Below, one piece after another: positions 1 through 64,000 of a stretch of 64,000 nucleotides of DNA. The stretch comes from Rhodopirellula sp. SM50 (lineage in GTDB: Bacteria > Planctomycetota > Planctomycetia > Pirellulales > Pirellulaceae): NCBI RefSeq assembly GCF_002289565.1, contig NZ_NTFY01000060.1, positions 186,001 to 250,000 of the forward strand, read 5' to 3'. The translations under genes were made by a program, and so were the position numbers. A model generated the notes under the pieces. That model saw nothing but the letters and a program-made list of their open reading frames with translations, did no database searches and was not told the origin of the DNA. Each line of letters starts with the position of its first letter. Position 1 is the first letter of the stretch.

Positions 1-3000
1 ACGCTGATCGTTTCACTGCACCAACCCGTCATGGGCGCCTACACCCTGCTGGTGACCTTCGAAGAAAAACCCGACAAGAGCAACGGTTCGTTCAAACCCG
101 GTCAAGTCGCTCCGATCGGCGTCCAGGGCGAACGTGGTTACATCCAAGTGGTCAGCCCGATGCAGGTGAAAATCCAAACCGAATCGATCTCCGATGACAT
201 GCTCAACCTGGATCCGCTGGAATTGCCTGCGGAGCTCCGTCTGCTCAGTACCGCGCCTCCGCTGGGAACCTGGCAATACACCCAACGTCCCTTCGAATTG
301 AACCTGAACGTCAGCTGGTTCGAGCCCGGCACCACCGCGACGCAGGTCGTGGAATTCGCCGAAGCCAACAGTCGTGTATCGCAGGACGGCGAACTGGTCA
401 CCGACGTCGTGTACTTCGTCAAAACACGCGGGCAACGCACGTTGAAGATTCAGTTGCCCGGCGAACCGGTCCGACTGTGGGCCGTTTCGGTGGGCGGCCG
501 GCCCGTCACGGCTCGGCAATCCGACGAGGCGACGTTGATCCCGATCCCCGGCGGCACGGACCCGAATGTTCCAGTGGAGGTCAGTTTGCGATTGGGCAAA
601 CCGGCCGTTCACCAGTCCCGTCCCGAACTCGCCTTGCCCACCGTGTTCGCCCCCATCCTGAAAACACAGTGGAATGTGACCGGAGACGAAAAATACGTGT
701 TGGTGCCGACCGGCGGAACCGTCACGCCGCCCGTCCCGGTGCTGCGGCCGTCGGGGTTGGATTGGGTGGCCAAACGCGGCCTGATCGCGCTGGTGGTGAT
801 CGCGCTGCTGACCGGTTTCGGATTCTGGGCCTGCCGCACACCGGGATCCCTCCGCGTCGCCGGTCTGCTGGTTCTGCTGATCGCGATTGGCGTGTCGGTC
901 GCAACCGCGCTGGTGGCGCTCTCACAACGGGGCGTACCCGAGCCGTTGCAAGTCAGCGTGCCAATTCTGGCGGCCGGCGAAACCATTGCGCTGCAGGTGA
1001 AGAACACGCCGCTGTGGCGCGTCAATCTTTCGTCCGCCGGCGTGACCGCGTTGCTGTGCGCCCTCATCGCCCTGGCCTGGTCGTTTCGGAAACACGACGT
1101 CCACGCACGCCGGCTGCTGCGTGGCGGTGGAGTTCTGTTGCTGGCCCTGGGCGTGTTGCTGCAAGGTGACAGCGCGCCGTGGTTCTATGGACTGCTCGCC
1201 GTGGCAATTTTCATCCTGCTGTTTCTGCCTCCGGCGCGTCAGTGGGTCCACCAGACCAATCAATCCTTACGCGACCTCGCCGAGCAAAGGAAAGCCAAAA
1301 AGAACAACCCAGACGACGGTTCCAATGAAGTCCCCAGCGAAGCATTTGGTCCGGTGACGCCGATGCTGATCGGGTTCGCCTTGATGCTGTCGATGGCAAG
1401 CAGCACTCTGGCGGCCGTTCCAGCGGGGTTTCAAGCAGCCGACTCGATCAAACAACAGTGGCAACTGCTGCATCAAGACGCTCGTTTGTCCGCGACCGGA
1501 ACCATCACGCTGTCCGGCCGGCCGGGGGATCGCTTCCTGCTGCTCAAAGCCCCCGCCGTCCTGACGCGTTTCGAAGGAACCGGGCTGCGGCTGACCAAGA
1601 CCGAAGTGGCCGGCGAAGGCCTCTCTTACATCGTCAGCATTCCGGCAACCGACCCATCGCCCCCAACGGAAGACGCCCCGCAAGACGACGCCCCGCAAGA
1701 AGCACCGTCGGCGACGTTCCAGGCGACATTTGATTTTCAGCTGGAAGCGATCCAGCCGATCAACGGCATCCCGGTGCTGACCGGCATCGCGGCCGTCCAG
1801 CAGATCGACCTCCGCTACGACGAAGCCGGATGGGATGTCACCTCACCGGCCGCGGTCCGCATTGAAACCACCGCAGTGGACGACGCGACCCAGGCCAACG
1901 TGTTGCTGCGCCCCGGCAGCGCGAGTTTATTCTTGAAACCCCAAGTCCGTGATGTGACGACGGAGGAAACCCAGTTCTTTGTCGAAGCGTCCAACCTGTA
2001 CCTGCCCGGACCGGGTGTCGTCGACGGACGTCATCGTCTGCATCTCCGGACGTCACAAGGCCAGGTCAGCGAATTGAATGTCGCGGTCCCCCAAGGCCTG
2101 ACCGTCAGCGCGGTCTCGGGGCCGGTCGGTTCCTGGCAATTCGATGCCGAGAGCGGCGGATTGAAGTTACAGATCGATCCCGCGCAATCGCAAGCCTTTG
2201 ACGTGATCATTGAAACGCAACGCGGACTCGATCCCCTGCCGGCCGATGTCACGCTCTCACCGCTGAAGGTCAGCGGCGCCAACGGCGAAGTCGGACTCGT
2301 CGCGATCGCATTCGGTCCCGAAGCCCAACCCGAATCGTTGCAACCGAATCAGATGTCGGCCGTCAACTTGGGCGACTTTGACGCCGGTTTGATCACCAAC
2401 AAACAAGCCGTGTTGCATCGGGTCTATCGCTATGGTGCCGAGGGGGGCGAAGTCGCCGTGCGTGTCGCACCGGTGGCAGCGGAAGTCCGTGTCGCCAGCA
2501 AGCAAGTGCTTTCGCTCGGCGACGAACGCGTCGTCTTGGCGATCAACTTTGCCGCCGAAATCTCCCGCGCCGGACTGTTTCAGCTCAGTTTTCCACTTCC
2601 CGATGGGTTGGAAGTCGAATCCCTGACTGGCCCCGCGTTGCACCACTGGGCCGAACTGACCGAAGACGACCAACGACAAATCATCTTGCACCTCAACGGC
2701 AAAACCCTCGGGACGCAGAGCTTCGCGCTGGCTCTGACCGGTGCCGCGCCGAGTGACGTCGGGCAATGGGAAATCCCCCGTTTCGAGCTCAATGAGGCGA
2801 CGCGTCAGACCGGTGACTTGGTCGTCCGCCCGACCACCGGCATACGGCTCCGTACCGTGTCCCGCCAAAATGTTTCCGAGACCGATCCGCGGGCGATGGG
2901 CGGCGAAGCCCAAGGCGCGTTGGCGTTTCGTCTGCTGCAACGCGACTGGAATCTGGTTCTGGGCATCGAAAAACTGGATCCCTGGGTGACCGGCCAAGTG

Positions 3001-4623
3001 TTGCATGAAGTCACGCTGCGGGAAGGCCAGACGCGAACCGCATTGATCGCGAATTTCAATGTGCAAAACGCTTCAGTGCGTTCGCTGCAAGTCGTTCTGC
3101 CGCTCAGCGACGCCGACGAAATCAAAACGCTGCGGGCCAGTGGCAACACCGTCAGCGACCTGATCCGTACAGCGGCGGATTCCAACGTCTGGGAAATCCA
3201 GTTCAAACGTCGTGTGGTCGGTAAGATCGACTTCCGCATCGAATACGAACGGCGGGGTGATCGAGAAAACGACAGTGAAACGCTCAACCCGGCGGGCTTC
3301 CCGCAAGCGCGACAACTGTCGTATTTCTACGCCGTTCGCGCCGGCGGCCGCTTGGAATTGGAACTCGACGGGCTGTCCGAGGGCTGGCAACAGATCGACT
3401 GGAGCACAGTGCCCCCGATGTTGCGCGAAGCGGAAAACCGAAATGCACCGGTGTTCGCCCTCCGCGCCGTCGTTCCCACCAGCCCTCTGATCGTGCGTGC
3501 CCAACGACATTCGATCGCCGATGCGCTCAAGCTGCGGGTGGCCCAAGGTTCCTTGACCACCATCCTTTCGCCGACCGGTGATCAGCTGACCGCCGTCGAA
3601 GTGACCGTCGAAGTCATCCAGCGCAGCAGTCTGAGTGTCGGCCTGCCCGATGGCGGCGAATTGTTCAGCATCTTTGTCAACGGCGAAAGCGTCAATTCGA
3701 TTCGTCAGGGAGGCGACACGAACACCTGGCAGTTCTACATCCTGCCGGGCATCGACGACCGCACCGCAACCGTTCGCTTTGTCTATTCGGTCTCGGGAAA
3801 TCGGTTGAGGGATTTGAACTTGACCAGCCCCCAATTGAACGTGCCGCTGGAAAACATCCAATGGAATGTTGTGGCCCCGAAAGGATTTGAGCTGACCGAT
3901 CACGACGGCAATTTGGAATTGATCAGCCAGACGAACCAAGAGCAATACGACCGCAGCTCGTATTTGTCCAAAGCGGTCGGCAAGCGACAAGCCCAGGCGC
4001 AGCAGGCCGCCCAGTTACTCGAGCAAGCCAATCAGCTGTTGCAGGCCGGTGAACAAACCAAGGCCCGCTGGGCACTCAACAGCGTCGCCAACCAATACGC
4101 CTTGGACGCCGCTTCCAACGAAGACGCCCGCGTGCAGCTGGAGAACCTGCAAACGCAACAAGCGATCGTCGGACTCAACACACGTCGGCAACGCCTGTAT
4201 CTGTACAACACGCCCAGCGACACCGTATCGGGAGACAACCCGCAACTCCGCGAGGCGGCCGCCGACAACCCGATCCTGCAACAGGACCAATTGAATTTCC
4301 GGCCTCAACAATTGAGTCAGCTGCTGCGTGGAAACACGACCGAGGACAACGCGGTGTTGCAACAGATCGCCGCCCGCTTGGTCCGTCACCAACGCACCAC
4401 CGAACCGGCCCCGCAAGCGATCATCATCAGCCTGCCCGAAGAAGGCTCGGTCTACACCTTCGGTCGCACCGTGCAAGTTGCCGAGAACGCACCGCTGGAA
4501 CTCGAACTGGAATTTGCCTCGCAGTATAGAATCCAAGCCTGGCAAATCGCCTTGGTCACGCTGTTGCTGGCCGGCTTCGCCGCCGCGCTCGCCTTCGCCA
4601 CCACCGGACGCAAAGTGGCGTAA
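1..4623 (+). CDS. giant membrane-anchored protein of unknown function, 5' end outside window
   Basis: The reading frame is open from base 1, so the true start lies upstream; the first ATG in the window (31) is probably internal. At least 1540 residues are visible. Counting from base 31, hydrophobic segments cluster near residues 250-300, 335-400 and 440-465, and one more lies at the extreme C-terminus just before a short basic tail (GRKVA). The long part between them is beta-rich with no cysteines or obvious catalytic motif, which suggests repeated sandwich domains exposed outside the membrane. A Gln/Ala-rich, probably helical stretch lies near residues 1310-1370. I do not recognise the family. 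It could be an envelope scaffold or adhesion protein. The gene is certain, the role unknown. Confidence 0.85.
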   Translation, partial: TLIVSLHQPVMGAYTLLVTFEEKPDKSNGSFKPGQVAPIGVQGERGYIQVVSPMQVKIQTESISDDMLNLDPLELPAELRLLSTAPPLGTWQYTQRPFELNLNVSWFEPGTTATQVVEFAEANSRVSQDGELVTDVVYFVKTRGQRTLKIQLPGEPVRLWAVSVGGRPVTARQSDEATLIPIPGGTDPNVPVEVSLRLGKPAVHQSRPELALPTVFAPILKTQWNVTGDEKYVLVPTGGTVTPPVPVLRPSGLDWVAKRGLIALVVIALLTGFGFWACRTPGSLRVAGLLVLLIAIGVSVATALVALSQRGVPEPLQVSVPILAAGETIALQVKNTPLWRVNLSSAGVTALLCALIALAWSFRKHDVHARRLLRGGGVLLLALGVLLQGDSAPWFYGLLAVAIFILLFLPPARQWVHQTNQSLRDLAEQRKAKKNNPDDGSNEVPSEAFGPVTPMLIGFALMLSMASSTLAAVPAGFQAADSIKQQWQLLHQDARLSATGTITLSGRPGDRFLLLKAPAVLTRFEGTGLRLTKTEVAGEGLSYIVSIPATDPSPPTEDAPQDDAPQEAPSATFQATFDFQLEAIQPINGIPVLTGIAAVQQIDLRYDEAGWDVTSPAAVRIETTAVDDATQANVLLRPGSASLFLKPQVRDVTTEETQFFVEASNLYLPGPGVVDGRHRLHLRTSQGQVSELNVAVPQGLTVSAVSGPVGSWQFDAESGGLKLQIDPAQSQAFDVIIETQRGLDPLPADVTLSPLKVSGANGEVGLVAIAFGPEAQPESLQPNQMSAVNLGDFDAGLITNKQAVLHRVYRYGAEGGEVAVRVAPVAAEVRVASKQVLSLGDERVVLAINFAAEISRAGLFQLSFPLPDGLEVESLTGPALHHWAELTEDDQRQIILHLNGKTLGTQSFALALTGAAPSDVGQWEIPRFELNEATRQTGDLVVRPTTGIRLRTVSRQNVSETDPRAMGGEAQGALAFRLLQRDWNLVLGIEKLDPWVTGQVLHEVTLREGQTRTALIANFNVQNASVRSLQVVLPLSDADEIKTLRASGNTVSDLIRTAADSNVWEIQFKRRVVGKIDFRIEYERRGDRENDSETLNPAGFPQARQLSYFYAVRAGGRLELELDGLSEGWQQIDWSTVPPMLREAENRNAPVFALRAVVPTSPLIVRAQRHSIADALKLRVAQGSLTTILSPTGDQLTAVEVTVEVIQRSSLSVGLPDGGELFSIFVNGESVNSIRQGGDTNTWQFYILPGIDDRTATVRFVYSVSGNRLRDLNLTSPQLNVPLENIQWNVVAPKGFELTDHDGNLELISQTNQEQYDRSSYLSKAVGKRQAQAQQAAQLLEQANQLLQAGEQTKARWALNSVANQYALDAASNEDARVQLENLQTQQAIVGLNTRRQRLYLYNTPSDTVSGDNPQLREAAADNPILQQDQLNFRPQQLSQLLRGNTTEDNAVLQQIAARLVRHQRTTEPAPQAIIISLPEEGSVYTFGRTVQVAENAPLELELEFASQYRIQAWQIALVTLLLAGFAAALAFATTGRKVA

Positions 4624-4673
4624 GCTTCCAGCTTGCGATTCTGGCAACAAATGTCATCCATGACTCAAGACTT

Positions 4674-4836
4674 GTTCCCAGGCTCCGCCCTACGCCGTGA
4701 ACGACTTTTTAGCGGTGGGGCGTGAGCCCTCCGGTGTGTTGGCAAAGAAGCGAACCGGAGGGCTTGCGCCCTGCCACTAAAACCTCGTCAAACACAGGAA
4801 ATAAATCGTTCACGGCGTAGGGCTCCGCCTGGGAAC
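4674..4836. repeat. 163-bp inverted repeat downstream of the giant gene
   Basis: Outer arms CCTGGGAAC-type (4674-4682 and 4828-4836) and a perfect 17-bp arm pair (4688-4704 with 4806-4822) enclose an imperfect inner pair (4711-4735 with about 4755-4779) that keeps the core CCCTCCGGT/ACCGGAGGG. The pairing survives inner substitutions. This looks like a folded intergenic repeat or a non-autonomous element; it could also act as a terminator. Confidence 0.7.
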
Positions 4837-5167
4837 ACACTGTCTCGGAGGCTCCGCCTCTCCGGTCCGCAGGCGGAGCCCGCGTTGAATTGCGTTCCCA
4901 GGCGGGGGACGTCGCTTCTTTTACTACAGGATTTGGAAACCGATTGAGATTCTCTCCCTCTGGGGGAGACGACGTTTGCGCAGCAAGCAAACGCCAGAGA
5001 GGGCCGGCGGCTTGCGAACGTCTCAACGACGTCCGCTACGATCAACTCCGCCACTTCTACAATCGACGTCCCGAGCCTGGGGACGATCGCAAAAAATGCT
5101 TCCAGGCAATCGGCATGCCCAGCATGCCCTACGACTCATTCCACCAGCGGATCTGCCACGCCCTGCC
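4837..5167. repeat. gene-free stretch with GGCTCCGCCT repeats and short hairpins
   Basis: GGCTCCGCCT occurs at 4821-4830 and 4850-4859 and inverted at 4871-4880, forming a hairpin. A second structured segment near 4945-5015 has CTCTCCCTCTGGGGGAGA followed by a GCAAACGCCAGAGAGGG-like run, similar in style to 7205-7223. No credible coding frame is seen. Confidence 0.5.
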
Positions 5168-6817
5168 TCACGCAAACATCATCACGATCGCTTGGGCGGC
5201 GATGATCCGCAGAATCATCGTCAGCGGATAAACGGCTGCATAGGCCGTCGAACTGGCCTCGGAGTCGGCCTGAGAATTCGCGAATGCGAGCGCCGGCGGA
5301 TCGGTCATGCTGCCGGCGATCACGCCGCAGATCGTCAAATAGTTCTGTTTCCAAATCAATCGCGCTGCGATTCCCGTCGTCAGCAACGGGACCATCGTGA
5401 CAATGATGCCCAGCCCCATCCATTTGACGCCCTGGACACTGAGTGCGGCTTCGAAGAAGGTTTCACCCGCGCCCAGGCCGGCGCAGGCGAGAAACAAAAT
5501 GATCCCCAACTCCCGGAGCGCCAGATTGGCCGAGTAGGGGATGTACCAGACAAACTTTCCGACGCTGCCGATCAGACTGAACACAATCGCGGCCACCAGC
5601 GGCCCGCCGGCAAAGCCCAGCCGGATCGGGAACGGGACACCGGGCAGATGAAACGGAATCATCCCGGCGACGACACCGATCGCGATGCCGAAGAACAGCG
5701 GCGAGAAGTGCGTCTCCTTCATCGACTTGCCGGAGTTGCCCAGGAATTTGGTGACCCGTTCGATCGACTCTTTGTCTCCGACGATGTGTGCGATATCGCC
5801 ATAGTGAAAGCGGCTTGATCCTCGCGCGGTCAACTCCACACCCGATCGAATGATCCGCGTGACCGACGTGTTAAAAACTTTGTCCAGCGACAGCTCACGG
5901 AGTGTCCTTCGCAAGGCTTGGGGATCGGTTACCAGGACGCGGCGATAGGCCACTTCGCCCGGTTCCTTCATCAGATCGACATCGACTTTGCGACCGATGA
6001 CCGGCTCGATCCGATCCAGCGTGCTTCGTGGGCCGACGAGTTGAACGAGGTCACCGTCGTGCAAGTCCGTTTCGTCCGTTGCTGCTTGAACGACGTCTTC
6101 ACCCGCGCGTCTGATCCGCGAAATGCGGACGCCCGAATCTTCGACCCCAGGGATTTGGCCGAAGGGAATGGATCCCAAATGGGGGTTGTCGATCACGATC
6201 GTGCGACGCTCGATCGGTTCATGATCCTGTTTCTCAAGCTCCTTGATTTGTGCCACTTCGTCACTGACGTTGATGCCGAACAGCCGTCGAATCAAAAGCA
6301 TCGAGGCGATGATCCCGATGATGCCGCCGGGGTAGGCGACGGCGTAGGCCGAGGCAAGCGATCCGATTCCCGCAGGCCTTTCCTCCCCCGAAAGTGACAG
6401 CGCCGCCTGCTCTGCGGCCCCCAGGGAAGGCGTATTGGTCGTCGCCCCGCTAAACAGCCCCGCCGACGTAAACACGGGAAGCTCCAGCAACAACACAAAC
6501 ACACAGATCAAAATGACCGCCTGAACGACGATCGAAAGCGCCATGGAATTGAGCAAGATGCCCTGCTTCTTCCACAGTTCAATCACGCCGGGACCGAGCT
6601 GCAATCCGATCGTGAAGACGAACAAGATCAGCCCGAACTCTTTGGTGAAATCCGCGATCTCCGGATCGATCGAAGCGCCAAAGTGGCCGAACAAAATGCC
6701 GGCAAACAGCACCCCCGCCGGCCCCAGCCCGATACCTCGGATACGAATTCCGCCCAACAACAGCCCGCAAACGGCGACGAGCGTGACGATCAAGATTGCG
6801 GCTGCGACGGGTGGCAT
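5168..6817 (-). CDS. AspT/YidE/YbjL-family transporter with two TrkA-C domains
   Basis: This 549-residue inner-membrane protein has the layout of the aspartate:alanine exchanger / YidE family. An N-terminal block of five or so membrane segments (about 1-190) is followed by two cytoplasmic TrkA-C (RCK-C) domains (about 200-370, with LHDGDLVQLVG and FHYGDIAHIVG as matching edges), then a second membrane block (about 380-549). The two halves share a Gly-rich repeat (LGPAGVLFAGILFG and LGFAGGPLVAAIVFS), as expected of the antiporter duplication. Likely an exchanger of a small anion or amino acid; the substrate cannot be read from sequence. ATG at 6817, TGA at 5168; no operon partner. Confidence 0.9.
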   Translation of the reverse strand: MPPVAAAILIVTLVAVCGLLLGGIRIRGIGLGPAGVLFAGILFGHFGASIDPEIADFTKEFGLILFVFTIGLQLGPGVIELWKKQGILLNSMALSIVVQAVILICVFVLLLELPVFTSAGLFSGATTNTPSLGAAEQAALSLSGEERPAGIGSLASAYAVAYPGGIIGIIASMLLIRRLFGINVSDEVAQIKELEKQDHEPIERRTIVIDNPHLGSIPFGQIPGVEDSGVRISRIRRAGEDVVQAATDETDLHDGDLVQLVGPRSTLDRIEPVIGRKVDVDLMKEPGEVAYRRVLVTDPQALRRTLRELSLDKVFNTSVTRIIRSGVELTARGSSRFHYGDIAHIVGDKESIERVTKFLGNSGKSMKETHFSPLFFGIAIGVVAGMIPFHLPGVPFPIRLGFAGGPLVAAIVFSLIGSVGKFVWYIPYSANLALRELGIILFLACAGLGAGETFFEAALSVQGVKWMGLGIIVTMVPLLTTGIAARLIWKQNYLTICGVIAGSMTDPPALAFANSQADSEASSTAYAAVYPLTMILRIIAAQAIVMMFA

Positions 6818-7435
6818 GGATCAAAAACTTCCGTAGCGGTGTGTTGGCCGTTTCGACGACCAGTCGTTGCACATCTGATCCGCACCTCGTGCACGAACCC
6901 GTTGCATTTCCGGGCTGTCGTACTCGATCAATTGCCGCCACTCAATGGGACAGGTGCGGCCCCAAGTGACCAACTGCCGTTGTCCACCGATTGCGGTGGG
7001 CAATCGCACCAAGCGCGAAAAGAACCCTCCCGCCTGCAGGTCACGCAGCTTCCAAAGCCCCCCTCCCGTGTATTTTTAAAGCCACCCTCCTGGCAGGAGG
7101 GTCGAGCGAAGCGAGGGGAGGTCGAACAGTGAATCGCGAGTTTTGCTTCACCTGCCAGAGTCGGCTCCCAAGCAGCAACCCAAACCCTCTCCTCGCTGCG
7201 CTCGACTCTCCCAGAGGGAGAGTGACGAAACCCCTTTGAATTCAACGACTTAAAAAACTGCACGACCTCTGTGCGGAGCGAGGGGAGGGTCCCCGCCGGC
7301 GATTGCCGGCCGCCCCCCCAAACCTACTGTAAATCATGCTCCCCGCGGCGTTCACAATTTGCCCGCTGAACTTCCTTGACCTCGCTAGACAACCGAACCT
7401 GAATCAGGCAAAATACGTCTCTTGTCGCAAGACAA
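6818..7435. repeat. intergenic stretch with short hairpin repeats upstream of the tRNA
   Basis: No convincing gene. Two compact hairpins are visible: ACCCTCCT-GGC-AGGAGGGT at 7084-7102 and ACTCTCCC-AGA-GGGAGAGT at 7205-7223, with GAGCGAAGCGAGGGGAGG-like sequence between and after them. They resemble the structured segment near 4945-5015, which suggests a dispersed repeat family rather than two independent terminators. Confidence 0.5.
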
Positions 7436-7509
7436 GCACCCGTGGCACAACTGGATAGCGCATCGGTCTTCGGAACCGAGGGTTGCAGGTTCGAATCCTG
7501 CCGGGTGTA
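7436..7509 (+). tRNA. tRNA-Arg (anticodon TCG)
   Basis: 74 nt fold as a cloverleaf: acceptor 7436-7442 with 7502-7508, anticodon stem TCGGT/ACCGA (7463-7467, 7475-7479) with loop CTTCGGA placing TCG at 7470-7472, and T arm GCAGG-TTCGAAT-CCTGC. The discriminator is A and CCA is not encoded. The acceptor opens with a G1:U72 wobble, and the D stem has one A-C mismatch. It should read CGA-family arginine codons. Confidence 0.93.
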
Positions 7510-7996
7510 CTCTTCACGATCTGCGGAATTGGCCCTATCGGCCAGTTCGCTCTTCGAGAGTCCTTCTTCGGCCGAGCTGGCCGGTCAATAAACGCCATGT
7601 TTGGGGCGTTGTTCAAGTTCCGGTGATTTGCCCCGGACCTCTCTTCCGAAATCTGCCGTCCCAAATCCGCATGAGTTGCGTCCGTCTCAACAGTTTTTTC
7701 TCTGCGAACTATCGCGCTCTCGGCTCACCAAGTGGCTGCTTGTTACCACGCCGTTTGCTTCCGACCTACCGAACCAGACGGTTCATGTCTTGCTCGGGTT
7801 AACAGGTGGGCTTTGCGGGCTACGTTCTATCAGTATCCCATCACAACCCAGGAGCCAAACTTGTTTCGCACCGAATACGCCGTGCATCTGCGATACGCAA
7901 AGGGCCTGGCCCACTTTAGCCGCGAGGAGCAACTGCCGTTCGCTATTTTGATGACACTGATCCAAACGGAAACTGTTGTTCAACATGCGGAAGGAC
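7510..7996. other. gene-free stretch between tRNA and DUF1501 gene
   Basis: No gene is supported. A plus-strand frame near 7800-8043 reads protein-like (EYAVHLRYAKGLAHFSREEQ) but has no recognisable family and runs over the 3' end of the opposite-strand DUF1501 gene. It could be a decayed fragment. A segment near 7750-7803 resembles one near 28586-28633 (see findings). Confidence 0.4.
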
Positions 7997-9229
7997 TCAG
8001 GCAAACAACTCTTGGCGAGCCTCGCCCTGATTGGCCAACTTGAATGGGCGGCCGCTGATACTCTTTTCCTCGTATGCGGGGTCAATGCCGAGACGCCAGG
8101 CGATCGTGGCGTTGAAATCGGTCACGTCCAGAACATTCTCGGCCGCTGATTGGCCATCCTTTGTCGTGGTGCCGTAGATCTGCCCCGCTTTGACGCCGGC
8201 ACCAGCCATCAGACATGTGAAACCGTCCGGGTGATGATCTCTTCCCTTGTTCGGGTTCACCTCTGGCTTCCGGCCAAACTCGGTGGAAACAACGACCAAC
8301 GTCGTCTCCAAAAGGCCTTTTTCGCTAAGGTGTGTGAGCAGCGCCGACAAACCTTTGTCCAACTTGCTCGCGTTGGAGCGTAGCTTGCCGTAGATGTTGT
8401 CGTGGTAGTCCCAGCCGCCAAGCTCCACTTTGACGTAGCGAACGCCGCGCTGAACAAGTCGACCCGCCAGCATGCAGCGGCGACTGAATTCCTGCTTGTC
8501 GTAAAGGCGGACAATACTCTCGTCTTCGTTTTCCAGCTCGAAGGCGTCGATGTCCTTGGAGTTCATGAATTTGAGAGCGCCCTGATAGGTATCGACGTAG
8601 GCCCTCGTTTCTTTGGTGCTGTAGTCTTGCGCGAAGTCCGCATTCAACGAGTCGAGAATCCCAAGCCGGTTTTCGAACTTGCTTTCCTGGACTGCGGGGT
8701 TTCGATTCACAAAGTCGATGCCCGCGCTGGTGTTTTTGACAGGCAATGCCGCCCACTGCCCAGGAAAAAAACCGGCTGTACCGGCCCTACCTTTTCCGAT
8801 GCTGACAAAGTTTGGGAGACTATCTTGCTCTGTCGTGAGGCGTTTACTGACCCAGGCCCCAAGCTCAGGGTGTGTGACGGATGATCGCGGGTCATAGCTG
8901 GTCAACATCTTGTAAATCCCCGCAGGGTGAGCACCCTGGTTGGATTTCATGGAATTGATGACCAAGAGCTTGTCCATTTGTTGGGCGAGAGTGGGGAAAT
9001 AGTGGCTGACACGGACGCCATCGACATTGCTCTTGATAATCTTGGATTTGCCGACGACCGACTGATCCACTTCCACATTGAAGCTGTCGTATTGACTCAA
9101 TCCCCCGGAAAGGAAGATATTGATCACCGACTTCGCTTTCGGCAGATGCGCTTCTGCGGATGCTGAATCCAGGAGAGGCAGCGACATGCCTGCCATTGCG
9201 ACGCTGTATATGAATTTTCGGCGGTTCAT
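7997..9229 (-). CDS. DUF1501 family secreted protein with Tat-type signal
   Basis: About 410 residues. MNRRKFIYSVAMAG at the N-terminus is a twin-arginine-like signal ending near SASA, followed by the DUF1501 fold, related to sulfatases and alkaline phosphatases (INIFLSGGLSQYDSFN near residue 38; HPELGAWVSKR; FGRKPEVNPNKGRDHHPDG near the C-terminal third). I chose ATG 9229 over an in-frame TTG at 9244 because it begins exactly at the Tat motif. It starts 4 bp after the DUF1549 gene stops, the common planctomycete two-gene operon. The molecular function of DUF1501 proteins is not established; export and a possible hydrolase role are inferred. Confidence 0.93.
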   Translation of the reverse strand: MNRRKFIYSVAMAGMSLPLLDSASAEAHLPKAKSVINIFLSGGLSQYDSFNVEVDQSVVGKSKIIKSNVDGVRVSHYFPTLAQQMDKLLVINSMKSNQGAHPAGIYKMLTSYDPRSSVTHPELGAWVSKRLTTEQDSLPNFVSIGKGRAGTAGFFPGQWAALPVKNTSAGIDFVNRNPAVQESKFENRLGILDSLNADFAQDYSTKETRAYVDTYQGALKFMNSKDIDAFELENEDESIVRLYDKQEFSRRCMLAGRLVQRGVRYVKVELGGWDYHDNIYGKLRSNASKLDKGLSALLTHLSEKGLLETTLVVVSTEFGRKPEVNPNKGRDHHPDGFTCLMAGAGVKAGQIYGTTTKDGQSAAENVLDVTDFNATIAWRLGIDPAYEEKSISGRPFKLANQGEARQELFA

Positions 9230-9233
9230 CGTT

Positions 9234-11075
9234 CTATCTTGCAAACCTGAATTCGTTGGAATTGAGCAGGGCCCAAATCAGGTCGTCCTGTTCGTGGGAA
9301 ACCAAAGCTCTCTCTGATTCTTTTGGCAAACGTACCAGGATCGATTTCCAAATGATCTCTAAACGTTCGTCGGGAGTTGTGGCCCCTTCCAGTTTTTGAT
9401 GAATGAAGGCGAGTGGTTGTGCGGTGATTTCCTGTTCCAGATGGCCGTTCATCAGATAGAGGATCTGCGGGATGTTGGGTTCTTCGTTTGCGCCATCGAT
9501 CAATTCACGATCGGACTTCCCCATCAACATGGCGACCTCATGCGAACCATCGACGTGGCCGTAGGAAGATACCCTCCATAAATGCTTGGGGCCCGTCTCA
9601 CCATTGCGTCGCTTAGCCTCCGCTTCCTCGCGTTTCTGAAATGCGCCGCGACCAGGTCCATTGACTGAATAGTTCACGAAATCTTGAACACCCATCGTCT
9701 GTGATTTCTCGTAGAAGTTCGTAAAGCCATCCCACCTGAACTCAGTCGCCACGTATTGATCGGGCGTTTCGGTTTTAAGGCTAAGGAATGAGTCCACGAT
9801 GGCTTCGGCAGAGAGCCTTCGAACGATGGGGCCGTCCAAGACATACTCCGGCGCACTTGCGTTCAACGCAATCGCCTTGCTCTGGTAAGTCTCGCTGTTG
9901 AATAGCACACTCAAGAATCTTTTTAGGTCATAGCGAGAAGCCTTCATGATCGCGATCAGCTGCTCGGTGAGCGCAGGATGAGGCCCCATTTCATCCGGTG
10001 ATAAACCGCCCAATGGACCAACAAGCTCTGTACCCATGACCTGGTACCACAAGCGGTTCACGACGGATTTCGTGAACAAGGGATTGTCGGGCGAAACCAT
10101 CCAGTCAGCGAAGGATTCGCGCGAGTTGATCGGCGGTCCAAAGTTGTTGTGCTTGAGAGTGTCAAGCTCGGCTTTGGTGAGCTTGTGATCCAACTTAGGC
10201 ATTGCACCGAAGAGCACATCGGCTTTCACGGCTTCGAAAGGCTTGCCGTCTCCATACTGATAGTCATGCGGCAGACGCATGAACCCTGTTCCGTTGCCAT
10301 GAATCGCCGCATGCTTCACACGGAGGGACTCACGATAGACGATCCACTCGTCAAAACTCTTGTTTTTTAGAACCCTACGGTCTTTGGCATAGTCCTTTTC
10401 CAAGTCTGGGGTTGGATCGACGCGGAGGTGAGTTCTAGAACTGAAGGCGGCAAGTTTGTAAAAATCTTTTTGTGTCCACACATCAAACGGGTGATCGTGG
10501 CATTGGGCGCATTCGATGCTGAGTCCCAAGAAGGTTTTCACCGAATTGGCAAGATGATCCAAGGGCATCGGTTCACGTGCGTAGAATCCAGTGGCTCCAT
10601 TGCCTGGCTTGTAGAGAGGGCCGCTGGCATTGATCAACTCGTGAGCCATCTGATCATAAGGCTTGTTGGTTCGCAGCGATTCCTTGATCCACTCCGCATA
10701 GTTCCCGGGGTGATGCAACTTGTCTCCAACGTATTTCACTCGGAAGAGATCTGCCCAGTAGTTGCACCAATGACTTTGGTAGCCTTTGTCTTGAAGGAGC
10801 TTGCTGATCAATCGGGATCGTTTGTCGGGCTCCTGATCCGCAATGAAGCCATCCAACTCGTCGATCGTGGGGATGCGACCGATGGCATCCAGATAGACAC
10901 GGCGACAGAATGCGTAGTCATCGATACCGGGGCGGCGATCTTGACCGACCTGTTTCAGTTGCTCAGCTACCAGCTGATCAATCTGTCGCGCATGCTCGGA
11001 AATCGTCGACGGTTGGGCAATCGCAACGGATGCGCTTGCCGCCATGCTCAGTATTAGTAGGAGAATTCTATTCAT
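9234..11075 (-). CDS. DUF1549/DUF1553 secreted protein
   Basis: 613 residues with a Sec-type signal peptide (MNRILLLILSMAASASVAIA). DUF1549 covers about 30-240 and includes ECAQCHDHPFD, a CxxCH haem-like motif typical of these proteins. DUF1553 covers about 310-570 (WYQVMGTELVGPLGG; LNGHLEQEIT region). These proteins are strikingly abundant in planctomycetes, are usually co-transcribed with DUF1501 genes as here, and are presumed to be periplasmic c-type cytochrome-like partners. There is no separate PSCyt1 domain at the N-terminus, so this is the short architecture. TAG at 9234-9236, directly before the DUF1501 start. Confidence 0.93.
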   Translation of the reverse strand: MNRILLLILSMAASASVAIAQPSTISEHARQIDQLVAEQLKQVGQDRRPGIDDYAFCRRVYLDAIGRIPTIDELDGFIADQEPDKRSRLISKLLQDKGYQSHWCNYWADLFRVKYVGDKLHHPGNYAEWIKESLRTNKPYDQMAHELINASGPLYKPGNGATGFYAREPMPLDHLANSVKTFLGLSIECAQCHDHPFDVWTQKDFYKLAAFSSRTHLRVDPTPDLEKDYAKDRRVLKNKSFDEWIVYRESLRVKHAAIHGNGTGFMRLPHDYQYGDGKPFEAVKADVLFGAMPKLDHKLTKAELDTLKHNNFGPPINSRESFADWMVSPDNPLFTKSVVNRLWYQVMGTELVGPLGGLSPDEMGPHPALTEQLIAIMKASRYDLKRFLSVLFNSETYQSKAIALNASAPEYVLDGPIVRRLSAEAIVDSFLSLKTETPDQYVATEFRWDGFTNFYEKSQTMGVQDFVNYSVNGPGRGAFQKREEAEAKRRNGETGPKHLWRVSSYGHVDGSHEVAMLMGKSDRELIDGANEEPNIPQILYLMNGHLEQEITAQPLAFIHQKLEGATTPDERLEIIWKSILVRLPKESERALVSHEQDDLIWALLNSNEFRFAR

Positions 11076-11149
11076 GTGAATTTGGAGGCAGGCACGCTGG
11101 CGTTTTTGGCAGCGTGTGAACGGTGGGAAGACAGATTATAGTCCATCTG

Positions 11150-11547
11150 CTATTTCAGTTCATCAGGCGTCAGCTTGTCATCACCATTTGAATCCAGATT
11201 CTTGAACCGCTTGGTCAACGCGGGCATTGAAACAGAAAGTCGCACGGACGGTCGTCTCGCACGATGAAGATCACGTAGCTCTGGATGCCGCTTCGAGCGG
11301 CGGTCATCTTTCCGAGATAGACGCCACTGGGCCAACTCTCAGGGATCTCCAATTCAAGTGTTGGTTCCCACAGGCACTCGCGAACATAGTTCTCGCGCCG
11401 GGCCGCATCACGACCTGCCGTATGAATCTCCGCACCGTGCACGAATCGATGGGTACCTGTTGCGGCAATCAGTCCTGTCGCCGCTGCCCCTTTGATCGCT
11501 TCACGGCGGCCTACGGTGCCTTTCAATTTTCTTTCTCGCTCATGCCA
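11150..11547 (-). pseudogene. decayed DMFase-like gene joined to an EF-hand tail
   Basis: Just after the stop of the large fusion gene, an ATG opens MSEKEN and stops. One frame over, the reading continues as a Tat-type signal (RREAIKGAAATGLIAATG) and then ECLWEPTLELEIPESWPSGV and SYVIFIVRDDRPCDFLFQC. That is the start of the domain seen in N,N-dimethylformamidase beta-subunit-like proteins. It stops at 11215, where the full domain would continue for hundreds of residues. Another frame then reads FKNLDSNGDDKLTPDELK, a single EF-hand at the end of some other protein (stop at 11150). So this locus has a frameshift, a truncation and a foreign tail. It is related to the C-terminal part of the intact fusion upstream. 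Confidence 0.65.
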
Positions 11548-14500
11548 TTACCTCTCCGGTCGATTGGATTTCACTTCAAAGTGATGCAAAACGTTCTTGA
11601 GTAAATTGCCCATCGCCTCATCGTGGTAAACGCCCCACGCTGATGCGATCGATCCCGTGTGAAACACTCGGCCGCCGGCAGGACGTTCCCAATAAATGAT
11701 TTCGGCGATCGTCTGGTCGTTGCCAATTCGTGGCTTGTGGCCCTCAGCGTTGTAGTCGATGACTCGGCGAGCATCGTTGCTGCTGGCAATGGTCGTGATG
11801 CCACTGGGTTCGACTAGGTCTTTGACGGCGGAGTCTGCTGTCGCTCGTTGCAAGGTCGAAAGACGGACGTCAAACTCGTGCCCAACAGCGCCGACGTCTT
11901 GGCTGATCCATCCAAACGTCTCGCCCTTCCTTAACCCTACGGGATAGGGATGCTGGAACAGGAAGTGATCCGGCTGCTCAACTTGATAAGGTTTGAACGC
12001 ACCGCCCCAACCGATGCACGTCAGTCCAACAACCTTCCAAGCGGGGTAGCCGCAAAATCGCATCAAGCTACCACGGCGGAAATCGTGACTGTGGTAGAGC
12101 TCGCCAACCTGAGCCAGCTTTCGCCCGCCGATACCCGTGCCAAACTTACGGCATTCCATGAACTCGTCGTCTTTGTCGTAAGTCACTCGCCAGAACATCG
12201 TGTTGCCTGATAAGACGATCGCGTCACCGCCCGCCTTCAAGTAACGATCGATGCCATCGTACGCACGAGCAGACCAGTACTCGCTGTGCCCATTGATAAC
12301 CACGGCTTGATATCCGTTGAGCACTTCGGGATTGCGATCCAGATCACGATCCGTCATCACGTCGTATTCGTATCCGTTTTGGTCAAGCCAAAGATGCAAG
12401 AATCGTTCGCCGCGCATCAGATGGCTGTAGGACTGATTGATATAGGTCTTATTGGGCCCGGCGGCTGGCCAAGGTAGCTTCATGCCGATTTTGTAAGTCG
12501 GCTGACCGAAGCGGTGATCGCGGTAACAACTGTACGCCGGAGCGCCGGGGTGACTGGTGGCAAGACCGCCAGTGCCCATTTGCGTCAACTCCGCTGCGTG
12601 ATTGACGGGAAAAGGAGCCGAATTGTATGCAAGCCAAGTGTTGGAAGAGACAAGCACTAGCAACGGAGCTTTGGATGTGTTCTCTTCGGCATCACTCCCT
12701 CGCTCACGCGTCGGATTACCGTGCGGCTGAGTAAGCGATGGGCGCACGACGAATGTCGCAAAGTAACGCTTTGATTGGCCGTCGATCTCGAAGTCGAATC
12801 GGCCGGCGTAGATACCAGACTTGGCGTCTTTAGGAATTCGGAATGTGTGCGTGACCTTCCAACGGGCGTCGTACAGTTCGTCCGACGCGAGCCGCAAACC
12901 GTGCCCCCGCTCTGGATCTGTTGTTGGATCGTAGCTCGTATCGTGCCGCCCAACCTTTGCGGCATCAAAGCTAGGTCCGCCGATCATCCACGTGCCACGG
13001 TTGACGATCTGGCCATGCCTGCCATCGACGCCTGCATCCGCCACGCGTATGCCGCGTTCTTCAGCAAAGGGCCAGCAAGCTAGAACATGATTGCCTTTGG
13101 GAATGGTCAGCCCACGGTCGGCGACGCGAGACTCGATCTGATCCGAATGAAGTGCTCGATCATGCACAGCGACCATCGCAATGTCGCCGTTGTAAAAGTT
13201 GCCGGATTGTCCATCGCTTCCGTAAGCTCCGATCCGCATTGCCGTATCTCCGGGCCTGACGACACCGCGATACGGAAACTCACCCGCTAGCCTTCCATCG
13301 ATGAAGATCCGCTTGACTTCGCCGTCCCATGTTCCTGCGACGTGATGCCAACGCTGGGCCTGAATCAATTCAGGCGGCGTCTGATGAAGCGATAAACGAT
13401 TGAACTCGCCTCCGTCGTCAGTGATGAAAACAACACGACCCTCATTGAGGAACAATCCAAGTCCACATTTGCCTGGATAATCATGCTGCGTGACCAAGCC
13501 TTGCCAACCCGAAAGACTGAAAGGACGAATCCAACACTCCAGCGTCAGTTGCGAAAGCCGTCGATCAGCGGGTAACGCGTTTTCGATATGAACGTAAGAT
13601 CCTGGATGGATCGGTTGAGTCCGGGCGTCCGAGACTGGAAACTCCTTCAGCACGGGATCGTTTTCTCGGCTCTCAGGGTCCGAGCCCAGCTTCACAACGC
13701 TTAGTTTGTAGTCAGCGGTACTGCTGGTTCGGAACTCGATCTCTCCACCCGCTGCGATGCTCTTTTGAGCGTAAGCATGTAAGCCGGGTAGAGTGATCGC
13801 ACGATGAGCTGGGAGGCTTTGTTGGACGTTCTTCGGTTTCCATGCCGCTGCGGGTTCCTTTGATTCTTTCAGATAAGCCACCAAGTCGGCGATTTCTTCC
13901 GGTTTCAGAATCTTGTCAAGCCCATCGGGCATCAATGAAACACTGGAGTACCGCGCCTCTTCGATCTCTCCGAACTCGACCGATTGCACAACGCCTTCGC
14001 CCGAAGAGAGGAACATCTTGTCTACGGTTTCTTTGACCAACAATCCGGAAACCACCTTTCCGTCCTCGGTGAGCACGTTGACGGTCTCGTGGTATCGGGC
14101 AATCGTCGCACTCGGATAGACAATCGCTTCCAACAAGTCGCGTTCGCTGCGAATCGCGCCGATGCGAGTCAGATCCGGCCCCAGACGGACGCCCTTTTCA
14201 CCTTTCAGATGACAGATCGTGCATTTTGATTTTTCTTGATTGGCGAAGAGTTTTGCACCACGCTGTGCGTTTCCGTTGGGAAGATAAGCAGCCAGTTCGA
14301 CGAGTCGTTGTGCTTGCGAGTCGACCTTGGCCGGATCAACCGTCGCGATTGCGGCAGGTAGGATTTCAGGAAAGTCATCTTGTTTCTCGTTTTGCCCGTC
14401 GATCTTCCACATATTCCGAAGTTGTTTGCTAAGCGGATGGCCCGTTGGCAGACTTCGTCGATCACCAATCTCAAAGAGCGCGTAGACAATCGCGTGCTTT

Positions 14501-16113
14501 AAGAATGGATCACGTTCGCTTGCGCCCACAGTCAACAGAGGCTCCACTGCTTCGCTTTCGCCAATCCTGCCAAGAGCCATGGCCGCGAGTCGCCGAATCC
14601 GCGGATCGTCATCCGACAGCAACTTGATAAGTGACTCAGCAGCCGCTTGGTCTCGCCAAAGAGCGACACTATGGATCGCAGCCGCGCGAACGTCTGGCTC
14701 GTCGGCGCTCAAGAACTCTCGAATCGCGTTCCGCGCTGCTTCGCCTGGAATCCGATGGAGCGACCAAACCGCAGGCACGCGAGCAGTTGCTTTTCGCAAC
14801 GCATCGATGTTGGCGTCGCTTGCAAGTGCGTCGGTCGCGCGCTTCACTACCGCCGGCCGCTGGTCGGCCAACCATTCAACTTGTGGGTCGCTCCAATCAA
14901 GTTCTAATCCGCGAGGATCTTCGCTTTCGCTCGCTTCCTTCTTTTGAAGCCGATAGATGGCACCGAGAATGTCAGGCTTAGCAATCTTGGACGTCGGGCA
15001 ACAAATCATGTACCAGCTGCCAGTGTCGGCAACGAGCAGGCTTCCATCCGCATCTTCGATCACATCGGTCGGGTGAAAGTCGGTTAGGTCGCTTTCCAGC
15101 AAGGTGCTTACTTCCGAGCTGTACGATGACCCGGACTTGGTCAGCCGGTGCCGAGAGAGCCTGCGCGTATTGAATTCGGTGCAAACCAAATCTCCTTTCA
15201 AACCCGCGGCATGACTCTGCGGCATGACCACCCCCGAAGGCGCGGCAGGGCCCAGTTGCGACAGAATCGGCAGAAGGCCTCCGCTGTCAGGATGCGGTGC
15301 CAGCACGCGAGGGTTCTTTCGTCCGTACTTGCCTCCGTACACAGTATGCAACACACCGTCGCGTCGCCCAGGCTGTGAAAGATCAAAGAACGTGCCACTG
15401 AGGAATCGTTCGCCCGAGGGGTGGAACGCCAAGCCAACCGGATTGTTCATCCCGCCCGTGATGACTCTTTCCAACTGGGATCCATCCGGCCGAGCACGAT
15501 AGATATGCGCGGCCCGCGAAGTGCGAGTCTTCCCGTTGGCCAACTCGTGCTCTTGCGGAGCAAAGGCACCCTTACACCAGTAAAAGAAACCATCCGGTCC
15601 GAAATAAGGACCGTGCATGTCGTTGCCACAATTTTCGATCGAGCCGCCATCGAACCAAACGGTTCGCTCATCCGCCACATCGTCTCCGTTGGTATCGCTG
15701 AGTTTCCAAATGTGTGGAGGTGCGCCGACGTAGACAGAACCGTCGTGAACAAGAATGCCTTCTGGTAACGGCAGCTTATCGGCAAAGACAGTCGATTCAT
15801 CAAAGACACCATCGCTGTCGCGATCGACCAATCGCAACACGCGATGCTGCGGATCTTTGAGTTGGACGGGTGCCTTGTCGGTGTTGCCCGAACTGTCCGT
15901 GACGTAGAGCACACCGGAATCGTCAAAGTACATGTGCATCGGCCGCTGAACCAATGGCGGCGCGGCGACACGCTGCAGCTCATACCCATCAGGAATCGTA
16001 AACGTGTGGGGGGCAAGCGAAACAGTTTCTGCACCCTTCGCACGCAAGCAGGTACAAAGAATGGCAAGGGCGACAAGAACGCGATAGCGATTGATACCGG
16101 GCATGAGAAGCAT
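11548..16113 (-). CDS. fusion: membrane-bound dehydrogenase domain + HEAT + haem-binding + LamG + DMFase-like
   Basis: 1521 residues with a signal peptide (about 1-28). Domains in order: planctomycete membrane-bound-dehydrogenase-type beta-propeller (about 35-400), HEAT-like helices (about 430-560; PDVRAAAIHSVALWRD), Pirellula-type cytochrome c domain with CTICH near residue 630 and its C-terminal IADLVAYLKES, LamG/concanavalin jellyroll (about 840-1000; LTLECWIRPFSLSGWQGL), then a region like the C-terminal domain of N,N-dimethylformamidase large subunit (about 1090-1490; NTWLAYNSAPFPVN, GHSEYWSARAYDGIDRYL). The first three domains are a standard planctomycete set. Their fusion to LamG plus the DMFase-like domain is unusual. 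A short repeat is translated in frame at 12696-12720. Secreted; probable electron-transfer plus ligand-binding or amidohydrolase role, inferred only. Confidence 0.9.
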   Translation of the reverse strand: MLLMPGINRYRVLVALAILCTCLRAKGAETVSLAPHTFTIPDGYELQRVAAPPLVQRPMHMYFDDSGVLYVTDSSGNTDKAPVQLKDPQHRVLRLVDRDSDGVFDESTVFADKLPLPEGILVHDGSVYVGAPPHIWKLSDTNGDDVADERTVWFDGGSIENCGNDMHGPYFGPDGFFYWCKGAFAPQEHELANGKTRTSRAAHIYRARPDGSQLERVITGGMNNPVGLAFHPSGERFLSGTFFDLSQPGRRDGVLHTVYGGKYGRKNPRVLAPHPDSGGLLPILSQLGPAAPSGVVMPQSHAAGLKGDLVCTEFNTRRLSRHRLTKSGSSYSSEVSTLLESDLTDFHPTDVIEDADGSLLVADTGSWYMICCPTSKIAKPDILGAIYRLQKKEASESEDPRGLELDWSDPQVEWLADQRPAVVKRATDALASDANIDALRKATARVPAVWSLHRIPGEAARNAIREFLSADEPDVRAAAIHSVALWRDQAAAESLIKLLSDDDPRIRRLAAMALGRIGESEAVEPLLTVGASERDPFLKHAIVYALFEIGDRRSLPTGHPLSKQLRNMWKIDGQNEKQDDFPEILPAAIATVDPAKVDSQAQRLVELAAYLPNGNAQRGAKLFANQEKSKCTICHLKGEKGVRLGPDLTRIGAIRSERDLLEAIVYPSATIARYHETVNVLTEDGKVVSGLLVKETVDKMFLSSGEGVVQSVEFGEIEEARYSSVSLMPDGLDKILKPEEIADLVAYLKESKEPAAAWKPKNVQQSLPAHRAITLPGLHAYAQKSIAAGGEIEFRTSSTADYKLSVVKLGSDPESRENDPVLKEFPVSDARTQPIHPGSYVHIENALPADRRLSQLTLECWIRPFSLSGWQGLVTQHDYPGKCGLGLFLNEGRVVFITDDGGEFNRLSLHQTPPELIQAQRWHHVAGTWDGEVKRIFIDGRLAGEFPYRGVVRPGDTAMRIGAYGSDGQSGNFYNGDIAMVAVHDRALHSDQIESRVADRGLTIPKGNHVLACWPFAEERGIRVADAGVDGRHGQIVNRGTWMIGGPSFDAAKVGRHDTSYDPTTDPERGHGLRLASDELYDARWKVTHTFRIPKDAKSGIYAGRFDFEIDGQSKRYFATFVVRPSLTQPHGNPTRERGSDAEENTSKAPLLVLVSSNTWLAYNSAPFPVNHAAELTQMGTGGLATSHPGAPAYSCYRDHRFGQPTYKIGMKLPWPAAGPNKTYINQSYSHLMRGERFLHLWLDQNGYEYDVMTDRDLDRNPEVLNGYQAVVINGHSEYWSARAYDGIDRYLKAGGDAIVLSGNTMFWRVTYDKDDEFMECRKFGTGIGGRKLAQVGELYHSHDFRRGSLMRFCGYPAWKVVGLTCIGWGGAFKPYQVEQPDHFLFQHPYPVGLRKGETFGWISQDVGAVGHEFDVRLSTLQRATADSAVKDLVEPSGITTIASSNDARRVIDYNAEGHKPRIGNDQTIAEIIYWERPAGGRVFHTGSIASAWGVYHDEAMGNLLKNVLHHFEVKSNRPER
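12696..12720. repeat. REP-like repeat read in frame inside the fusion gene
   Basis: CCCTCGCTCACGCGTCGG, with close relatives at 16968-16990, 20490-20511 (reverse orientation) and 62311-62333. On the coding strand it supplies NPTRERGS to the protein, in the low-complexity linker just before the DMFase-like domain. Confidence 0.65.
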
Positions 16114-16371
16114 GTTGGTCTGGTGGGATGAAACGTTGAAACCTACTTCTCCACCATCTTATCCTCGAAGAAGTCGACCAGCGATTCGTATTTGGTTTTC
16201 GCTCCGGGGTACTTCAGGTGAGCCTCTCAGTGGTAACCGATTCTCTGGCCTTTTCGGCGATGTAATCAACGCTGGAACGGGCCGCATTGGTCCGCTGCCG
16301 ATCCCTGTCGGATTTTACGTGGAAATCCCACGATTTCGAAGCATTCGCGGAGCTTTCAGGTTCGATCAATC
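16114..16371. other. intergenic stretch with an orphan C-terminal fragment
   Basis: On the minus strand 16147-16225 reads EAHLKYPGAKTKYESLVDFF followed by EDKMVEK and a stop, preceded immediately by another stop. It looks like the last 26 codons of a lost gene; I do not recognise the family. The 74-nt dispersed repeat at 16277-16350 follows. Nothing else is supported. Confidence 0.4.
16277..16350. repeat. 74-nt dispersed repeat, copy 1
   Basis: Begins ACGGGCCGCAT and includes TCGATCC/CGATCC, GTCGGATT and GATTTCGAAG blocks. It aligns along its whole length, with one small gap each way and roughly 80% identity by eye, to 60427-60500 in the same orientation. Both copies lie close to DUF1552 coding sequence. 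Confidence 0.7.
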
Positions 16372-16489
16372 GTCAGCAAGCCAGTGTCAATCAGCCCGAG
16401 CGCCGGAAATGCGATCAGAGCCCCCGTTCCACGAAGGAAATCCCGACCGCTGAATCGTGTGTGTTCTCGCAAGCAGTTGGGTGTGTTAT
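16372..16489 (-). pseudogene. relic of a DUF1552 gene 5' end
   Basis: The minus strand reads NTPNCLREHTRFSGRDFLRG then TGALIAFPALG before a stop. This is the Tat-like leader of DUF1552 proteins; compare DRRQMLRGSGAVIALPALES in the intact gene at 59084-60370. There is no in-frame start (the codon before NTP is GAT), and the body of the gene is gone. It lies directly downstream of the FAD/golvesin gene. Confidence 0.6.
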
Positions 16490-16494
16490 CCAGT

Positions 16495-19137
16495 CTATTT
16501 CGACTCCTGTTTGATGGGCAGCAGTTGCAGAGCATCCAGAATCACAAATCCGACGGTTTTGGAATTGGTGATCTGAATGATCGTCTCCGTATCCGCCACA
16601 AGCTCCACTGTGTCGATCGGACGAAAGTGTTTGCCTTCGGGAAGTGAAACGGTTTGGTCGACCACGAAGTCTTTGCGCTGAGATCCCGACGAGACACTGA
16701 CGGGAACATTCTTCGCTCGGGTTTCATGAGCCGAATAAGCCATCAGCAACTGGTAGCGACCGGACTTCGGCGCCTGGAATCGAAAGGTTGCGGTCGCTTT
16801 TCCATCGCCTTTTGACGTCGAACCTCTTTCACCGCTGTAGACGTATCCGCGACCGATGTGTGGTGTGAAACTGGTTGAGCGCGTCCAGTTACCCGTCAGC
16901 TTCGCGCTGGCGTCGTCGAGGACGACCCCCGGAAGTGACTTTGGATTGATCGATCCGGAAGCAGAGGCCTCGCTCACGGCTCGCGTTTCCCGAGCCCCCG
17001 GAAGTGATTCCGGAGCTTCCGGCAGATCGGGCAAGTCCCCTGGCTCACGATATTGATAAACAAGCTGCGCCGCTTCACCCCGCGTAAGGTCTGCATCTGG
17101 ATTGGAATGCGCGGGGACTTTCTTCTTAAGCAGCCCGGAAAGGATTCTTACTGCCTGGGCGCCGTTTACCTTCTTGTCCGGGTGAGCGAGGGCGGTCCTA
17201 AAGTCCTCACTCGGTTCAAAGTCAAAGAACGGCCATTTGGACTGCGTTGAGTAATCGTAGAGCGTTTCGATGTATTTGTAGGCGGGATGCCCGCGCGGTA
17301 CGTCGGTGAAGTGTGAAGCTGTAATGCTGAGCGGAATCTGAAGTCCGTTCACAGCCATCTGGGAAAACTCGCCCATGGTGATCGGTTCATTGGGGCGGAA
17401 GCGGTAGGCATTCATTTCCAGACTACCCAAACCTTTGGACTTCGCGGCTGTGTTGTAATCATCGATATCCGGTCCGGCAACTGCGCCGAGCAGACTTAGC
17501 TTCTGCGCCGCAGTGAATGCAGGCGAATCCGCAGGAAGGTCGGTGTAGAAAATCAGGAGGCATCGCTGCTTTAAGAGTTCATCCTGGATTTGCTTCACGG
17601 GGACGTCTTTGAGTTCCTGCTTGTTGTCGATCGCCAGGGCGGCGGCAACCCCCGCGGCCTGTCCCAGCGCGGACCACACAGGCTCCATCCGCACGCTGCA
17701 GATTGCAACGTGTGTAGAGGAAAGACCCACTGGAAAAAGGATGCCGTTGTGCTGCCGAGGAACCAGTGTGCCGTAGGGAATCTGGTACGGCCCTGTTGCA
17801 TCATGCAGGTGAAGCGTGCCTTCCGCGGCGCCTGTTCCGTAAGGTGGTTCGTTTCGGCCGTCGGGACCTTGCACACGGTGTGCATCGATTCCATAGACTC
17901 CAATCGCAACCGAATCCGGAAGCAGCGGTCCGCGAAATCCGTCTCCGCGAAGATCCTTGTGCAGATCGCTTTCCGTTAGGGTGTAGAGTCCTTCGATGCG
18001 GCGACCCTGGCGAACATAGAGTCGGTACGGAAAGTTACCGTTGTCTTGAAACTCATCGTCGGGAAGACCGATGTTGGGCGAGCCTCCTTCGGTCTGAATG
18101 TAGTAAAGGTAGCCAAGGTCATGGTTGCGATAGATTTTTTCGATTTCTACGCGTTCCTCCCAGTCGGCTAAGACCCAGCGAGTGCCGTGGCCTACCAAAT
18201 CGCCTCCCCAATTGATACCCAGCAGATCAAATTTTCCATTGGGTATGATCGGCTTGCTGTTTGCTCTCCAGTCGTACTTTGCTGAGTCGTAGCCGGGCGG
18301 TGGTTCCCTCAGCCGATAGAGATGGTCGGGTCGGCCGTAATCCTTCGCGGTGATTCGGTAGGTGAATGCCTGTGACCTGTGGTCGGCTACACCGGTACTC
18401 TCCGGAAGGATCGTGGCGGGCAGTGTTCCCTTCACCCTGCGGAAATAGTTTGTGTAGATGTGTCCTGCGTGAGGCTCTTCCCTGGAGCGGGCTTCGCGTC
18501 CGATGCGGTATGGGATGTCTGCATATTCCGCCAGGTCTGCTTCATAGGTTGCGTCGATGATCACCTTGCCCGTGTAACTGTATTTTTCGCCAAGTGCTCC
18601 TTTGTTGTCGCGCTCGCGTGTGACCACACCCGTGACGCGATCGTCCTTCATTTTTACATCCACGGCCACATCGTTGAATCGCGTTGTGATCTTAGGGTGT
18701 TCGGCAACCATTTCCGCATAAATCCTGGCGGCCGTATGCGGCTCCCATGCCCGCCCCTCAGCGATATTCCAAACTCGACGCGGGTCTTGTTTCATGTGCG
18801 TCTGCACTAGAGGATCATCCGCCATCTCATTACGGTGGTACGCTTTGACGCGCTGGCGGAATTCCTCCATCACTCCGCTATTCGATTCCACATACTTGTC
18901 ATCCAGTCTCAACACGCCTGAAGAGAGCACGCCTCCGAGGACGGGCGTCTGCTCGATGATGATCACTGTTTTGTCGGCACGCGCAGCAGCGATGGCCGCT
19001 GCGACTCCGGCAGGTGTACCGCCGATGACAACGACGTCATAATCGTGATCAGGCTCTGCAGCCGAAGCGATGGTCGTGGCGAGCAACACGAGGACGGGGA
19101 GCGTTTTCAATCGTTTGTAAATCATTGGGGACTTCAT
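16495..19137 (-). CDS. FAD-dependent oxidoreductase with S-layer-like and golvesin-type domains
   Basis: 880 residues with a signal peptide ending near SAAEP. A Rossmann FAD-binding start (VVVIGGTPAGVAAAIAAA, about 35-53) opens an FAD_oxidored domain to about residue 540. Next comes an S-layer-homology-like part (about 560-700; RPNEPITMGEFSQMA, HFTDVPRGHPAYKYIETL), a Pro/Glu/Ser linker and a golvesin/xanthan-lyase-type beta-sandwich (about 745-880; GRYQLLMAYSAHETRAKNVP, ILDALQLLP). The linker stretch RETRAVSEAS is encoded by a REP-like sequence (16968-16990). The protein is exported, so the FAD enzyme probably works outside the cytoplasm on a carbohydrate or a surface component; the substrate is unknown. 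The upstream sulfatase frame overlaps its start only because that gene lost its stop. Confidence 0.92.
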   Translation of the reverse strand: MKSPMIYKRLKTLPVLVLLATTIASAAEPDHDYDVVVIGGTPAGVAAAIAAARADKTVIIIEQTPVLGGVLSSGVLRLDDKYVESNSGVMEEFRQRVKAYHRNEMADDPLVQTHMKQDPRRVWNIAEGRAWEPHTAARIYAEMVAEHPKITTRFNDVAVDVKMKDDRVTGVVTRERDNKGALGEKYSYTGKVIIDATYEADLAEYADIPYRIGREARSREEPHAGHIYTNYFRRVKGTLPATILPESTGVADHRSQAFTYRITAKDYGRPDHLYRLREPPPGYDSAKYDWRANSKPIIPNGKFDLLGINWGGDLVGHGTRWVLADWEERVEIEKIYRNHDLGYLYYIQTEGGSPNIGLPDDEFQDNGNFPYRLYVRQGRRIEGLYTLTESDLHKDLRGDGFRGPLLPDSVAIGVYGIDAHRVQGPDGRNEPPYGTGAAEGTLHLHDATGPYQIPYGTLVPRQHNGILFPVGLSSTHVAICSVRMEPVWSALGQAAGVAAALAIDNKQELKDVPVKQIQDELLKQRCLLIFYTDLPADSPAFTAAQKLSLLGAVAGPDIDDYNTAAKSKGLGSLEMNAYRFRPNEPITMGEFSQMAVNGLQIPLSITASHFTDVPRGHPAYKYIETLYDYSTQSKWPFFDFEPSEDFRTALAHPDKKVNGAQAVRILSGLLKKKVPAHSNPDADLTRGEAAQLVYQYREPGDLPDLPEAPESLPGARETRAVSEASASGSINPKSLPGVVLDDASAKLTGNWTRSTSFTPHIGRGYVYSGERGSTSKGDGKATATFRFQAPKSGRYQLLMAYSAHETRAKNVPVSVSSGSQRKDFVVDQTVSLPEGKHFRPIDTVELVADTETIIQITNSKTVGFVILDALQLLPIKQESK
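16968..16990. repeat. REP-like repeat in the linker of the FAD/golvesin gene
   Basis: CCTCGCTCACGGCTCGCGTTTCC is a degenerate relative of the repeat at 20490-20511 and 62311-62333. It encodes part of the linker between the S-layer-like and golvesin-type domains. Confidence 0.45.
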
Positions 19138-20452
19138 TTCTTAAGTTTATTGCCCCGCTGGGGCGCGTTGGTTTTCGGAAGATACCCGCCGTAGTGGACG
19201 AGGTCACGAGTCCTTTTCCCCGGGGACTCGTGACCTCGTCCACTACTGGCACCGTCTCATCTGCCGCACGACTTACTCCGTCCGGCACACTGATGATCAG
19301 CGGCACACGCGTCGTGCGTTCCCAGAGCGAGAACTTCGACCAGCGCTGTTTCTCGCCGAGGTGGTAGCCGTGATCGGAGAAGAGAACAACGATGGTGTTC
19401 GCCGCATGCGGCCCGTTGTCGAGCGCATCGAGAACTCGGCCGAGTTGTTCGTCGGTCCACCGAATGCAGGCGAGGTAAGCGTGTACCGCCTCTTCCCAGC
19501 GACCGTTCTTGCGCATCCAGTCGTGCGTCGGGATCTTTTCATTGCTTAGCGACACCTTGCGCGCAGCGTCGGGGATGTCGCTCCAGTCATCGTCGTCAAC
19601 GCGCGGTAGTTGCACGTCTTCAAAGCGGTCGTAAACCCGACGCGGCGGAAAGAACGGCACGTGCGGGCGGTAGAAACCGAAGGCGAGCAAAAACGGCTTG
19701 TCGTGCTTACTCTTAAGTTGCTCTGTGACCCAGGTGGCCGTAACGCGATCGGTGAACTTCGTTTCATCATAGTCCTGGGGTCCGAAGTCCCAAATACCGT
19801 GCCACTGTTTTGGTTTGTCGTAAACCTTTTGGTCGAGACCTTTGAGCCACTGCCCCAGACGTGGTCCGACAACTTGAAAATGCTTTTGAATCACTGTGCC
19901 GCCATGAAACACCTTGCCCGCGGTCAACGTTTTGTATCCACTGGCCGCAAAGTGCGCAGGCAAACTGACATGTGACTTCAGAAACTTCGGCTCTTTCGAG
20001 ACGGGATACGATCCTTCCCACCACTTGCCGCTCTGGTGACTGACGTAGCCTTGCTTTGTCAGCCACTGCGGCAGAGCGCCCGTCTTGTCGATGTGGGAAA
20101 TCAACAGTTCACGCGCATCCTTGCCCGCTTTCTCGGAATGAACTTTGTTGGCGAGTGTGTTGGCCGGATCGTTGCCGGTCGTTTTGTTCTGATGCGAATA
20201 GAGACCGGTGATCAACGTCATCAGCGAAGGGCGGCACAATGCGGTTGGAACATAACCTCGCCGAAACAACGCGCTTTCTCGAGCGAGCTGGTCGAGGTTC
20301 GGCGTTTCGATTTCCGGATGCCCCATGAAACCATAGTCGGTGTAGCCCTGATCGTCGGACAGAATCAGAACGACATTGGGCGGTGCGGGATCAGCCGCGA
20401 CTGCAGTCGTCACCAGTGAAAGAAATGGAAGCAGGTACAGGAAGTTCTTCAT
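19049..20452 (-). pseudogene. sulfatase truncated at its C-terminus by a palindromic repeat
   Basis: The N-terminal 400 residues are an intact sulfatase start: signal peptide (MKNFLYLLPFLSLVTTAVA), NVVLILSDDQGYTDYGFMG metal site, ALCRPSLMTLITG carrying the formylglycine cysteine near residue 70, and HGYHLGEKQRWSKFSLWERT. This resembles iduronate-2-sulfatase-type enzymes. After TRVPLIISVPDG the frame enters a perfect 23-bp inverted repeat (19191-19246), reads unrelated sequence and stops at 19049, 89 bp inside the next gene. The usual C-terminal subdomain (roughly 80-120 residues) is missing. Whether the stump folds is doubtful. Confidence 0.8.
19191..19246. repeat. perfect 23-bp inverted repeat breaking the sulfatase gene
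   Basis: Arms at 19191-19213 and 19224-19246 (start GTAGTGGACGAGGTCACGAG) are identical in inverted form, with a 10-nt loop. The sulfatase homology ends just before it on the minus strand. Confidence 0.85.
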
Positions 20453-21533
20453 ATCGCATGTACGAGTTTGTGTGTGACAGTTTCTTGGTAACCCGACGCG
20501 TTAGCGAGGGACAAGGCATCTCTTTTTCGTAATCATTGACGCCGACATACAACGCATCGAATGCCCATACCATTCCATTGACCGCTCGAATATCGGCGGG
20601 CACTGGTTGAACGTCGGCCGCGCTCAACGTCTCCCCACTAGCCGGCGGAGTGATGCGATACAGCCCGCCGTATTGATCGCTAACCAGCAACCGGCCTTTG
20701 TTGTCTGTACACAGATTGACCCACGATCCGTGTGTGTCGCCGGGAACGGAATACAGCAGTTCGGCTTTGAATCCCTTGGCAACTTTGATGCGATCGATCG
20801 GAGTCGCCTTGTTGCCGGCTTTCACAGTCACCGCGTCGATTGCGGCCTTCGCAGCTTTGCCTTTGAGATGACGCAGCTGGATGTCTTTGAACTCGACCGT
20901 CATGGGTGCCCCGGCGTGAAGCTGCAGCGCGAGAATGCCTTTTCGTTTGGCTTCCGGATGGTTGTCGGTCAGGTCCATCGTGGTGACGCCGTTTACTTGA
21001 TGAATCTGCCGGTTGCCGACCGCGATGATGGTCAGTTCATTCCATTCCTTGTCGACGAGTTTTTGATCCTTGTCGCCAACCTCACCAACCACCTTTGGTT
21101 TACCGTTCTTGCCGACGACGACACGCTGAAAACGTTTCGCTACAATCCCTCGCCACTTTTCTGCATACAGCATTCCATAAAACTCAGGCTTCGGATGTAG
21201 ATCGGCCTGATAACCTTTGGCGACAAAATCCTCGGGATTTCCGACCAGTTCGCTGCGGTATTGAACGCCCGAGTTGTTGCCTGAAAAACGGACCTTTGTC
21301 TTAAACACGAAGTCGCCGACCTCACTGCCTTGCCAGACCAGGAACGTGTTGCCTTTGGTCGGCTTGTCGTTCGTCGTCTGTCCGAAGATGGCGCCGTCTT
21401 TGACCGACCAGAATTCAGACTTCCCGGCCCAACCGGAAAGGTCTTTGCCATTGAAGAGCGATTGGAATTCCTGAGCATTGGCGGTGGTAGCTGCAAGAAC
21501 GGGCAGCAGCATCAGTGTCGCAAACAATTTCAT
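20391..21533 (-). pseudogene. DUF1080 (3-keto-disaccharide hydrolase) fused to a truncated dehydrogenase-type propeller
   Basis: Start ATG 21533 is chosen because MKLFATLMLLPVLAATTANA is a signal peptide; an in-frame ATG at 21587 would place 18 residues before it. Counting from 21533, residues 20-215 are a DUF1080 / 3-keto-disaccharide hydrolase domain (SLFNGKDLSGW, NNSGVQYRSE, WNELTIIAVGNRQIHQVNG). From about 245 a membrane-bound-dehydrogenase-type propeller begins (KGFKAELLYSVPGDTHGSWV, ALYVGVNDYEKEM). The propeller stops abruptly near base 20517, at a REP-like repeat, and about 40 unrelated residues follow, running into the start of the sulfatase gene. The complete architecture would be far longer. 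The DUF1080 domain itself looks intact and might still be made. Confidence 0.75.
20490..20511. repeat. REP-like repeat at the break in the DUF1080/dehydrogenase gene
   Basis: AACCCGACGCGTTAGCGAGG, the clearest copy of the repeat family also seen at 12696-12720, 16968-16990 and 62311-62333. It lies a few bases past the last codon of recognisable propeller sequence. Confidence 0.65.
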
Positions 21534-21783
21534 AGGTCTAGCAAATGCCTTGTTGAATGGTGAGATTCTTTTGTTTTGGTGATTCATATTCGATTTTCAT
21601 GACCAGCCACTCTCACTCGCTACCGTTCCCTGGAATATTCAACGCTGAAATCCTGGCGATTTTGCAGATTAGCCTCCCACGGCGGGAACAGGCTCCAAGC
21701 CTTCCATTTCAAAACAGTGGATCGCTCATTTCATTGTTCATTTTCTCTCAGATTGTCCGTAGTTCAGTGACCCGTTCCCGGAT

Positions 21784-22005
21784 TCAAATCGAGTACGGAG
21801 CGCGTCGTTTGTAATTGCGCATCCGATTGGCTTCGGCGTCATTCACGAAGCTTTCAGTCTTCGGATTAAACGTGACTTTGCGACCGAGCTTCCAACTGAT
21901 CGCGGCCGCAAAGTACGCCACGTGTCCGGCGTACGGCGGTTGAGTTGCACACTGGCTTTCTGCAAGTTCAGGATGAAAAGCGCAGGCAGCACCATCATGG
22001 CCAGC
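21784..22005 (-). pseudogene. C-terminal relic of a Gfo/Idh/MocA-type oxidoreductase
   Basis: The minus strand carries about 73 codons ending in a stop at 21784. They read through ACAFHPELAESQ, PPYAGHVAYFAAAISWKLGR and KVTFNPKTESFVNDAEANRM to KRRAPYSI. This is the usual C-terminal end of planctomycete Gfo/Idh/MocA oxidoreductases (xAISWKLGRKVTFxPKTESFxxDxEAN). The Rossmann domain and start are absent. Confidence 0.65.
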
Positions 22006-22050
22006 TTGCTTTCCTCATGGGAACACGCCTTAAGGAGCAGGGATTGGGCT

Positions 22051-22095
22051 GGGTTCTCAATCTGACTTCTCTCTCCGCCTCATTGTCGGAGCTGG
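22051..22095. repeat. 45-nt dispersed repeat, copy 1
   Basis: GGGTTCTCAATCTGACTTCT followed by a CTCCG...CGGAG hairpin. Matches 63260-63304 at 42 of 45 positions, same orientation. Confidence 0.8.
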
Positions 22096-22190
22096 ATCCA
22101 CCACGGTTTCGAGATAAGTTTTAAGACGCGTGTGTAGTTGCTTGGCTTTGTCGGCATGCGTCTTGGACAGATCAAGCTCTTCGGCGATAG
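22057..22190 (-). pseudogene. probable C-terminal relic of a sulfatase
   Basis: The minus strand reads AIAEELDLSKTHADKAKQLH and TRLKTYLETVVDPAP before stopping at 22057. The pattern matches the last helix of sulfatases (DLSExxN...KAxELHxRLxxYL). No active-site region is present, and the segment is cut by the 164-nt structured repeat at 22197. The final residues are encoded by the 45-nt dispersed repeat. Confidence 0.5.
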
Positions 22191-22196
22191 CGACGG

Positions 22197-22360
22197 CAGC
22201 ATGTAGCTGCGGGCGTGAGCCCGCAGATCCGGTAGAAAACACATCGAGAGCCGCGAAGCGGCGGCAGCAAACTCACACGATTTAGCCTGCTGCCGCCGCT
22301 TCGCGGCTTTTGCGTCTGTTTTGTTCAATTCCCACGGCTGGCGCCGTGGGCTACATGCTG
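22197..22360. repeat. 164-nt three-hairpin cloverleaf repeat
   Basis: A closing stem CAGCATGTAG/CTACATGCTG (22197-22206 with 22351-22360) encloses three perfect hairpins: CTGCGGGC/GCCCGCAG (22207-22226), a 21-bp pair (22249-22269 with 22288-22308, core CCGCGAAGCGGCGGCAGC) and CCCACGGC/GCCGTGGG (22331-22350). All stems are perfect. It probably represents either a mobile non-autonomous repeat or a structured RNA. Confidence 0.8.
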
Positions 22361-22468
22361 TCGCGGCTTCGTCGCTGAGAACGCGCAGCATCAAAACTTA
22401 CGCGTCAGGTTACCTCGTTCAACGCCTCTCTCGCTTCCGAAACGATCTGTTTGTGACGACGCGTTTGA

Positions 22469-25400
22469 TCATCTCTCTGACTGCGAACTTCTCTCCAGCG
22501 CCACCCCATCGATTGAGGCAAAGGTTCTCTTCATCTGACTGCGGACTACCGCATGATCACCTTGACTCTCCGGTCGGTTTTCAGGGCTGCCCAACTCATT
22601 CACCCTGGTCAGCTTTCCTTTATCGGTATAGATCCATTCCCTGGTTCTGATTTGTCGATTGTTCTTGTACTCGATGTGAACCCATTCTCTGGAAGGTTGT
22701 TCTTTGCCCAGGAGCTGCGGCAGGAAGCTCTGCCCGTGAACGCGTTGCATCGGTTTCGGCGCCGAAGCAATGTCAAGGAACGTGGGCAGGAAATCCGCCA
22801 GCTCGACGAGGTCGTCACATTGCGTTCCGGGATTTATCGTCTCCGGCCAACTGACGATCAAGGGCACGCGCGAGCCCCGGTCGGTCATCGTCATCTTGCC
22901 GCCCTTGATTTTGCTGCGGTTCTCTCCCCAGACGGAAGTCACGGGGCCATGCGTGCCGTTGTCCGCGCAGAAGATAACGATCGTGTTCTTACTGATGCCC
23001 AGCTCATCCACGGCATTCACCAGCCGACCGACATTCTTGTCCAGGTACTCGACCATCTCGGGAAAACACTCCGGGCCGCTCTTCTGTTTGGAATCGGGCA
23101 AAGCATTGGTCTTCGGACCGCCGGGGACTCTGATGTAGGGAGTATGAACCAATAAGGCCGGGTAATAGACCAGAAACGGACCGTTTTTTTTTCGTTTCAT
23201 GAAATCGATCATGAAGTCTGCTAAAACGTCCGGGCCAAATTGCTCGGCAATCGATTCTTCTTCAATCCTGCCATTCACGCGGAAATGCGGCTTGTAGTAG
23301 CGTGATCTCTTGGTGCCATTGCGGTCAAACATTTGCCAAAGGCAATATTCATCGAAGCCGAACGCCTTGACCGTATCGTTGCGTTCCAGCCAGGAGACAT
23401 TCCATTTCCCGGCGATCGCGGTGGCGTAACCCGCCTTCTTCAGTTGGTTGGCAAAACTGTTGAACTTTGCCGGGTCCAGGCAGGTGTCATCATCCCACTT
23501 GCTCAGAACATGTGTGACGCCCGTGAAGCCCGGATAGGTGCCCGTCATGATTTCAGCTCGCGATGGAGAGCAAGCTGGGTTGGCAAAGCAATGGGTAAAC
23601 AACATCCCGCCCGTTGCCAGCTTGTCGAGATGTGGCGTCCGGACACCGCGGCCTCCGTAGGCACTGAGCGCTTCGATTCCCAGGTCGTCGGCAAAGATCA
23701 ATACGATGTTGGGTTTGTCTTGCGGCAGATGCCCGAGTGGTGTTCGTTCTACTTTCTTCCTTGGCGTCGGGGCTTCTTTTTTCCTGAGTGACGCTTCCCA
23801 ATCATCATGCTCCGCTTTGAATTTCTGGAAGGCTGTGTACTCTTCGGTCGAGATCTGGCCGTCGGAGTTCGTGTCGATATGCGGGAACAGCCATTCCCAT
23901 CCCTTCTTCTGCTGATTCCATTCGTCGTGAGACTTCCAGCTTGCCAACTGGTCAGGCTTTTTCTGATCCTCGATCGGACCTTGGATCCGTTCAAGTTTCT
24001 GATCCAGCGCGTCAAGCTTCTGTCGGAGCTTGTTGTAGGGCACGTCCTGCACGGGAATCTCGGCGTCGACTGCCATGGCAGCGGCCACGCCCGCGGATTC
24101 CCCGAGAATCATCCACACGGGCTCCATGCGAAGAGACGTGAATGCGATATGGCTGGCCGAAACGCAAACGGGCACGAGCAGGTTGTCGCACTCTCCCTTC
24201 CGCGGCACGATGGCTTCGTAGGGAATCTTGTAGCTGCCGTTGTACTTTCCGTTGTCCAGGTAGACGATGGAAAACGCACCGCCTTGCACAGCGATTTTGC
24301 CATCCTGCACGACCACTGCGTACGGCCAATCGTCGACCCCATAGGCGGCGAGGGCAACCGTATGAGGCGGCTCGGTCTTGCCCTCGAGGTCCTTTTGCGT
24401 AACGACGTACGATGACACCATCCGGCGGGCTTGGCGAACATAAAGCTGGCTTGGCCAACCACCGGTCTCATCAAAAGGGCCCCTCCTGAAGGTAGTTTTC
24501 AACGCATGTTGCTTCATGCGTTTAGGCGCCATCGGGTCGGTTTTTGCGAAGTGGATCGAGTTGATCAGGAACTCCTGATGGAACTTCCAGATCCGTGACC
24601 GCGTCGCCCAATCACCGTTCGGGTAGTCGTCGTTGCAGCCGTAGACGGTGGAACCCATCAGGTTGCGATTCGATTGGGCGCCTCCTACGAATGGCGCCCT
24701 TTTTTGCACCGTGATCTTGTCGAGTGTGGTTCGCATCTTTCGACTTGAGAAGATGTCGACACCATCGCGAACGGCTCGGCGGTAGACTTCAAATTCGGCT
24801 GGATCATAATTCGTCGGCTCGGGGATCGGGATGCCTTTGCCGCTCATGTCGAACTCGTATCGGAAGCAGTAACCCATCGACAACGCGTCAGCGCTGCCCA
24901 AGGGACCGATCTTTCGATCTTGAACGAACGGGATCAATCCACTCTCTGGTTTCCCGGGTTCGACGTAGGGGTCGATGTCGTGAACCCAAAGACTCGGACG
25001 CACCCCGGCAAGCGATTCGTCGTAGTGCTCCCGCGACTCGCGGCCCCAGGTGTAGCTGACGCCGCTCATCGCGAGTAAGTCGCCCTCGTAAGAGCAATCA
25101 ATGAACACCTTCGCGGAGACCGTGATGGCGTTGCGCTTTTCCGGCTCGGGAATGGGGCAGCCAGTTTCATCGACTGGGGCGTAGTCGAGGGTGATGGACC
25201 GGATGGAATTGCCCTGCTTGTTCTCAGCGTTGGCCTCGTTCAGGGCAATGGGTCGCTGGCGTGTCGGCGAGTCGATGGTGGCGTCCCCGACTTGGACTGT
25301 GCCCAGGCGGTGGTCGTAGATCACGGTGATGCCGCGGTCCTCAACCGCCCGCTTGAAGCGGTCGCGATACTGTTTGTTGCCGATGCCCTGTATGGCATGC

Positions 25401-25714
25401 CCACCATGATGCTTCTGTTCCTGCACATCCACCCCATCCATCAGGATCTTGTAGGTCGAGCCGCCGACCGTATTTCCTTTACCCCAGTCCAGATGGTTGA
25501 TCCCTCCACCAGTCATGCCACCAAGCCAGCGACTGGGCTCGACAATGATCACGTCGGCCCCTTCTTTTTCAGCGGCCAGGGCCGCCATGACGCCACTCGC
25601 TGTGCCGCCATACACACAGACGTCTACCTCGTGACGCGTGACCTCTGCGGCCAGACAGTTTTGCCAGACCAGCAGAATGCTGAAAACAATGGTAAAAGCG
25701 AGGTGGAGTTTCAT
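22469..25714 (-). CDS. fusion of FAD-dependent oxidoreductase, EF-hand and sulfatase
   Basis: 1081 residues with a signal peptide. The N-terminal 590 residues are an FAD_oxidored enzyme (VCVYGGTASGVMAALAAEKE near 30-50; LGGMTGGGINHLDWG; SASHIAFTSLRMEPVWMILG). One EF-hand follows near 610-625 (DTNSDGQISTEEY), then a basic linker and a full sulfatase from about 670 (NIVLIFADDLG; ACSPSRAEIMTG with the formylglycine cysteine near 714, canonical CxPSR; GKWNVSW; VIFCADNGTHG). The two enzymes are normally separate genes and the frame is unbroken across the join. Last gene of a likely operon with the ECF/FecR pair upstream (77-bp gap). Probably a secreted two-activity protein acting on sulfated glycans; the pairing of activities is inferred. 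Confidence 0.92.
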   Translation of the reverse strand: MKLHLAFTIVFSILLVWQNCLAAEVTRHEVDVCVYGGTASGVMAALAAEKEGADVIIVEPSRWLGGMTGGGINHLDWGKGNTVGGSTYKILMDGVDVQEQKHHGGHAIQGIGNKQYRDRFKRAVEDRGITVIYDHRLGTVQVGDATIDSPTRQRPIALNEANAENKQGNSIRSITLDYAPVDETGCPIPEPEKRNAITVSAKVFIDCSYEGDLLAMSGVSYTWGRESREHYDESLAGVRPSLWVHDIDPYVEPGKPESGLIPFVQDRKIGPLGSADALSMGYCFRYEFDMSGKGIPIPEPTNYDPAEFEVYRRAVRDGVDIFSSRKMRTTLDKITVQKRAPFVGGAQSNRNLMGSTVYGCNDDYPNGDWATRSRIWKFHQEFLINSIHFAKTDPMAPKRMKQHALKTTFRRGPFDETGGWPSQLYVRQARRMVSSYVVTQKDLEGKTEPPHTVALAAYGVDDWPYAVVVQDGKIAVQGGAFSIVYLDNGKYNGSYKIPYEAIVPRKGECDNLLVPVCVSASHIAFTSLRMEPVWMILGESAGVAAAMAVDAEIPVQDVPYNKLRQKLDALDQKLERIQGPIEDQKKPDQLASWKSHDEWNQQKKGWEWLFPHIDTNSDGQISTEEYTAFQKFKAEHDDWEASLRKKEAPTPRKKVERTPLGHLPQDKPNIVLIFADDLGIEALSAYGGRGVRTPHLDKLATGGMLFTHCFANPACSPSRAEIMTGTYPGFTGVTHVLSKWDDDTCLDPAKFNSFANQLKKAGYATAIAGKWNVSWLERNDTVKAFGFDEYCLWQMFDRNGTKRSRYYKPHFRVNGRIEEESIAEQFGPDVLADFMIDFMKRKKNGPFLVYYPALLVHTPYIRVPGGPKTNALPDSKQKSGPECFPEMVEYLDKNVGRLVNAVDELGISKNTIVIFCADNGTHGPVTSVWGENRSKIKGGKMTMTDRGSRVPLIVSWPETINPGTQCDDLVELADFLPTFLDIASAPKPMQRVHGQSFLPQLLGKEQPSREWVHIEYKNNRQIRTREWIYTDKGKLTRVNELGSPENRPESQGDHAVVRSQMKRTFASIDGVALERSSQSER

Positions 25715-25791
25715 GAGTTTGATTTACCTGATCGTTCCAAGGCGTAAGGAGATTCCTGTGCAGCGAGATGCTTCGTGCCTTTGTGTGAGAT

Positions 25792-27345
25792 TCACTCAGC
25801 CACCTTCCATACCGCTTTTTCCGAAACAGAAAATGATCCCATTGTCTTCTGTTCCAAATGATCGACCAAACGCTTGAACTCTGCGGCCTCTTCGGCACTT
25901 GGAGCTTCCGTTAGAAAAAGTGGCCACTTCGGCTGACCCCAGAACGTCTCTTCGTAGAGATCACCTTCCCGCTCGACGAGCAGCAGACCCGACGTGATAT
26001 TGCCGCCGACTTCTCCAAACAGAATGTCGAGTTGAACCGGATCACTACCCAGCTCGATCCAGTCACTGCAGGCGAAACCGGCCCTAGCAATCAAACATGG
26101 CAGCGCGGGATTGTCAGTGCGTGCAATGCCGAATTCCTTGAACGAAGAATCACGCCGCGATCCTTCATAGACAGGTTTTCCGTTCATGGCAATCAGCAGG
26201 TGATTGTCTGCATATCCCCAGAATCGATAGCGTCCCGCAGCAGGTGGAATCACCTGTCCATGGTACCACACCATCCAGCCGCCTTCGCGAGAGTACGGTG
26301 TCAGGCCTGTTCGATCAGGGAATTCGTGGAAGGCTCCCGCGATTCCGCGGAAACTGAGCGGCTCGCCCTGCTTCAACGCTTCGATGCTCGAACCATCATT
26401 GAATCCCGAACGAATGAGCGGCATCAGTTCGCGTACGATCACGTCTTCGCTCGGACCGTTCTTGGTGATTGCGGTTGAGCTGTCGTAACCAAGAACGACT
26501 CCCTGCAATGCGCCGTCACCTGGATGTGTTGCCGCAAGAGACAGTTCGGGCAATGCCTGCGACAGGCGAGTGGGCGTTCGTTTCTTGAGATGGCCATCGC
26601 GATCGAATCTGGCAAACTCTCCTTCGTGCATCAGTTCCGCAGAAGTGCCTTCGTGATCATCGACTGAGATCTGCCCATCGAGAACGAGAACCTCAGAGCC
26701 CTTCGCACCTGCTGTGACAACAAAACTCGTTCCCAGATCAATAAACTTCCGCTGAGCCGTATCCACAACGAATCCCACACCCTGTGGCGGAACAACCAGT
26801 TTGACCTGTCCCTCATGAAGTGACACTCGCTGATCACTGTCCAGCAATATCCTAAGCGGAGCTGTCGCGACGACATGCACACCGGTTTCGCGAAACGCCA
26901 GTTCGATCAGCCCTCGCTGCATTTCGAGTTCTTCGCCAGCGAACAGTTCCGTCCCATCGGCAACACTGCGGTCTTTTCCGGTGGTGCCATCGCCTTCGAT
27001 CCGTATGACCCTGGCAATGCCGTGCTGGATCTCGCCGGCGCGCTGTTCAGGGGTGCGAAACCAGCCAAACGCGCCGAAAATCACCGAAGCGGCGATCGCG
27101 CTTATGGTCAGCCACAATGGAATCGCCTTCCTCGTCATTCGCGACGCGGTGACGCTGTCGTTGGGCGCCGCTACCACCTCTTCGGTCGCAAGCTGTTGCC
27201 ACTTCGCGTCAATCGTCGCGAGCGAACGCAACGTGGCACGTGCTTCCACGCTGGTCCGCAGCAGATCCTCCAAGGGCTCCAGCTCGTCAGGAGTGATTGC
27301 ACCATCCAGATATCGATGCAGCAGATTGAGTTCTTCGTTTTTCAT
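25792..27345 (-). CDS. FecR-type anti-sigma-like membrane protein with C-terminal PA14-like region
   Basis: 517 residues. An N-terminal zinc-free anti-sigma-like helical part (LHRYLDGAITPDELEPLEDL), one membrane segment near 75-93 (IPLWLTISAIAASVIFGAFG), then a FecR domain (about 105-240; GEELEMQRGLIELAF, GQVKLVVPPQGVGF, FIDLGTSFVVTAG, VLVLDGQISV). A C-terminal beta-rich region (about 345-480; YSREGGWMVWYHGQVIPPA, YRFWGYADNHLLIAMNGKPV) resembles a PA14 carbohydrate-binding fold. The start overlaps the sigma gene by 4 bp (ATGA), so the two are translationally coupled. Likely senses an outer ligand and controls the partner sigma factor. Confidence 0.9.
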   Translation of the reverse strand: MKNEELNLLHRYLDGAITPDELEPLEDLLRTSVEARATLRSLATIDAKWQQLATEEVVAAPNDSVTASRMTRKAIPLWLTISAIAASVIFGAFGWFRTPEQRAGEIQHGIARVIRIEGDGTTGKDRSVADGTELFAGEELEMQRGLIELAFRETGVHVVATAPLRILLDSDQRVSLHEGQVKLVVPPQGVGFVVDTAQRKFIDLGTSFVVTAGAKGSEVLVLDGQISVDDHEGTSAELMHEGEFARFDRDGHLKKRTPTRLSQALPELSLAATHPGDGALQGVVLGYDSSTAITKNGPSEDVIVRELMPLIRSGFNDGSSIEALKQGEPLSFRGIAGAFHEFPDRTGLTPYSREGGWMVWYHGQVIPPAAGRYRFWGYADNHLLIAMNGKPVYEGSRRDSSFKEFGIARTDNPALPCLIARAGFACSDWIELGSDPVQLDILFGEVGGNITSGLLLVEREGDLYEETFWGQPKWPLFLTEAPSAEEAAEFKRLVDHLEQKTMGSFSVSEKAVWKVAE

Positions 27346-27890
27346 GATTCAGCTCTCGGGAGCGTACTTTGCATGCAGCGATACAACTCCTTGCGAATAC
27401 GTGAGAGGAGTTGATACAGCGAGCCTTCTGTTCGCCGAAGCTGCGCGGCTAGCTCGCGAATGGTCGTGTCCTTGCCGTAGGCCGCTAGCGCCAATTCTCG
27501 ACGCTCACGCGGCAGCTTGTTGATGCACTGATCCAAGGCTCGCAACTGCCGCTCGCGCAAAGGCAATTCGTCCGCCCCCTCGTCAGCCAGCAGCTCAACG
27601 ATATCTTCCGCCAACACCAATCGATCCCGCGCAAACCGCCGTCGAGCCGAAAGCAGTTCATAACGGGCGATCAGGCAGGCCCACGCCCCAAATGCCGAAT
27701 GGTCATCGAGCGTCGAAAACTTACGAAGGGCCGCAACGCTCACCTCCTGCATCACGTCGTCCACCTCCTGAGCCTTCGGGCAGCAAGATCGCACATGCGC
27801 GCGCAGACTCGGCTCATGTTGCATCCACAACCGCAAGAAAATCTCATGTGGATCAGGGGCTTCGTCTTGCCGATCGGATTCTGTTGCCAT
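27342..27890 (-). CDS. ECF RNA polymerase sigma factor
   Basis: About 182 residues of the Rhodopirellula/Verrucomicrobium-type sigma-70 group. Region 2 is around 15-90 (EIFLRLWMQHEPSLRAHVRS; AQEVDDVMQEVSVAALRKF; FGAWACLIARYELLSARRRF) and region 4 around 115-170 (LPRERRELALAAYGKDTTIR, a helix-turn-helix ending in SLYQLLSRIRKEL). I take ATG 27890 because GAGGAG sits 5 nt upstream; GTG 27896 would leave no spacing. Coupled by ATGA to the FecR gene, its probable regulator. Confidence 0.92.
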   Translation of the reverse strand: MATESDRQDEAPDPHEIFLRLWMQHEPSLRAHVRSCCPKAQEVDDVMQEVSVAALRKFSTLDDHSAFGAWACLIARYELLSARRRFARDRLVLAEDIVELLADEGADELPLRERQLRALDQCINKLPRERRELALAAYGKDTTIRELAAQLRRTEGSLYQLLSRIRKELYRCMQSTLPRAES

Positions 27891-28184
27891 GTTCACTCCT
27901 CACCTGCTCGCTACCGATCCTCGCCGAATCTAACGCAGGAATTCAAGTATTTTCCAGGAGTACCAGAATCTTGGATTTCTCCGGCGAGCGCTGGGGCAAC
28001 ATCTGCCAGCAGCCGCATGACACTTCCAGCTGCCGGTGGAACACAGCAGCTGCGTCCAATGCTACTCTCGTTGATTCTAAATGCCGGCGGACTTTGAGTC
28101 AGCTTCGTGAACAATCAACCGCGATACGAGCCCAGTGGTTTTGTTGTTGCTGATCGGCGGCAGTTCCCTGCGACCTTCCGCCAG

Positions 28185-28499
28185 TCAATCCGCCACAAAC
28201 TCGAATGCGTTGGGGAGGAAGCGGCGGTAGCTGTCGTTTTCATAGGCTTGTTTGATGAATCCGGGCATGTGGTGATACACGTTGCCGCCGCCCGCCACAC
28301 GATATTCACATCCTCTATCGCACTTGGGAATCGAGGGGAAAGCAAGAGAGTCTTCACGAAAACCGTTGCTTCCGCTGTATTTCTTTTCTTTTGCGAACTC
28401 GGGACGCCCTCTCGTTCGCTCTCGCTTCGATGCTGGCCGGCTTCGTTTGGGCCACAACAAACACGCTGTTTTTGCGGTGATCTGAGACGGGCTGACCAA
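28185..28499 (-). other. possible fragment of a lost gene after the second FecR gene
   Basis: The 814-bp gap 27897-28711 has no clear gene. The minus-strand frame ending at 28185 reads protein-like near its end (YRVAGGGNVYHHMPGFIKQA, YENDSYRRFLPNAFEFVAD), placed where an ECF/FecR operon usually continues into a secreted-enzyme gene. The earlier part of the frame looks random. I do not recognise a family; treat it as a candidate relic. Confidence 0.3.
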
Positions 28500-28711
28500 C
28501 CAGAGCTCTGCTCGGCACTCGCCGCGCGATCACGCCCAAACGATCGCGTTCTCTTAGGTGAGACCGCGCACAAGTTATCATGCCGATTGCTTCCGACTCA
28601 GCGAACAGGACGCGAAAGAATGCGCCGGGTTAACAACTCGGGACAGACCTTTCGCCCGCTCATCGAATTGTTTCGGGCGCAGTCAATTCTTTTGGGTCAG
28701 GCGACATGGTT

Positions 28712-30082
28712 TCAAGGATCTCCAGGATTGGCGAGTTCGACTTCACTGATTCGCAGTCCCGATGGCGTCTTGGAATGGGTAAAGCTCCAAACTCCGTTGA
28801 CAAACAACCCCTCGGGGGACGGTGCGAGTTTGTCCTTGTAGGCGGCAACGGACGGGTCGAGCCCGAAGTCGGAAAGATCGGCGCTGGCGACGAAATTGCC
28901 CGAACTGTCGCGCCGGACAATGCACTTTGCCCGAAACTTGCCTGCGAAATCGCCGTTGGCGTAGGCCACTTGAATTCCAAAGTAGACCTCCGTCTCGACG
29001 TCGATCTTTCCATGGATCTCGAAGCGTGAGTCCTCGTCCACTTCAATGGGAGCACCTTCATCGCTGCGGACTCCCAACCCCAACAAGTATAGGACCACAT
29101 TTGGATTTTGCTCGGGGACAAAAGCCACGGCCTTCAGTAATGCTGGCGTAGTCTCGGTAGCGGCAATCCACTTTCCAAACGTCTCATCGGGACCTTGGTC
29201 GATGCGGCTTTCCCAGTTTCGAACCACGCCGGCGATTTGCCTGCGTTCGAAGTCCTGGTCGGCAGCCGCAACGACTCGATGATTTGCCGACACATCGATC
29301 TCCTTGCCGTCGCTGGTGCGCGTCACGCGCACCGTTCCTTCTCGGACGCTGACGGCGGTGGCCGGCAACTCGGCCTCGACGTCGAAACTCGTTCCCAACA
29401 CGGTTAGCGTTGCGGAACGAGTTTGAATGACCATCGGCTTGCCAGCCGGTTGCGGAGCCACATCGGCTGACATGCGGCCTTCACGCAGACGCAATCGCTT
29501 CTGTCCGTCGTCGCTAAACGTCAACATGGACGCGCCGGAGATCGTGACCTCGGAGCCGTCGCTGAACTGCAATTCGAACCAGGAATCCGGTGAGAGCCCC
29601 TCAATCGTGCCCCCAGCCAAATCGGTGCCGACGCGGATATCACGCACCAGCTCGCCCCGATCACCGGTCCAAATCAGCGAACCGCTCAGCCCGGTAATGC
29701 GTGCGACGGAGCCGCTGGATTGATCAGCGACGATTGTTTCGGGGGGCGTCTCTTGATTTACCAGGGCGTAGGACAGAGCCAGAATCGTCGTCGCGGCGAC
29801 GGCCAGCAGTGCTCGCATGATTGTAGGCGTTCGCCGTGGCTGCATTTCATCCTCACCGGCGAGCAAGGCTGCCATTTCGGATTGACGATCACCGCCGGTG
29901 CGAACCACTTCGGTCAACTCGGTATCCCAGGTGGCCTGTCGCACAAAGTCTTCGCGAAGCGAGGCATCGCTGTCGAGCCATCCCGCGAGTTGTTCTTGTT
30001 CGCGCTGGTTCAGCTCGCCTCGCAAGTGTCGCTCAACCAGATCATCCCATACGTCATCATCGGGTTTGTCAGAATCACTCAT
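28712..30082 (-). CDS. FecR-family membrane protein, second ECF/FecR pair
   Basis: 456 residues. N-terminal helical anti-sigma part (VERHLRGELNQREQEQLAGW, ASLREDFVRQA), a membrane segment near 88-107 (IMRALLAVAATTILALSYAL), a FecR domain about 120-265 (FELQFSDGSEVTISGASMLT, RLREGRMSADVAPQPAGKPM, VLGTSFDVEAE, VSVREGTVRVT) and a beta-rich C-terminal part (about 300-456) unlike that of the first FecR protein. It starts 16 bp after the sigma gene ends. Its operon appears cut short: no intact gene follows for over 800 bp. Confidence 0.9.
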   Translation of the reverse strand: MSDSDKPDDDVWDDLVERHLRGELNQREQEQLAGWLDSDASLREDFVRQATWDTELTEVVRTGGDRQSEMAALLAGEDEMQPRRTPTIMRALLAVAATTILALSYALVNQETPPETIVADQSSGSVARITGLSGSLIWTGDRGELVRDIRVGTDLAGGTIEGLSPDSWFELQFSDGSEVTISGASMLTFSDDGQKRLRLREGRMSADVAPQPAGKPMVIQTRSATLTVLGTSFDVEAELPATAVSVREGTVRVTRTSDGKEIDVSANHRVVAAADQDFERRQIAGVVRNWESRIDQGPDETFGKWIAATETTPALLKAVAFVPEQNPNVVLYLLGLGVRSDEGAPIEVDEDSRFEIHGKIDVETEVYFGIQVAYANGDFAGKFRAKCIVRRDSSGNFVASADLSDFGLDPSVAAYKDKLAPSPEGLFVNGVWSFTHSKTPSGLRISEVELANPGDP

Positions 30083-30098
30083 TGCACCGTATTACCCA

Positions 30099-30635
30099 CT
30101 AGACTGGTCTTAGTTTCGATTCAACACACTCGCGCACTTGCTTCTTGGCTCGGAACAGCGATTTCCGGACGGCTTCGATCGACATACTCAATCGCTCACC
30201 GATCTGTGGGTAACCCAGTTCATCTGCCATTCGCGCCTGCAAGACTCCTTGCGCCTGCTCAGAAAGCATCTCAACGCAGTCCACCAAGGCATCCTTTCGC
30301 CGGTCGGCTTCCATTTGCGACCGTGACTTTTGAAATTCTTCAAACGCAGCGTCAACGGAATCATCTAGCACACGTTCGATGAGACTTCGGTCGCGATGGT
30401 AGCGATCTTTTGCCTTCAAGACCTCGATTCGCACGATCGCCCGACACCACGCCAGCAACGATGTTCCCTCTTGGAAGTTTTCGTGTTTCTTGACCACGAC
30501 CAGAAACGCTTCCTGGACGGCATCTTCGGCGGCGGCATAGTTACCCAATAAGGACCGAGCATACGCCAACAGATCCTCGCGGAGCTCGAAGGCCGCTCGT
30601 AGCACCTGTTCGCGATGTTCGTCGGATCCAGCCAT
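30099..30635 (-). CDS. ECF RNA polymerase sigma factor, second pair
   Basis: 178 residues. Region 2 about 10-80 (LREDLLAYARSLLGNYAAAE, DAVQEAFLVVVKKHENFQEG, LLAWCRAIVRIEVLKAKDRY), region 4 about 115-170 (LSEQAQGVLQARMADELGYP followed by IGERLSMSIEAVRKSLFRAK). It differs clearly from the first sigma factor, so the two pairs are not a recent duplication. A 9-bp inverted pair lies 68-110 bp upstream of its ATG. Confidence 0.92.
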   Translation of the reverse strand: MAGSDEHREQVLRAAFELREDLLAYARSLLGNYAAAEDAVQEAFLVVVKKHENFQEGTSLLAWCRAIVRIEVLKAKDRYHRDRSLIERVLDDSVDAAFEEFQKSRSQMEADRRKDALVDCVEMLSEQAQGVLQARMADELGYPQIGERLSMSIEAVRKSLFRAKKQVRECVESKLRPV

Positions 30636-30702
30636 GGTTTCCTTCGGCCTAGAAAGACAAATGGAGCGTCACTGACCAATTTACCCTGGATCACGGCACA
30701 TT

Positions 30703-30745
30703 CGTGGACATCAGATTTGCAGATTTTTGAAATCGAATGTCCACG
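30703..30745. promoter_or_regulatory. inverted repeat upstream of the second sigma gene, possible operator
   Basis: CGTGGACAT (30703-30711) and ATGTCCACG (30737-30745) are perfect inverted arms with a 25-nt spacer, upstream of the minus-strand ECF gene. The flanks GGATCACGG and GATCACGGGG on either side are also similar. Operator role is inferred from position only. Confidence 0.35.
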
Positions 30746-30974
30746 ATCACGGGGACGGATGGGTCTAGTGGGTCGGGTGTCGTTGATGAAGGCCTGGTTT
30801 CTCCAAAGCGTAGGACTGACATCGGCACTCGACATCTTCATTTTTCCGCGGCGGTTTGAGGGCTCATGACAAGCATCGCTGATTCAAGCAATGACCAGAC
30901 CATACGCCGCCCGGCAAGCGACGACGCGTTTCGAAAAGAGAACATCTATCGTCGTCTTTCCTCAGGGGAGAAAC

Positions 30975-31119
30975 CGTCCGCGGCCTACGAGGCGTTTCGT
31001 TCAATGTGCTGCAAGGTGAATACATCACAATCATGGTACCATCGGGATTGGGGAAAAGCACGCTGCTCAATGTGCCCGGATGCCTCGATCGAACGACGAG
31101 CAAAATGAGTCATGAGTGA
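30975..31119 (+). pseudogene. relic of an ABC-transporter ATPase (Walker A region)
   Basis: The frame ending at 31119 reads GLRGVSFNVLQGEYITIMVP and [20 protein letters not shown]. This is the N-terminal Walker A region of a LolD/MacB-type ATPase, where one expects [23 protein letters not shown]. Walker A has two substitutions (G to V and S to L). The sequence stops after about 45 codons with no Q-loop, signature or Walker B. Confidence 0.75.
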
Positions 31120-32074
31120 AGTTCAAGAGCCAGACACTGCCCAGAGTTCCGTCCACTACGGATTCGTGCCCGTTTTTGCAACGTGCTGTCTGTGGTGGGG
31201 GCTGGTTGGCGTCGCGCTGATATCGAAAGAGGTGCATGCAGGAAGACCGAATGTTGTGCTACTGCTCTCGGACGATCTTGGTTGGAAAGATATCGGGTGT
31301 TATGGAGGGCCAGTTCGCACGCCGCCCCTCGACCGTTTGGCTCGTGAAGGCACGCGGTTCACTGACTTTTACTCGGGTGCCGCCGTGTGTTCGTCCTCGC
31401 GAGCAGTGCTACTGACCGGACGGACAAACCTCCGATGCAGCATCTACAGTTGGATCAACGACCAGGATCAGCACTGTCACTTGCCCACGTCGGAAGTCAC
31501 GCTAGCCGAAGTTCTAAGGGCTCAACCCACGACGCACGTTCATCGATTTGAGTCGCGATACCGTTCCCCATTCGATGCCTTCGTCTACATGAATCGCATC
31601 CCCATCGAGCCTGAAGCACTCGAGGACCAAAGGAGTCTCGCATCCAGAATCGAAAGCCGCCTTGCCAATCAGAAAGGTCGAGTCCAGATCAAACTGCCTC
31701 GGGTGATGAATCGAGAAGCGTACGAAGGCTTCAAGCTTGCCGCCGGGATCGATTTTGACAACACCAGCTGCTTCACCTGCCATCATCTTCCTGCCTTCGG
31801 ACGTGAGCATCGCGACCTCTCCGTGCCGACGCTGCGAAACCGCACCTATACGCGAAAGCAGCTGCACAATTCGTTGGACTCGGAAGCCCACAACGAGATT
31901 TCAATCGACGAACCGACCGCCGATCGGCTCCTTGCGTTTTTGCTGACACTCAGCGACGTGGCCGATGCTGACTTCCGCCCACTTATCCTTAATGCCACCG
32001 TGTTGGACACGTACACGGTCGACGAGGTTTTCGACTTGCTTGCTTACCTTCAATTCAGCGGAGTCGGTCAATGA
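31112..32074 (+). pseudogene. chimeric ORF: sulfatase N-terminus joined to cytochrome-c-type C-terminus
   Basis: 320 codons without a stop, but built of unrelated parts. Residues 45-143 are a sulfatase start (NVVLLLSDDLGWKDIGCYGG, AVCSSSRAVLLTGR with the CxxSR site near 92, SEVTLAEVLRAQ). At about residue 144 it switches to the C-terminal part of a cytochrome-c-peroxidase-like protein (EAYEGFKLAAGIDFDNTSCF, TCHHLPAFG haem motif, VPTLRNRTYTRKQLHNSL, LLAFLLTLSDVADADFRPLI). A last switch near 301 gives TVDEVFDLLAYLQFSGVGQ, the tail of yet another haem-type protein. The 3' end overlaps the next start by ATGA, so the final piece probably belonged to the original operon neighbour. It could be translated, but no complete domain survives apart from one CxxCH. 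Confidence 0.7.
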
Positions 32075-33546
32075 CAAGAGTGCTCGTTGGTGGTCTCATC
32101 ATTTGGTTTGCCAATGCAAATGCATTGGCGGATTGGCCCCAGTTTCGTGGCCCCAATGGATCAGGGGTGGCTTCCGATGCGAATCCACCGCTTGAATTTG
32201 GACGCGACAAAAACCTCCTCTGGCGTTTGGAGCTTTCGTCGGGTCACAGTTCACCCGTCGTCAGCGGCGATTTAATTTTCCTGACGACCTTTGACCAGAA
32301 ACTGCAGCGGCTCAGCGTCGTCGCGATTGATCGACACCGGGGCAAACTTCGGTGGGAACGAAGGGTCGACGCAAACGAGATCGAACGTGGTCATCCTTCA
32401 TTCAACCCCGCTAGCAGTACTCCGGTGACCGATGGCGAGCGTGTCGTCGCCTACTTTGGATCCTATGGTTTGATCTGCTTCGATCTTGATGGGAACCAAT
32501 TGTGGGAAGTGCCGCTGCCTGTGACGAAGTCTTACGCCGGCAACGCCATTTCGCCAATCATCGCCGGCGACAAGGTGATCCTGTATCGAGGGAACTATGT
32601 CGACCATTTCCTACTCGCGGTTGATAAGCAAACCGGTAAAGAACTCTGGAAAACGCCTCAGTCGGAGCCCTTTCATGCGGAGCTCGCTTGCACGGCGATT
32701 CCGATCGTCCAGGACGACCTCCTAGTGCTTCACGGCGCGAGAAGCGTCCAAGGCTTTGATCTTGAAACGGGCGAGCGGCGATGGATCACAAAGTGTGCGA
32801 CAACCGCAACAAGCACGCCTTTGTTCGTTCGAGGACGCGTGATTGTCGCGGCTTGGAACAAGATGGGTGAGCCAGCCTTACGGCCGGAATTCCCCGACTT
32901 TGCCAAGCTGGTTGAAGATCATGATGCAAACTCCGACGGTGTGATCCAACAACCGGAGTTTCCGCAATTATGGATCTTTCATCGACCAGAAGGGGCCGAA
33001 GCGCCGCAGAACGGCGCGCCGATGAGTTTTAAGCGTGTCGATCGAAACATGGACGGTAAGATCGCGGAGGATGAATGGCAGCGACAGTTGGGCGACATCG
33101 AACGATTCCGACGCGGCTACAAGAACCACGGATTGCTCTCATTACCTGCAGATGGCGAGGGTGTGCTGGCGAACGATGAAGTCGTCACTCTGGAAACGCA
33201 AGGAATACCAGAAGTCCCCTCTCCGATCAGTGATGGACGGTATGTCTATCTGGTCAAGAACGGTGGGCAGTTGACGTGTATCGATCTGGAAACCGGCCGG
33301 CGCGTCTACCGAAAACGCACCGGCGGCAGTGGTACTCACTACGCATCACCCATCATTGCAGCAGGGCATCTCTACATTGCAGATGGGCGTGGTAGAATCG
33401 TGGTGATGACGCTGGGCGAGTCAGCGGAAGTCGTCGCTATCAATGAAATGGGTGACGGCGTTTATGCAACTCCAGCAGTCGCCGGGGCTTACCTTTACGT
33501 CCGCACGCACTCGGCACTCTACGCGTTCCAGGAGCAAAGCCAGTGA
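32071..33546 (+). CDS. PQQ-like beta-propeller protein with inserted EF-hands
   Basis: 491 residues with a signal peptide. WPQFRGPNGSGVASDANPP near the start is the signature of the planctomycete outer-membrane-assembly/PQQ-like propeller family. Blade repeats recur (LAVDKQTGKELWKTP, FDLETGERRWITK, CIDLETGRRVYRKRTGG). Between blades, near 290-350, sit two EF-hand loops (DHDANSDGVIQQPEF, DRNMDGKIAEDEW). No PQQ ligands can be confirmed, so catalysis is uncertain. It overlaps the preceding ORF by 4 bp (ATGA) and the following propeller gene by 4 bp (GTGA), so all three are coupled. Confidence 0.92.
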   Translation: MTRVLVGGLIIWFANANALADWPQFRGPNGSGVASDANPPLEFGRDKNLLWRLELSSGHSSPVVSGDLIFLTTFDQKLQRLSVVAIDRHRGKLRWERRVDANEIERGHPSFNPASSTPVTDGERVVAYFGSYGLICFDLDGNQLWEVPLPVTKSYAGNAISPIIAGDKVILYRGNYVDHFLLAVDKQTGKELWKTPQSEPFHAELACTAIPIVQDDLLVLHGARSVQGFDLETGERRWITKCATTATSTPLFVRGRVIVAAWNKMGEPALRPEFPDFAKLVEDHDANSDGVIQQPEFPQLWIFHRPEGAEAPQNGAPMSFKRVDRNMDGKIAEDEWQRQLGDIERFRRGYKNHGLLSLPADGEGVLANDEVVTLETQGIPEVPSPISDGRYVYLVKNGGQLTCIDLETGRRVYRKRTGGSGTHYASPIIAAGHLYIADGRGRIVVMTLGESAEVVAINEMGDGVYATPAVAGAYLYVRTHSALYAFQEQSQ

Positions 33547-34895
33547 AGTCAACACCCACTATGAAATCAACCTTCACCTCAATTGCCTTCTTGGCTTTGA
33601 CACTGTCTCAGTCTCTCGCTTTCGGTGGTTCACCAGAGGAAAACTGGCACCAGTGGCGAGGTCCAGAAGCAACAGGTGTGTCTCGAACTGCCGATCCACC
33701 GGTCCAGTGGAGTGAAGACAAGCATGTCAAATGGAAAATCGCTATCGATGGCAGAGGCACCTCGACGCCGATCGTTTGGAACGACAAGGTCTTCTTATTG
33801 ACGGCGATCGACACGGGCGTGAAGGACACCTCGATTCCAGATCCAAAGGACCAGCCGAAGACCAACTTCTTCGACATCAAACGCCCCAATACGCAGCACG
33901 CATTCGTGGTGCTGTGCCTTGATCGTGAAAGCGGACGGGAATTGTGGCGGCAGACGGCAATCACGAAGATCCCCCACGATGGCGCACACAACGACAACGA
34001 TTTTGCATCGGCATCACCCACGACGGACGGCAAGCATTTGTATTGCTGGTTCGGATCGGCAGGGCTTTATTGCTACGACCTCGACGGTAAAAAGCGTTGG
34101 GAGCGAGATCTCGGTGAAGCCAAGGTCGGTTCCAGCCTTGGCGAGGGTTGCTCTCCAGTGCTGCATGACGGCAAGCTGGTGATCGTTCGTGATCACGCGG
34201 GACAAAGCTCAATCGAAGTGCTAGATGCCAAGACCGGAGACACGCTGTGGCAACGCGAGCGAGATGAAGACAACGCCTGGGCAACACCGAGGGTGATCCG
34301 GCATAGCGGGAAAACGCAAGTCATCACCGCGGCATCGGGTGCCGTTCGCAGTTATGACCTTGATTCAGGCGAGATCATCTGGCAGTGCAGTGGGCTGACT
34401 GGGAATGTCACCCCATGTCCAGTCGTCGACGGCGACTACGTGATTTGCATGAGCGGTTATCAGGGATACGCTGCGATGGCAATTCCGTTGACGGAAACAG
34501 GAGATATCACCGGAAGCGAGAAGATCCTTTGGAAGAGAGACCGCGGCACCCCCTATATCCCATCGCCGCTGCTCTACGATGGCTTGCTCTACTACAACCA
34601 ATCGAATCAATCGATCCTCACCTGCGTCAACTCCAAAACGGGCGAGACCGTGTTCGGCCCGGATCGGATCGGTCAGTTGTCCAACATTTACGCGTCACCC
34701 GTTGGAGCAGCAGGCCGCGTCTACATCACCGGTCGCAACGGAGAAACGCTGGTCCTACAACGTTCCACCAAGTACACCGAACTCGCGACCAATCACCTTG
34801 ACGACCGCTTCGACGCCTCGCCAGCGCTCGCCGGCAATCAGCTCTTTGTCCGTGGGGCCAAACACCTCTATTGCCTTGAAGCAAACGAAAAATAG
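33543..34895 (+). CDS. PQQ-like beta-propeller protein
   Basis: About 450 residues, no EF-hands. Blades carry WHQWRGPEATGVSRTADPP, CLDRESGRELWRQTA, CYDLDGKKRWERDLGEAKVG, VLDAKTGDTLWQRERDED and CVNSKTGETVFGPDRIG. The GTG at 33543 overlaps the previous stop; the ATG at 33561 begins directly at the signal peptide (MKSTFTSIAFLALTLSQSLA) and may be the true start. Exported; probably a binding or scaffold propeller like its upstream paralogue. Confidence 0.92.
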   Translation: MKSTPTMKSTFTSIAFLALTLSQSLAFGGSPEENWHQWRGPEATGVSRTADPPVQWSEDKHVKWKIAIDGRGTSTPIVWNDKVFLLTAIDTGVKDTSIPDPKDQPKTNFFDIKRPNTQHAFVVLCLDRESGRELWRQTAITKIPHDGAHNDNDFASASPTTDGKHLYCWFGSAGLYCYDLDGKKRWERDLGEAKVGSSLGEGCSPVLHDGKLVIVRDHAGQSSIEVLDAKTGDTLWQRERDEDNAWATPRVIRHSGKTQVITAASGAVRSYDLDSGEIIWQCSGLTGNVTPCPVVDGDYVICMSGYQGYAAMAIPLTETGDITGSEKILWKRDRGTPYIPSPLLYDGLLYYNQSNQSILTCVNSKTGETVFGPDRIGQLSNIYASPVGAAGRVYITGRNGETLVLQRSTKYTELATNHLDDRFDASPALAGNQLFVRGAKHLYCLEANEK

Positions 34896-34973
34896 CGTTT
34901 TGCTTGCTGGGGGAATTTAACTGACGAACCAGGCCTGTGGATCCGCAACGGTAGCCAGGTCAGCCGATGAAAA

Positions 34974-35080
34974 ATGAACCAACGCACTGTGATCGAACGC
35001 GCCTTGAACCGCCGCACTCTCCTGAGTCGTACCGCCGTTGGTGCTGCAGCCACATTGCGGCCCGCTCTGGCGCACGCCGC
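34974..35080 (+). pseudogene. relic of a DUF1501 gene 5' end
   Basis: MNQRTVIERALNRRTLLSRT followed by AVGAAATLRPALA is the Tat-type leader of DUF1501 proteins. After about 40 residues the frame continues as sequence antisense to the sialidase relic, with no DUF1501 body. It lies 78 bp after the second propeller gene on the same strand, so it was probably once in that operon. Confidence 0.6.
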
Positions 35081-35101
35081 CGACTCGCCTCTTGCACAGC
35101 A

Positions 35102-35488
35102 TCACATCGACCGGATCGCATTCCGATCAGTCAGCGTTCCCTGGCCGTGCCAAGCCGGGCGCAATGCCCGCGGAGGCTTCGTGGCGGTGGACAGCCACAC
35201 CGGCACGAGTAGACGGCCATTTCGCAACTGGATGCCGTGGCCGGGACCGGTCGCCAGCACGTGCCAGTCGTAGTCTTTGCGGAACGGCTCGAACGCCGCG
35301 GTGATGTCGGTCGGCTCGCTGAACGTGACTCCGTCGTCGTCGCTGAACAGATCGGTCTTGTCCAGCATCGGCTCTTCCGCGGCGAGCGGGACGGCCGAGA
35401 GCGATACCGCGCATAGCGAAAATGTGAACGACAAACCCAGCAGCGAAACGGCGGGCACAACGCGATTTGACATGGCAAGGTGGTGCAT
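35102..35488 (-). pseudogene. N-terminal relic of a sialidase (BNR-type) gene
   Basis: Signal-like start (VVPAVSLLGLSFTFSLCAVS) and then DLFSDDDGVTFSEPTDITAA, FEPFRKDYDWHVLATGPGHG and IQLRNGRLLVPVWLST, the first Asp-box blade and active-site loop of exo-sialidases. Homology ends near base 35150 and about 25 unrelated residues follow. The remaining blades are missing. It faces the DUF1501 relic head to head, and the two join near 35100. Confidence 0.7.
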
Positions 35489-35535
35489 AACAACTCTGTC
35501 TGAATATCTGTATGCGAACCCTTAGGTCGGCAAAA

Positions 35536-37041
35536 CTAATTCGTGTCGCTCTGGGCATTGAACTTGAACGACTTGATCGCAGCGCTGCCTGTTCCAGCGG
35601 CATAGATTGCAGGACGCAGGTAGGAAAAATTACCCAGCACATTGTGGTCGTAGCCGGAAAGCTCATAAGTGCGTTCGTTCTTCGTCCAGGTTTCCCCGTC
35701 TTTGCTGTAGTACAGATTGAGCGATTGCTTCGACAGCTCAGCCCGCAGGTATCGAACATCGCTTGCAGCGACACCTCGAATGGTTTGAGTTCGATCGCTG
35801 AACCGCATCATCAGTCGCTCGCCCTGAACGGCCAGCGAAGCCAGCCTTCTTTCCGAATACCAGATCGCCAAGCCCAACTCGACACCCGGATCACAATCGC
35901 CGAGCTCGATCTCAACGGTGTAGTTCTTTCCGGGAGGATTGCACTGCAGCGTGCGCATTCGATCATCCGGATGTCTGAATCGAAATTCTCCACCGCCAAC
36001 CTGCTGCGAATTCAGTACCGATGCTCCTGTCATCTGCCATTGGATTTTGAGCTGCGGCGACTCAAAATCGTCATCGTCAATCGACTCATTCGGATGGACA
36101 ATCACCTCCGGTTCCGTTTTGGGATCACGCTTCGTCTTGAACCAGCCATCGTCGGTCCACTCGATCGCTTCCAACAGCGTATGACGACCGTGCGGCAAAG
36201 CTCCTTTTTTGTAAGCGTGATAAACGACGTACCAGTTGCCGTCGCCATCGTCGATGATCGTGCCGTGCCCTTTGGACCAATAGGTTTCCTTTCGCGACCA
36301 GGTGTGCACAATCGGATTGTGTGGGCTGTTTTCCCATGGGCCGAGTGGCGATCGGGATCGGGCCGAAGTCACCATGTGGCTTGTTGCCGGGCCGGCGGTT
36401 CCACCCTGCGCCGCTGTCATGTAGTAGTAACCATCACGAAACGTCAGCTTCGGCGATTCCAGGCAAAAACACTCGACGTCCCAGTCGGCAGGATACTTCC
36501 AACCATCATGTTTTTGCTGAAGCTCTCCAGTCACCGTCAAGCCATCTTTACTGAGCGGCGCCACCCGGCCGTTGTGCATGTACAGGAATCGATCGCCCTG
36601 CGGAGTCGACACATGTCCCGGATCGATGCCGGGAATGTCCAGCAGCTTCGGTTTTGACCACGGCCCATGCGGGTCCTTCGCGGTCACAACGTAGTTCTTG
36701 CCGCTCGACGGAAAGTACAGATAAAACAGCCCATCATATTTGATCAGATCGGGAGCCCAGACGGTTCCCACGTCTTCGTTCAACGCGTAGGCGATCGGCT
36801 GCCAATCGACGAGGTTGGTTGAATGCCAGATCTTGAGTCCGGGGACTTTTCGATATGAACTGTGCGTCATGTAGAAGTCGTCGCCATCGCGCACAATGGT
36901 CGGGTCCGCATGATCGCCGCCAAGAATCACGTGCAATTTGCCATCGTTGGGCGCGTCGGCATACCCAAGCTGCAAACTCGTGGAGAGAAGAAAGCTAAAG
37001 GCGAGAAGTTTGGTTAAGGGCATCATGTTGGTCAGTTGCAT
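35536..37041 (-). CDS. glycoside hydrolase family 43 enzyme with C-terminal beta-sandwich
   Basis: About 501 residues. The signal peptide MMPLTKLLAFSFLLSTSLQL supports a start near 37041; the frame is open further back but would overlap the pectate lyase stop. The five-bladed GH43 propeller shows its three acidic residues in order: Asp in GGDHADPTIVRDGDDFYM, Asp in GTVWAPDLIKYDGLFYLYF, Glu in VECFCLESPKLTF. The Arg/Glu- and Trp-rich loop WSKGHGTIIDDGDGNWYVVY is typical. Residues about 320-500 are a DUF1349-like sandwich often attached to GH43 xylosidases and arabinofuranosidases. Secreted; likely removes arabinosyl or xylosyl units. Last gene of the rbs/DUF1593 operon. Confidence 0.92.
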   Translation of the reverse strand: MQLTNMMPLTKLLAFSFLLSTSLQLGYADAPNDGKLHVILGGDHADPTIVRDGDDFYMTHSSYRKVPGLKIWHSTNLVDWQPIAYALNEDVGTVWAPDLIKYDGLFYLYFPSSGKNYVVTAKDPHGPWSKPKLLDIPGIDPGHVSTPQGDRFLYMHNGRVAPLSKDGLTVTGELQQKHDGWKYPADWDVECFCLESPKLTFRDGYYYMTAAQGGTAGPATSHMVTSARSRSPLGPWENSPHNPIVHTWSRKETYWSKGHGTIIDDGDGNWYVVYHAYKKGALPHGRHTLLEAIEWTDDGWFKTKRDPKTEPEVIVHPNESIDDDDFESPQLKIQWQMTGASVLNSQQVGGGEFRFRHPDDRMRTLQCNPPGKNYTVEIELGDCDPGVELGLAIWYSERRLASLAVQGERLMMRFSDRTQTIRGVAASDVRYLRAELSKQSLNLYYSKDGETWTKNERTYELSGYDHNVLGNFSYLRPAIYAAGTGSAAIKSFKFNAQSDTN

Positions 37042-37093
37042 ATTTGACAGGTCGAATGTGCGGGCAAAGATCTGCCCAGGCATGAATCTCATT

Positions 37094-38206
37094 TCAATCA
37101 GCCTCGCGGTGTGCCCATTTTGCGAATCCACTGGCGACCTTCTCTCCCCAGTTTCCGTACCACGTGTACCCGCCGCGTCGTTCGCCGCCGATCTCTTGAA
37201 TGTCGTATTTTACCACGCCATCTCGGTCACTGAAGATCGGGCGGTTCGATTTGATCGCGTAGAACCGAGCCCACAATGGAGCCGCCTGCGGGTCTTGGGT
37301 GAGGGCTCGCTGCGTCTCGCTTCGCTTGTAGCGGTAGCCTTCGATCTTGACCGAGTTGAACCATTCCACGCCCGCTTTGACCGCGCGAATCATCTCTGGA
37401 GTGGGTTCGTCAACACTCATCAGGAATGTCAGAACTCCTGCACTTTCGGAACCACTGAGCGAAGGGTGTTCGTAGCTGCGTGCTTGGGCCGGGGCCAGTG
37501 TTTTCGCATCGTGCTGAGCACACCAAACCGTGGGGACACCATCGACGACCACCTGGCACTTCAAAATGCATTCGATGCCGAGCGCCACAGCTGCCGCCGC
37601 CTTCCTACGACGAGTCTCATCGACAAACCCGTATGGCGTTTCTCCGTCAGCCACGTCGCGAAGCAAGTGCATGACGCGAATCATGGCTCCGTCATTGAAT
37701 GTGATGTGTGAATAGTAACCTTTCCGTAGCGGCCAGAACTGAGGCCAGCCGCCATTGGGGTACTGAGCCGCCAACAGGTAGTCGACACCCTTCAAAAATG
37801 AGTCTTTGCATCTGGTATCGCCAGTCACGTGGGCTAGCCGAGCCAGGAACTGCATCGGGACAGTCGTGGCATCGTTATCAAGGCTGTTGGCGCGAGCTCC
37901 ACCCGGAGGAGGAATGTCGTCGGGTGAACTCGGAGGCTTCGCAAGATCGGTGCTTTTGGGCCAGCCGCCTTGAGGTGATTGGTATTGAATCACGCTGTTT
38001 GCAACACTCTTGGCTTCTTCGGACCGAAACCAGGCGTCGTCTTTCTTGAGCAGATTCTTATCAAAACGAATTTGTGCGCAGGCGCTCTCAGTTGAGGATA
38101 GCGCCAACATGACAAACGTCAGAGGCAGCGCTGCAACGCGGACACTTGGATGGTTGAGCAGGCCCATTCCTCTCTTTCCCGTTCGGTATGACGTGCGATT
38201 TTGCAT
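37094..38206 (-). CDS. pectate lyase, PL10-type
   Basis: 370 residues with a signal peptide. An alpha/alpha-barrel pectate lyase: VIQYQSPQGGWPKSTDLA, SLDNDATTVPMQFLARLAHV, LLAAQYPNGGWPQFWPLRKG, CAQHDAKTLAPAQARSYEHP, KRSETQRALTQDP, PLWARFYAIKSNRPIFSDRD. The two NGGWP/QGGWPKS repeats and RFYxIxxNRPIFSxRDG are family signatures. It cleaves polygalacturonate by beta-elimination outside the cytoplasm. It starts 2 bp after the first DUF1593 gene ends and shares its operon. Confidence 0.93.
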   Translation of the reverse strand: MQNRTSYRTGKRGMGLLNHPSVRVAALPLTFVMLALSSTESACAQIRFDKNLLKKDDAWFRSEEAKSVANSVIQYQSPQGGWPKSTDLAKPPSSPDDIPPPGGARANSLDNDATTVPMQFLARLAHVTGDTRCKDSFLKGVDYLLAAQYPNGGWPQFWPLRKGYYSHITFNDGAMIRVMHLLRDVADGETPYGFVDETRRRKAAAAVALGIECILKCQVVVDGVPTVWCAQHDAKTLAPAQARSYEHPSLSGSESAGVLTFLMSVDEPTPEMIRAVKAGVEWFNSVKIEGYRYKRSETQRALTQDPQAAPLWARFYAIKSNRPIFSDRDGVVKYDIQEIGGERRGGYTWYGNWGEKVASGFAKWAHREAD

Positions 38207-38208
38207 TG

Positions 38209-39648
38209 TTAATTCTTGACGTCCACAATCAATCGGCGATAGCGCGTCAATCGCGGAGTTCCGTGATCAGTGACGGCGACAATGATGTGCATCGTTCCGA
38301 TGCCGGGTGGCATCACAGTTCTTGTAGGAACCGTGAACGATGCCTTTGCTTTGTCAAAGCTCTTGATCGGAACCGGTTGGCCTCGCGTTCCGCTGGAACA
38401 CAGGAAGGTGCCGACTTCGCCGTAGCAGAACCAGTGGTACGACAGCGCGTCGCCGTCCGGGTCAGAGCTACCCTCAGCGCTAAGTTGCACGACATCACCC
38501 TTTTTCGCAGTCAGACGATCAGCATGTCCGAATTTCACGACCGGCGGGTGATTGGCGTCGTCGTAGGACTTGATCGTCCAATCCATTCTTGCCGCGAAAT
38601 CATTTTGATAGGCCCCACGCCATCGCCAAATGGTCGCGTGGTTGGTGTCGTGCCAGCGACCGTCGATTCCGAGTACCTCATCATTGGTATCAGCCCAGAA
38701 AGGTCGTGTTTCCTTTTGCAGGAACCACTTGCGCATCCGTGGAGTGTAACGCTCGTAGCGACCTCCCCAACCGCCCCAGTCCGGGTGTTCAGGATCGCTC
38801 AGCCCGTTGTTGATCAGATTCAGGAATGACGGCGTGTCGCCCTCCATCAGGTATTCCCAGTGCGGATACTCCGCGCCCAGCGGACCTTTACGCCGGACAT
38901 TCTTGTCCAGCCATTCGTTGGTCACCAAACTGAAGTCCGCACCGTCGCAACGTGCGTGAAAGTGATCACCGCTGATGCCGCTCCATGTCGCGTGGTGGTA
39001 GGCTCCGCCCGGATGAAATCCTGGGCTCGCCACGTAGAAAAGATCAGGGAACTGCTCACGCATCCAGGGTCCACTGTCGTCCTGATCCGAAATCGTGTAG
39101 ACGCGCAGCTTGGCAACGAATGCTCTCAGGTCCTCGGCGGAACGGGTGTTACGAACTTTCCAAAGTGATTGAGCAAGCACGCCGGGTCCACCCCAAGCGG
39201 TGACCCATATGGGTCGCGGATCGTCCTTGTCGACGGCTTTGATCAGAGCCTCAGAAGCTTGCGAGTCCTTTCCTTCGCCAACGCCATTCATTCCGTACAC
39301 TGCGAGCCCTTCGGTGACTCTGCTGAGCAGAAACTCGGCAGTGGGATAGCCCCGCTCATGCTTTTCGAGGTTGTCTCGCACCTGGCCGTACGCATTGACG
39401 ATTCGACGTATACGTTCTGGTGCAACGCGATGTTGCTGATGCACCGACGTCGTAGCGGCGAGTCCCTCGATGTCGATTTGGTTCGCATACGTCAACAGCC
39501 GTACCATCGACATCGCGTCGTCCGGTTCGTTTTCGATGTCGGTCAGTACGAACAGCCGCGGCTTTTCAGCAGCCCAGGATAGGCTGGGAAGAGCCACCAA
39601 GACACCGAGCAAGATGGTGCAGGCAATGAGTCTCAAGTTTCTCGTCAT
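38209..39648 (-). CDS. DUF1593 (Sde182-type) secreted nucleoside-hydrolase-like protein, copy 1
   Basis: 479 residues with a signal peptide ending LSWAAEK. N-terminal nucleoside-hydrolase-like domain ([20 protein letters not shown], like the DxDPGxDDA calcium/substrate motif; [73 protein letters not shown]). The C-terminal Ig-like Sde182 domain follows (about 385-479; [38 protein letters not shown]). Pfam names the family after a cellulose-binding Saccharophagus protein. ATGA overlap with copy 2. Likely binds or hydrolyses furanosyl groups in cell-wall polymers; the substrate is unproven. Confidence 0.92.
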
Positions 39649-41087
39649 TTCTTCAATCCTTCATTTCTGGAGGCTAATGCCGCGGTGCCTTCGGCGGCGA
39701 TAGCCGCAGTGGTCCCCGATACATTGATGATCACGCGGCGATACGCGTAGAGGTTGGGTTCTCCATCGTCGTGTAGTTCCAGAATGAGATGCAGGTTCTG
39801 ACCAGCGGCAGTTGAGGGAACCGAGACTGTGGATGTCATACCGTTCTTATTGTCAATCTTGACCGTGCCGTCAAAGGAACTCGGTTCATCGTAGAAAGAC
39901 CATGCGTAGGTCAACGCGTCTTCGTCGGGGTCGCTGGAACCCTTGGCACTCAGCATAACTTTCGCGCCTGGTTCCGCCGAGACTTCTAAGACACGCCGCG
40001 ACTTATCACCGTTCACGATAGCAATGGGATGATGGTTGGCGTCCTCATATTTTCTGGTAATGCTCCAGTCCATGCGAGCTGCGAAGTCGTTGTCGTAACC
40101 TTTGCTCCAGCGTTTGATCGCTGAGGTGCCGTCCTTCGTGTTGCCGTACATTTCGTAGGGATCGAACTTCCGCTCTTCTCCTTTGACGCCGGACATGCTC
40201 TTGATGTTGACCTGCTTTTTCCAGCTGAAACGCCCGCCCCAACCACCTTGGTCAATCCTATCCGGATCGTTGAGTCCATTCGGGTAGACGTGCATGAACG
40301 CCGGCGTATCGCCTTCGGTAGCCCATTTCGTATTCGGGTATACGGCTCCTAGTGGCCCGTGACTTTGGATGTCATTGCGTTGGTAGTCACCATTTTTTGG
40401 AGGCTGCCAGCCGTAAACCTTTACGGCGCGGATATAGAGGACTTCCGGGAAGTTCTTTGCGATCCACGCGCCAGCGTCGTCCTGTCCAAGAATGTCAAAA
40501 ACCCGCAGCTTGCTCAGGAATTTGTCGAGCTCCGCTTTCGATCTCGTCGCTCGCACCTTCCAAATCGCTTGAGCCACGTTGTTCGCACCGCCCCAGGCTC
40601 CAACCCATACGGGACGCGGATCGTCTCTGTCGACCGACGCAATGATCAGTTCCGATCCCGGAGTGTCTTCGCCATCGCCCACATCGCTCATGCCGTAGCC
40701 TTTTTGCCCCATGACCGAGATTGATCGCAGGTACTCAACTGTAGGAAACCCTTCGGCATGCACTTTCAGGTTGTCGTAGCATTCAGCGTAAGCATCGATG
40801 AGCTTGTCGAGCATCTTGGTGTCAACTTGTCTCTTCTTCCAGCAACCCGTCGAGACAATCAAGCCTTCGATATCAAACTCGTTGGCACAAACCAACTGGC
40901 GCACCATCGACTGTTCGTCATCGGGGTCGGCGCCAAGATCGGTCGTGTTGATGACGCGCGGCTTGTAAGAAACGGTGTTCGCGTTCTGCGCAGACACGAA
41001 TCCCGCCTCCAAAATAGCGATGGCAACGGAACAAGACGCGACGAAGAGCAGCACTGCCAGTCGAGTGAGTACGGAATGTCGTTTCAT
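39645..41087 (-). CDS. DUF1593 (Sde182-type) secreted nucleoside-hydrolase-like protein, copy 2
   Basis: About 480 residues from ATG 41087, chosen because [20 protein letters not shown] begins a signal peptide; the open frame before it is not protein-like. Same layout as copy 1: [80 protein letters not shown], then the Ig-like domain ([33 protein letters not shown]) with a short Ala-rich tail. Divergent enough from copy 1 to suggest an old duplication with different specificity. Confidence 0.92.
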
Positions 41088-41164
41088 ATTCAGGCCTTTG
41101 TCTAAAAGTGGTGGGAACCGCCAGTGAACAAAATACGCATTGAGTTTTCCATCACTGAGAAAAT

Positions 41165-41300
41165 CTATTTGCAATTGACAACGAGGCGACGGTAGCGAGT
41201 CAGCGCCGGAGTCCCGTCGTCGGACACCACGAGTAGCACATGAGCTGTCTTGCCCGCCGCGTCCTCAGGCATCACGAATCTGGTCGTCGCCTGATCCGCG
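41165..41300 (-). pseudogene. detached C-terminal end of DUF1593 copy 3
   Basis: Frame-shifted from the gene upstream, this stretch reads ANADQATTRFVMPEDAAGKT, AHVLLVVSDDGTPALTRYRR and LVVNCK, then stops at 41165. It is the last third of an Ig-like Sde182 domain. The earlier two thirds (about 60-70 residues) are missing between it and the stop of copy 3. Confidence 0.75.
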
Positions 41301-42791
41301 TTAGCGCCCCGTGGTTGTTTGATGTGGTGTCACGCACCAGTCACAACGATCCTGGAACTCTTTTTGGTAGTCCGCGCGCCAGCGGGAGATGCTGGATTTG
41401 CCAGGACCATCGACATAATGATTCGTGCCGGGACGGCGTTTGTACTGCCCGCCCCAGCCAGGTTGAGTCGGGTCATCCGCGTCGTTGATGCCTCGGATGG
41501 CGCTGACTAGATGCAGGAACGCAGGCGTGTCGCCTTCGCAGACTCCGGTGCAGCCCATGCCCTCGTGCGGATAGATGTCGCAAAGTGGGCCGTGGCCTTT
41601 GCGAATGTGCTCATTCACCCACGCCAAGTTCGAGTTTGGATCGCGACCGCCGAACATACCCTGGTAGGTTTTGCGCGACTCGATAATGAACAAATCGGGA
41701 AACTCATCCATCAGCCAGCTGTGCGTTGCGTCCTGGTGAGCGATCAGGAAGATGCGAAGTTTGCTGATGAACTTTTTCAGCTCGGCCTCGCTACGCGTGT
41801 TCTTCACATCCCAAATCGCCTGAGCCACTTCGCGCGGGCCGCCCCAAACACTGATCCAAACAGGACGTGGATCGGGCTTGTCGACCGCAGCGATGATTGC
41901 GTTTGAGGCTTCACTGTCCTTGCCCTTTCCGATGATGTCGGTGTAGGGCTGCTTGCCGGCACCAAACTTCACAGGTACACCGTGGTTGTTGCCCTTGCCT
42001 TCGAATGTGACGGAACGCAGATAGTCCGGCGTCGGATACCTCGAATCATGCGACTTGAGGTTGTCGTACACTTTTTCATATTGATCGAGCACACCCAGAA
42101 TATTCTTTTTGTGAGCCTGCATCGCAAAGGTGCCTGCTGATGCCACGAGTCCTTCGACTTCCAATTCGTTGGAATAGAGCAGAAAGCGAACCATCGACTG
42201 CATGTCGTCCGGATCACTCTTCATCGTGTTGGGAACATTGCCGCCTTTCACGACACCGATCGGAGGAAAGTCCGAAGTCACGATGACGCGAGGTTTTTGT
42301 GAAGCTTTGCGAACCGCTCTCGCGTTTGCCATCGCCGCAACGAACGCGTTTGAATCGCCAGTGAATTGGATGATCGTCGTTTGCGCAACATCCCAGCCGG
42401 ACATCTTTGCCGACTCGTAGCCGTTGATGTAGTAGCCCGCTCCTTCGTGGAAGGTGACGTTGGGATGCTTCTCCCAGCCGCTCTTCTTGGTCTTGCTGAC
42501 GAAGATCGCTTCACCCTCGGTCAGTCCATGAGACTCGACGTCCTTCAGCGACAACGTGGTTTCCTTCCAGTCGGCCCAACTGACAACTAATTGCGGCTCG
42601 CTGATTTTTGCCTGATACCAAGCACCGCCGCCATGCGCAATGATCTCTGTGCCCGGATACTTCGCCGGGACATAGTCCTTCAACCAACTCGCGATCGGCT
42701 GGGCGGACAACTGGCCTGAGCTCCCGAACGCAATCAGGAGAACAACCAGCCATTTGCAATGGAGTCGTAAATTTAGCGGAATGGTTTTCAT
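41301..42791 (-). CDS. DUF1593 nucleoside-hydrolase-like protein, copy 3, lacking its C-terminal domain
   Basis: 496 residues with signal peptide MKTIPLNLRLHCKWLVVLLI. Unlike its siblings it has about 130 extra residues before the nucleoside-hydrolase-like domain (KYPGTEIIAHGGGAWYQAKI, GAGYYINGYESAKMSGWDVA), which look like a small beta-sandwich. The domain itself keeps KSDPDDMQSMVRFLLYSNEL, VWISVWGGPREVAQAIWDVK, FLIAHQDATHSWLMDEFPDL and GVCEGDTPAFLHLVSAIRGI. The protein ends VTPHQTTTGR where the Ig-like domain should start. A deletion with frameshift left the domain's end out of frame at 41165-41300. The catalytic-type domain seems whole, so activity is possible. Confidence 0.88.
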   Translation of the reverse strand: MKTIPLNLRLHCKWLVVLLIAFGSSGQLSAQPIASWLKDYVPAKYPGTEIIAHGGGAWYQAKISEPQLVVSWADWKETTLSLKDVESHGLTEGEAIFVSKTKKSGWEKHPNVTFHEGAGYYINGYESAKMSGWDVAQTTIIQFTGDSNAFVAAMANARAVRKASQKPRVIVTSDFPPIGVVKGGNVPNTMKSDPDDMQSMVRFLLYSNELEVEGLVASAGTFAMQAHKKNILGVLDQYEKVYDNLKSHDSRYPTPDYLRSVTFEGKGNNHGVPVKFGAGKQPYTDIIGKGKDSEASNAIIAAVDKPDPRPVWISVWGGPREVAQAIWDVKNTRSEAELKKFISKLRIFLIAHQDATHSWLMDEFPDLFIIESRKTYQGMFGGRDPNSNLAWVNEHIRKGHGPLCDIYPHEGMGCTGVCEGDTPAFLHLVSAIRGINDADDPTQPGWGGQYKRRPGTNHYVDGPGKSSISRWRADYQKEFQDRCDWCVTPHQTTTGR

Positions 42792-42917
42792 TTTCGGTCT
42801 CGTGGGCAGTGATGGACTTCGAGTTGATTCGTCTGTGTCTGAGATTCAAATTTGAGATCAGATTGTTTGCATCGAGCCGAGTCCTACCGGCCAGATGCTT
42901 GGCCGAGGAGACCGGCC

Positions 42918-44369
42918 CTACTTCGGTTCGACGTTCACGATCACGCGTTTGTAACGCGTTAACGGTGGTGTGCCTTTGTCAGTGACCTTCAAAATGAAAT
43001 GCATGGTTTCGGATTTGCTCACGTCCGGAGCGACGCGGTTTACCTGGTAGACGTTTTCTGGAAAGATGCCAAAATCAACTTTGACATCCGGCGATGAACC
43101 AGCCTCGGGGTATTGCATCCAGGTGTAGCTCAGGCTGTCGCCGTCGGGGTCAGTCGTTCCACCGGCATCGAGACGAAACCGATCGCCTGACTTTACGGTG
43201 AACGTATCCGGATGAGCCAGTTGCGGACGCGGAGGATGGTTCGCATCGGCGTATTTCTTTAGACTCCAGTCCATCCGGGCGGCGAAGTCGTTTTGAAAGT
43301 CATCTCGCCAGCGCCAGAGAGTGACTCGGTTGCCGGAGTGAGTCGTCTTGTCCGGCCGTTCGGCGCGTTTGTGTTCCTGGAACACGCGTGGTGCAAACGT
43401 GTCGTCGGCGTTCGTCCAAATTGGGCGCGTTTCCGATTTGATGGGTACGCCGCCTTGGACTTCGCGGCCAACCTCGATTTCGTCATCGGTTGGTTGCGAC
43501 AATTCATAGCGTCCTCCCCAACCACCCCAATCGGGTCGCTCGGGCACATTCAACCCATTGGGAATGAGCCCCAGATACGCTGGCGTGTCGCCTTCCATAC
43601 CCCACGCCGTGTCCGGGTATTGTGCGCCGAGCGGGCCGTGCGACTGTTGAATGTTGTCGGCCAGCCACTGGTTGCTGATGGTCGTGTTGTCGATGCCGTC
43701 GATCACCTGATTGATGGCCCCCCACGTTGACCGTTCGTAGCGTCCGGGACTCACGATGTACGATAGGCCGGGGAATTCGTTTCGCATCCAAACGCCAGAA
43801 TCATCCTGGTCCGAGATCGTGTAGACGCGCAACTTGCTGACCAGACGCTTGGTCTCTTCGGCCGATCGATCCTTGCGAATTCTGTAAAGCGATTGAGCCA
43901 GCGTATTGGGGCCACCCCAGACGGAAATCCACAACGGTCGGTCGTCTTCGTTGTCGAGTAGCTCAATGATGCGGCGCGAACCAGGCGAGTCCTTGTCGTC
44001 ACCGACACCCGTCATTCCGTACAGCGGCAGTCCCTCAGAGACTCGACCGTTCAGCGATTGCGCGGTGGGAAATCCCCTCGCGTGTTTCTTCAGGTTGGGT
44101 TGAATCTGGCCATACGCATCGATCACCTTGCGGATCGATTCCGGCGCGATGCGATCTTTCTGATGGACCGACGTTGTCGCAACAATCGCTTGGATATCGA
44201 TTGCATTCGCGTACAGCAGCAAGCGGACCAGCGACTGCGTGTCATCGGGGTCGGCTTCAATATCGGTCAATACCACCATCCGCTGACGCGGCGACGGTGC
44301 TTCGTCGGCGACCACGACACCTATCGTCGCGGCAAAGAAAAATCCCAGGGCGATCAATCCGTACCTCAT
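42918..44369 (-). CDS. DUF1593 (Sde182-type) secreted nucleoside-hydrolase-like protein, copy 4
   Basis: 483 residues with a signal peptide (MRYGLIALGFFFAATIGVVV). [80 protein letters not shown] and [17 protein letters not shown] match copy 1 most closely, including the shared VATTSVHQKDRIAPESIRKV segment. The Ig-like C-terminus is complete (GTTDPDGDSLSYTWMQYPEA, PPLTRYKRVIVNVEPK). Its ATG overlaps the stop of the ribokinase stump (ATGA), tying the DUF1593 array to the transporter genes. Confidence 0.92.
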   Translation of the reverse strand: MRYGLIALGFFFAATIGVVVADEAPSPRQRMVVLTDIEADPDDTQSLVRLLLYANAIDIQAIVATTSVHQKDRIAPESIRKVIDAYGQIQPNLKKHARGFPTAQSLNGRVSEGLPLYGMTGVGDDKDSPGSRRIIELLDNEDDRPLWISVWGGPNTLAQSLYRIRKDRSAEETKRLVSKLRVYTISDQDDSGVWMRNEFPGLSYIVSPGRYERSTWGAINQVIDGIDNTTISNQWLADNIQQSHGPLGAQYPDTAWGMEGDTPAYLGLIPNGLNVPERPDWGGWGGRYELSQPTDDEIEVGREVQGGVPIKSETRPIWTNADDTFAPRVFQEHKRAERPDKTTHSGNRVTLWRWRDDFQNDFAARMDWSLKKYADANHPPRPQLAHPDTFTVKSGDRFRLDAGGTTDPDGDSLSYTWMQYPEAGSSPDVKVDFGIFPENVYQVNRVAPDVSKSETMHFILKVTDKGTPPLTRYKRVIVNVEPK

Positions 44370-44569
44370 GTGCTGTCCTCTCGCCTGCTCCAGTTGCTGA
44401 CTTCATCAAGCGTCGGAAACGATGTTTGCGTACCACCCATACCCTGGTGGAGTGAACGACCTGCCAATGTCTCGCCGGGAACCGGCAGTCGCGGTGCCCA
44501 AAAGGTCAGGTCCACGTTGGCCGAACCAACGACACAGATTCGATGACGAGTTCTCTTGTCTTCGCTCAT
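44366..44569 (-). pseudogene. rbsK: ribokinase (PfkB family) N-terminal stump
   Basis: 67 codons. ICVVGSANVDLTFWAPRLPV followed by PGETLAGRSLHQGMGG is the start of ribokinase, where GGKGANQAVA should come next. Here the sequence switches to TQTSFPTLDEVSNWSRRED and stops. The ATP site and catalytic Asp, near the other end of the roughly 300-residue enzyme, are absent. The start sits directly after the rbsC stop and the end is ATGA-coupled to DUF1593 copy 4, so the stump may still relay ribosomes. Confidence 0.8.
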
Positions 44570-44570
44570 G

Positions 44571-45542
44571 CTACCGTTCCTGAGCGCTCATTCGGTCAAT
44601 TGCGACGGCCGCCAGGATCACGAATCCCTTCACCACCTGCTGCCAGAACGGCGAGACATTCAGCAAGAACAGCCCGTTGTTCAATACGCCGATGATCAAA
44701 CACCCGATCACAGTCCCCATCACGCTGCCTCGCCCTCCGGAGAGTGACGTACCGCCGATCACAACCGCCGCGATGGAATCCAGTTCGTAGCCCAGTCCTG
44801 CGTTCGGCTGCGCGGAATCAAGACGAGCAGTCACGATCAGACCAGCGACTCCGGCGAGCATTCCGCCGAGCGTGTAAACGGCGACTTTGATGCGATCGAC
44901 GCGCAGTCCCGTCAGCAATGCCGCCCTTTCATTTCCGCCGACGGCGTAGATGTGTCTGCCAAAACGCGTTCGACGCGTGAGCAGGACGAAGATTCCGACT
45001 AGCGAAGCCGTGATCCAGACCGGAACTGGAACCCCTAGGAACACGCCCGTTCCAATCGCGCCGAAGGATTGTCCGAGTCCCGTGACGGGAAAGCCGCCCG
45101 TCCATAGCATCGTGAGACCGCGTGCGATACTGAACATCCCAAGCGTCGCCACGAACGGCGGAAGCTTGAACCGAGTGATCGTAACACCGTTGAAGAATCC
45201 AGCCGCCGCACCAACCAGAAGCCCAGCCGCGATCGATCCAAGAACCGTGAACTGCAACTCCACTCCCAGCAGTTCCAGCCGGAGTCCGTTCTTGAGCAAG
45301 CCTGCGGCGACCGCGCCGGACAGGGCAAGGATCGCCCCCACAGAAAGATCGATTCCCGCGGTCAGGATAATGAGCGTCATACCGATCGACAGGCATAGGT
45401 TGACTGAGATCTGTCGAAGTATGTTGAGACCGTTTTCCAACGTTAGAAAACTGTCTGACAACAAGCTCATTCCAACCAGCATGACAGCGAGCGCGATCAG
45501 CGATTGAAACCTGGCCAGGTGTGTGCGATCGAGCTTTAACAT
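44571..45542 (-). CDS. rbsC: ribose-type ABC transporter permease
   Basis: 323 residues, nine or ten hydrophobic segments, BPD_transp_2 family. ILTAGIDLSVGAILALSGAV is the conserved permease motif, with YAVGGNERAALLTGLRVDRI and YELDSIAAVVIGGTSLSGGR after it. It forms the membrane channel with RbsA and takes a pentose from RbsB. The start overlaps the end of rbsA by 7 bp. Confidence 0.95.
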   Translation of the reverse strand: MLKLDRTHLARFQSLIALAVMLVGMSLLSDSFLTLENGLNILRQISVNLCLSIGMTLIILTAGIDLSVGAILALSGAVAAGLLKNGLRLELLGVELQFTVLGSIAAGLLVGAAAGFFNGVTITRFKLPPFVATLGMFSIARGLTMLWTGGFPVTGLGQSFGAIGTGVFLGVPVPVWITASLVGIFVLLTRRTRFGRHIYAVGGNERAALLTGLRVDRIKVAVYTLGGMLAGVAGLIVTARLDSAQPNAGLGYELDSIAAVVIGGTSLSGGRGSVMGTVIGCLIIGVLNNGLFLLNVSPFWQQVVKGFVILAAVAIDRMSAQER

Positions 45543-47074
45543 GGCGTCGCCGTACTCCCCGGAAAGGCCGCGTGCAGAATCTGTTCATCCGTGGCATCGT
45601 CCCGATCGAACTCCGCCGCCGGCCGACCCTCGCAAAGCACGAGAATTCGATCGGAGACGGCCATCACTTCCGGAAGTTCGGAGGACACCAACACGACGGC
45701 GAGTCCTTCAGTCGTCAATTCGTTGATCCGTGAGTAGATTTCGCTCTTTGATTGAACGTCAATCCCGCGGGTTGGCTCATCGAGCATCAGAACGGTGGGA
45801 TCGGTAGCAAGCCACTTGGCGAGGATGACCTTTTGCTGGTTCCCTCCGCTCAAATTGATGATGAGCTGACGAAGTGACGGCGATTTGACGCGGAATCGCT
45901 CAATGAAAGGCTGCACATGCTCGCGCTCAGCGCGGCGACTGAGCAACCCGAAGCGTTGCGCTCGATCGAGGCTTGCGAGACTCGCGTTCTCTTCAACGGT
46001 CATCGACAGGACCAACCCGTCGTGTTTGCGATCTTCAGGAACGAGCGCAAGACCAGTTGCAACCGCGTCGCGAGGGGAATTTATCGTAACGGGATGACGA
46101 TCTACGAAGACCTCACCCGTGGAGACACCGCTGTGCAGGCCAAAGATACATTCCAGTAGCTCCGTTCGACCGGCCCCCATCAGTCCAAAGAGACCCAGGA
46201 CCTCGCCCTTGCGAACGTGAAAGCTGACGTCATTGACCAGGTAGTCCGACGGGCGAGTCGGATGCTTGAGCGAAACATTCTCGACACGCAACGCTTCGTC
46301 ACGCGTCGCCGACGACGAACGAACGGAAGACTTCACTTCGCGTCCGGCCATCATCCGTACCATCTCGTCTTGGGTGAGTTCTCCCAGTTCCGCCGTACCG
46401 ATCATGCAACCGTCGCGCATCACAGCGATGTCGTCCGCGATGTGCTGAAGTTCTTCTAGACGGTGAGTGATGTACACGATCGAAACGCCTTCCCGTTTCA
46501 AATCGCCAATCCGCCGAAACAGTACTTCGGTTTCGTGTTCCGTGATTGCCGATGTCGGTTCGTCCATGATCAGCATGCGAACATCACCTGCCAGGGCGCG
46601 AGCAATTTCGACAATCTGCTGCTGCCCGACCCGCAGACGTCGGGCGACTGCTGTCGGTGAAACATCCAAATCCAGAAGCTCCAGCCACTGCCTTGCGCGA
46701 TGGTTCAGTTCGCGGTAGTCAATCAGCATGTCGAGGTGGAGTGGTTCGCAACCGAGGAAGATGTTCTCGGCCACCGTCATATCAGGAACGAGGCTAAGCT
46801 CCTGATGAATCATGGCAATCCCGTGATCGATTGCATCACGTGGGCGAGTGAAACGAACTGGGTGGCCCTGCAAGATCAACTCACCTTCGTCGGGTGTCTG
46901 CACGCCAGCCATCACGTTCATGAGTGTCGATTTGCCGGCACCATTCTCGCCCAGCAGTGCTGTCAGCCGGCCGGCGCGTAGCTTTAGATCCACTCGATCC
47001 AGCGCCTTGACGCCGGGAAACGCTTTGGAGATCCCGCGCGCTTCTAGGACAACTTCGCCGCCGGCCATCATCAT
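45536..47074 (-). CDS. rbsA: ribose-type ABC transporter ATPase, two nucleotide-binding domains
   Basis: 512 residues from ATG 47074, whose ATGA overlaps the DUF2291 gene stop. First domain: Walker A GENGAGKSTLMNV, signature variant RLRVGQQQIVEIARAL, Walker B MLIMDEPTSAI. Second domain: degenerate Walker A GLMGAGRTELLEC, signature NLSGGNQQKVILAKWL, Walker B VLMLDEPTRGIDV. This asymmetry is usual for RbsA/MglA-type proteins. Powers import through RbsC. Confidence 0.95.
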   Translation of the reverse strand: MMMAGGEVVLEARGISKAFPGVKALDRVDLKLRAGRLTALLGENGAGKSTLMNVMAGVQTPDEGELILQGHPVRFTRPRDAIDHGIAMIHQELSLVPDMTVAENIFLGCEPLHLDMLIDYRELNHRARQWLELLDLDVSPTAVARRLRVGQQQIVEIARALAGDVRMLIMDEPTSAITEHETEVLFRRIGDLKREGVSIVYITHRLEELQHIADDIAVMRDGCMIGTAELGELTQDEMVRMMAGREVKSSVRSSSATRDEALRVENVSLKHPTRPSDYLVNDVSFHVRKGEVLGLFGLMGAGRTELLECIFGLHSGVSTGEVFVDRHPVTINSPRDAVATGLALVPEDRKHDGLVLSMTVEENASLASLDRAQRFGLLSRRAEREHVQPFIERFRVKSPSLRQLIINLSGGNQQKVILAKWLATDPTVLMLDEPTRGIDVQSKSEIYSRINELTTEGLAVVLVSSELPEVMAVSDRILVLCEGRPAAEFDRDDATDEQILHAAFPGSTATPC

Positions 47075-47727
47075 TGAGCCTCCACAATGAAAGGGACGAC
47101 TCGCAACGGGCTCAGGTCGGTGGTCTCGTCCGTCACCTGAACGCAACCGACGAATCGAACGGTCACGCCGACCTTCGCCTTTTCCCGTAGCGATGGCAGG
47201 ACCTGAGCCTCGATGCGTCGATTGATTCCCGACGAGATCCTATTGAAGTCCTGCGAATTGCCGTAGTCGTTTACGTCTAGCAGGCCAGTACCGTCACGCA
47301 CCGCGTTGCCGAAGATGGGACCGGACTCCAGCAACACTTCGGCGTCATCGGCACCTTGCCGGATCACCAACGCGACGGTGTTTCTTTCCACCCGGGTCAC
47401 GCGGCCAGTGCCGGAGATGAAATAGTAGTAGGTACTGCTCAGTCCGACGCTTCGTCCACGAGTTTTCCGAGCCTTTGCGTGATCCTCCTCAATGGCGGCA
47501 ATGAGCTTCTGAGCATCGACCGCACGCGTCTCTGCCGGAATAAGTTGTTCGTCCCAGAATTTCTCCACGAACGCAGCAGGATCGAAGGACTCAGCCTCCG
47601 CCGCCAAAGATTCTTGCTTGGCTTGCTCCAGTGGCACGATGTGAAACAACGGCCAAAACCAAAGCGCGACAACACAGGCTGCCGCGATCGTGCCTCGGAT
47701 GACCCACCGCTGTCTGCTCGATTTCAC
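47071..47727 (-). CDS. DUF2291 family periplasmic protein of the ribose transporter operon
   Basis: 218 residues starting at GTG 47727 (GTGA overlap with rbsB stop). N-terminal membrane anchor ([20 protein letters not shown]), then a DUF2291 domain ([80 protein letters not shown]). These proteins are regularly encoded between substrate-binding and ATPase genes of ribose/pentose-type importers. The role is unknown; probably an accessory at the outer face of the inner membrane. Confidence 0.88.
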
Positions 47728-48725
47728 TCCGCATCCTCTTTGCCGGTATCACCGTATTTGTCGGCGTTGCCTTGATGCACAAGCTCCACCGCGACAGGAA
47801 CTTTCTGCGACAAATCATGCTGGCCTTTCAAATACTTGTCCGCGTATTCGGCGGCGGTTTGAGCCATCAGTTTGGGGAACTGCATACCGGTGGCGACGAT
47901 CTTGCCTTCCTTGATCAGGTTGACTACGTCTTCCGCACCGTCGAAACCAAATACCTTCACCTGCTGATTCTTGCCCGCCGCCAGTAATGCTTGATAGGCA
48001 CCCATGGCCATCGCATCGTTGCCGCAGAAAACTGCGTCGATATCGGGATGGGCCTGCAGAATCGTTTCCATCACGTCGAGCGCCTTCGCGCGATCGAAGT
48101 CGGCGCTTTGCTGAGCGACCAATTTCAGGTCGGGATATCGATCGACGACACTGTGGAATCCATCAGACCGGTTCCGCGTGTTGTTATCGCCAACGAGCCC
48201 CAACAATTCGACATACTCTCCCGACTCGCCCACCTCCTTCACGAAGTGCTGTCCCAAAGCGACGCAACCGGAATAGTTGTCCGACAGGATTTGCGATACT
48301 GCCGCATCTGTCGCATTGATCTCCCGATCCATGCAGAAAACGGGAACGCCTGCTTCTTTGGCGCGGCGGACATTCGCGACCGAACCGTCTGCATCCGTTG
48401 GGTTGAAGAGAATCGCTGAGTACCCCGACGCGATGACGTTGTCGAAGTGTGCGGTTTCTTTGGCGGGATCGTTCTGTGAATCGAAGACGGTGGCTTCATA
48501 ACCGAGCTTCGTCGCATTCTCCTTTGCGGACTCGGCCAGAACGACGAACCACGGATTGTTCAGCGTCGAGATGACGACGGCGACTTTTTGGTCACTGGAT
48601 GACGATGTTCCGGTGCTGGCTTCTTGCGTGTTGTGGTCACGACTTCGACTGTTACAGCCGGTAACGGCGATCGCTAGCGAACACGCAAGCGTCGTCAGAA
48701 GTCGAAGGAAGGATTGTCGATCCAT
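47724..48725 (-). CDS. rbsB: ribose-type ABC transporter substrate-binding lipoprotein
   Basis: 333 residues with a lipobox ([14 protein letters not shown], Cys near residue 24). Periplasmic-binding-protein type 1 fold: [100 protein letters not shown]. The N-D-A and G-F-D-G segments are typical of ribose-binding proteins. Captures a pentose for RbsAC; ribose is the best guess, but arabinofuranose-like ligands cannot be excluded. Confidence 0.94.
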
Positions 48726-48785
48726 GGGATGTTCTCGGGGAGTTCATTCGCCGATGACGAGGCCAACAGGACTCGTTCAGTGTCA

Positions 48786-49193
48786 TTAAAACACAACGCC
48801 GGACTTAAGGATTACGTTCGCATAGGGCGTGCATTCGCCGGTGCGCACAATGACTTCGCTTTCGCGGGTCATACTCTTGAATTCTTCGTGATCAACTTCA
48901 GTTACTTTTGGGGACATTGATTGATTGTTAAATTGCTGAATCATCTGGTCAAAGATCGTCTGGTTGTGGTCGTGAATTTCCGTTGCCACCACGATCTCTT
49001 CCACCATCATCTCACTTAGCATCGCGTCGAGTGTCCGAAGAAATGACGGATAGCCGCTCTCGATTGCGAGGTCGATGCGTTTGACTCCGGCTGGGATCGG
49101 CAAGCCGGCATCACACAACGTGATTGCTGCCGTGTGTCCAATGCGGCCGATTTCGTAACTCAGTTCACTGTTGAGGAGTCGGTTGCGTTTCAT
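48786..49193 (-). CDS. rbsD: D-ribose pyranase
   Basis: 135 residues, the full family length. MKRNRLLNSELSYEIGRIGH carries the catalytic-type His at residue 20, followed by DAGLPIPAGVKRIDLAIESG, EIVVATEIHDHNQTIFDQMI and VIVRTGECTPYANVILKSGV. It converts beta-pyranose ribose to the furanose form used by ribokinase. It lies between the dehydrogenase and rbsB genes. Its presence is the strongest sign that the imported sugar is ribose. Confidence 0.95.
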   Translation of the reverse strand: MKRNRLLNSELSYEIGRIGHTAAITLCDAGLPIPAGVKRIDLAIESGYPSFLRTLDAMLSEMMVEEIVVATEIHDHNQTIFDQMIQQFNNQSMSPKVTEVDHEEFKSMTRESEVIVRTGECTPYANVILKSGVVF

Positions 49194-49280
49194 TGGTGGA
49201 TTGCTTGAGCGCCTTTCGCTCCTGATTCTTGTGTTGCTTTCACATGGCGAAAGGTGACGTTTGAACAGCGCAGGAGTTCC

Positions 49281-50495
49281 TTAGCTTTTATGTGGGACGA
49301 CTTCGATTTTACAGCATTCATCAAAGTTCGTGACCGTTCCAAATTTCTCAACCAATTCATCAAGGCCGAAGCGGTGTGTGATCAGCGACGGAAAATCGTA
49401 ACGGTCCGATTGCTGCTGCAGAATCTTAAGCACCGGATGCCAATCGGTCCCACAATGGAACACGGAATGAATGTGGAGGTTCTTGGAACTGATATGCTTC
49501 ATCACATCCAGAGCGACAGGCTTTCCTAAGTCCACCCAGTTGCCGACTTCGATCACAGTCCCACCCTTGCGCACCATCTTGAGCGCCTCGATGAAAGCTT
49601 CCGGTTCACCAGCCGATTCGATGACAAGGTCCGGGCCAACTCCTTCGGTCATTTCTTTGACCTGAGCAATTCGATCTTCCTCGGCTACCTGCGATGCGTT
49701 GATCGTTACGTCCGCATACAGGCTTTCTGCTTTCGATAGCCTCAGATCCGATAGGTCGGTTGCGATGCGCAGTCCCGCTCCATGGATCGTGGCCATGATG
49801 CCGTGCAGAATCCCCAGCGGACCGTTGCCAAGAACGGCGACCGACATGCCCGGTCCGAAGCCTTCATTCACCGGGGCGAATGGTACAGCCGCTCGACCGA
49901 GCGCGTGAAACGCAACCGCCATCTCTTCGACGAAAACGGCAACGTCGGTTGGCATCTCTTCAGGCACTTTGAAGAGATGCGTGTCGGGACGGATATACAT
50001 GTACTCCGCAAAACCGCCTCGCAGGTACGGTTTCGTTTCGCAGTTTGGATGCAACCCGTAGGCCTGGATCTGATTCAGACACGTTGTGTTGTTGTAGTGT
50101 TTGCGACAGTAGTAGCAGTGGCCGCAGTTCACTTCGACGGCGATAGAAACTCGATCACCAACCTGAAGAAGTTGCTTGTCATAATCCATCGTCTTGGCGG
50201 CGTTATCACCGATTTCAACGATCGTCCCAATGACTTCGTGACCACCGACGTAGGGGAAGATCGATTTGCCGCGTAGTTCCGTCGCTTCGCCTTTGTAAAT
50301 GTGGCGATCGGTTCCGCAGATGCCTGCCATATCGACCTTCAGGATCGCCGAGTCGTGATCCATCGTCGGATACGGATAACTCCGCATCTCAGTTTCTCCC
50401 GGGGCCGTCATCGCAACGGCGCGAACCGTTTCGGGCTTCGTCGATGCTACTGCGGGCTGCCGCTGAGTGCTTTCCGAGTCCAAGATTTGTGACAT
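49281..50495 (-). CDS. zinc-dependent MDR alcohol/polyol dehydrogenase
   Basis: 404 residues from ATG 50495, preceded by GGAG 9 nt upstream; an earlier ATG (50570) lacks this. GICGTDRHIYKG and VGGHEVIGTIVEIG carry catalytic zinc ligands, CGHCYYCRKHYNNTTC the structural zinc cysteines, and AVLGNGPLGILHGIMAT the NAD-binding glycine motif. It oxidises a secondary alcohol or sugar alcohol; in an operon with pentose uptake, a pentitol or sugar substrate is plausible. First gene of the operon and divergent from the AraC regulator. Confidence 0.9.
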   Translation of the reverse strand: MSQILDSESTQRQPAVASTKPETVRAVAMTAPGETEMRSYPYPTMDHDSAILKVDMAGICGTDRHIYKGEATELRGKSIFPYVGGHEVIGTIVEIGDNAAKTMDYDKQLLQVGDRVSIAVEVNCGHCYYCRKHYNNTTCLNQIQAYGLHPNCETKPYLRGGFAEYMYIRPDTHLFKVPEEMPTDVAVFVEEMAVAFHALGRAAVPFAPVNEGFGPGMSVAVLGNGPLGILHGIMATIHGAGLRIATDLSDLRLSKAESLYADVTINASQVAEEDRIAQVKEMTEGVGPDLVIESAGEPEAFIEALKMVRKGGTVIEVGNWVDLGKPVALDVMKHISSKNLHIHSVFHCGTDWHPVLKILQQQSDRYDFPSLITHRFGLDELVEKFGTVTNFDECCKIEVVPHKS

Positions 50496-50593
50496 GGTGA
50501 AATTCTCCATTTCGGCTGAAGCAACGAAAACAGGATGATGTTGAGGAATCCGCCAAGAAGCTGAACTCATCCTCGGAATACAACGCGACCACG

Positions 50594-51553
50594 ATGAGCA
50601 GAGTTATCTCACAGGATTATTGCACAGTCTCCCTCGAAAACGGGCCAAACCTACACTATCCTGAGGCCATGCGACCATTTCAACACTTTGATACTGGGCG
50701 TCCCGAATTCGCTCCGTACGGCTTCACCTGTGAGGTTTGGGAGCCGATGCGGATGTCGAGACCGGACCGTCACGACGAAATTGAGATCAACTTTCTTGAT
50801 CAGGGGCGCCTGACGTACCTGATCGGCGGCAACCGCATTACTGTCGAATCACAAGCGGTGACGCTGTTCTGGGCGGCTGTGCCGCACCAGATCATTCAAT
50901 TTGAAGATGTCACGCACTACTACGTGATCACGATTCCGTTCGGATGGTTTCTGCAGTGGGGGCTTCCGGAAAACCTGCAAACGCAACTCATCCTCGGAAA
51001 CGTGCTTTCCACCGAAACCAACGAGACAATCGCCGCGCGAGACAAGATGCTCTTTGACCAATGGCATCGCGACCTGTCGGCTTCGGAAAGCGAGGCGCAA
51101 GAGATCGTCCTGCTCGAATTGAAAGCTCGCCTGCTGCGTCTGGCCCGTTCACACAGTCGCCGACCACCGCATTGCGTCACTCGCTGCGATGCGCGATCCA
51201 GCCGAGCATCGCCGAATCTTGAAAAAGCCGAACTGATGGCAAGCTACATTGCCAGAAACTTCAAGACGCGGCTGCTAATCCAAGACATCGCGGATTCGGT
51301 CGACTTGCATCCGGACTACGCCGCTACCCTATTTCGCAAGACCTTTGGAACAACGCTTAATTCTCTGATCACACGACACCGCGTCGCGGAATCCCAACGC
51401 CTACTCATCACCAGCAACGAACAGATTGTCAACGTTGCCCTGTCCTCCGGCTTCGATTCACTCAGTCGCTTCAACCGAGCATTCAAGGAGGTGACTGGAA
51501 CCACGCCGAGCAGATTTCGCAAGCAGTGCCGTTCCGCTGGTGACTATCGATGA
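50594..51553 (+). CDS. AraC-family transcriptional regulator
   Basis: 319 residues. N-terminal cupin-type sensor (FDTGRPEFAPYGFTCEVWEP, IEINFLDQGRLTYLIGG, LFWAAVPHQIIQF), C-terminal pair of helix-turn-helices (LLIQDIADSVDLHPDYAATL; NEQIVNVALSSGFDSLSRFN; GTTPSRFRKQC). Position 50669 is an alternative start matching where the sensor homology begins. It is divergent from the dehydrogenase-rbs-DUF1593 operon with about 100-170 bp between, so it is the likely sugar-responsive controller of that operon. Confidence 0.92.
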   Translation: MSRVISQDYCTVSLENGPNLHYPEAMRPFQHFDTGRPEFAPYGFTCEVWEPMRMSRPDRHDEIEINFLDQGRLTYLIGGNRITVESQAVTLFWAAVPHQIIQFEDVTHYYVITIPFGWFLQWGLPENLQTQLILGNVLSTETNETIAARDKMLFDQWHRDLSASESEAQEIVLLELKARLLRLARSHSRRPPHCVTRCDARSSRASPNLEKAELMASYIARNFKTRLLIQDIADSVDLHPDYAATLFRKTFGTTLNSLITRHRVAESQRLLITSNEQIVNVALSSGFDSLSRFNRAFKEVTGTTPSRFRKQCRSAGDYR

Positions 51554-51846
51554 TTTGTTCAGCTCGGTAGGCACGTGGTCGCAGGTTGGTAGAGGAATCC
51601 AGAGTCAATGCAGAGAAGGGATGGGAAATCCGATCGGAACGCGTGAGCATTTGGTCGAATCCCAAGGGCGGGATCCCGCATCGGTGCGATACGCCGAAGC
51701 GGATTGGCGAATTGAACAACTGTGGCGCTTCTCGGTCGTTACAATCGCGGAATCTCGTAAAAAAAACATCGCTTTTGGCGCGACGAAAAACGCCATTTTC
51801 TCCTACGTCCCTGGTGGCGATGTCTTGCCGCTCACGTCTTCGGTGA
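51554..51846. other. intergenic stretch without a supported feature
   Basis: No gene, tRNA or clear repeat. A short GGCG...CGCC inverted pair with A/T runs near 51760-51795 could be a weak terminator for the AraC gene. Confidence 0.3.
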
Positions 51847-53590
51847 ATGCTAACCTGTTTCTTAACCTGGAGAGTCCTTGTGTTGAGACTGCACACCATT
51901 CAACTCTTGTCTCTGATAACTCTTGCCTTACTGGTTAGCACGGCGACGGCCGACTACCCTCTCAAACCAGTACCATTCAATAAGGTCGAGATGACCAGTG
52001 ACTTCTGGCGGCCTCGGCTGGAAACGCAGCGCAAGACGCTGGTGCCGTTTGCTTTCGAACGTACACAACCGGGCGTTGAACACCTGAAAGCTGCCCGTGA
52101 TTTTCTGGCCGGGAAAAAAGTCGAGGATCACCGGGCTCACCGGTTCATTGATTCGGACCTGTACAAAGTGATGGAGGGAGCCGCCTACCTATCGCATGTT
52201 CCTTTTGCATAAGGATGGGCGATACCTTGATGTGGCTGAGGTGGCACTGCTGAACAATGTGCTCGCAGCGGTCAATCTCGAAGGCAATCGCTTCTTCTAC
52301 GTCAATCCGCTGGAAGCCGACGGCAAGCATCCGTTCAATCACGGCACGGCCGGGCGAGCTCCATGGTTCGGAACGGCCTGCTGTCCATCCAACATGGCTC
52401 GACTGTTGCCGCAGATTCCCGGCATGACGTACGCGCACGATGACCGCGACGTCTTCATCACATTCTATGCGGAAAGTCGGACGGAGATCACTCTGGACAA
52501 TGTGCAGGTCGAACTCCAGCAGCAGACCGCTTATCCGAATGACGGTGAGGTCAGTCTGGTCGTAAATCCCGCGAAACAAAAACGGTTTCGCGTGCTGCTG
52601 CGGATACCGACCTGGGCTCGTAAGCAATTTGTCCCGGGTGCCCTCTACCGCTACGTGGACACAGCGAACGAGGCAGTGAGCCTGACGGTCAACGGCGAGG
52701 ACGCGTCGCTACAGCTCGAAAAGGGATTTGTCGCCATCGAGCGGCAGTGGAAGGCGGGTGATCGTGTGCAGTTGAAACTACCGATGCCCGTTCACATCAC
52801 GGAATGCCATCCGGCTGTGAAGGCCAATCGGAACCGAATCGCGCTGACGCGAGGTCCCTTTGTTCTCTGTGCCGAAGGAGTCGATAACGGAGGCGCGACA
52901 CAACGATTCTTCTTCGCAACCCCCCCGGAAGTCACCGATGCGGAAGTCACGACAAAGACGATCGACGCCGGTGCGTTCCTGCAAGTGAAGATCGACGCGC
53001 AATCGCTTACGTCGGACGGTTCGATCGAGAGATCGCCACTTCTGCTTACGCCGTACTATGCATGGAACAACCGCGGTGTCAGCTCGATGACCGTCTGGTT
53101 CCCCCGTGATCCCAAACTGGCGGTGTTCGATCCTCATCTGTTGCCAAAGGAAAGCGTGTTCTCAAAAGTAACGGCGTCTCACACGTTTGCCGACGACACG
53201 GTCAATGCTGTCGGTGACGGCAAGGAACCGCGATGGTCCAGTGGCAAGGACGTGCCACGTTGGACAAGCCGGCCCCAGAAGAACAAACCGCAGTGGGTCG
53301 AAGCACGCTTTGACACCACGAAAAGCCTGAGAAGCGTTGGCGTTTACTGGATGCAGGATCGATTTGACGTCAAATTTCCTGCCGAGTGGTCGCTTGAAGT
53401 TGAGCAGAATGGAAAGTGGATGCCTTTCCAACTGTACACCACCGACCGCTACGACACGCGAGCGAATCGGTATAACGTCGTTCACCCTGCTGCGCCGACC
53501 CGTTGCGATGCGATCCGTGTGCGGATGACGCCGAAAAAAGATGCCTGCGTCGGAATCCTCGAGATCATTGCAGAGTTCGAGGAAGAATGA
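51847..53590 (+). pseudogene. GH127-type beta-L-arabinofuranosidase gene with central deletion and frameshift
   Basis: The first frame (51847-52212) has a signal peptide and the GH127 N-terminus (FNKVEMTSDFWRPRLETQRK; HRFIDSDLYKVMEGAAY). The second frame (about 52190-53590) resumes at YRMFLLHKDGRYLDVAEVAL, then FGTACCPSNMARLLPQI with the zinc-site cysteine pair and the C-terminal sandwich domains. Between them some 250-300 residues of the alpha/alpha-barrel, including the upstream zinc Glu/Cys region, are missing, and the join near 52185 shifts the frame. The deleted enzyme would have released L-arabinofuranose, fitting the adjacent GH43/pectinase operon. Confidence 0.85.
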
Positions 53591-53654
53591 GAACGAGTCC
53601 GTCTCAAATCGTCCCCATCCAACAATAGCGATCAACCACAGAAAGTTTCTAATC

Positions 53655-53804
53655 ATGTTTCGTTGTGCGATGCACTGCACGATCGCCGTGCTGTTGTGTT
53701 GGTACCACACTGTCAGCGCGGGAGTCGCCGAATCGCCACCCAATTTCGTGATCTTTTTTGTAGACGACCTTGGGTGGGCGGACACTTCGGTCTACGCTGC
53801 GTAA
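53655..53804 (+). pseudogene. sulfatase N-terminal stump
   Basis: 49 codons: signal peptide MFRCAMHCTIAVLLCWYHTV and NFVIFFVDDLGWADTSVY, the first metal-binding strand of sulfatases, then a stop at 53804. The formylglycine site and everything after it are missing. It lies 64 bp after the GH127 pseudogene on the same strand, so both probably belonged to one operon. Confidence 0.75.
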
Positions 53805-53843
53805 TTCGAGTGGCTTGATGTGGACCTGGGGCCAGAAGCAGGA

Positions 53844-55397
53844 CTAATCGGTTCTCTGTGGCGAATCAAACGGTTGCTGCCGCGATTCCAGAATCGTATC
53901 GAGTAGGTCGCACGCCTCGCACCGCAGTTTTGAGCCAACCGTCAGATTCTTGTCCATCACAAGGTGACAGTCTTCAGAGACCGTATACGGTGGCCACACG
54001 GGTCTGCTGTCGGAGTTCGGATCGCCCGTCTTCGCAAACTGAACCCAGTAGTCCATGAACGCTTCAGAAAGCACTTCGTCATCAGGTTTCGGTTCTTCCA
54101 AGTTTCCGAACACAAATCTGATCTCGGCAGCATGCGCGGCGCCCATCCAGCCCCAAACTGGTTTCGTGAAGTGATACATCCAAACCGGCGTCTCCTGCCG
54201 ATCCATCGCCCTTGCGAACTGACGTGCAGGTTGGACGAACCAGGTATCTGTGATCTGTTGGACACCGACCTCCCAAAGCATTTCCTCTGATTTCGGGGCA
54301 TAGTATTGGGCGACCTTCTGACCGTGTTCGCCGAATCGTTCGACCATGGCCTCCTTGAAGTTTCCCAGTGTGCCGCCGAACGGTTTGCGCGGCGTAAACA
54401 TCGTCCCTTCGTCGCGATTGGTTCCCACAATCGCGGGGACGTCATGCTGGTCGCCTTCGGCATAGATCTGGCGCGGATCTTCAGGGAACACCCAGCCGTC
54501 CGTCGCCACAGGCCAGCGTTGCTTGACGTTTTCGAGGATTTCTTTGGCAGGAATGGCACGCAACTTCGCAAGCACATCGTCCGCGTCCGCATCGTCGCCA
54601 AGTAACCTCCGAACTTGTTCCTCCCCATCAAACTCGGCGGGCGGTCCGTTTTCGTTTTCCTGCTTCAAGTCTCGAAAGATGACCGGATCAAGCCAGGGAC
54701 TCTGCAAAATCGCTCGATGGAACAGCCCCTTTGACAATGGAGTTGCCGTCAACAGATAGACGCTGGTTCCGCCGGCGGATTCGCCGAAGATGGTCACGTT
54801 GTTCGGATCGCCGCCGAAGTTTTCGATGTTGTCTCGCACCCACTTGAGCGCCGCGATCTGGTCCAGAATCGCATAGTTGCCGGACGAATCGTTGGGAGAC
54901 TCTTCCGACAGAGCCGGATGGCTCATGAAGCCGAGAGCACCGAGGCGATAGTTGATGGTCACCACCACTACGCCCCGCTTTGCCAGTTGAGTGCCGTCGT
55001 AGCCGCCCTGATGCCCGGAACCCTGTGTGAATCCGCCGCCGTGAATCCAAACCATGACGGGACGTTTGTCCTGCTTTCGCACTCGATTCGCCCAGACATT
55101 CAAATACAGGCAGTCTTCGCTCTGCCGGGGTCGATCATTCTTCTGCAAAGACCTTGGACCAAACTGATCGCAACTGCGAACGTCCGACCAATTGGCCGCC
55201 GGTTGCGGCGGACGCCAGCGAAGATCGCCGACGGGCGGTGCCGCGTACGGGATCCCTTTGAAGACTTCGACCGAATCGTCACGAGACGGCACGCCGGAAA
55301 CCGCGCCAAGCTGCGTCTGTACGTCAGCGGCAGACGCCGTGCTCGCGTCCATGCCAAGTAACAGGAATAACAGCAGGATTGGGGTTGTTGCTCTCAC
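53844..55397 (-). CDS. type-B carboxylesterase
   Basis: 517 residues from GTG 55397, which starts right at the signal peptide (VRATTPILLLFLLLGMDAST) behind an AGAGAAG ribosome site; the open frame continues upstream but overlaps the next gene. Alpha/beta hydrolase of the carboxylesterase/lipase group: GIPYAAPPVGDLRWRPPQPA, SEDCLYLNVW, VMVWIHGGGFTQGSG oxyanion hole, IFGESAGGTSVYLL nucleophile Ser near residue 200, and a likely catalytic His in GAAHAAEIRFVFG. Secreted; probably de-esterifies acylated or feruloylated glycans. It follows the DUF1592 gene by 46 bp. Confidence 0.93.
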   Translation of the reverse strand: MRATTPILLLFLLLGMDASTASAADVQTQLGAVSGVPSRDDSVEVFKGIPYAAPPVGDLRWRPPQPAANWSDVRSCDQFGPRSLQKNDRPRQSEDCLYLNVWANRVRKQDKRPVMVWIHGGGFTQGSGHQGGYDGTQLAKRGVVVVTINYRLGALGFMSHPALSEESPNDSSGNYAILDQIAALKWVRDNIENFGGDPNNVTIFGESAGGTSVYLLTATPLSKGLFHRAILQSPWLDPVIFRDLKQENENGPPAEFDGEEQVRRLLGDDADADDVLAKLRAIPAKEILENVKQRWPVATDGWVFPEDPRQIYAEGDQHDVPAIVGTNRDEGTMFTPRKPFGGTLGNFKEAMVERFGEHGQKVAQYYAPKSEEMLWEVGVQQITDTWFVQPARQFARAMDRQETPVWMYHFTKPVWGWMGAAHAAEIRFVFGNLEEPKPDDEVLSEAFMDYWVQFAKTGDPNSDSRPVWPPYTVSEDCHLVMDKNLTVGSKLRCEACDLLDTILESRQQPFDSPQRTD

Positions 55398-55443
55398 GAA
55401 TACTTCTCTTTCAAAGGCAAGTGGCCGTCCGGTCGCGTAATCG

Positions 55444-58143
55444 TCATTTCGTTCTGAACGCTTTGTGCTGCACGAGCGCGTGAACGAATTCGCTGAGTGC
55501 GAATTGTTTGCTCTTCGCAGAGCTGACCATTTCGCTGGCCAGGTCTTCATCCGTGAAGCCGAACGGGCGGCCTAACGCGTACTCGATCAGGTGTTCGGTG
55601 AAGCCGCGGGCGAAGTCTTCTTCGCGTTCTACGATGAGGTCTCGTAGTTCGTTATAGTCGCTGAAGGCTGGTCCTTTGTGGAATGCTCCGGAGGCGTCGA
55701 TCGTCCAGGTCTTCCCGTTCTTCCCTTTTCCTCCGGCATGGTCCGTGGTGCGCCACTTTCCAGCGGCATCAAAATTTTCCAGGCCGAAGCCGATCGGGTC
55801 GATCTTGCGGTGGCAGCTTGCGCATTGGGCTTCTTCCTGGTGTGCCAGCAGTCGCTCGCGGGTGGTCAGGATCTGATCGTTCAGCCGTGAGATTTGCGGG
55901 ACGTTGGGTGGTGCTGGCGGTGGTGGGTCGTTTAAGAGATGGCGCAAGACCCAGGCTCCGCGTTCGACCGGGCTGCTGACGATGCCGTCGCTGCCCATGG
56001 CGTGGATGGCGGCCATTCCGAGTAATCCGCCGCGTGGCGAGTCGGCGGGCAGTTTGATTTTGCGGAACTCGTCGCCTGTGACGCCTTCGATGCCGTAGTA
56101 GGTGGCGAGCAGGCCGTTGACGAACACGTAGTCGCTCTTGATAAGCTTGCCGATGCGACCGCCTTTCTCATCGCGAAGCAGGTGGGCGAACGACTGATAG
56201 ACCTCTTCGCGCGTGGCTGCCCGGGTGCTTTCATCGAAATCGCGGTAGAGGTTGACGTCGAACTGAAAGAAATCGAGTCGCTCCATGTCCAACCATTGGT
56301 GGACGAAGCCGGCCACGAATTCATCGCTGCGCGGATCGGCAATCAGTCGATCAACCTGCTGACGAAGGGTTTCCGGGATATGCAGTTCGTTCTTTTCGGC
56401 GAGCTCGAGCAATGGCGAATCCGGTGGTCCGCTCCAGAGGAAGTAGGAAAGCCGCACAGCCAGTTCGCGATCATCAAGCTGGCGTCGCAGAGCTTCGTCA
56501 CCAGGTTCGTAGAGATAGAGGAATCCCGGCGAAGCAAGAATGACGCTGAGCGGCGTGCGAATGGCAACATCAAAGGAATCTCCCGCTGCAAGTCGGGTCT
56601 GAAAGATTCGGACCAGGCGATCGATGAATTCGGGATCTGGCGACACGTCTCGAAAAGCGTGTTGCGCAAACTGCTCAAGTATCGTTCGGGCTCGCGGGGT
56701 TTCCTCAAGGTCTGCATCGTGATGCGCCCACGAAGCTGTGAACGCGGATGGACCTGACGCGTTCGCGATCGGACCTTCGAGTTCCACACAGTCGATCCAG
56801 ATGGCGGGCGGGTGTCCATAGCCGTTCTCTTTCTTCCACCTGTTGTGCGCATCCCAAAGTGCTTTGAGGTTTCCGTTGTTGGGCTGTTTCTCCTGCACCG
56901 CGAACTCGCGAATCGTATTGGCGGTGACCTCAAGCGGGATTTCGATCGTTTCGGGGTTCTCGATCGTTCCGGTGACTTGATGAGTACTGATCGCGCGGCC
57001 TTCGAGTCCCCAGTTTCTGCTCTCGATCTGGCGTTGAGGATGTCCAACCTGGATGAAACGTCGCTCGGCCGGAGTGCCTTCGACCGCTCCGACACGCACG
57101 CGGATGACATAGCTGCCGGGCGACAGATTCTTTTTCTTCGGGGGAACAATGATGCGACCGGTGCCGTGAGCGAGCTTCAAGTAAGTGCCACGGTCGCGAT
57201 GCGGGAGGGCGGCGTAGTGTTTGTGATAGGCGAGGTTGCGCCGGTCCCCCTCAGGATGGCCGCTAGCAGCTTTTGGCGAGTCGCGAAAACCAAAATCTTT
57301 CGGATCGGGGGTTCCCTCAAGTCGATCGGCATAAGCGTAGAAGCGGATGGGGTGATCGATCAGGCGATCCGTCTTGCGAATCTCGGCAATCCTCGCCTGA
57401 TTCTGCGGAGTCTTCGCGGCTTCATCCACTCCCTTTTGCCAGCGGGTGAAGCGGGCATATTCGTCTTCAATGTTCGCGATCTCCTTTTCGTTCGCCGGAT
57501 TGACCGTCGTTTCAGGCTCGACACGGAAGGTATTCGTTTCCGGTCCCGCTGTCTTCTGCCGCTCGAAGGCTTCATCGATCGCGCTGCGTCCAAGCTTCAG
57601 ATACTGCTCGAACTGATCGCTGGAGATAAACTGCGACGCTCCCACCGTATCAAAGGTCCCCGAGCCGCCGTCGGTGGGCAGTGAGCCGACATCGACCTTC
57701 ACGCCGGTCAAGTGTTCGATGGTGTTGCGGTACTCGCGCCGGTTAAGCCGTCGCATCGTGATCCTGCCGCCTGAATCTGACAAAGCCCGACGCGCGGTCA
57801 CCATGGTTCGAGCGAGGTCGTCAAGGAAATCCGCCTTTTCAGCATTGCCAGGTTGTTCGGAATCCTCCGGCGGCATTTCGCCCGCGTTCAGCGCGCCCAA
57901 GACCTTTTGCCAGAGTTCCGCCTGCTTCAGTGTGGTGATGCGGAATGGCAGCACTTCGAGGTCAACTTTGCCTTCACGTGTCTCGGAATCGTGACAATCG
58001 AGGCAATGCGACTTGAAGAAGGCCCGGTGTTTCTCCGGAAGGCTCGCTTCAGGCGGAGCTGCTAGCATTGCGGACGTGGTGAGAATTAGGCAGAGAAATG
58101 GGGGCAGAGGAATGATTTTTGGATTCAATAATGAGATACTCAT
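55444..58143 (-). CDS. DUF1592/DUF1588 planctomycete cytochrome-type secreted protein
   Basis: 899 residues from ATG 58143. PSCyt1-like haem motif near residue 50 (SHCLDCHDSETREG), DUF1587 (MRRLNRREYRNTIEHLTGVK), a carbohydrate-binding-like middle, DUF1595/DUF1592 (LDDRELAVRLSYFLWSGPPD; FVAGFVHQWLDMERLDFFQF), DUF1588 (ASCHRKIDPIGFGLENFDAA) and DUF1585 at the end. These multi-domain proteins accompany DUF1552 proteins in planctomycetes; the biochemical role is unknown. The start codon and the first 19 or so residues, including half the signal peptide (PKIIPLPPFLCLI), are encoded inside the left hairpin of the GxxExxY element. Confidence 0.9.
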   Translation of the reverse strand: MSISLLNPKIIPLPPFLCLILTTSAMLAAPPEASLPEKHRAFFKSHCLDCHDSETREGKVDLEVLPFRITTLKQAELWQKVLGALNAGEMPPEDSEQPGNAEKADFLDDLARTMVTARRALSDSGGRITMRRLNRREYRNTIEHLTGVKVDVGSLPTDGGSGTFDTVGASQFISSDQFEQYLKLGRSAIDEAFERQKTAGPETNTFRVEPETTVNPANEKEIANIEDEYARFTRWQKGVDEAAKTPQNQARIAEIRKTDRLIDHPIRFYAYADRLEGTPDPKDFGFRDSPKAASGHPEGDRRNLAYHKHYAALPHRDRGTYLKLAHGTGRIIVPPKKKNLSPGSYVIRVRVGAVEGTPAERRFIQVGHPQRQIESRNWGLEGRAISTHQVTGTIENPETIEIPLEVTANTIREFAVQEKQPNNGNLKALWDAHNRWKKENGYGHPPAIWIDCVELEGPIANASGPSAFTASWAHHDADLEETPRARTILEQFAQHAFRDVSPDPEFIDRLVRIFQTRLAAGDSFDVAIRTPLSVILASPGFLYLYEPGDEALRRQLDDRELAVRLSYFLWSGPPDSPLLELAEKNELHIPETLRQQVDRLIADPRSDEFVAGFVHQWLDMERLDFFQFDVNLYRDFDESTRAATREEVYQSFAHLLRDEKGGRIGKLIKSDYVFVNGLLATYYGIEGVTGDEFRKIKLPADSPRGGLLGMAAIHAMGSDGIVSSPVERGAWVLRHLLNDPPPPAPPNVPQISRLNDQILTTRERLLAHQEEAQCASCHRKIDPIGFGLENFDAAGKWRTTDHAGGKGKNGKTWTIDASGAFHKGPAFSDYNELRDLIVEREEDFARGFTEHLIEYALGRPFGFTDEDLASEMVSSAKSKQFALSEFVHALVQHKAFRTK

Positions 58144-59076
58144 TCCTATGCCCCCATTCCTCTGCCTAGCAGTCATCCCATGAGCATTACATCCGAGATC
58201 CCGATTCTTCCTACTAGTCGCGACGTGTTTAATGAGGTGGATGCTGCAGTGATGCAATGCGCGTATGCATCCCAAAATCATTTTGGACGCTTGTGCGAGG
58301 AAGCAGTATATGAAAATGACGTCAAAGCTCGGCTGCATGCGACCGGTTTCGATGACGTGCATACTCAAGTGGAATTGCTGGTGTCGCATGGGGGATTTCA
58401 GAAAGAATACCGGTTGGATTTAGTCGTAAACCAAGTTTTATATGAGTTAAAGGCAGCGGATGCGTTGATTCCCGAGCACGACGCTCAGGCACTGAATTAT
58501 GCTGCCTTGTTAGGTCTGAATCGGGTGAAGCTGATCAACTTCGGAGGGCCCAAGGTTCAAGGAAGACTGCATGGTGCCCCGTTCGCTGACATGGATCGTC
58601 GAAACATCAAGATCGACAACAGCAAATGGCAACCGTTGTCGAAAGCGTGTACCAAACTGGCAGAATGGTTCGAGGAATTCATTCGAAACATTGGCGGCTA
58701 CCTGAATACTCGGATCTACGAAGAAGCACTCATGTGGTTTTGCGGTGGAAAAGACGCTTGCGTTCAACGATTGCCTGTACGCCGTAACAATCGTGAAATG
58801 GGAAAACACGCCTGTCGGCTCTACTGCGACGACTGCGCCTTCGTTATCACAGGCCTCAAACCTGGAGAAAGTCGGAGAAACTACCAACGGCAACTCCGAT
58901 CGCTGGTCAACGCCTTGCCTATTCAAGCTTTTCAATGGATCAACATTCATCATCTGGACGTTTCGTTTGTCACGGTTCGCGGTCAGGGAAATAGGCAGAG
59001 GAATGGGGGCAAAGGAATTAACGTCTCTGTTCTTTCCTAACTCTTAAAACATTCCTCTGCCCCCATTCCTTTGCCT
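58088..59076. mobile_element. 989-bp hairpin-bounded element carrying a GxxExxY gene
   Basis: Each end is a hairpin made of the same AGGCAGAGGAATGGGGGCA-type sequence. Left: 58088-58115 with 58140-58167, 26 of 28 bases paired, 24-nt spacer. Right: 58993-59018 with 59051-59076, 24 of 26 paired, 32-nt spacer. Within each arm CAGAGGAATG is repeated in tandem. The only gene inside, on the plus strand, is a PD-(D/E)XK-type GxxExxY gene, while the flanking DUF1592 and DUF1552 genes run on the minus strand and look like separated operon partners. No transposase is present. A mobile or inserted nature is inferred. Confidence 0.65.
58180..59040 (+). CDS. GxxExxY protein (PD-(D/E)XK nuclease fold), long form
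   Basis: 286 residues. The first half matches the GxxExxY family, with a variant name motif (GRLCEEAVYENDVKARL near 35-51) and the nuclease-fold core YRLDLVVNQVLYELKAADAL (Asp near 82; ExK as ELK near 91-93), then AQALNYAALLGLNRVKLINF. Usual family members are about 125 residues; this one has some 140 more (DNSKWQPLSKACTKLAEWFE, GGYLNTRIYEEALMWFCGGK, CRLYCDDCAFVITGLKPGES). Its last 20 residues (GNRQRNGGKGINV) are read from the element's right hairpin. Cytoplasmic. Nuclease activity is suggested by the fold but not shown for the family. Confidence 0.88.
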   Translation: MSITSEIPILPTSRDVFNEVDAAVMQCAYASQNHFGRLCEEAVYENDVKARLHATGFDDVHTQVELLVSHGGFQKEYRLDLVVNQVLYELKAADALIPEHDAQALNYAALLGLNRVKLINFGGPKVQGRLHGAPFADMDRRNIKIDNSKWQPLSKACTKLAEWFEEFIRNIGGYLNTRIYEEALMWFCGGKDACVQRLPVRRNNREMGKHACRLYCDDCAFVITGLKPGESRRNYQRQLRSLVNALPIQAFQWINIHHLDVSFVTVRGQGNRQRNGGKGINVSVLS

Positions 59077-59083
59077 GATCAAA

Positions 59084-60370
59084 TCACCCCTGCAGTTCCT
59101 TCACCACACCCGTGCTGTCACCGTGTCTTTCCGCGTTGATACCCATTCCCTGCAGCATCGTCAGCCACACATTGCACAGCGGTGTGTCTTTCGGCAGGAC
59201 GAGATGCTGGCCGAGCTTCAGGTTGGCTCCGCCGCCGGTGAGAACCGTTGGGCAATTGGTCAGGTAGTGGATGGAGCTGATGTTCGACCCCCAAGCCACA
59301 GCGGTGTGGTCGAAGAGGCTCGATCCGTCGGCTTCCTTTGTCGCCTTGAGTTTGTCGATCAGCCGGGCCAGCAGTTCGCTGTGGACCTTGTCGCGCACCT
59401 TGGAGGCCTGCATGCGTTCGCCGGGTGAGTAATGGCTCACATTGTGGGCGCTCGGTTTGAGATCGAGACTCTGCAGAAGGCTCTGACCGGGCATGCGGTA
59501 GGTCAGCGAACGAGTGCTGTCCGTCTTTAACGCGGCAACGATCAGATCCTGCATGATTTCGATCTCGGCCTTCCCCTTCAGACCGGGTTCCGGCTGGTCG
59601 AGAGGCGGATTGGCCTTGGGGACGTCGAGCCAGGCTTCGTCTTTTTTGAGTCGCGTTTCGATGTCGCGGATGCCCTGGAAGTATTCGTCGAGCTTGTCGG
59701 TGTCGGTTTTGGAGAGGCCGCGCTGCACGTGCCTGGCTTGGGCGAGGACTGCGTCCAGGACGCTGCGGTTCTCGGCGATGGCGGCCTGGCGTTGCTCCAG
59801 CGGCAAGTCGTCGGCCGAGAAGAGCTTGTGGAAAATCTGCACCGGATCGTCCTGGCCGGCGACCGGCTTGCCACGCTGATCCCACGACAGCGAGAGACCG
59901 GGACCGTGGCCTTCCAGACTGGAACCGTTGAGCTGAATCGAAGAGAAGCGGGTGTCCTGCCCTAAATGCTGCGCGACGACCTGGTCGGCCGAGATGCTGT
60001 TGGCCATGTTCTGGCCGGGCACGCTGTAGCGATTGGCCCCGGTCAGCCAGAACGTGCTACCCCAGTGAGCTTCGTTGGTGTATTGATTTGAGCAGCCCTG
60101 CACCACCGTGATATCCGACTGGTGACGAGCAAGCGGAGCGAGGCCCTCAGAAAGCTCGTAGTCCGCACCCGTCCGGGCCACATCCGGAAACCAGGTTTCC
60201 TTGGTCACCCCGAAGCCGATGCCGAGGAAGACGCAGCGTTTGGAAGGGGCGGCGGGTGCTGTTTCCGCAGCCGAAGCAAAGCGACGAAAGCCGATCGATT
60301 CCAGCGCAGGCAGTGCGATCACTGCTCCTGATCCGCGAAGCATCTGGCGACGATCGAGTTGAGCTTTCAT
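59084..60370 (-). CDS. DUF1552 family secreted protein with Tat-type signal
   Basis: 428 residues from ATG 60370 (MKAQLDRRQMLRGSGAVIAL, a twin-arginine-like leader); an in-frame ATG at 60397 is less likely. DUF1552 body: CVFLGIGFGVTKETWFPDVA, HWGSTFWLTGANRYSVPGQN, ISADQVVAQHLGQDTRFSSI, YFQGIRDIETRLKKDEAWLD, HYLTNCPTVLTGGGANLKLG. Function unknown. These genes normally sit next to DUF1592-type genes; here the 989-bp GxxExxY element lies between the two. Confidence 0.93.
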   Translation of the reverse strand: MKAQLDRRQMLRGSGAVIALPALESIGFRRFASAAETAPAAPSKRCVFLGIGFGVTKETWFPDVARTGADYELSEGLAPLARHQSDITVVQGCSNQYTNEAHWGSTFWLTGANRYSVPGQNMANSISADQVVAQHLGQDTRFSSIQLNGSSLEGHGPGLSLSWDQRGKPVAGQDDPVQIFHKLFSADDLPLEQRQAAIAENRSVLDAVLAQARHVQRGLSKTDTDKLDEYFQGIRDIETRLKKDEAWLDVPKANPPLDQPEPGLKGKAEIEIMQDLIVAALKTDSTRSLTYRMPGQSLLQSLDLKPSAHNVSHYSPGERMQASKVRDKVHSELLARLIDKLKATKEADGSSLFDHTAVAWGSNISSIHYLTNCPTVLTGGGANLKLGQHLVLPKDTPLCNVWLTMLQGMGINAERHGDSTGVVKELQG

Positions 60371-60426
60371 TGCATGATCTCTGCAGGTCAGTGGCAACCC
60401 CTTCTCTGGCAGTATCGGACGTCAGC

Positions 60427-60500
60427 ACGGGCCGCATCTGTCCGCTGTCGATCCATGTCGGATTCAACGCGGAATCTCGCGATTTCGAAGAATTCGCAGG
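60427..60500. repeat. 74-nt dispersed repeat, copy 2
   Basis: ACGGGCCGCATCTGTCCGCT onward; aligns to 16277-16350 in the same orientation. Lies 57 bp upstream of the DUF1552 start. Confidence 0.7.
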
Positions 60501-60644
60501 CCGATGTCGCGAAACCCCGCGGATTGGCTGGTTTCCGTTCCGATCCATTGTCTCCCATGGCCCATGGAAATAACGGTCGTCGTTAACGTCAACCGCCTCG
60601 GTCAAGATGATGACTGAGGCAACCCCGTCTGAGAAATCAAGCGA

Positions 60645-61964
60645 CTACGACGTCACGGCGGCACCAGGTGTTTGAGAATGCGCGTTCTGCGGGAAGTCAA
60701 AGGTCAACACGAGCGGTTCCGTTCCCGTGTTCTCGATTTCCACACCGCCGCTGGAAAGTGCGGCCTGAGTGATGAATCCGATCTCGGGATAGATCTCGCC
60801 AAGCTTCATATTCTGGTGATATCGCACTTCGAGCTTTCCAACGCGGCCGCTTCCGCCATTGGTGTGGAACAGCGCGGGGCTCTCCGGGCAGAAATTTGTC
60901 TTGCCACCTGGCTCCACCGTGAGTCGGAGAATGGAGCACTTCTGGTCGCCGAGGAAATCACCGTAAACGATCCACTTGGCGTCTACTCCGTCGCCCGCGA
61001 ATTCTTCGGCGGTGATTGCCGGACGCGAATTCTTCATAACGAAGTCCGGGTCCTGGTTCGCATCGAAGTCGAGCTTTTCAACCAGGTACTCCCAGTCTTC
61101 GTGCCGGTCCTTCGGATAGTCCTCTTCCCGGCAGGCGTAAAACGCATCCGCCGCTCCGATACGTCCATCAAGCGTGAGGTCCTCGGCCAGGAAGTGCTCA
61201 TCCATCGTGACGTGCAGCTCGTGCGTGCAGAGGTCGGTCGGCGAGTGCAGCACACCGTTGGGCATCACGAAGCCGTTATCAAGATGCATCATCGTGTGCG
61301 GCGACAAGTGCCGAACGCCGTTGTACTCGCCCTGACCGAAACGCTTCATGCAGGCGAGGAACTGGTCCTTCGTCACGAACGGGTACAGTCCCATTGCCGT
61401 GGTGTGATAATGCGACGCACTGACTCCGGGATTATCGAAAGAATTGATGTCGTAGACTTCCCACTTTGACCAGTGAAGATGATGCGGAATCGGATTCAGA
61501 TTGTCGAACTTCTTTGACACAATCGGCCAGGTCGGATCGCCGAACAACGATTTCGAAAAGGCCGTCATCTTCTCACCCATGACGGCTTCCGGATTCACGA
61601 CGATCAAATCCTGCAGCGAGATGACTTGTCCGTTCGGAGTGAGGACGTGCGATTCACCTTCGCGAAACGGTGCTTTCTTCGTCCGCGTATCGATGACACC
61701 CGTCACGATGGGAACGGTGCAGCACATCCAAAGTTCATCGAGCCCCGTCCCATTCATGTAGTCCGGATAGTACGATCGTTCATCAAGGCGAAGGCGTTTA
61801 CCTGGCGTGCAAAATGTCCGGCCGGCGTAGCGGTGCAGTAATTGCAACACACCGCCGTTCTTATCGAGACAGTCATCAAGAATCGACGCCGATCCCCCGT
61901 CGATGACATCCTGTTGGGGGTACTCGTGCAGTTTATCCGCGAGAATTGCCGTCGACGTAGCCAT
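60645..61964 (-). CDS. conserved cupin-like protein, possibly sugar-isomerase related
   Basis: 439 residues, no signal peptide, so cytoplasmic. His-rich segments suggest metal-binding cupin folds (NPIPHHLHWSKWEVYDINSF, SASHYHTTAMGLYPF, HTMMHLDNGFVMPNGVLHSP, THELHVTMDEHFLAEDL). The MPNGVLHSP turn resembles the PxGxxHxP loop of mannose-6-phosphate-isomerase-type cupins. A second beta-rich part (about 330-435; ILRLTVEPGGKTNFCPES, VEIENTGTEPLVLTFDFP) looks like another jellyroll. I cannot name the reaction. It sits between pectin- and glycan-related genes, so a role in sugar metabolism is plausible. Confidence 0.85.
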   Translation of the reverse strand: MATSTAILADKLHEYPQQDVIDGGSASILDDCLDKNGGVLQLLHRYAGRTFCTPGKRLRLDERSYYPDYMNGTGLDELWMCCTVPIVTGVIDTRTKKAPFREGESHVLTPNGQVISLQDLIVVNPEAVMGEKMTAFSKSLFGDPTWPIVSKKFDNLNPIPHHLHWSKWEVYDINSFDNPGVSASHYHTTAMGLYPFVTKDQFLACMKRFGQGEYNGVRHLSPHTMMHLDNGFVMPNGVLHSPTDLCTHELHVTMDEHFLAEDLTLDGRIGAADAFYACREEDYPKDRHEDWEYLVEKLDFDANQDPDFVMKNSRPAITAEEFAGDGVDAKWIVYGDFLGDQKCSILRLTVEPGGKTNFCPESPALFHTNGGSGRVGKLEVRYHQNMKLGEIYPEIGFITQAALSSGGVEIENTGTEPLVLTFDFPQNAHSQTPGAAVTS

Positions 61965-62218
61965 GAGTGATTGACCTCAATGAGCCTGAAGAAGCGTGTC
62001 GCTTCCCAGGAATGTTCTGGAGAGATGTTGGGGGGTTCGAATCTTCGACAACACAACGAGCCGGGCTGAGGACCGAACTATCCGAGGTGCTGGCAGAGCA
62101 GAAAGTGTAAAAAAAGAGTGGCAGGAGAGAAAGGACCGGGAGTCGCGCCGGCTCGTCGATTCACCCTGCATTTCAGGTAAAATGCAGCTTCGCAAGACCG
62201 ATGGGTGTGCGATTCATT

Positions 62219-62345
62219 CTAATTCGACTCCCGATTGCTCGGCAACAGTTGCAGAGCATCAAGAGTCACGAATCCGACGGTGTTTGAGTTGATCGATCCA
62301 GAAGTGGAGGCCTCGCCTACGCGTCGGGTTTCCTTCGTTTCAGAA
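62219..62345 (-). pseudogene. relic of a golvesin-domain FAD gene 3' end with internal deletion
   Basis: The minus strand reads ETRRVGEASTSGSINSNTVG, then FVTLDALQLLPSNRESN and a stop at 62219. The first half equals the linker RETRAVSEASASGSIN of the intact gene at 16495-19137, the second half its C-terminus KTVGFVILDALQLLPIKQES. The intervening roughly 110 golvesin-domain codons are precisely missing, in frame. It contains the REP-like repeat at 62311-62333. Confidence 0.75.
62311..62333. repeat. REP-like repeat in the golvesin relic
   Basis: CCTCGCCTACGCGTCGGGTT, same family as 20490-20511 (reverse), 12696-12720 and 16968-16990. Confidence 0.6.
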
Positions 62346-62452
62346 CAGCCAGTTCTTTGGGCTACATCATAACGCTGCCGGCACCGTCCCATCCTCGTCC
62401 CAGGCCATGCCGTTCCCTTTTTTCAGCCGATATGACTGCTTGGATCCACCTC

Positions 62453-63178
62453 CTACAAAGGCTGGTTCAATTCGTTAGCTTGGGAGCCAGCGACTTTCAA
62501 AAAGGCAGTAAGCTCCGGAACTTCCGCTCTGAGTTCTGCGAGTATCAAATCCGTTATCGCCTCCGCCCCTTTTTGATTGAAGTGGGTGGTGTCGCCCTCT
62601 TTGAAATTGTAGGTCATGCTCTGCTGGCGGCCGATCTTGTTGTGGTGCGCAATACTGGCTCTGTGCAGATCGATGAATGGCAGGTTCAATTCCCCCGCCA
62701 CCGCTTCGGCGGCATTTGCGTAGTCAGTCAGCGTCCCCTGGTAGTTGTACTTTTCGTTTCTGATCAAGTTGGACACGATCTTCCCGTCAGCGCCGAAACT
62801 GCGACGGGTGACCGAACTGACAATCACCGCTTTGCCTCCAGACTTCCTGATGCGCTGCACGTACGATCTCAGGTGATCGCTGTAGACAGTCGTGTCATAT
62901 CGTTTCTGATCATTATGGCCGAACTGAATCAGAACGTAATCGGGTTTGAGCCTGACAAGCTCATCCAGCTTCTTTGACAGAGCTTGAAGCGTAGCCCCAT
63001 TCTTCGCGTAGTTGAGAATCTTTGCGCGACGATCAAACCGCTCCGCAAAGGCCGGCCCCCACCCGGATTGCACCGCGACGGTGGAATCTCCTATGAGGCC
63101 AACGACGACCGTTTCCTCCTGAGCCTGACAGACAGCCGAGCTCACTAGTAATAATGCGATTGCCAAGACGTTTTTCAT
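62453..63178 (-). CDS. SGNH hydrolase, rhamnogalacturonan acetylesterase-like
   Basis: 241 residues from ATG 63178, where the signal peptide MKNVLAIALLLVSSAVCQAQ starts. SGNH blocks: VVVGLIGDSTVAVQSGWG with nucleophile Ser, LNYAKNGATLQAL, DYVLIQFGHNDQKRYD, and the catalytic Asp/His pair in EGDTTHFNQKGAEAITDLI. The GDST, GHND and DxxHFN set is typical of rhamnogalacturonan acetylesterases (RhgT/CE12). Removes acetyl groups from pectin backbone outside the cytoplasm, which fits the pectate lyase and GH43 genes about 25 kb away. Confidence 0.92.
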   Translation of the reverse strand: MKNVLAIALLLVSSAVCQAQEETVVVGLIGDSTVAVQSGWGPAFAERFDRRAKILNYAKNGATLQALSKKLDELVRLKPDYVLIQFGHNDQKRYDTTVYSDHLRSYVQRIRKSGGKAVIVSSVTRRSFGADGKIVSNLIRNEKYNYQGTLTDYANAAEAVAGELNLPFIDLHRASIAHHNKIGRQQSMTYNFKEGDTTHFNQKGAEAITDLILAELRAEVPELTAFLKVAGSQANELNQPL

Positions 63179-63259
63179 ATCACTCTGATGTTGTTGCTCT
63201 GCGAATACACCACGGTGCTCTCGTCTTCCCCATGGGGGCACGCCAGCTGGATGTGGGTA

Positions 63260-63304
63260 GGGTTCTCATTCTGACTTCTTTCTCCGCCTCATTGTCGGAG
63301 ATGG
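63260..63304. repeat. 45-nt dispersed repeat, copy 2
   Basis: GGGTTCTCATTCTGACTTCT onward, 42 of 45 bases identical to 22051-22095, ending in a CTCCG-CGGAG hairpin. Lies between the SGNH hydrolase and sulfatase genes. Confidence 0.8.
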
Positions 63305-63371
63305 CTTCGAACAAGGTGACGGCTCTTTTCGATTGGTTAGAGTTACGGGGACTCATGTCTATTATCTTCAA

Positions 63372-64000
63372 TCAATAATCCCCGCCCTTGTCGCTGGCGT
63401 CGACGGAGGCTTTCCACTGTTCCCAGGCGGCGACCATGGCTTTGAGTTTCGCGGATTGAGCCGCGGCGTGATTGTTCTTTTCCCCCGGGTCATCCTTCAG
63501 GTTGTATAGTTCCCAGTCGCGCGAATTGACCTTGGCACAGTAGGCTTTCCAATCGCCGTCGTGCCAGGCGGCCTGGCCACGGATGTGAAATCCGAGGGGA
63601 CGCGGACGTGTCTCCATGCCGCCCTCCAGCAAGGGGACCAGGCTGACGCCATCGAGCGGGCGGTCGTCGGGCATGTCGACGCCGACGATGTCGAGGATGG
63701 TAGGAAAGTAATCGACGGTGCAAGTGGCTACGTCGCTGCGGGTCCCGGGCTTGATCTTAGCCGGCCACTCGAACAGGCCGGGCACGCGCACGCCGCCCTC
63801 GTACAGGCTTCGCTTGCGCCCTTTGAAGCGTCCCTGGCGGCCGGGAGCCTTGTCGCTACCCTCGGGGCCGTTGTCCGAAGTGAACGCGACCAGCGTGTTG
63901 TCGGCGATGCCGTGCTCCCTGAGACGGGCGCGCAGCTTGCCGACGGCCCGGTCGAGCGCGGTGACACAGCCGTAGTAATTGAGGTGGTATCCGTCCAGCT
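63372..64000 (-). CDS. sulfatase, 3' part (start outside window)
   Basis: The frame is open to the window edge, so about 209 C-terminal residues are visible. YYGCVTALDRAVGKLRARLR, NTLVAFTSDNGPEG (metal-binding Asp-Asn) and GRKRSLYEGGVRVPGLFEWP (substrate-site Arg/Lys loop) are canonical, followed by a complete C-terminal subdomain (YFPTILDIVGVDMPDDRPLD, WKAYCAKVNSRDWELYNLKD, AAAQSAKLKAMVAAWEQWKA). No breakage is seen, unlike several other sulfatases in this window. GC at third positions looks higher than in the neighbours. Confidence 0.93.
   Translation of the reverse strand, partial: LDGYHLNYYGCVTALDRAVGKLRARLREHGIADNTLVAFTSDNGPEGSDKAPGRQGRFKGRKRSLYEGGVRVPGLFEWPAKIKPGTRSDVATCTVDYFPTILDIVGVDMPDDRPLDGVSLVPLLEGGMETRPRPLGFHIRGQAAWHDGDWKAYCAKVNSRDWELYNLKDDPGEKNNHAAAQSAKLKAMVAAWEQWKASVDASDKGGDY

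Follow-up and report, generated by a model that had tools for sequence, protein, structure and literature searches.

Within the window, that is, the whole 64-kb stretch of DNA analysed here, a GxxExxY/PDDEXK_3 gene (58180..59040, + strand) encoding a two-domain protein of 286 aa is the longest ORF between two hairpins, neither of which is assigned a strand. The 5′ hairpin (58087..58168) consists of two inverted arms, each formed by two GGCARAGGAATG-like units; the arms (58087-58115 and 58140-58168) are 29 nt long each and 93% complementary, and are separated by a loop of 24 nt. The 3′ hairpin (58993..59076) is built from the same units: its arms (58993-59018 and 59051-59076; 26 nt each, 92% complementary) enclose a loop of 32 nt, and the left arm overlaps the 3′ end of the GxxExxY ORF. 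In every arm the two units, with consensus GGCARAGGAATG, are spaced 14 bp apart, and the four 27-nt arms, which start with AGGCA, each differ from the majority sequence at 1-2 bases. Two host genes flank this element on the opposite strand, namely a DUF1592 gene (PF07631; 55444..58143, - strand), whose start is predicted and whose mechanical ORF extends to 58389, and a DUF1552 gene (PF07586; 59084..60397, - strand), whose stop codon lies 7 bp beyond the 3′ hairpin. The earlier note had described paired-arm hairpins at both ends, arms arising as tandem duplications and a GxxExxY gene antisense to both neighbours, and all three features are confirmed by these data. The reading frame of the DUF1592 gene contains the 5′ hairpin; its likeliest start is at 58143, inside the hairpin, and the repeat would therefore encode part of the signal peptide.

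The two hairpins of the element score 23 and 20, the best score among 30 shuffles of the region being 13. We reject a chance origin of these structures because both exceed all 30 shuffles and because the units are concentrated at GxxExxY genes (see below). Two further hairpins, scoring 23 and 21 and lacking tandem units, are found in the whole 64 kb. When the 9.8-Mb genome was searched with AGGCAGAGGAATGGGGGCA allowing at most one mismatch, four matches were obtained, all at the window element; with 3 mismatches six additional matches appeared, the reversed control giving one. Dispersed copies of the window's own unit were not found in the 9.8-Mb genome, nor were long-type tandem units detected elsewhere in the 64-kb window (5 shuffles also gave 0).

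The GxxExxY protein

The window protein matches the profiles PF13366 (5.1e-18, 66 bits, cut-off 22) and TIGR04256 (3.5e-16, 59.6 bits, cut-off 35). Its N domain carries residues E41, D80, E89 and K91, while no ExK motif is evident in the C domain. In an alignment of 19 hand-picked long GxxExxY proteins, the window protein among them, these four PD-(D/E)XK residues are invariant (19/19), and Y44 of the ExxY motif is present in at least 90% of the sequences. The structure model is confident in the N domain only, most of the C domain having a pLDDT <50. Foldseek returned no PDB match for this model at E≤1e-3; among solved structures SSO0001 and lambda exonuclease come nearest, though weakly, with tRNA splicing endonucleases farther down the list. 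A sequence search of the PDB gave nothing at E≤1, and neither viral contigs nor plasmids yielded a match to the protein.

For the two other, overlapping ORFs of the element (147 aa and 100 aa), no Pfam family, those of Y1 proteins included, scores above its cut-off. Thus, as the earlier note had it, the GxxExxY gene is the sole recognizable cargo and no transposase gene accompanies it, the ORFs of at least 100 aa comprising one PF13366 product and two unmatched frames. The six closest relatives of the protein share 39-48% identity with it. Four of their loci (L088, L091, L092 and L093) have hairpins with GGCA-type units that closely resemble the window's own, and no hairpin was seen at the remaining two, L089, which contains two stops, and L090.

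Units beside GxxExxY genes in other genomes

Short GxxExxY genes carry units of their own, tandem CRCNRAN motifs about 10 nt apart. At 60 loci of this family, chosen like all our locus sets by score and contig room and not randomly, the density of units is 8.12/kb within 300 bp of the gene vs 0.054/kb at a distance of 4-7.8 kb, corresponding to a 150-fold enrichment near the short genes. Units were found at 48 of the 60 loci and, in a second set of 80 loci drawn from many phyla and including two archaeal ones, at 66. Among the two-sided loci the core is identical in 25/29 cases of the first set (10000 permutations: mean 4.6, max 14) and agrees in 38/44 of the second (5000 permutations: mean 13.6, max 24). 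Long-type units occur at most 300 bp from the gene at 46 of 70 long loci. Recognized units are missing at 12/60, 14/80 and 24/70 (long) loci. The question raised by the earlier note, whether the repeat is tied to GxxExxY genes or occurs just as often elsewhere, is answered in favour of the former by the enrichment and by the occupancy of the two sets.

The units also follow the proteins across genera. Protein similarity correlates with unit similarity in cross-genus comparisons of the short class (rho 0.265, the highest value among 2000 permutations being 0.099) and, to a smaller extent, of the long class (rho 0.122, p 0.002), where some permutations are higher (max 0.128). An inverted-terminal layout was recognized in 35 of 72 loci, the eight loci with short flanks in the set of 80 being left out, and the outer terminus of the short class is mostly TT[CA]AC. 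The arms are often unequal, array copy number differs greatly among species, and some arrays are long and run one way instead of forming balanced hairpins. GxxExxY cassettes are placed between carA and carB, between trpE and trpG, and between a fliH-like gene and fliI. On visual inspection, the element termini show no evident target-site duplication. The dN/dS values range from 0.26 to 0.52 in five of 11 scorable pairs and from 0.09 to 0.13 in the other six.

Overall, these data support the view that hairpins and GxxExxY gene belong together in an arrangement that recurs at many unrelated places, and the window element, as judged by sequence comparison, belongs to a large class and is not a lone oddity. 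The new class of mobile DNA suggested in the earlier note is partly supported, by recurrence, gene-unit pairing and copies within conserved operons, whereas excision, insertion, homing and hairpin processing are putative steps.

Comparison within the genus

The genus, presumably Stieleria, was represented by 14 genomes including the window's own, four of which (again counting the window's) match DUF1552 at E≤1e-100. Among the best loci of the other three, the DUF1592 side was found within the 1.5-kb flank in G036 only; at L079 and L080 the fetched flank contains no DUF1592 side. In G036 a different GxxExxY gene, apparently frameshifted, lies between different repeats. No empty DUF1552-DUF1592 gap was found among the DUF1552 loci of the genus. 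As far as relatives allow the locus to be compared, the element proposed in the earlier note therefore withstands the comparison, since both gene and repeats differ in G036.

At two orthologous loci of the genus, A and B, protein and unit switch together between flanks that are mostly 79-95% identical. At locus A the proteins are 84-90% identical within unit groups and 56-58% between them, the between-group flanks being 79-94% identical; at locus B the corresponding values are 83-97% and 58-61%, with flanks of 82-95%. The divergence spans nearly the whole protein at both loci, and an exchange of the C half alone was rejected on this ground.

Six of the 14 genomes contain dispersed, gene-free arrays of two unit families, of which the other eight have 0 copies. 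The window's genome is among the carriers of these dispersed arrays, which belong to unit families other than its own. The six array-bearing genomes may form one clade, so that the 6-vs-8 split may represent a single event. Among these six, copy number is not tied to the local allele: 62 and 90 matches were counted in G150, where neither locus carries the cognate allele, and 26 in G152, which has the locus A allele. At sites shared by different species, the arrays belong to another unit family or are missing.

Proposed mechanism and alternative explanations

The window locus is probably a single representative of a mobile repeat system, in which a PD-(D/E)XK GxxExxY protein is encoded between cognate inverted arrays of units. 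The protein would bind its own unit, one domain reading a unit of about 10 nt and two domains a unit of 14-17 nt, and its catalytic N domain would cut the extruded hairpin or the array. Repair or template switching could then copy the array, or the gene-bearing cassette, to another cognate array or intergenic site, and a homing-like step would occur where a GxxExxY gene enters a pre-existing array. Such a system would operate like REP/RAYT with an unrelated enzyme. Movement, binding and cutting by the GxxExxY protein are what we infer from the sequences. A broader and distinctly more doubtful generalization is that lone PD-(D/E)XK nucleases of bacteria and archaea recognize, cut and spread their own tandem-unit hairpins, that domain number sets unit length, that specificity changes by joint exchange of protein and unit, and that the four-helix 23S IVS proteins run a parallel 7-nt system.

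Alternatively, the arrays could be binding sites through which the GxxExxY protein or a host factor (IHF/HU) regulates genes, or the GxxExxY gene itself, with no mobility of their own. Matching units directly next to the gene would suit autoregulation, and a 2009 paper on Geobacter metallireducens takes closely similar paired three-unit sites as sites of a global regulator (PMC2700814). We consider this unlikely, given the invariance of the nuclease residues in the 19 aligned proteins, the placement of cassettes in operons of unrelated function and the presence of different unit families at one site in different species.

Less probable still, the repeats could act as RNA, their transcript hairpins being processed in the manner of 23S rRNA intervening sequences, with the protein as an RNA-processing or RNA-binding factor. 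The gene-in-loop layout is indeed akin to that of the intervening sequences, and genes of PF05635, the S23 four-helix protein family, also adjoin tandem repeats, of period 7. The PD-(D/E)XK fold, however, serves mostly DNA nucleases, the weak nearest folds of the window protein place SSO0001 and lambda exonuclease above the tRNA splicing endonucleases, and the long one-way arrays are not balanced hairpins.

It is very improbable that another machine, such as Y1/RAYT transposases or insertion sequences, moves the arrays with the GxxExxY gene as a passenger. Y1 genes are present in all 14 genomes of the genus, but these include the eight that lack the two array families, among them G138 with 27 Y1 matches. 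Units of the short or long type were found at 0/30 Y1 loci, and likewise at 0/30 PF05635 loci; the hairpins near 18 of the 30 Y1 loci resemble, by eye, ordinary REPs. RAYT was therefore rejected as partner of the arrays, and the covariation of units and GxxExxY proteins across genera also speaks against a passenger. Least probable of all, replication slippage might create and enlarge hairpin-prone repeats that a host-protective GxxExxY nuclease trims, in keeping with the variable copy numbers and unequal arms, but this accounts neither for inverted ends that share an outer terminus nor for the cassettes inside operons.

With the mobile repeat system as the preferred reading, a common, uncharacterized gene family gains a testable substrate and role, and puzzling dispersed bacterial repeats gain a likely partner protein. 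The many GxxExxY relatives lying between their own repeats in bacteria and some archaea point to overlooked small mobile DNA. If the reading is correct, there would be a second palindrome-plus-nuclease system besides REP/RAYT, based on an unrelated enzyme, and the natural matched pairs of protein and unit would enable direct tests of how recognition evolves.

Comparison with known systems

In 23S rRNA intervening sequences, which interrupt a 23S rRNA gene and encode a PF05635 protein, a small gene occupies the loop formed by an inverted repeat. Protein family and repeat are different there, and the GxxExxY elements examined lie between protein genes; the window element has DUF1552 and DUF1592 neighbours and a PF13366 product. 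A homing endonuclease cuts an allele that lacks its gene, and the gene is then copied into that allele. Freestanding homing endonucleases are small nuclease genes flanked by their recognition sequence, a layout shared by the GxxExxY gene if the units are its own recognition sequence, and the inverted-terminal layout (35/72 loci) would be compatible with copying by homing. Unlike these, GxxExxY repeats are tandem and dispersed, and the protein family differs.

The likeness to REP/BIME and RAYT, drawn in part from PMC3733652, lies in palindromes next to a small nuclease-type gene and in the mostly intergenic dispersal of related, gene-free repeats. In the window's genome such dispersal is seen for the two other unit families, while the unit of the window element shows none. 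The genus harbours Y1 genes with REP-like hairpins alongside the GxxExxY units. The partner of REPs is a Y1 (HUH) transposase, whereas the window element encodes a PF13366 PD-(D/E)XK protein and GxxExxY arms are tandem unit arrays. REP/RAYT palindromes carry an adjoining GTAG or CGTC tag, according to that paper (PMC3733652); this tag is absent here, the window arms starting with AGGCA and the short-class termini being mostly TT[CA]AC.

A precedent for the repeats themselves comes from Geobacter metallireducens, where paired sites on opposite strands, each of three tandem TCTCCGTS[Y] units, were described in 2009 and read as sites of IHF/HU or of an unidentified regulator (PMC2700814). Read on the opposite strand, this consensus gives the CACGGAG unit seen in the present analysis. 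A heptanucleotide class was described there as well, its length being that found beside PF05635 genes. The portion of that paper available to us mentions insertion sequences near class 1 sites and, differently from the present loci, names no partner gene (PMC2700814).

Results

The window element consists of a GxxExxY/PDDEXK_3 gene (286 aa; 58180-59040, plus strand), recognized from its open reading frame and profile matches, and of two hairpins located by a hairpin search at 58087-58168 (5′) and 58993-59076 (3′). The earlier description of a hairpin-bounded GxxExxY gene, antisense to its DUF1552 and DUF1592 neighbours, is confirmed, both neighbours being on the minus strand. The hairpin arms each contain two GGCARAGGAATG-like units spaced by 14 bp; allowing up to one mismatch, the 19-nt unit has four copies in the whole 9.8-Mb genome, every one at this element. 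The 5′ hairpin lies within the DUF1592 reading frame, and its DNA (58087-58143) appears to encode the DUF1592 signal peptide. In a second species (L078:3243-3460) this signal peptide likewise appears to derive from repeat DNA, but from different repeats. Strong hairpins lacking tandem units also occur in the window at 19191-19246 and 22249-22308. Another two-domain PDDEXK_3 gene of the same genome (L012) is accompanied by a hairpin whose unit, CGCGAACCCACGGAT, departs from the usual pattern.

Four of the 14 genus genomes (window's own counted) contain a DUF1552 match at E ≤ 1e-100, and none of these revealed an empty DUF1552-DUF1592 site. The best match outside the window's genome (G036, 87%) adjoins a gap holding a different GxxExxY gene, opposite in orientation to DUF1552 and flanked by repeats of another unit; this gene is apparently frameshifted, its pieces giving two PF13366 matches (1.1e-5 and 1.9e-15). 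At the best DUF1552 loci of G150 and G152, the DUF1592 side was not seen within the 1.5-kb flank.

The association between gene and repeats was quantified at 60 regions with short, one-domain GxxExxY genes of the family, hand-picked for contig room among the score-ordered matches listed. Tandem CRCNRAN units reach 8.12/kb within 300 bp of the gene vs. 0.054/kb at 4-7.8 kb, and are present within 700 bp at 48/60 loci. Units occupy both sides of the gene at 29 of the 60, and in 25 of these 29 the top core is identical on the two sides (4.6 expected). Hairpin density also falls with distance, from 1.42 to 0.061 per kb (one N-run artefact counted). In a wider sample, the best 80 of at least 577 relatives from a contig search, which spans many phyla and includes two archaeal loci (L328, L392) and leans towards one subfamily because its loci are those closest to the query, units were found at 66/80 loci and the same core at 38 of the 44 two-sided ones (13.6 expected); unit density dropped from 7.12/kb inside 300 bp to 0.07/kb between 600 and 1000 bp, and was 0.27-0.29/kb between 1 and 4 kb.

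Long, two-domain proteins were sampled at 70 loci found by the window protein, including its own and two others from its genome. A hairpin lies within 600 bp of the gene at 20/30 and 21/40 loci of the two subsets, and long-type units within 300 bp at 46/70. Identical unit searches at control loci gave 0/30 for Y1 and 0/30 for PF05635 genes.

Protein and unit also vary together. Among cross-genus pairs, similarity of short proteins correlates with that of their units (rho 0.265; maximum of 2000 permutations, 0.099). In 24/48 cases a protein and its nearest counterpart from another genus have an identical core (6.8 expected). For the long class rho is 0.122 (p 0.002; permutation maximum 0.128). 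The window protein is 39-48% identical to its six closest relatives; four of these, all from other genera (L088, L091, L092, L093), have hairpins of GGCA-type units near the window's own, although no hairpin was seen at the remaining two, L089 (window's genus, two stops) and L090.

Orthologous sites within the genus display the same pairing. At locus A, G000 (the window's genome), G152 and G151 carry GGTCAAAAAAT arrays, while G150, G154 and G148 carry GGTAGGAAGAT arrays; proteins are 84-90% identical within unit groups and 56-58% between them, with flanks 79-94% identical between groups. G000 and G154 share 57% in protein and 90-94% in flanks; G000 and G151 share 90% and 80%, respectively. The 5′ hairpin is common to both groups, the 3′ array being the part that differs. 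At locus B, five proteins are 83-97% identical to one another, but that of G150 shows only 58-61% identity to them; G150 has GGCAGAATGATG instead of GGCARRACGATG, and its flanks are 82-95% identical to theirs (4/5 pairs with a separate flank match). At locus C (L213, L214), G148 and G151 carry the gene in opposite orientations although the flanks are collinear.

Layout was scored at 72 wider-sample loci, 8/80 being left out for short flanks. At 35 of them the two arrays point towards each other, the left one rightwards and the right one leftwards, which places the gene in the loop of a single long inverted repeat; orientations are mixed on at least one side at 22, and the rest have one-sided units (7), other orientations (4) or none (4). 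Ahead of the first unit, most outer termini read TT[CA]AC, with A at position -2 in 47/54 left and 43/52 right ends, and C at -1 in 42/54 and 42/52. A motif-free scan found a single repeat period for each class of protein, 8-10 for short and 13-17 for long GxxExxY genes, with almost no tandem period at Y1 genes. PF05635 four-helix genes of the family (L217-L246) adjoin tandem repeats of period 7 at 20/30 loci, possibly a parallel system.

Arrays are also dispersed. The locus B and locus A unit patterns, for which one array of several units yields several matches, give 62-255 and 26-131 matches, respectively, in each of G000, G148, G150, G151, G152 and G154, and none in the remaining eight genomes of the genus; the six may form one clade, and copy number among them does not track the local allele. 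At two G000 array sites, other species have the same array, a different unit family or a short remnant, in flanks ~73-96% similar. Five G000 contigs (C39, C60, C79, C113, C116) start or end inside unit arrays, which therefore seem to break assembly. Another dispersed repeat, TTAGCGGAACGGCGCGAGCCGTCCGG (L248:7103-7470), is matched many times in congeneric species. PF13366 matches number 28 in G136, 21 in G037 and 19 in G125; many are short C-terminal fragments, perhaps decaying copies.

Ten genes around six cassettes (gene plus flanking arrays) were scanned, covering both sides of four. Three of these four lie between the members of a gene pair: carA and carB (L341), trpE and trpG/pabA (L353), and a FliH-like gene (match below its cut-off) and FliI (L356). 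The carA/carB, trpE/trpG and FliH/FliI pairs are adjacent as a rule. E41, D80, E89 and K91 show no variation across 19 hand-picked long proteins. Of 11 scorable pairs, 6 have a dN/dS of 0.09-0.13 and 5 one of 0.26-0.52, while a twelfth pair was saturated; some of these ORFs contain upstream repeat sequence because they run from stop to stop. A short protein was predicted at pLDDT 96.7, with the Cas4 protein SSO0001 (E 3.5e-3) and lambda-type exonucleases as the nearest solved folds, none matching at E ≤ 1e-3. In the window protein model the N domain alone is confident; the C domain, at low confidence, repeats the helix-helix-strands-helix order.

Discussion

The pairing of a GxxExxY gene with a cognate repeat is well supported, and the most economical reading is, we infer, that the nuclease drives repeat spread. 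Y1 genes, the transposase partners of REP repeats, are present in all 14 genus genomes, with hairpins near 18/30 of the Y1/RAYT loci (L297-L326; e.g., AACCCCAACGGGGTT, AGGCCCGGAGGGCC) that look like ordinary REPs.

Neither of the papers found to use the word GxxExxY treats this association in the text accessible, and no paper was found for TIGR04256 in a literature coverage without most subscription papers and preprints. Among the titles and abstracts listed for the unit strings and planctomycete palindromic repeats, none ties them to GxxExxY; novelty of the pairing thus holds within that limited coverage. In its accessible text, the 2009 genome paper on Geobacter metallireducens reports sites that come in pairs, each with three tandem TCTCCGTS[Y] units, along with a heptanucleotide class, and interprets them as sites of a global regulator (PMC2700814).
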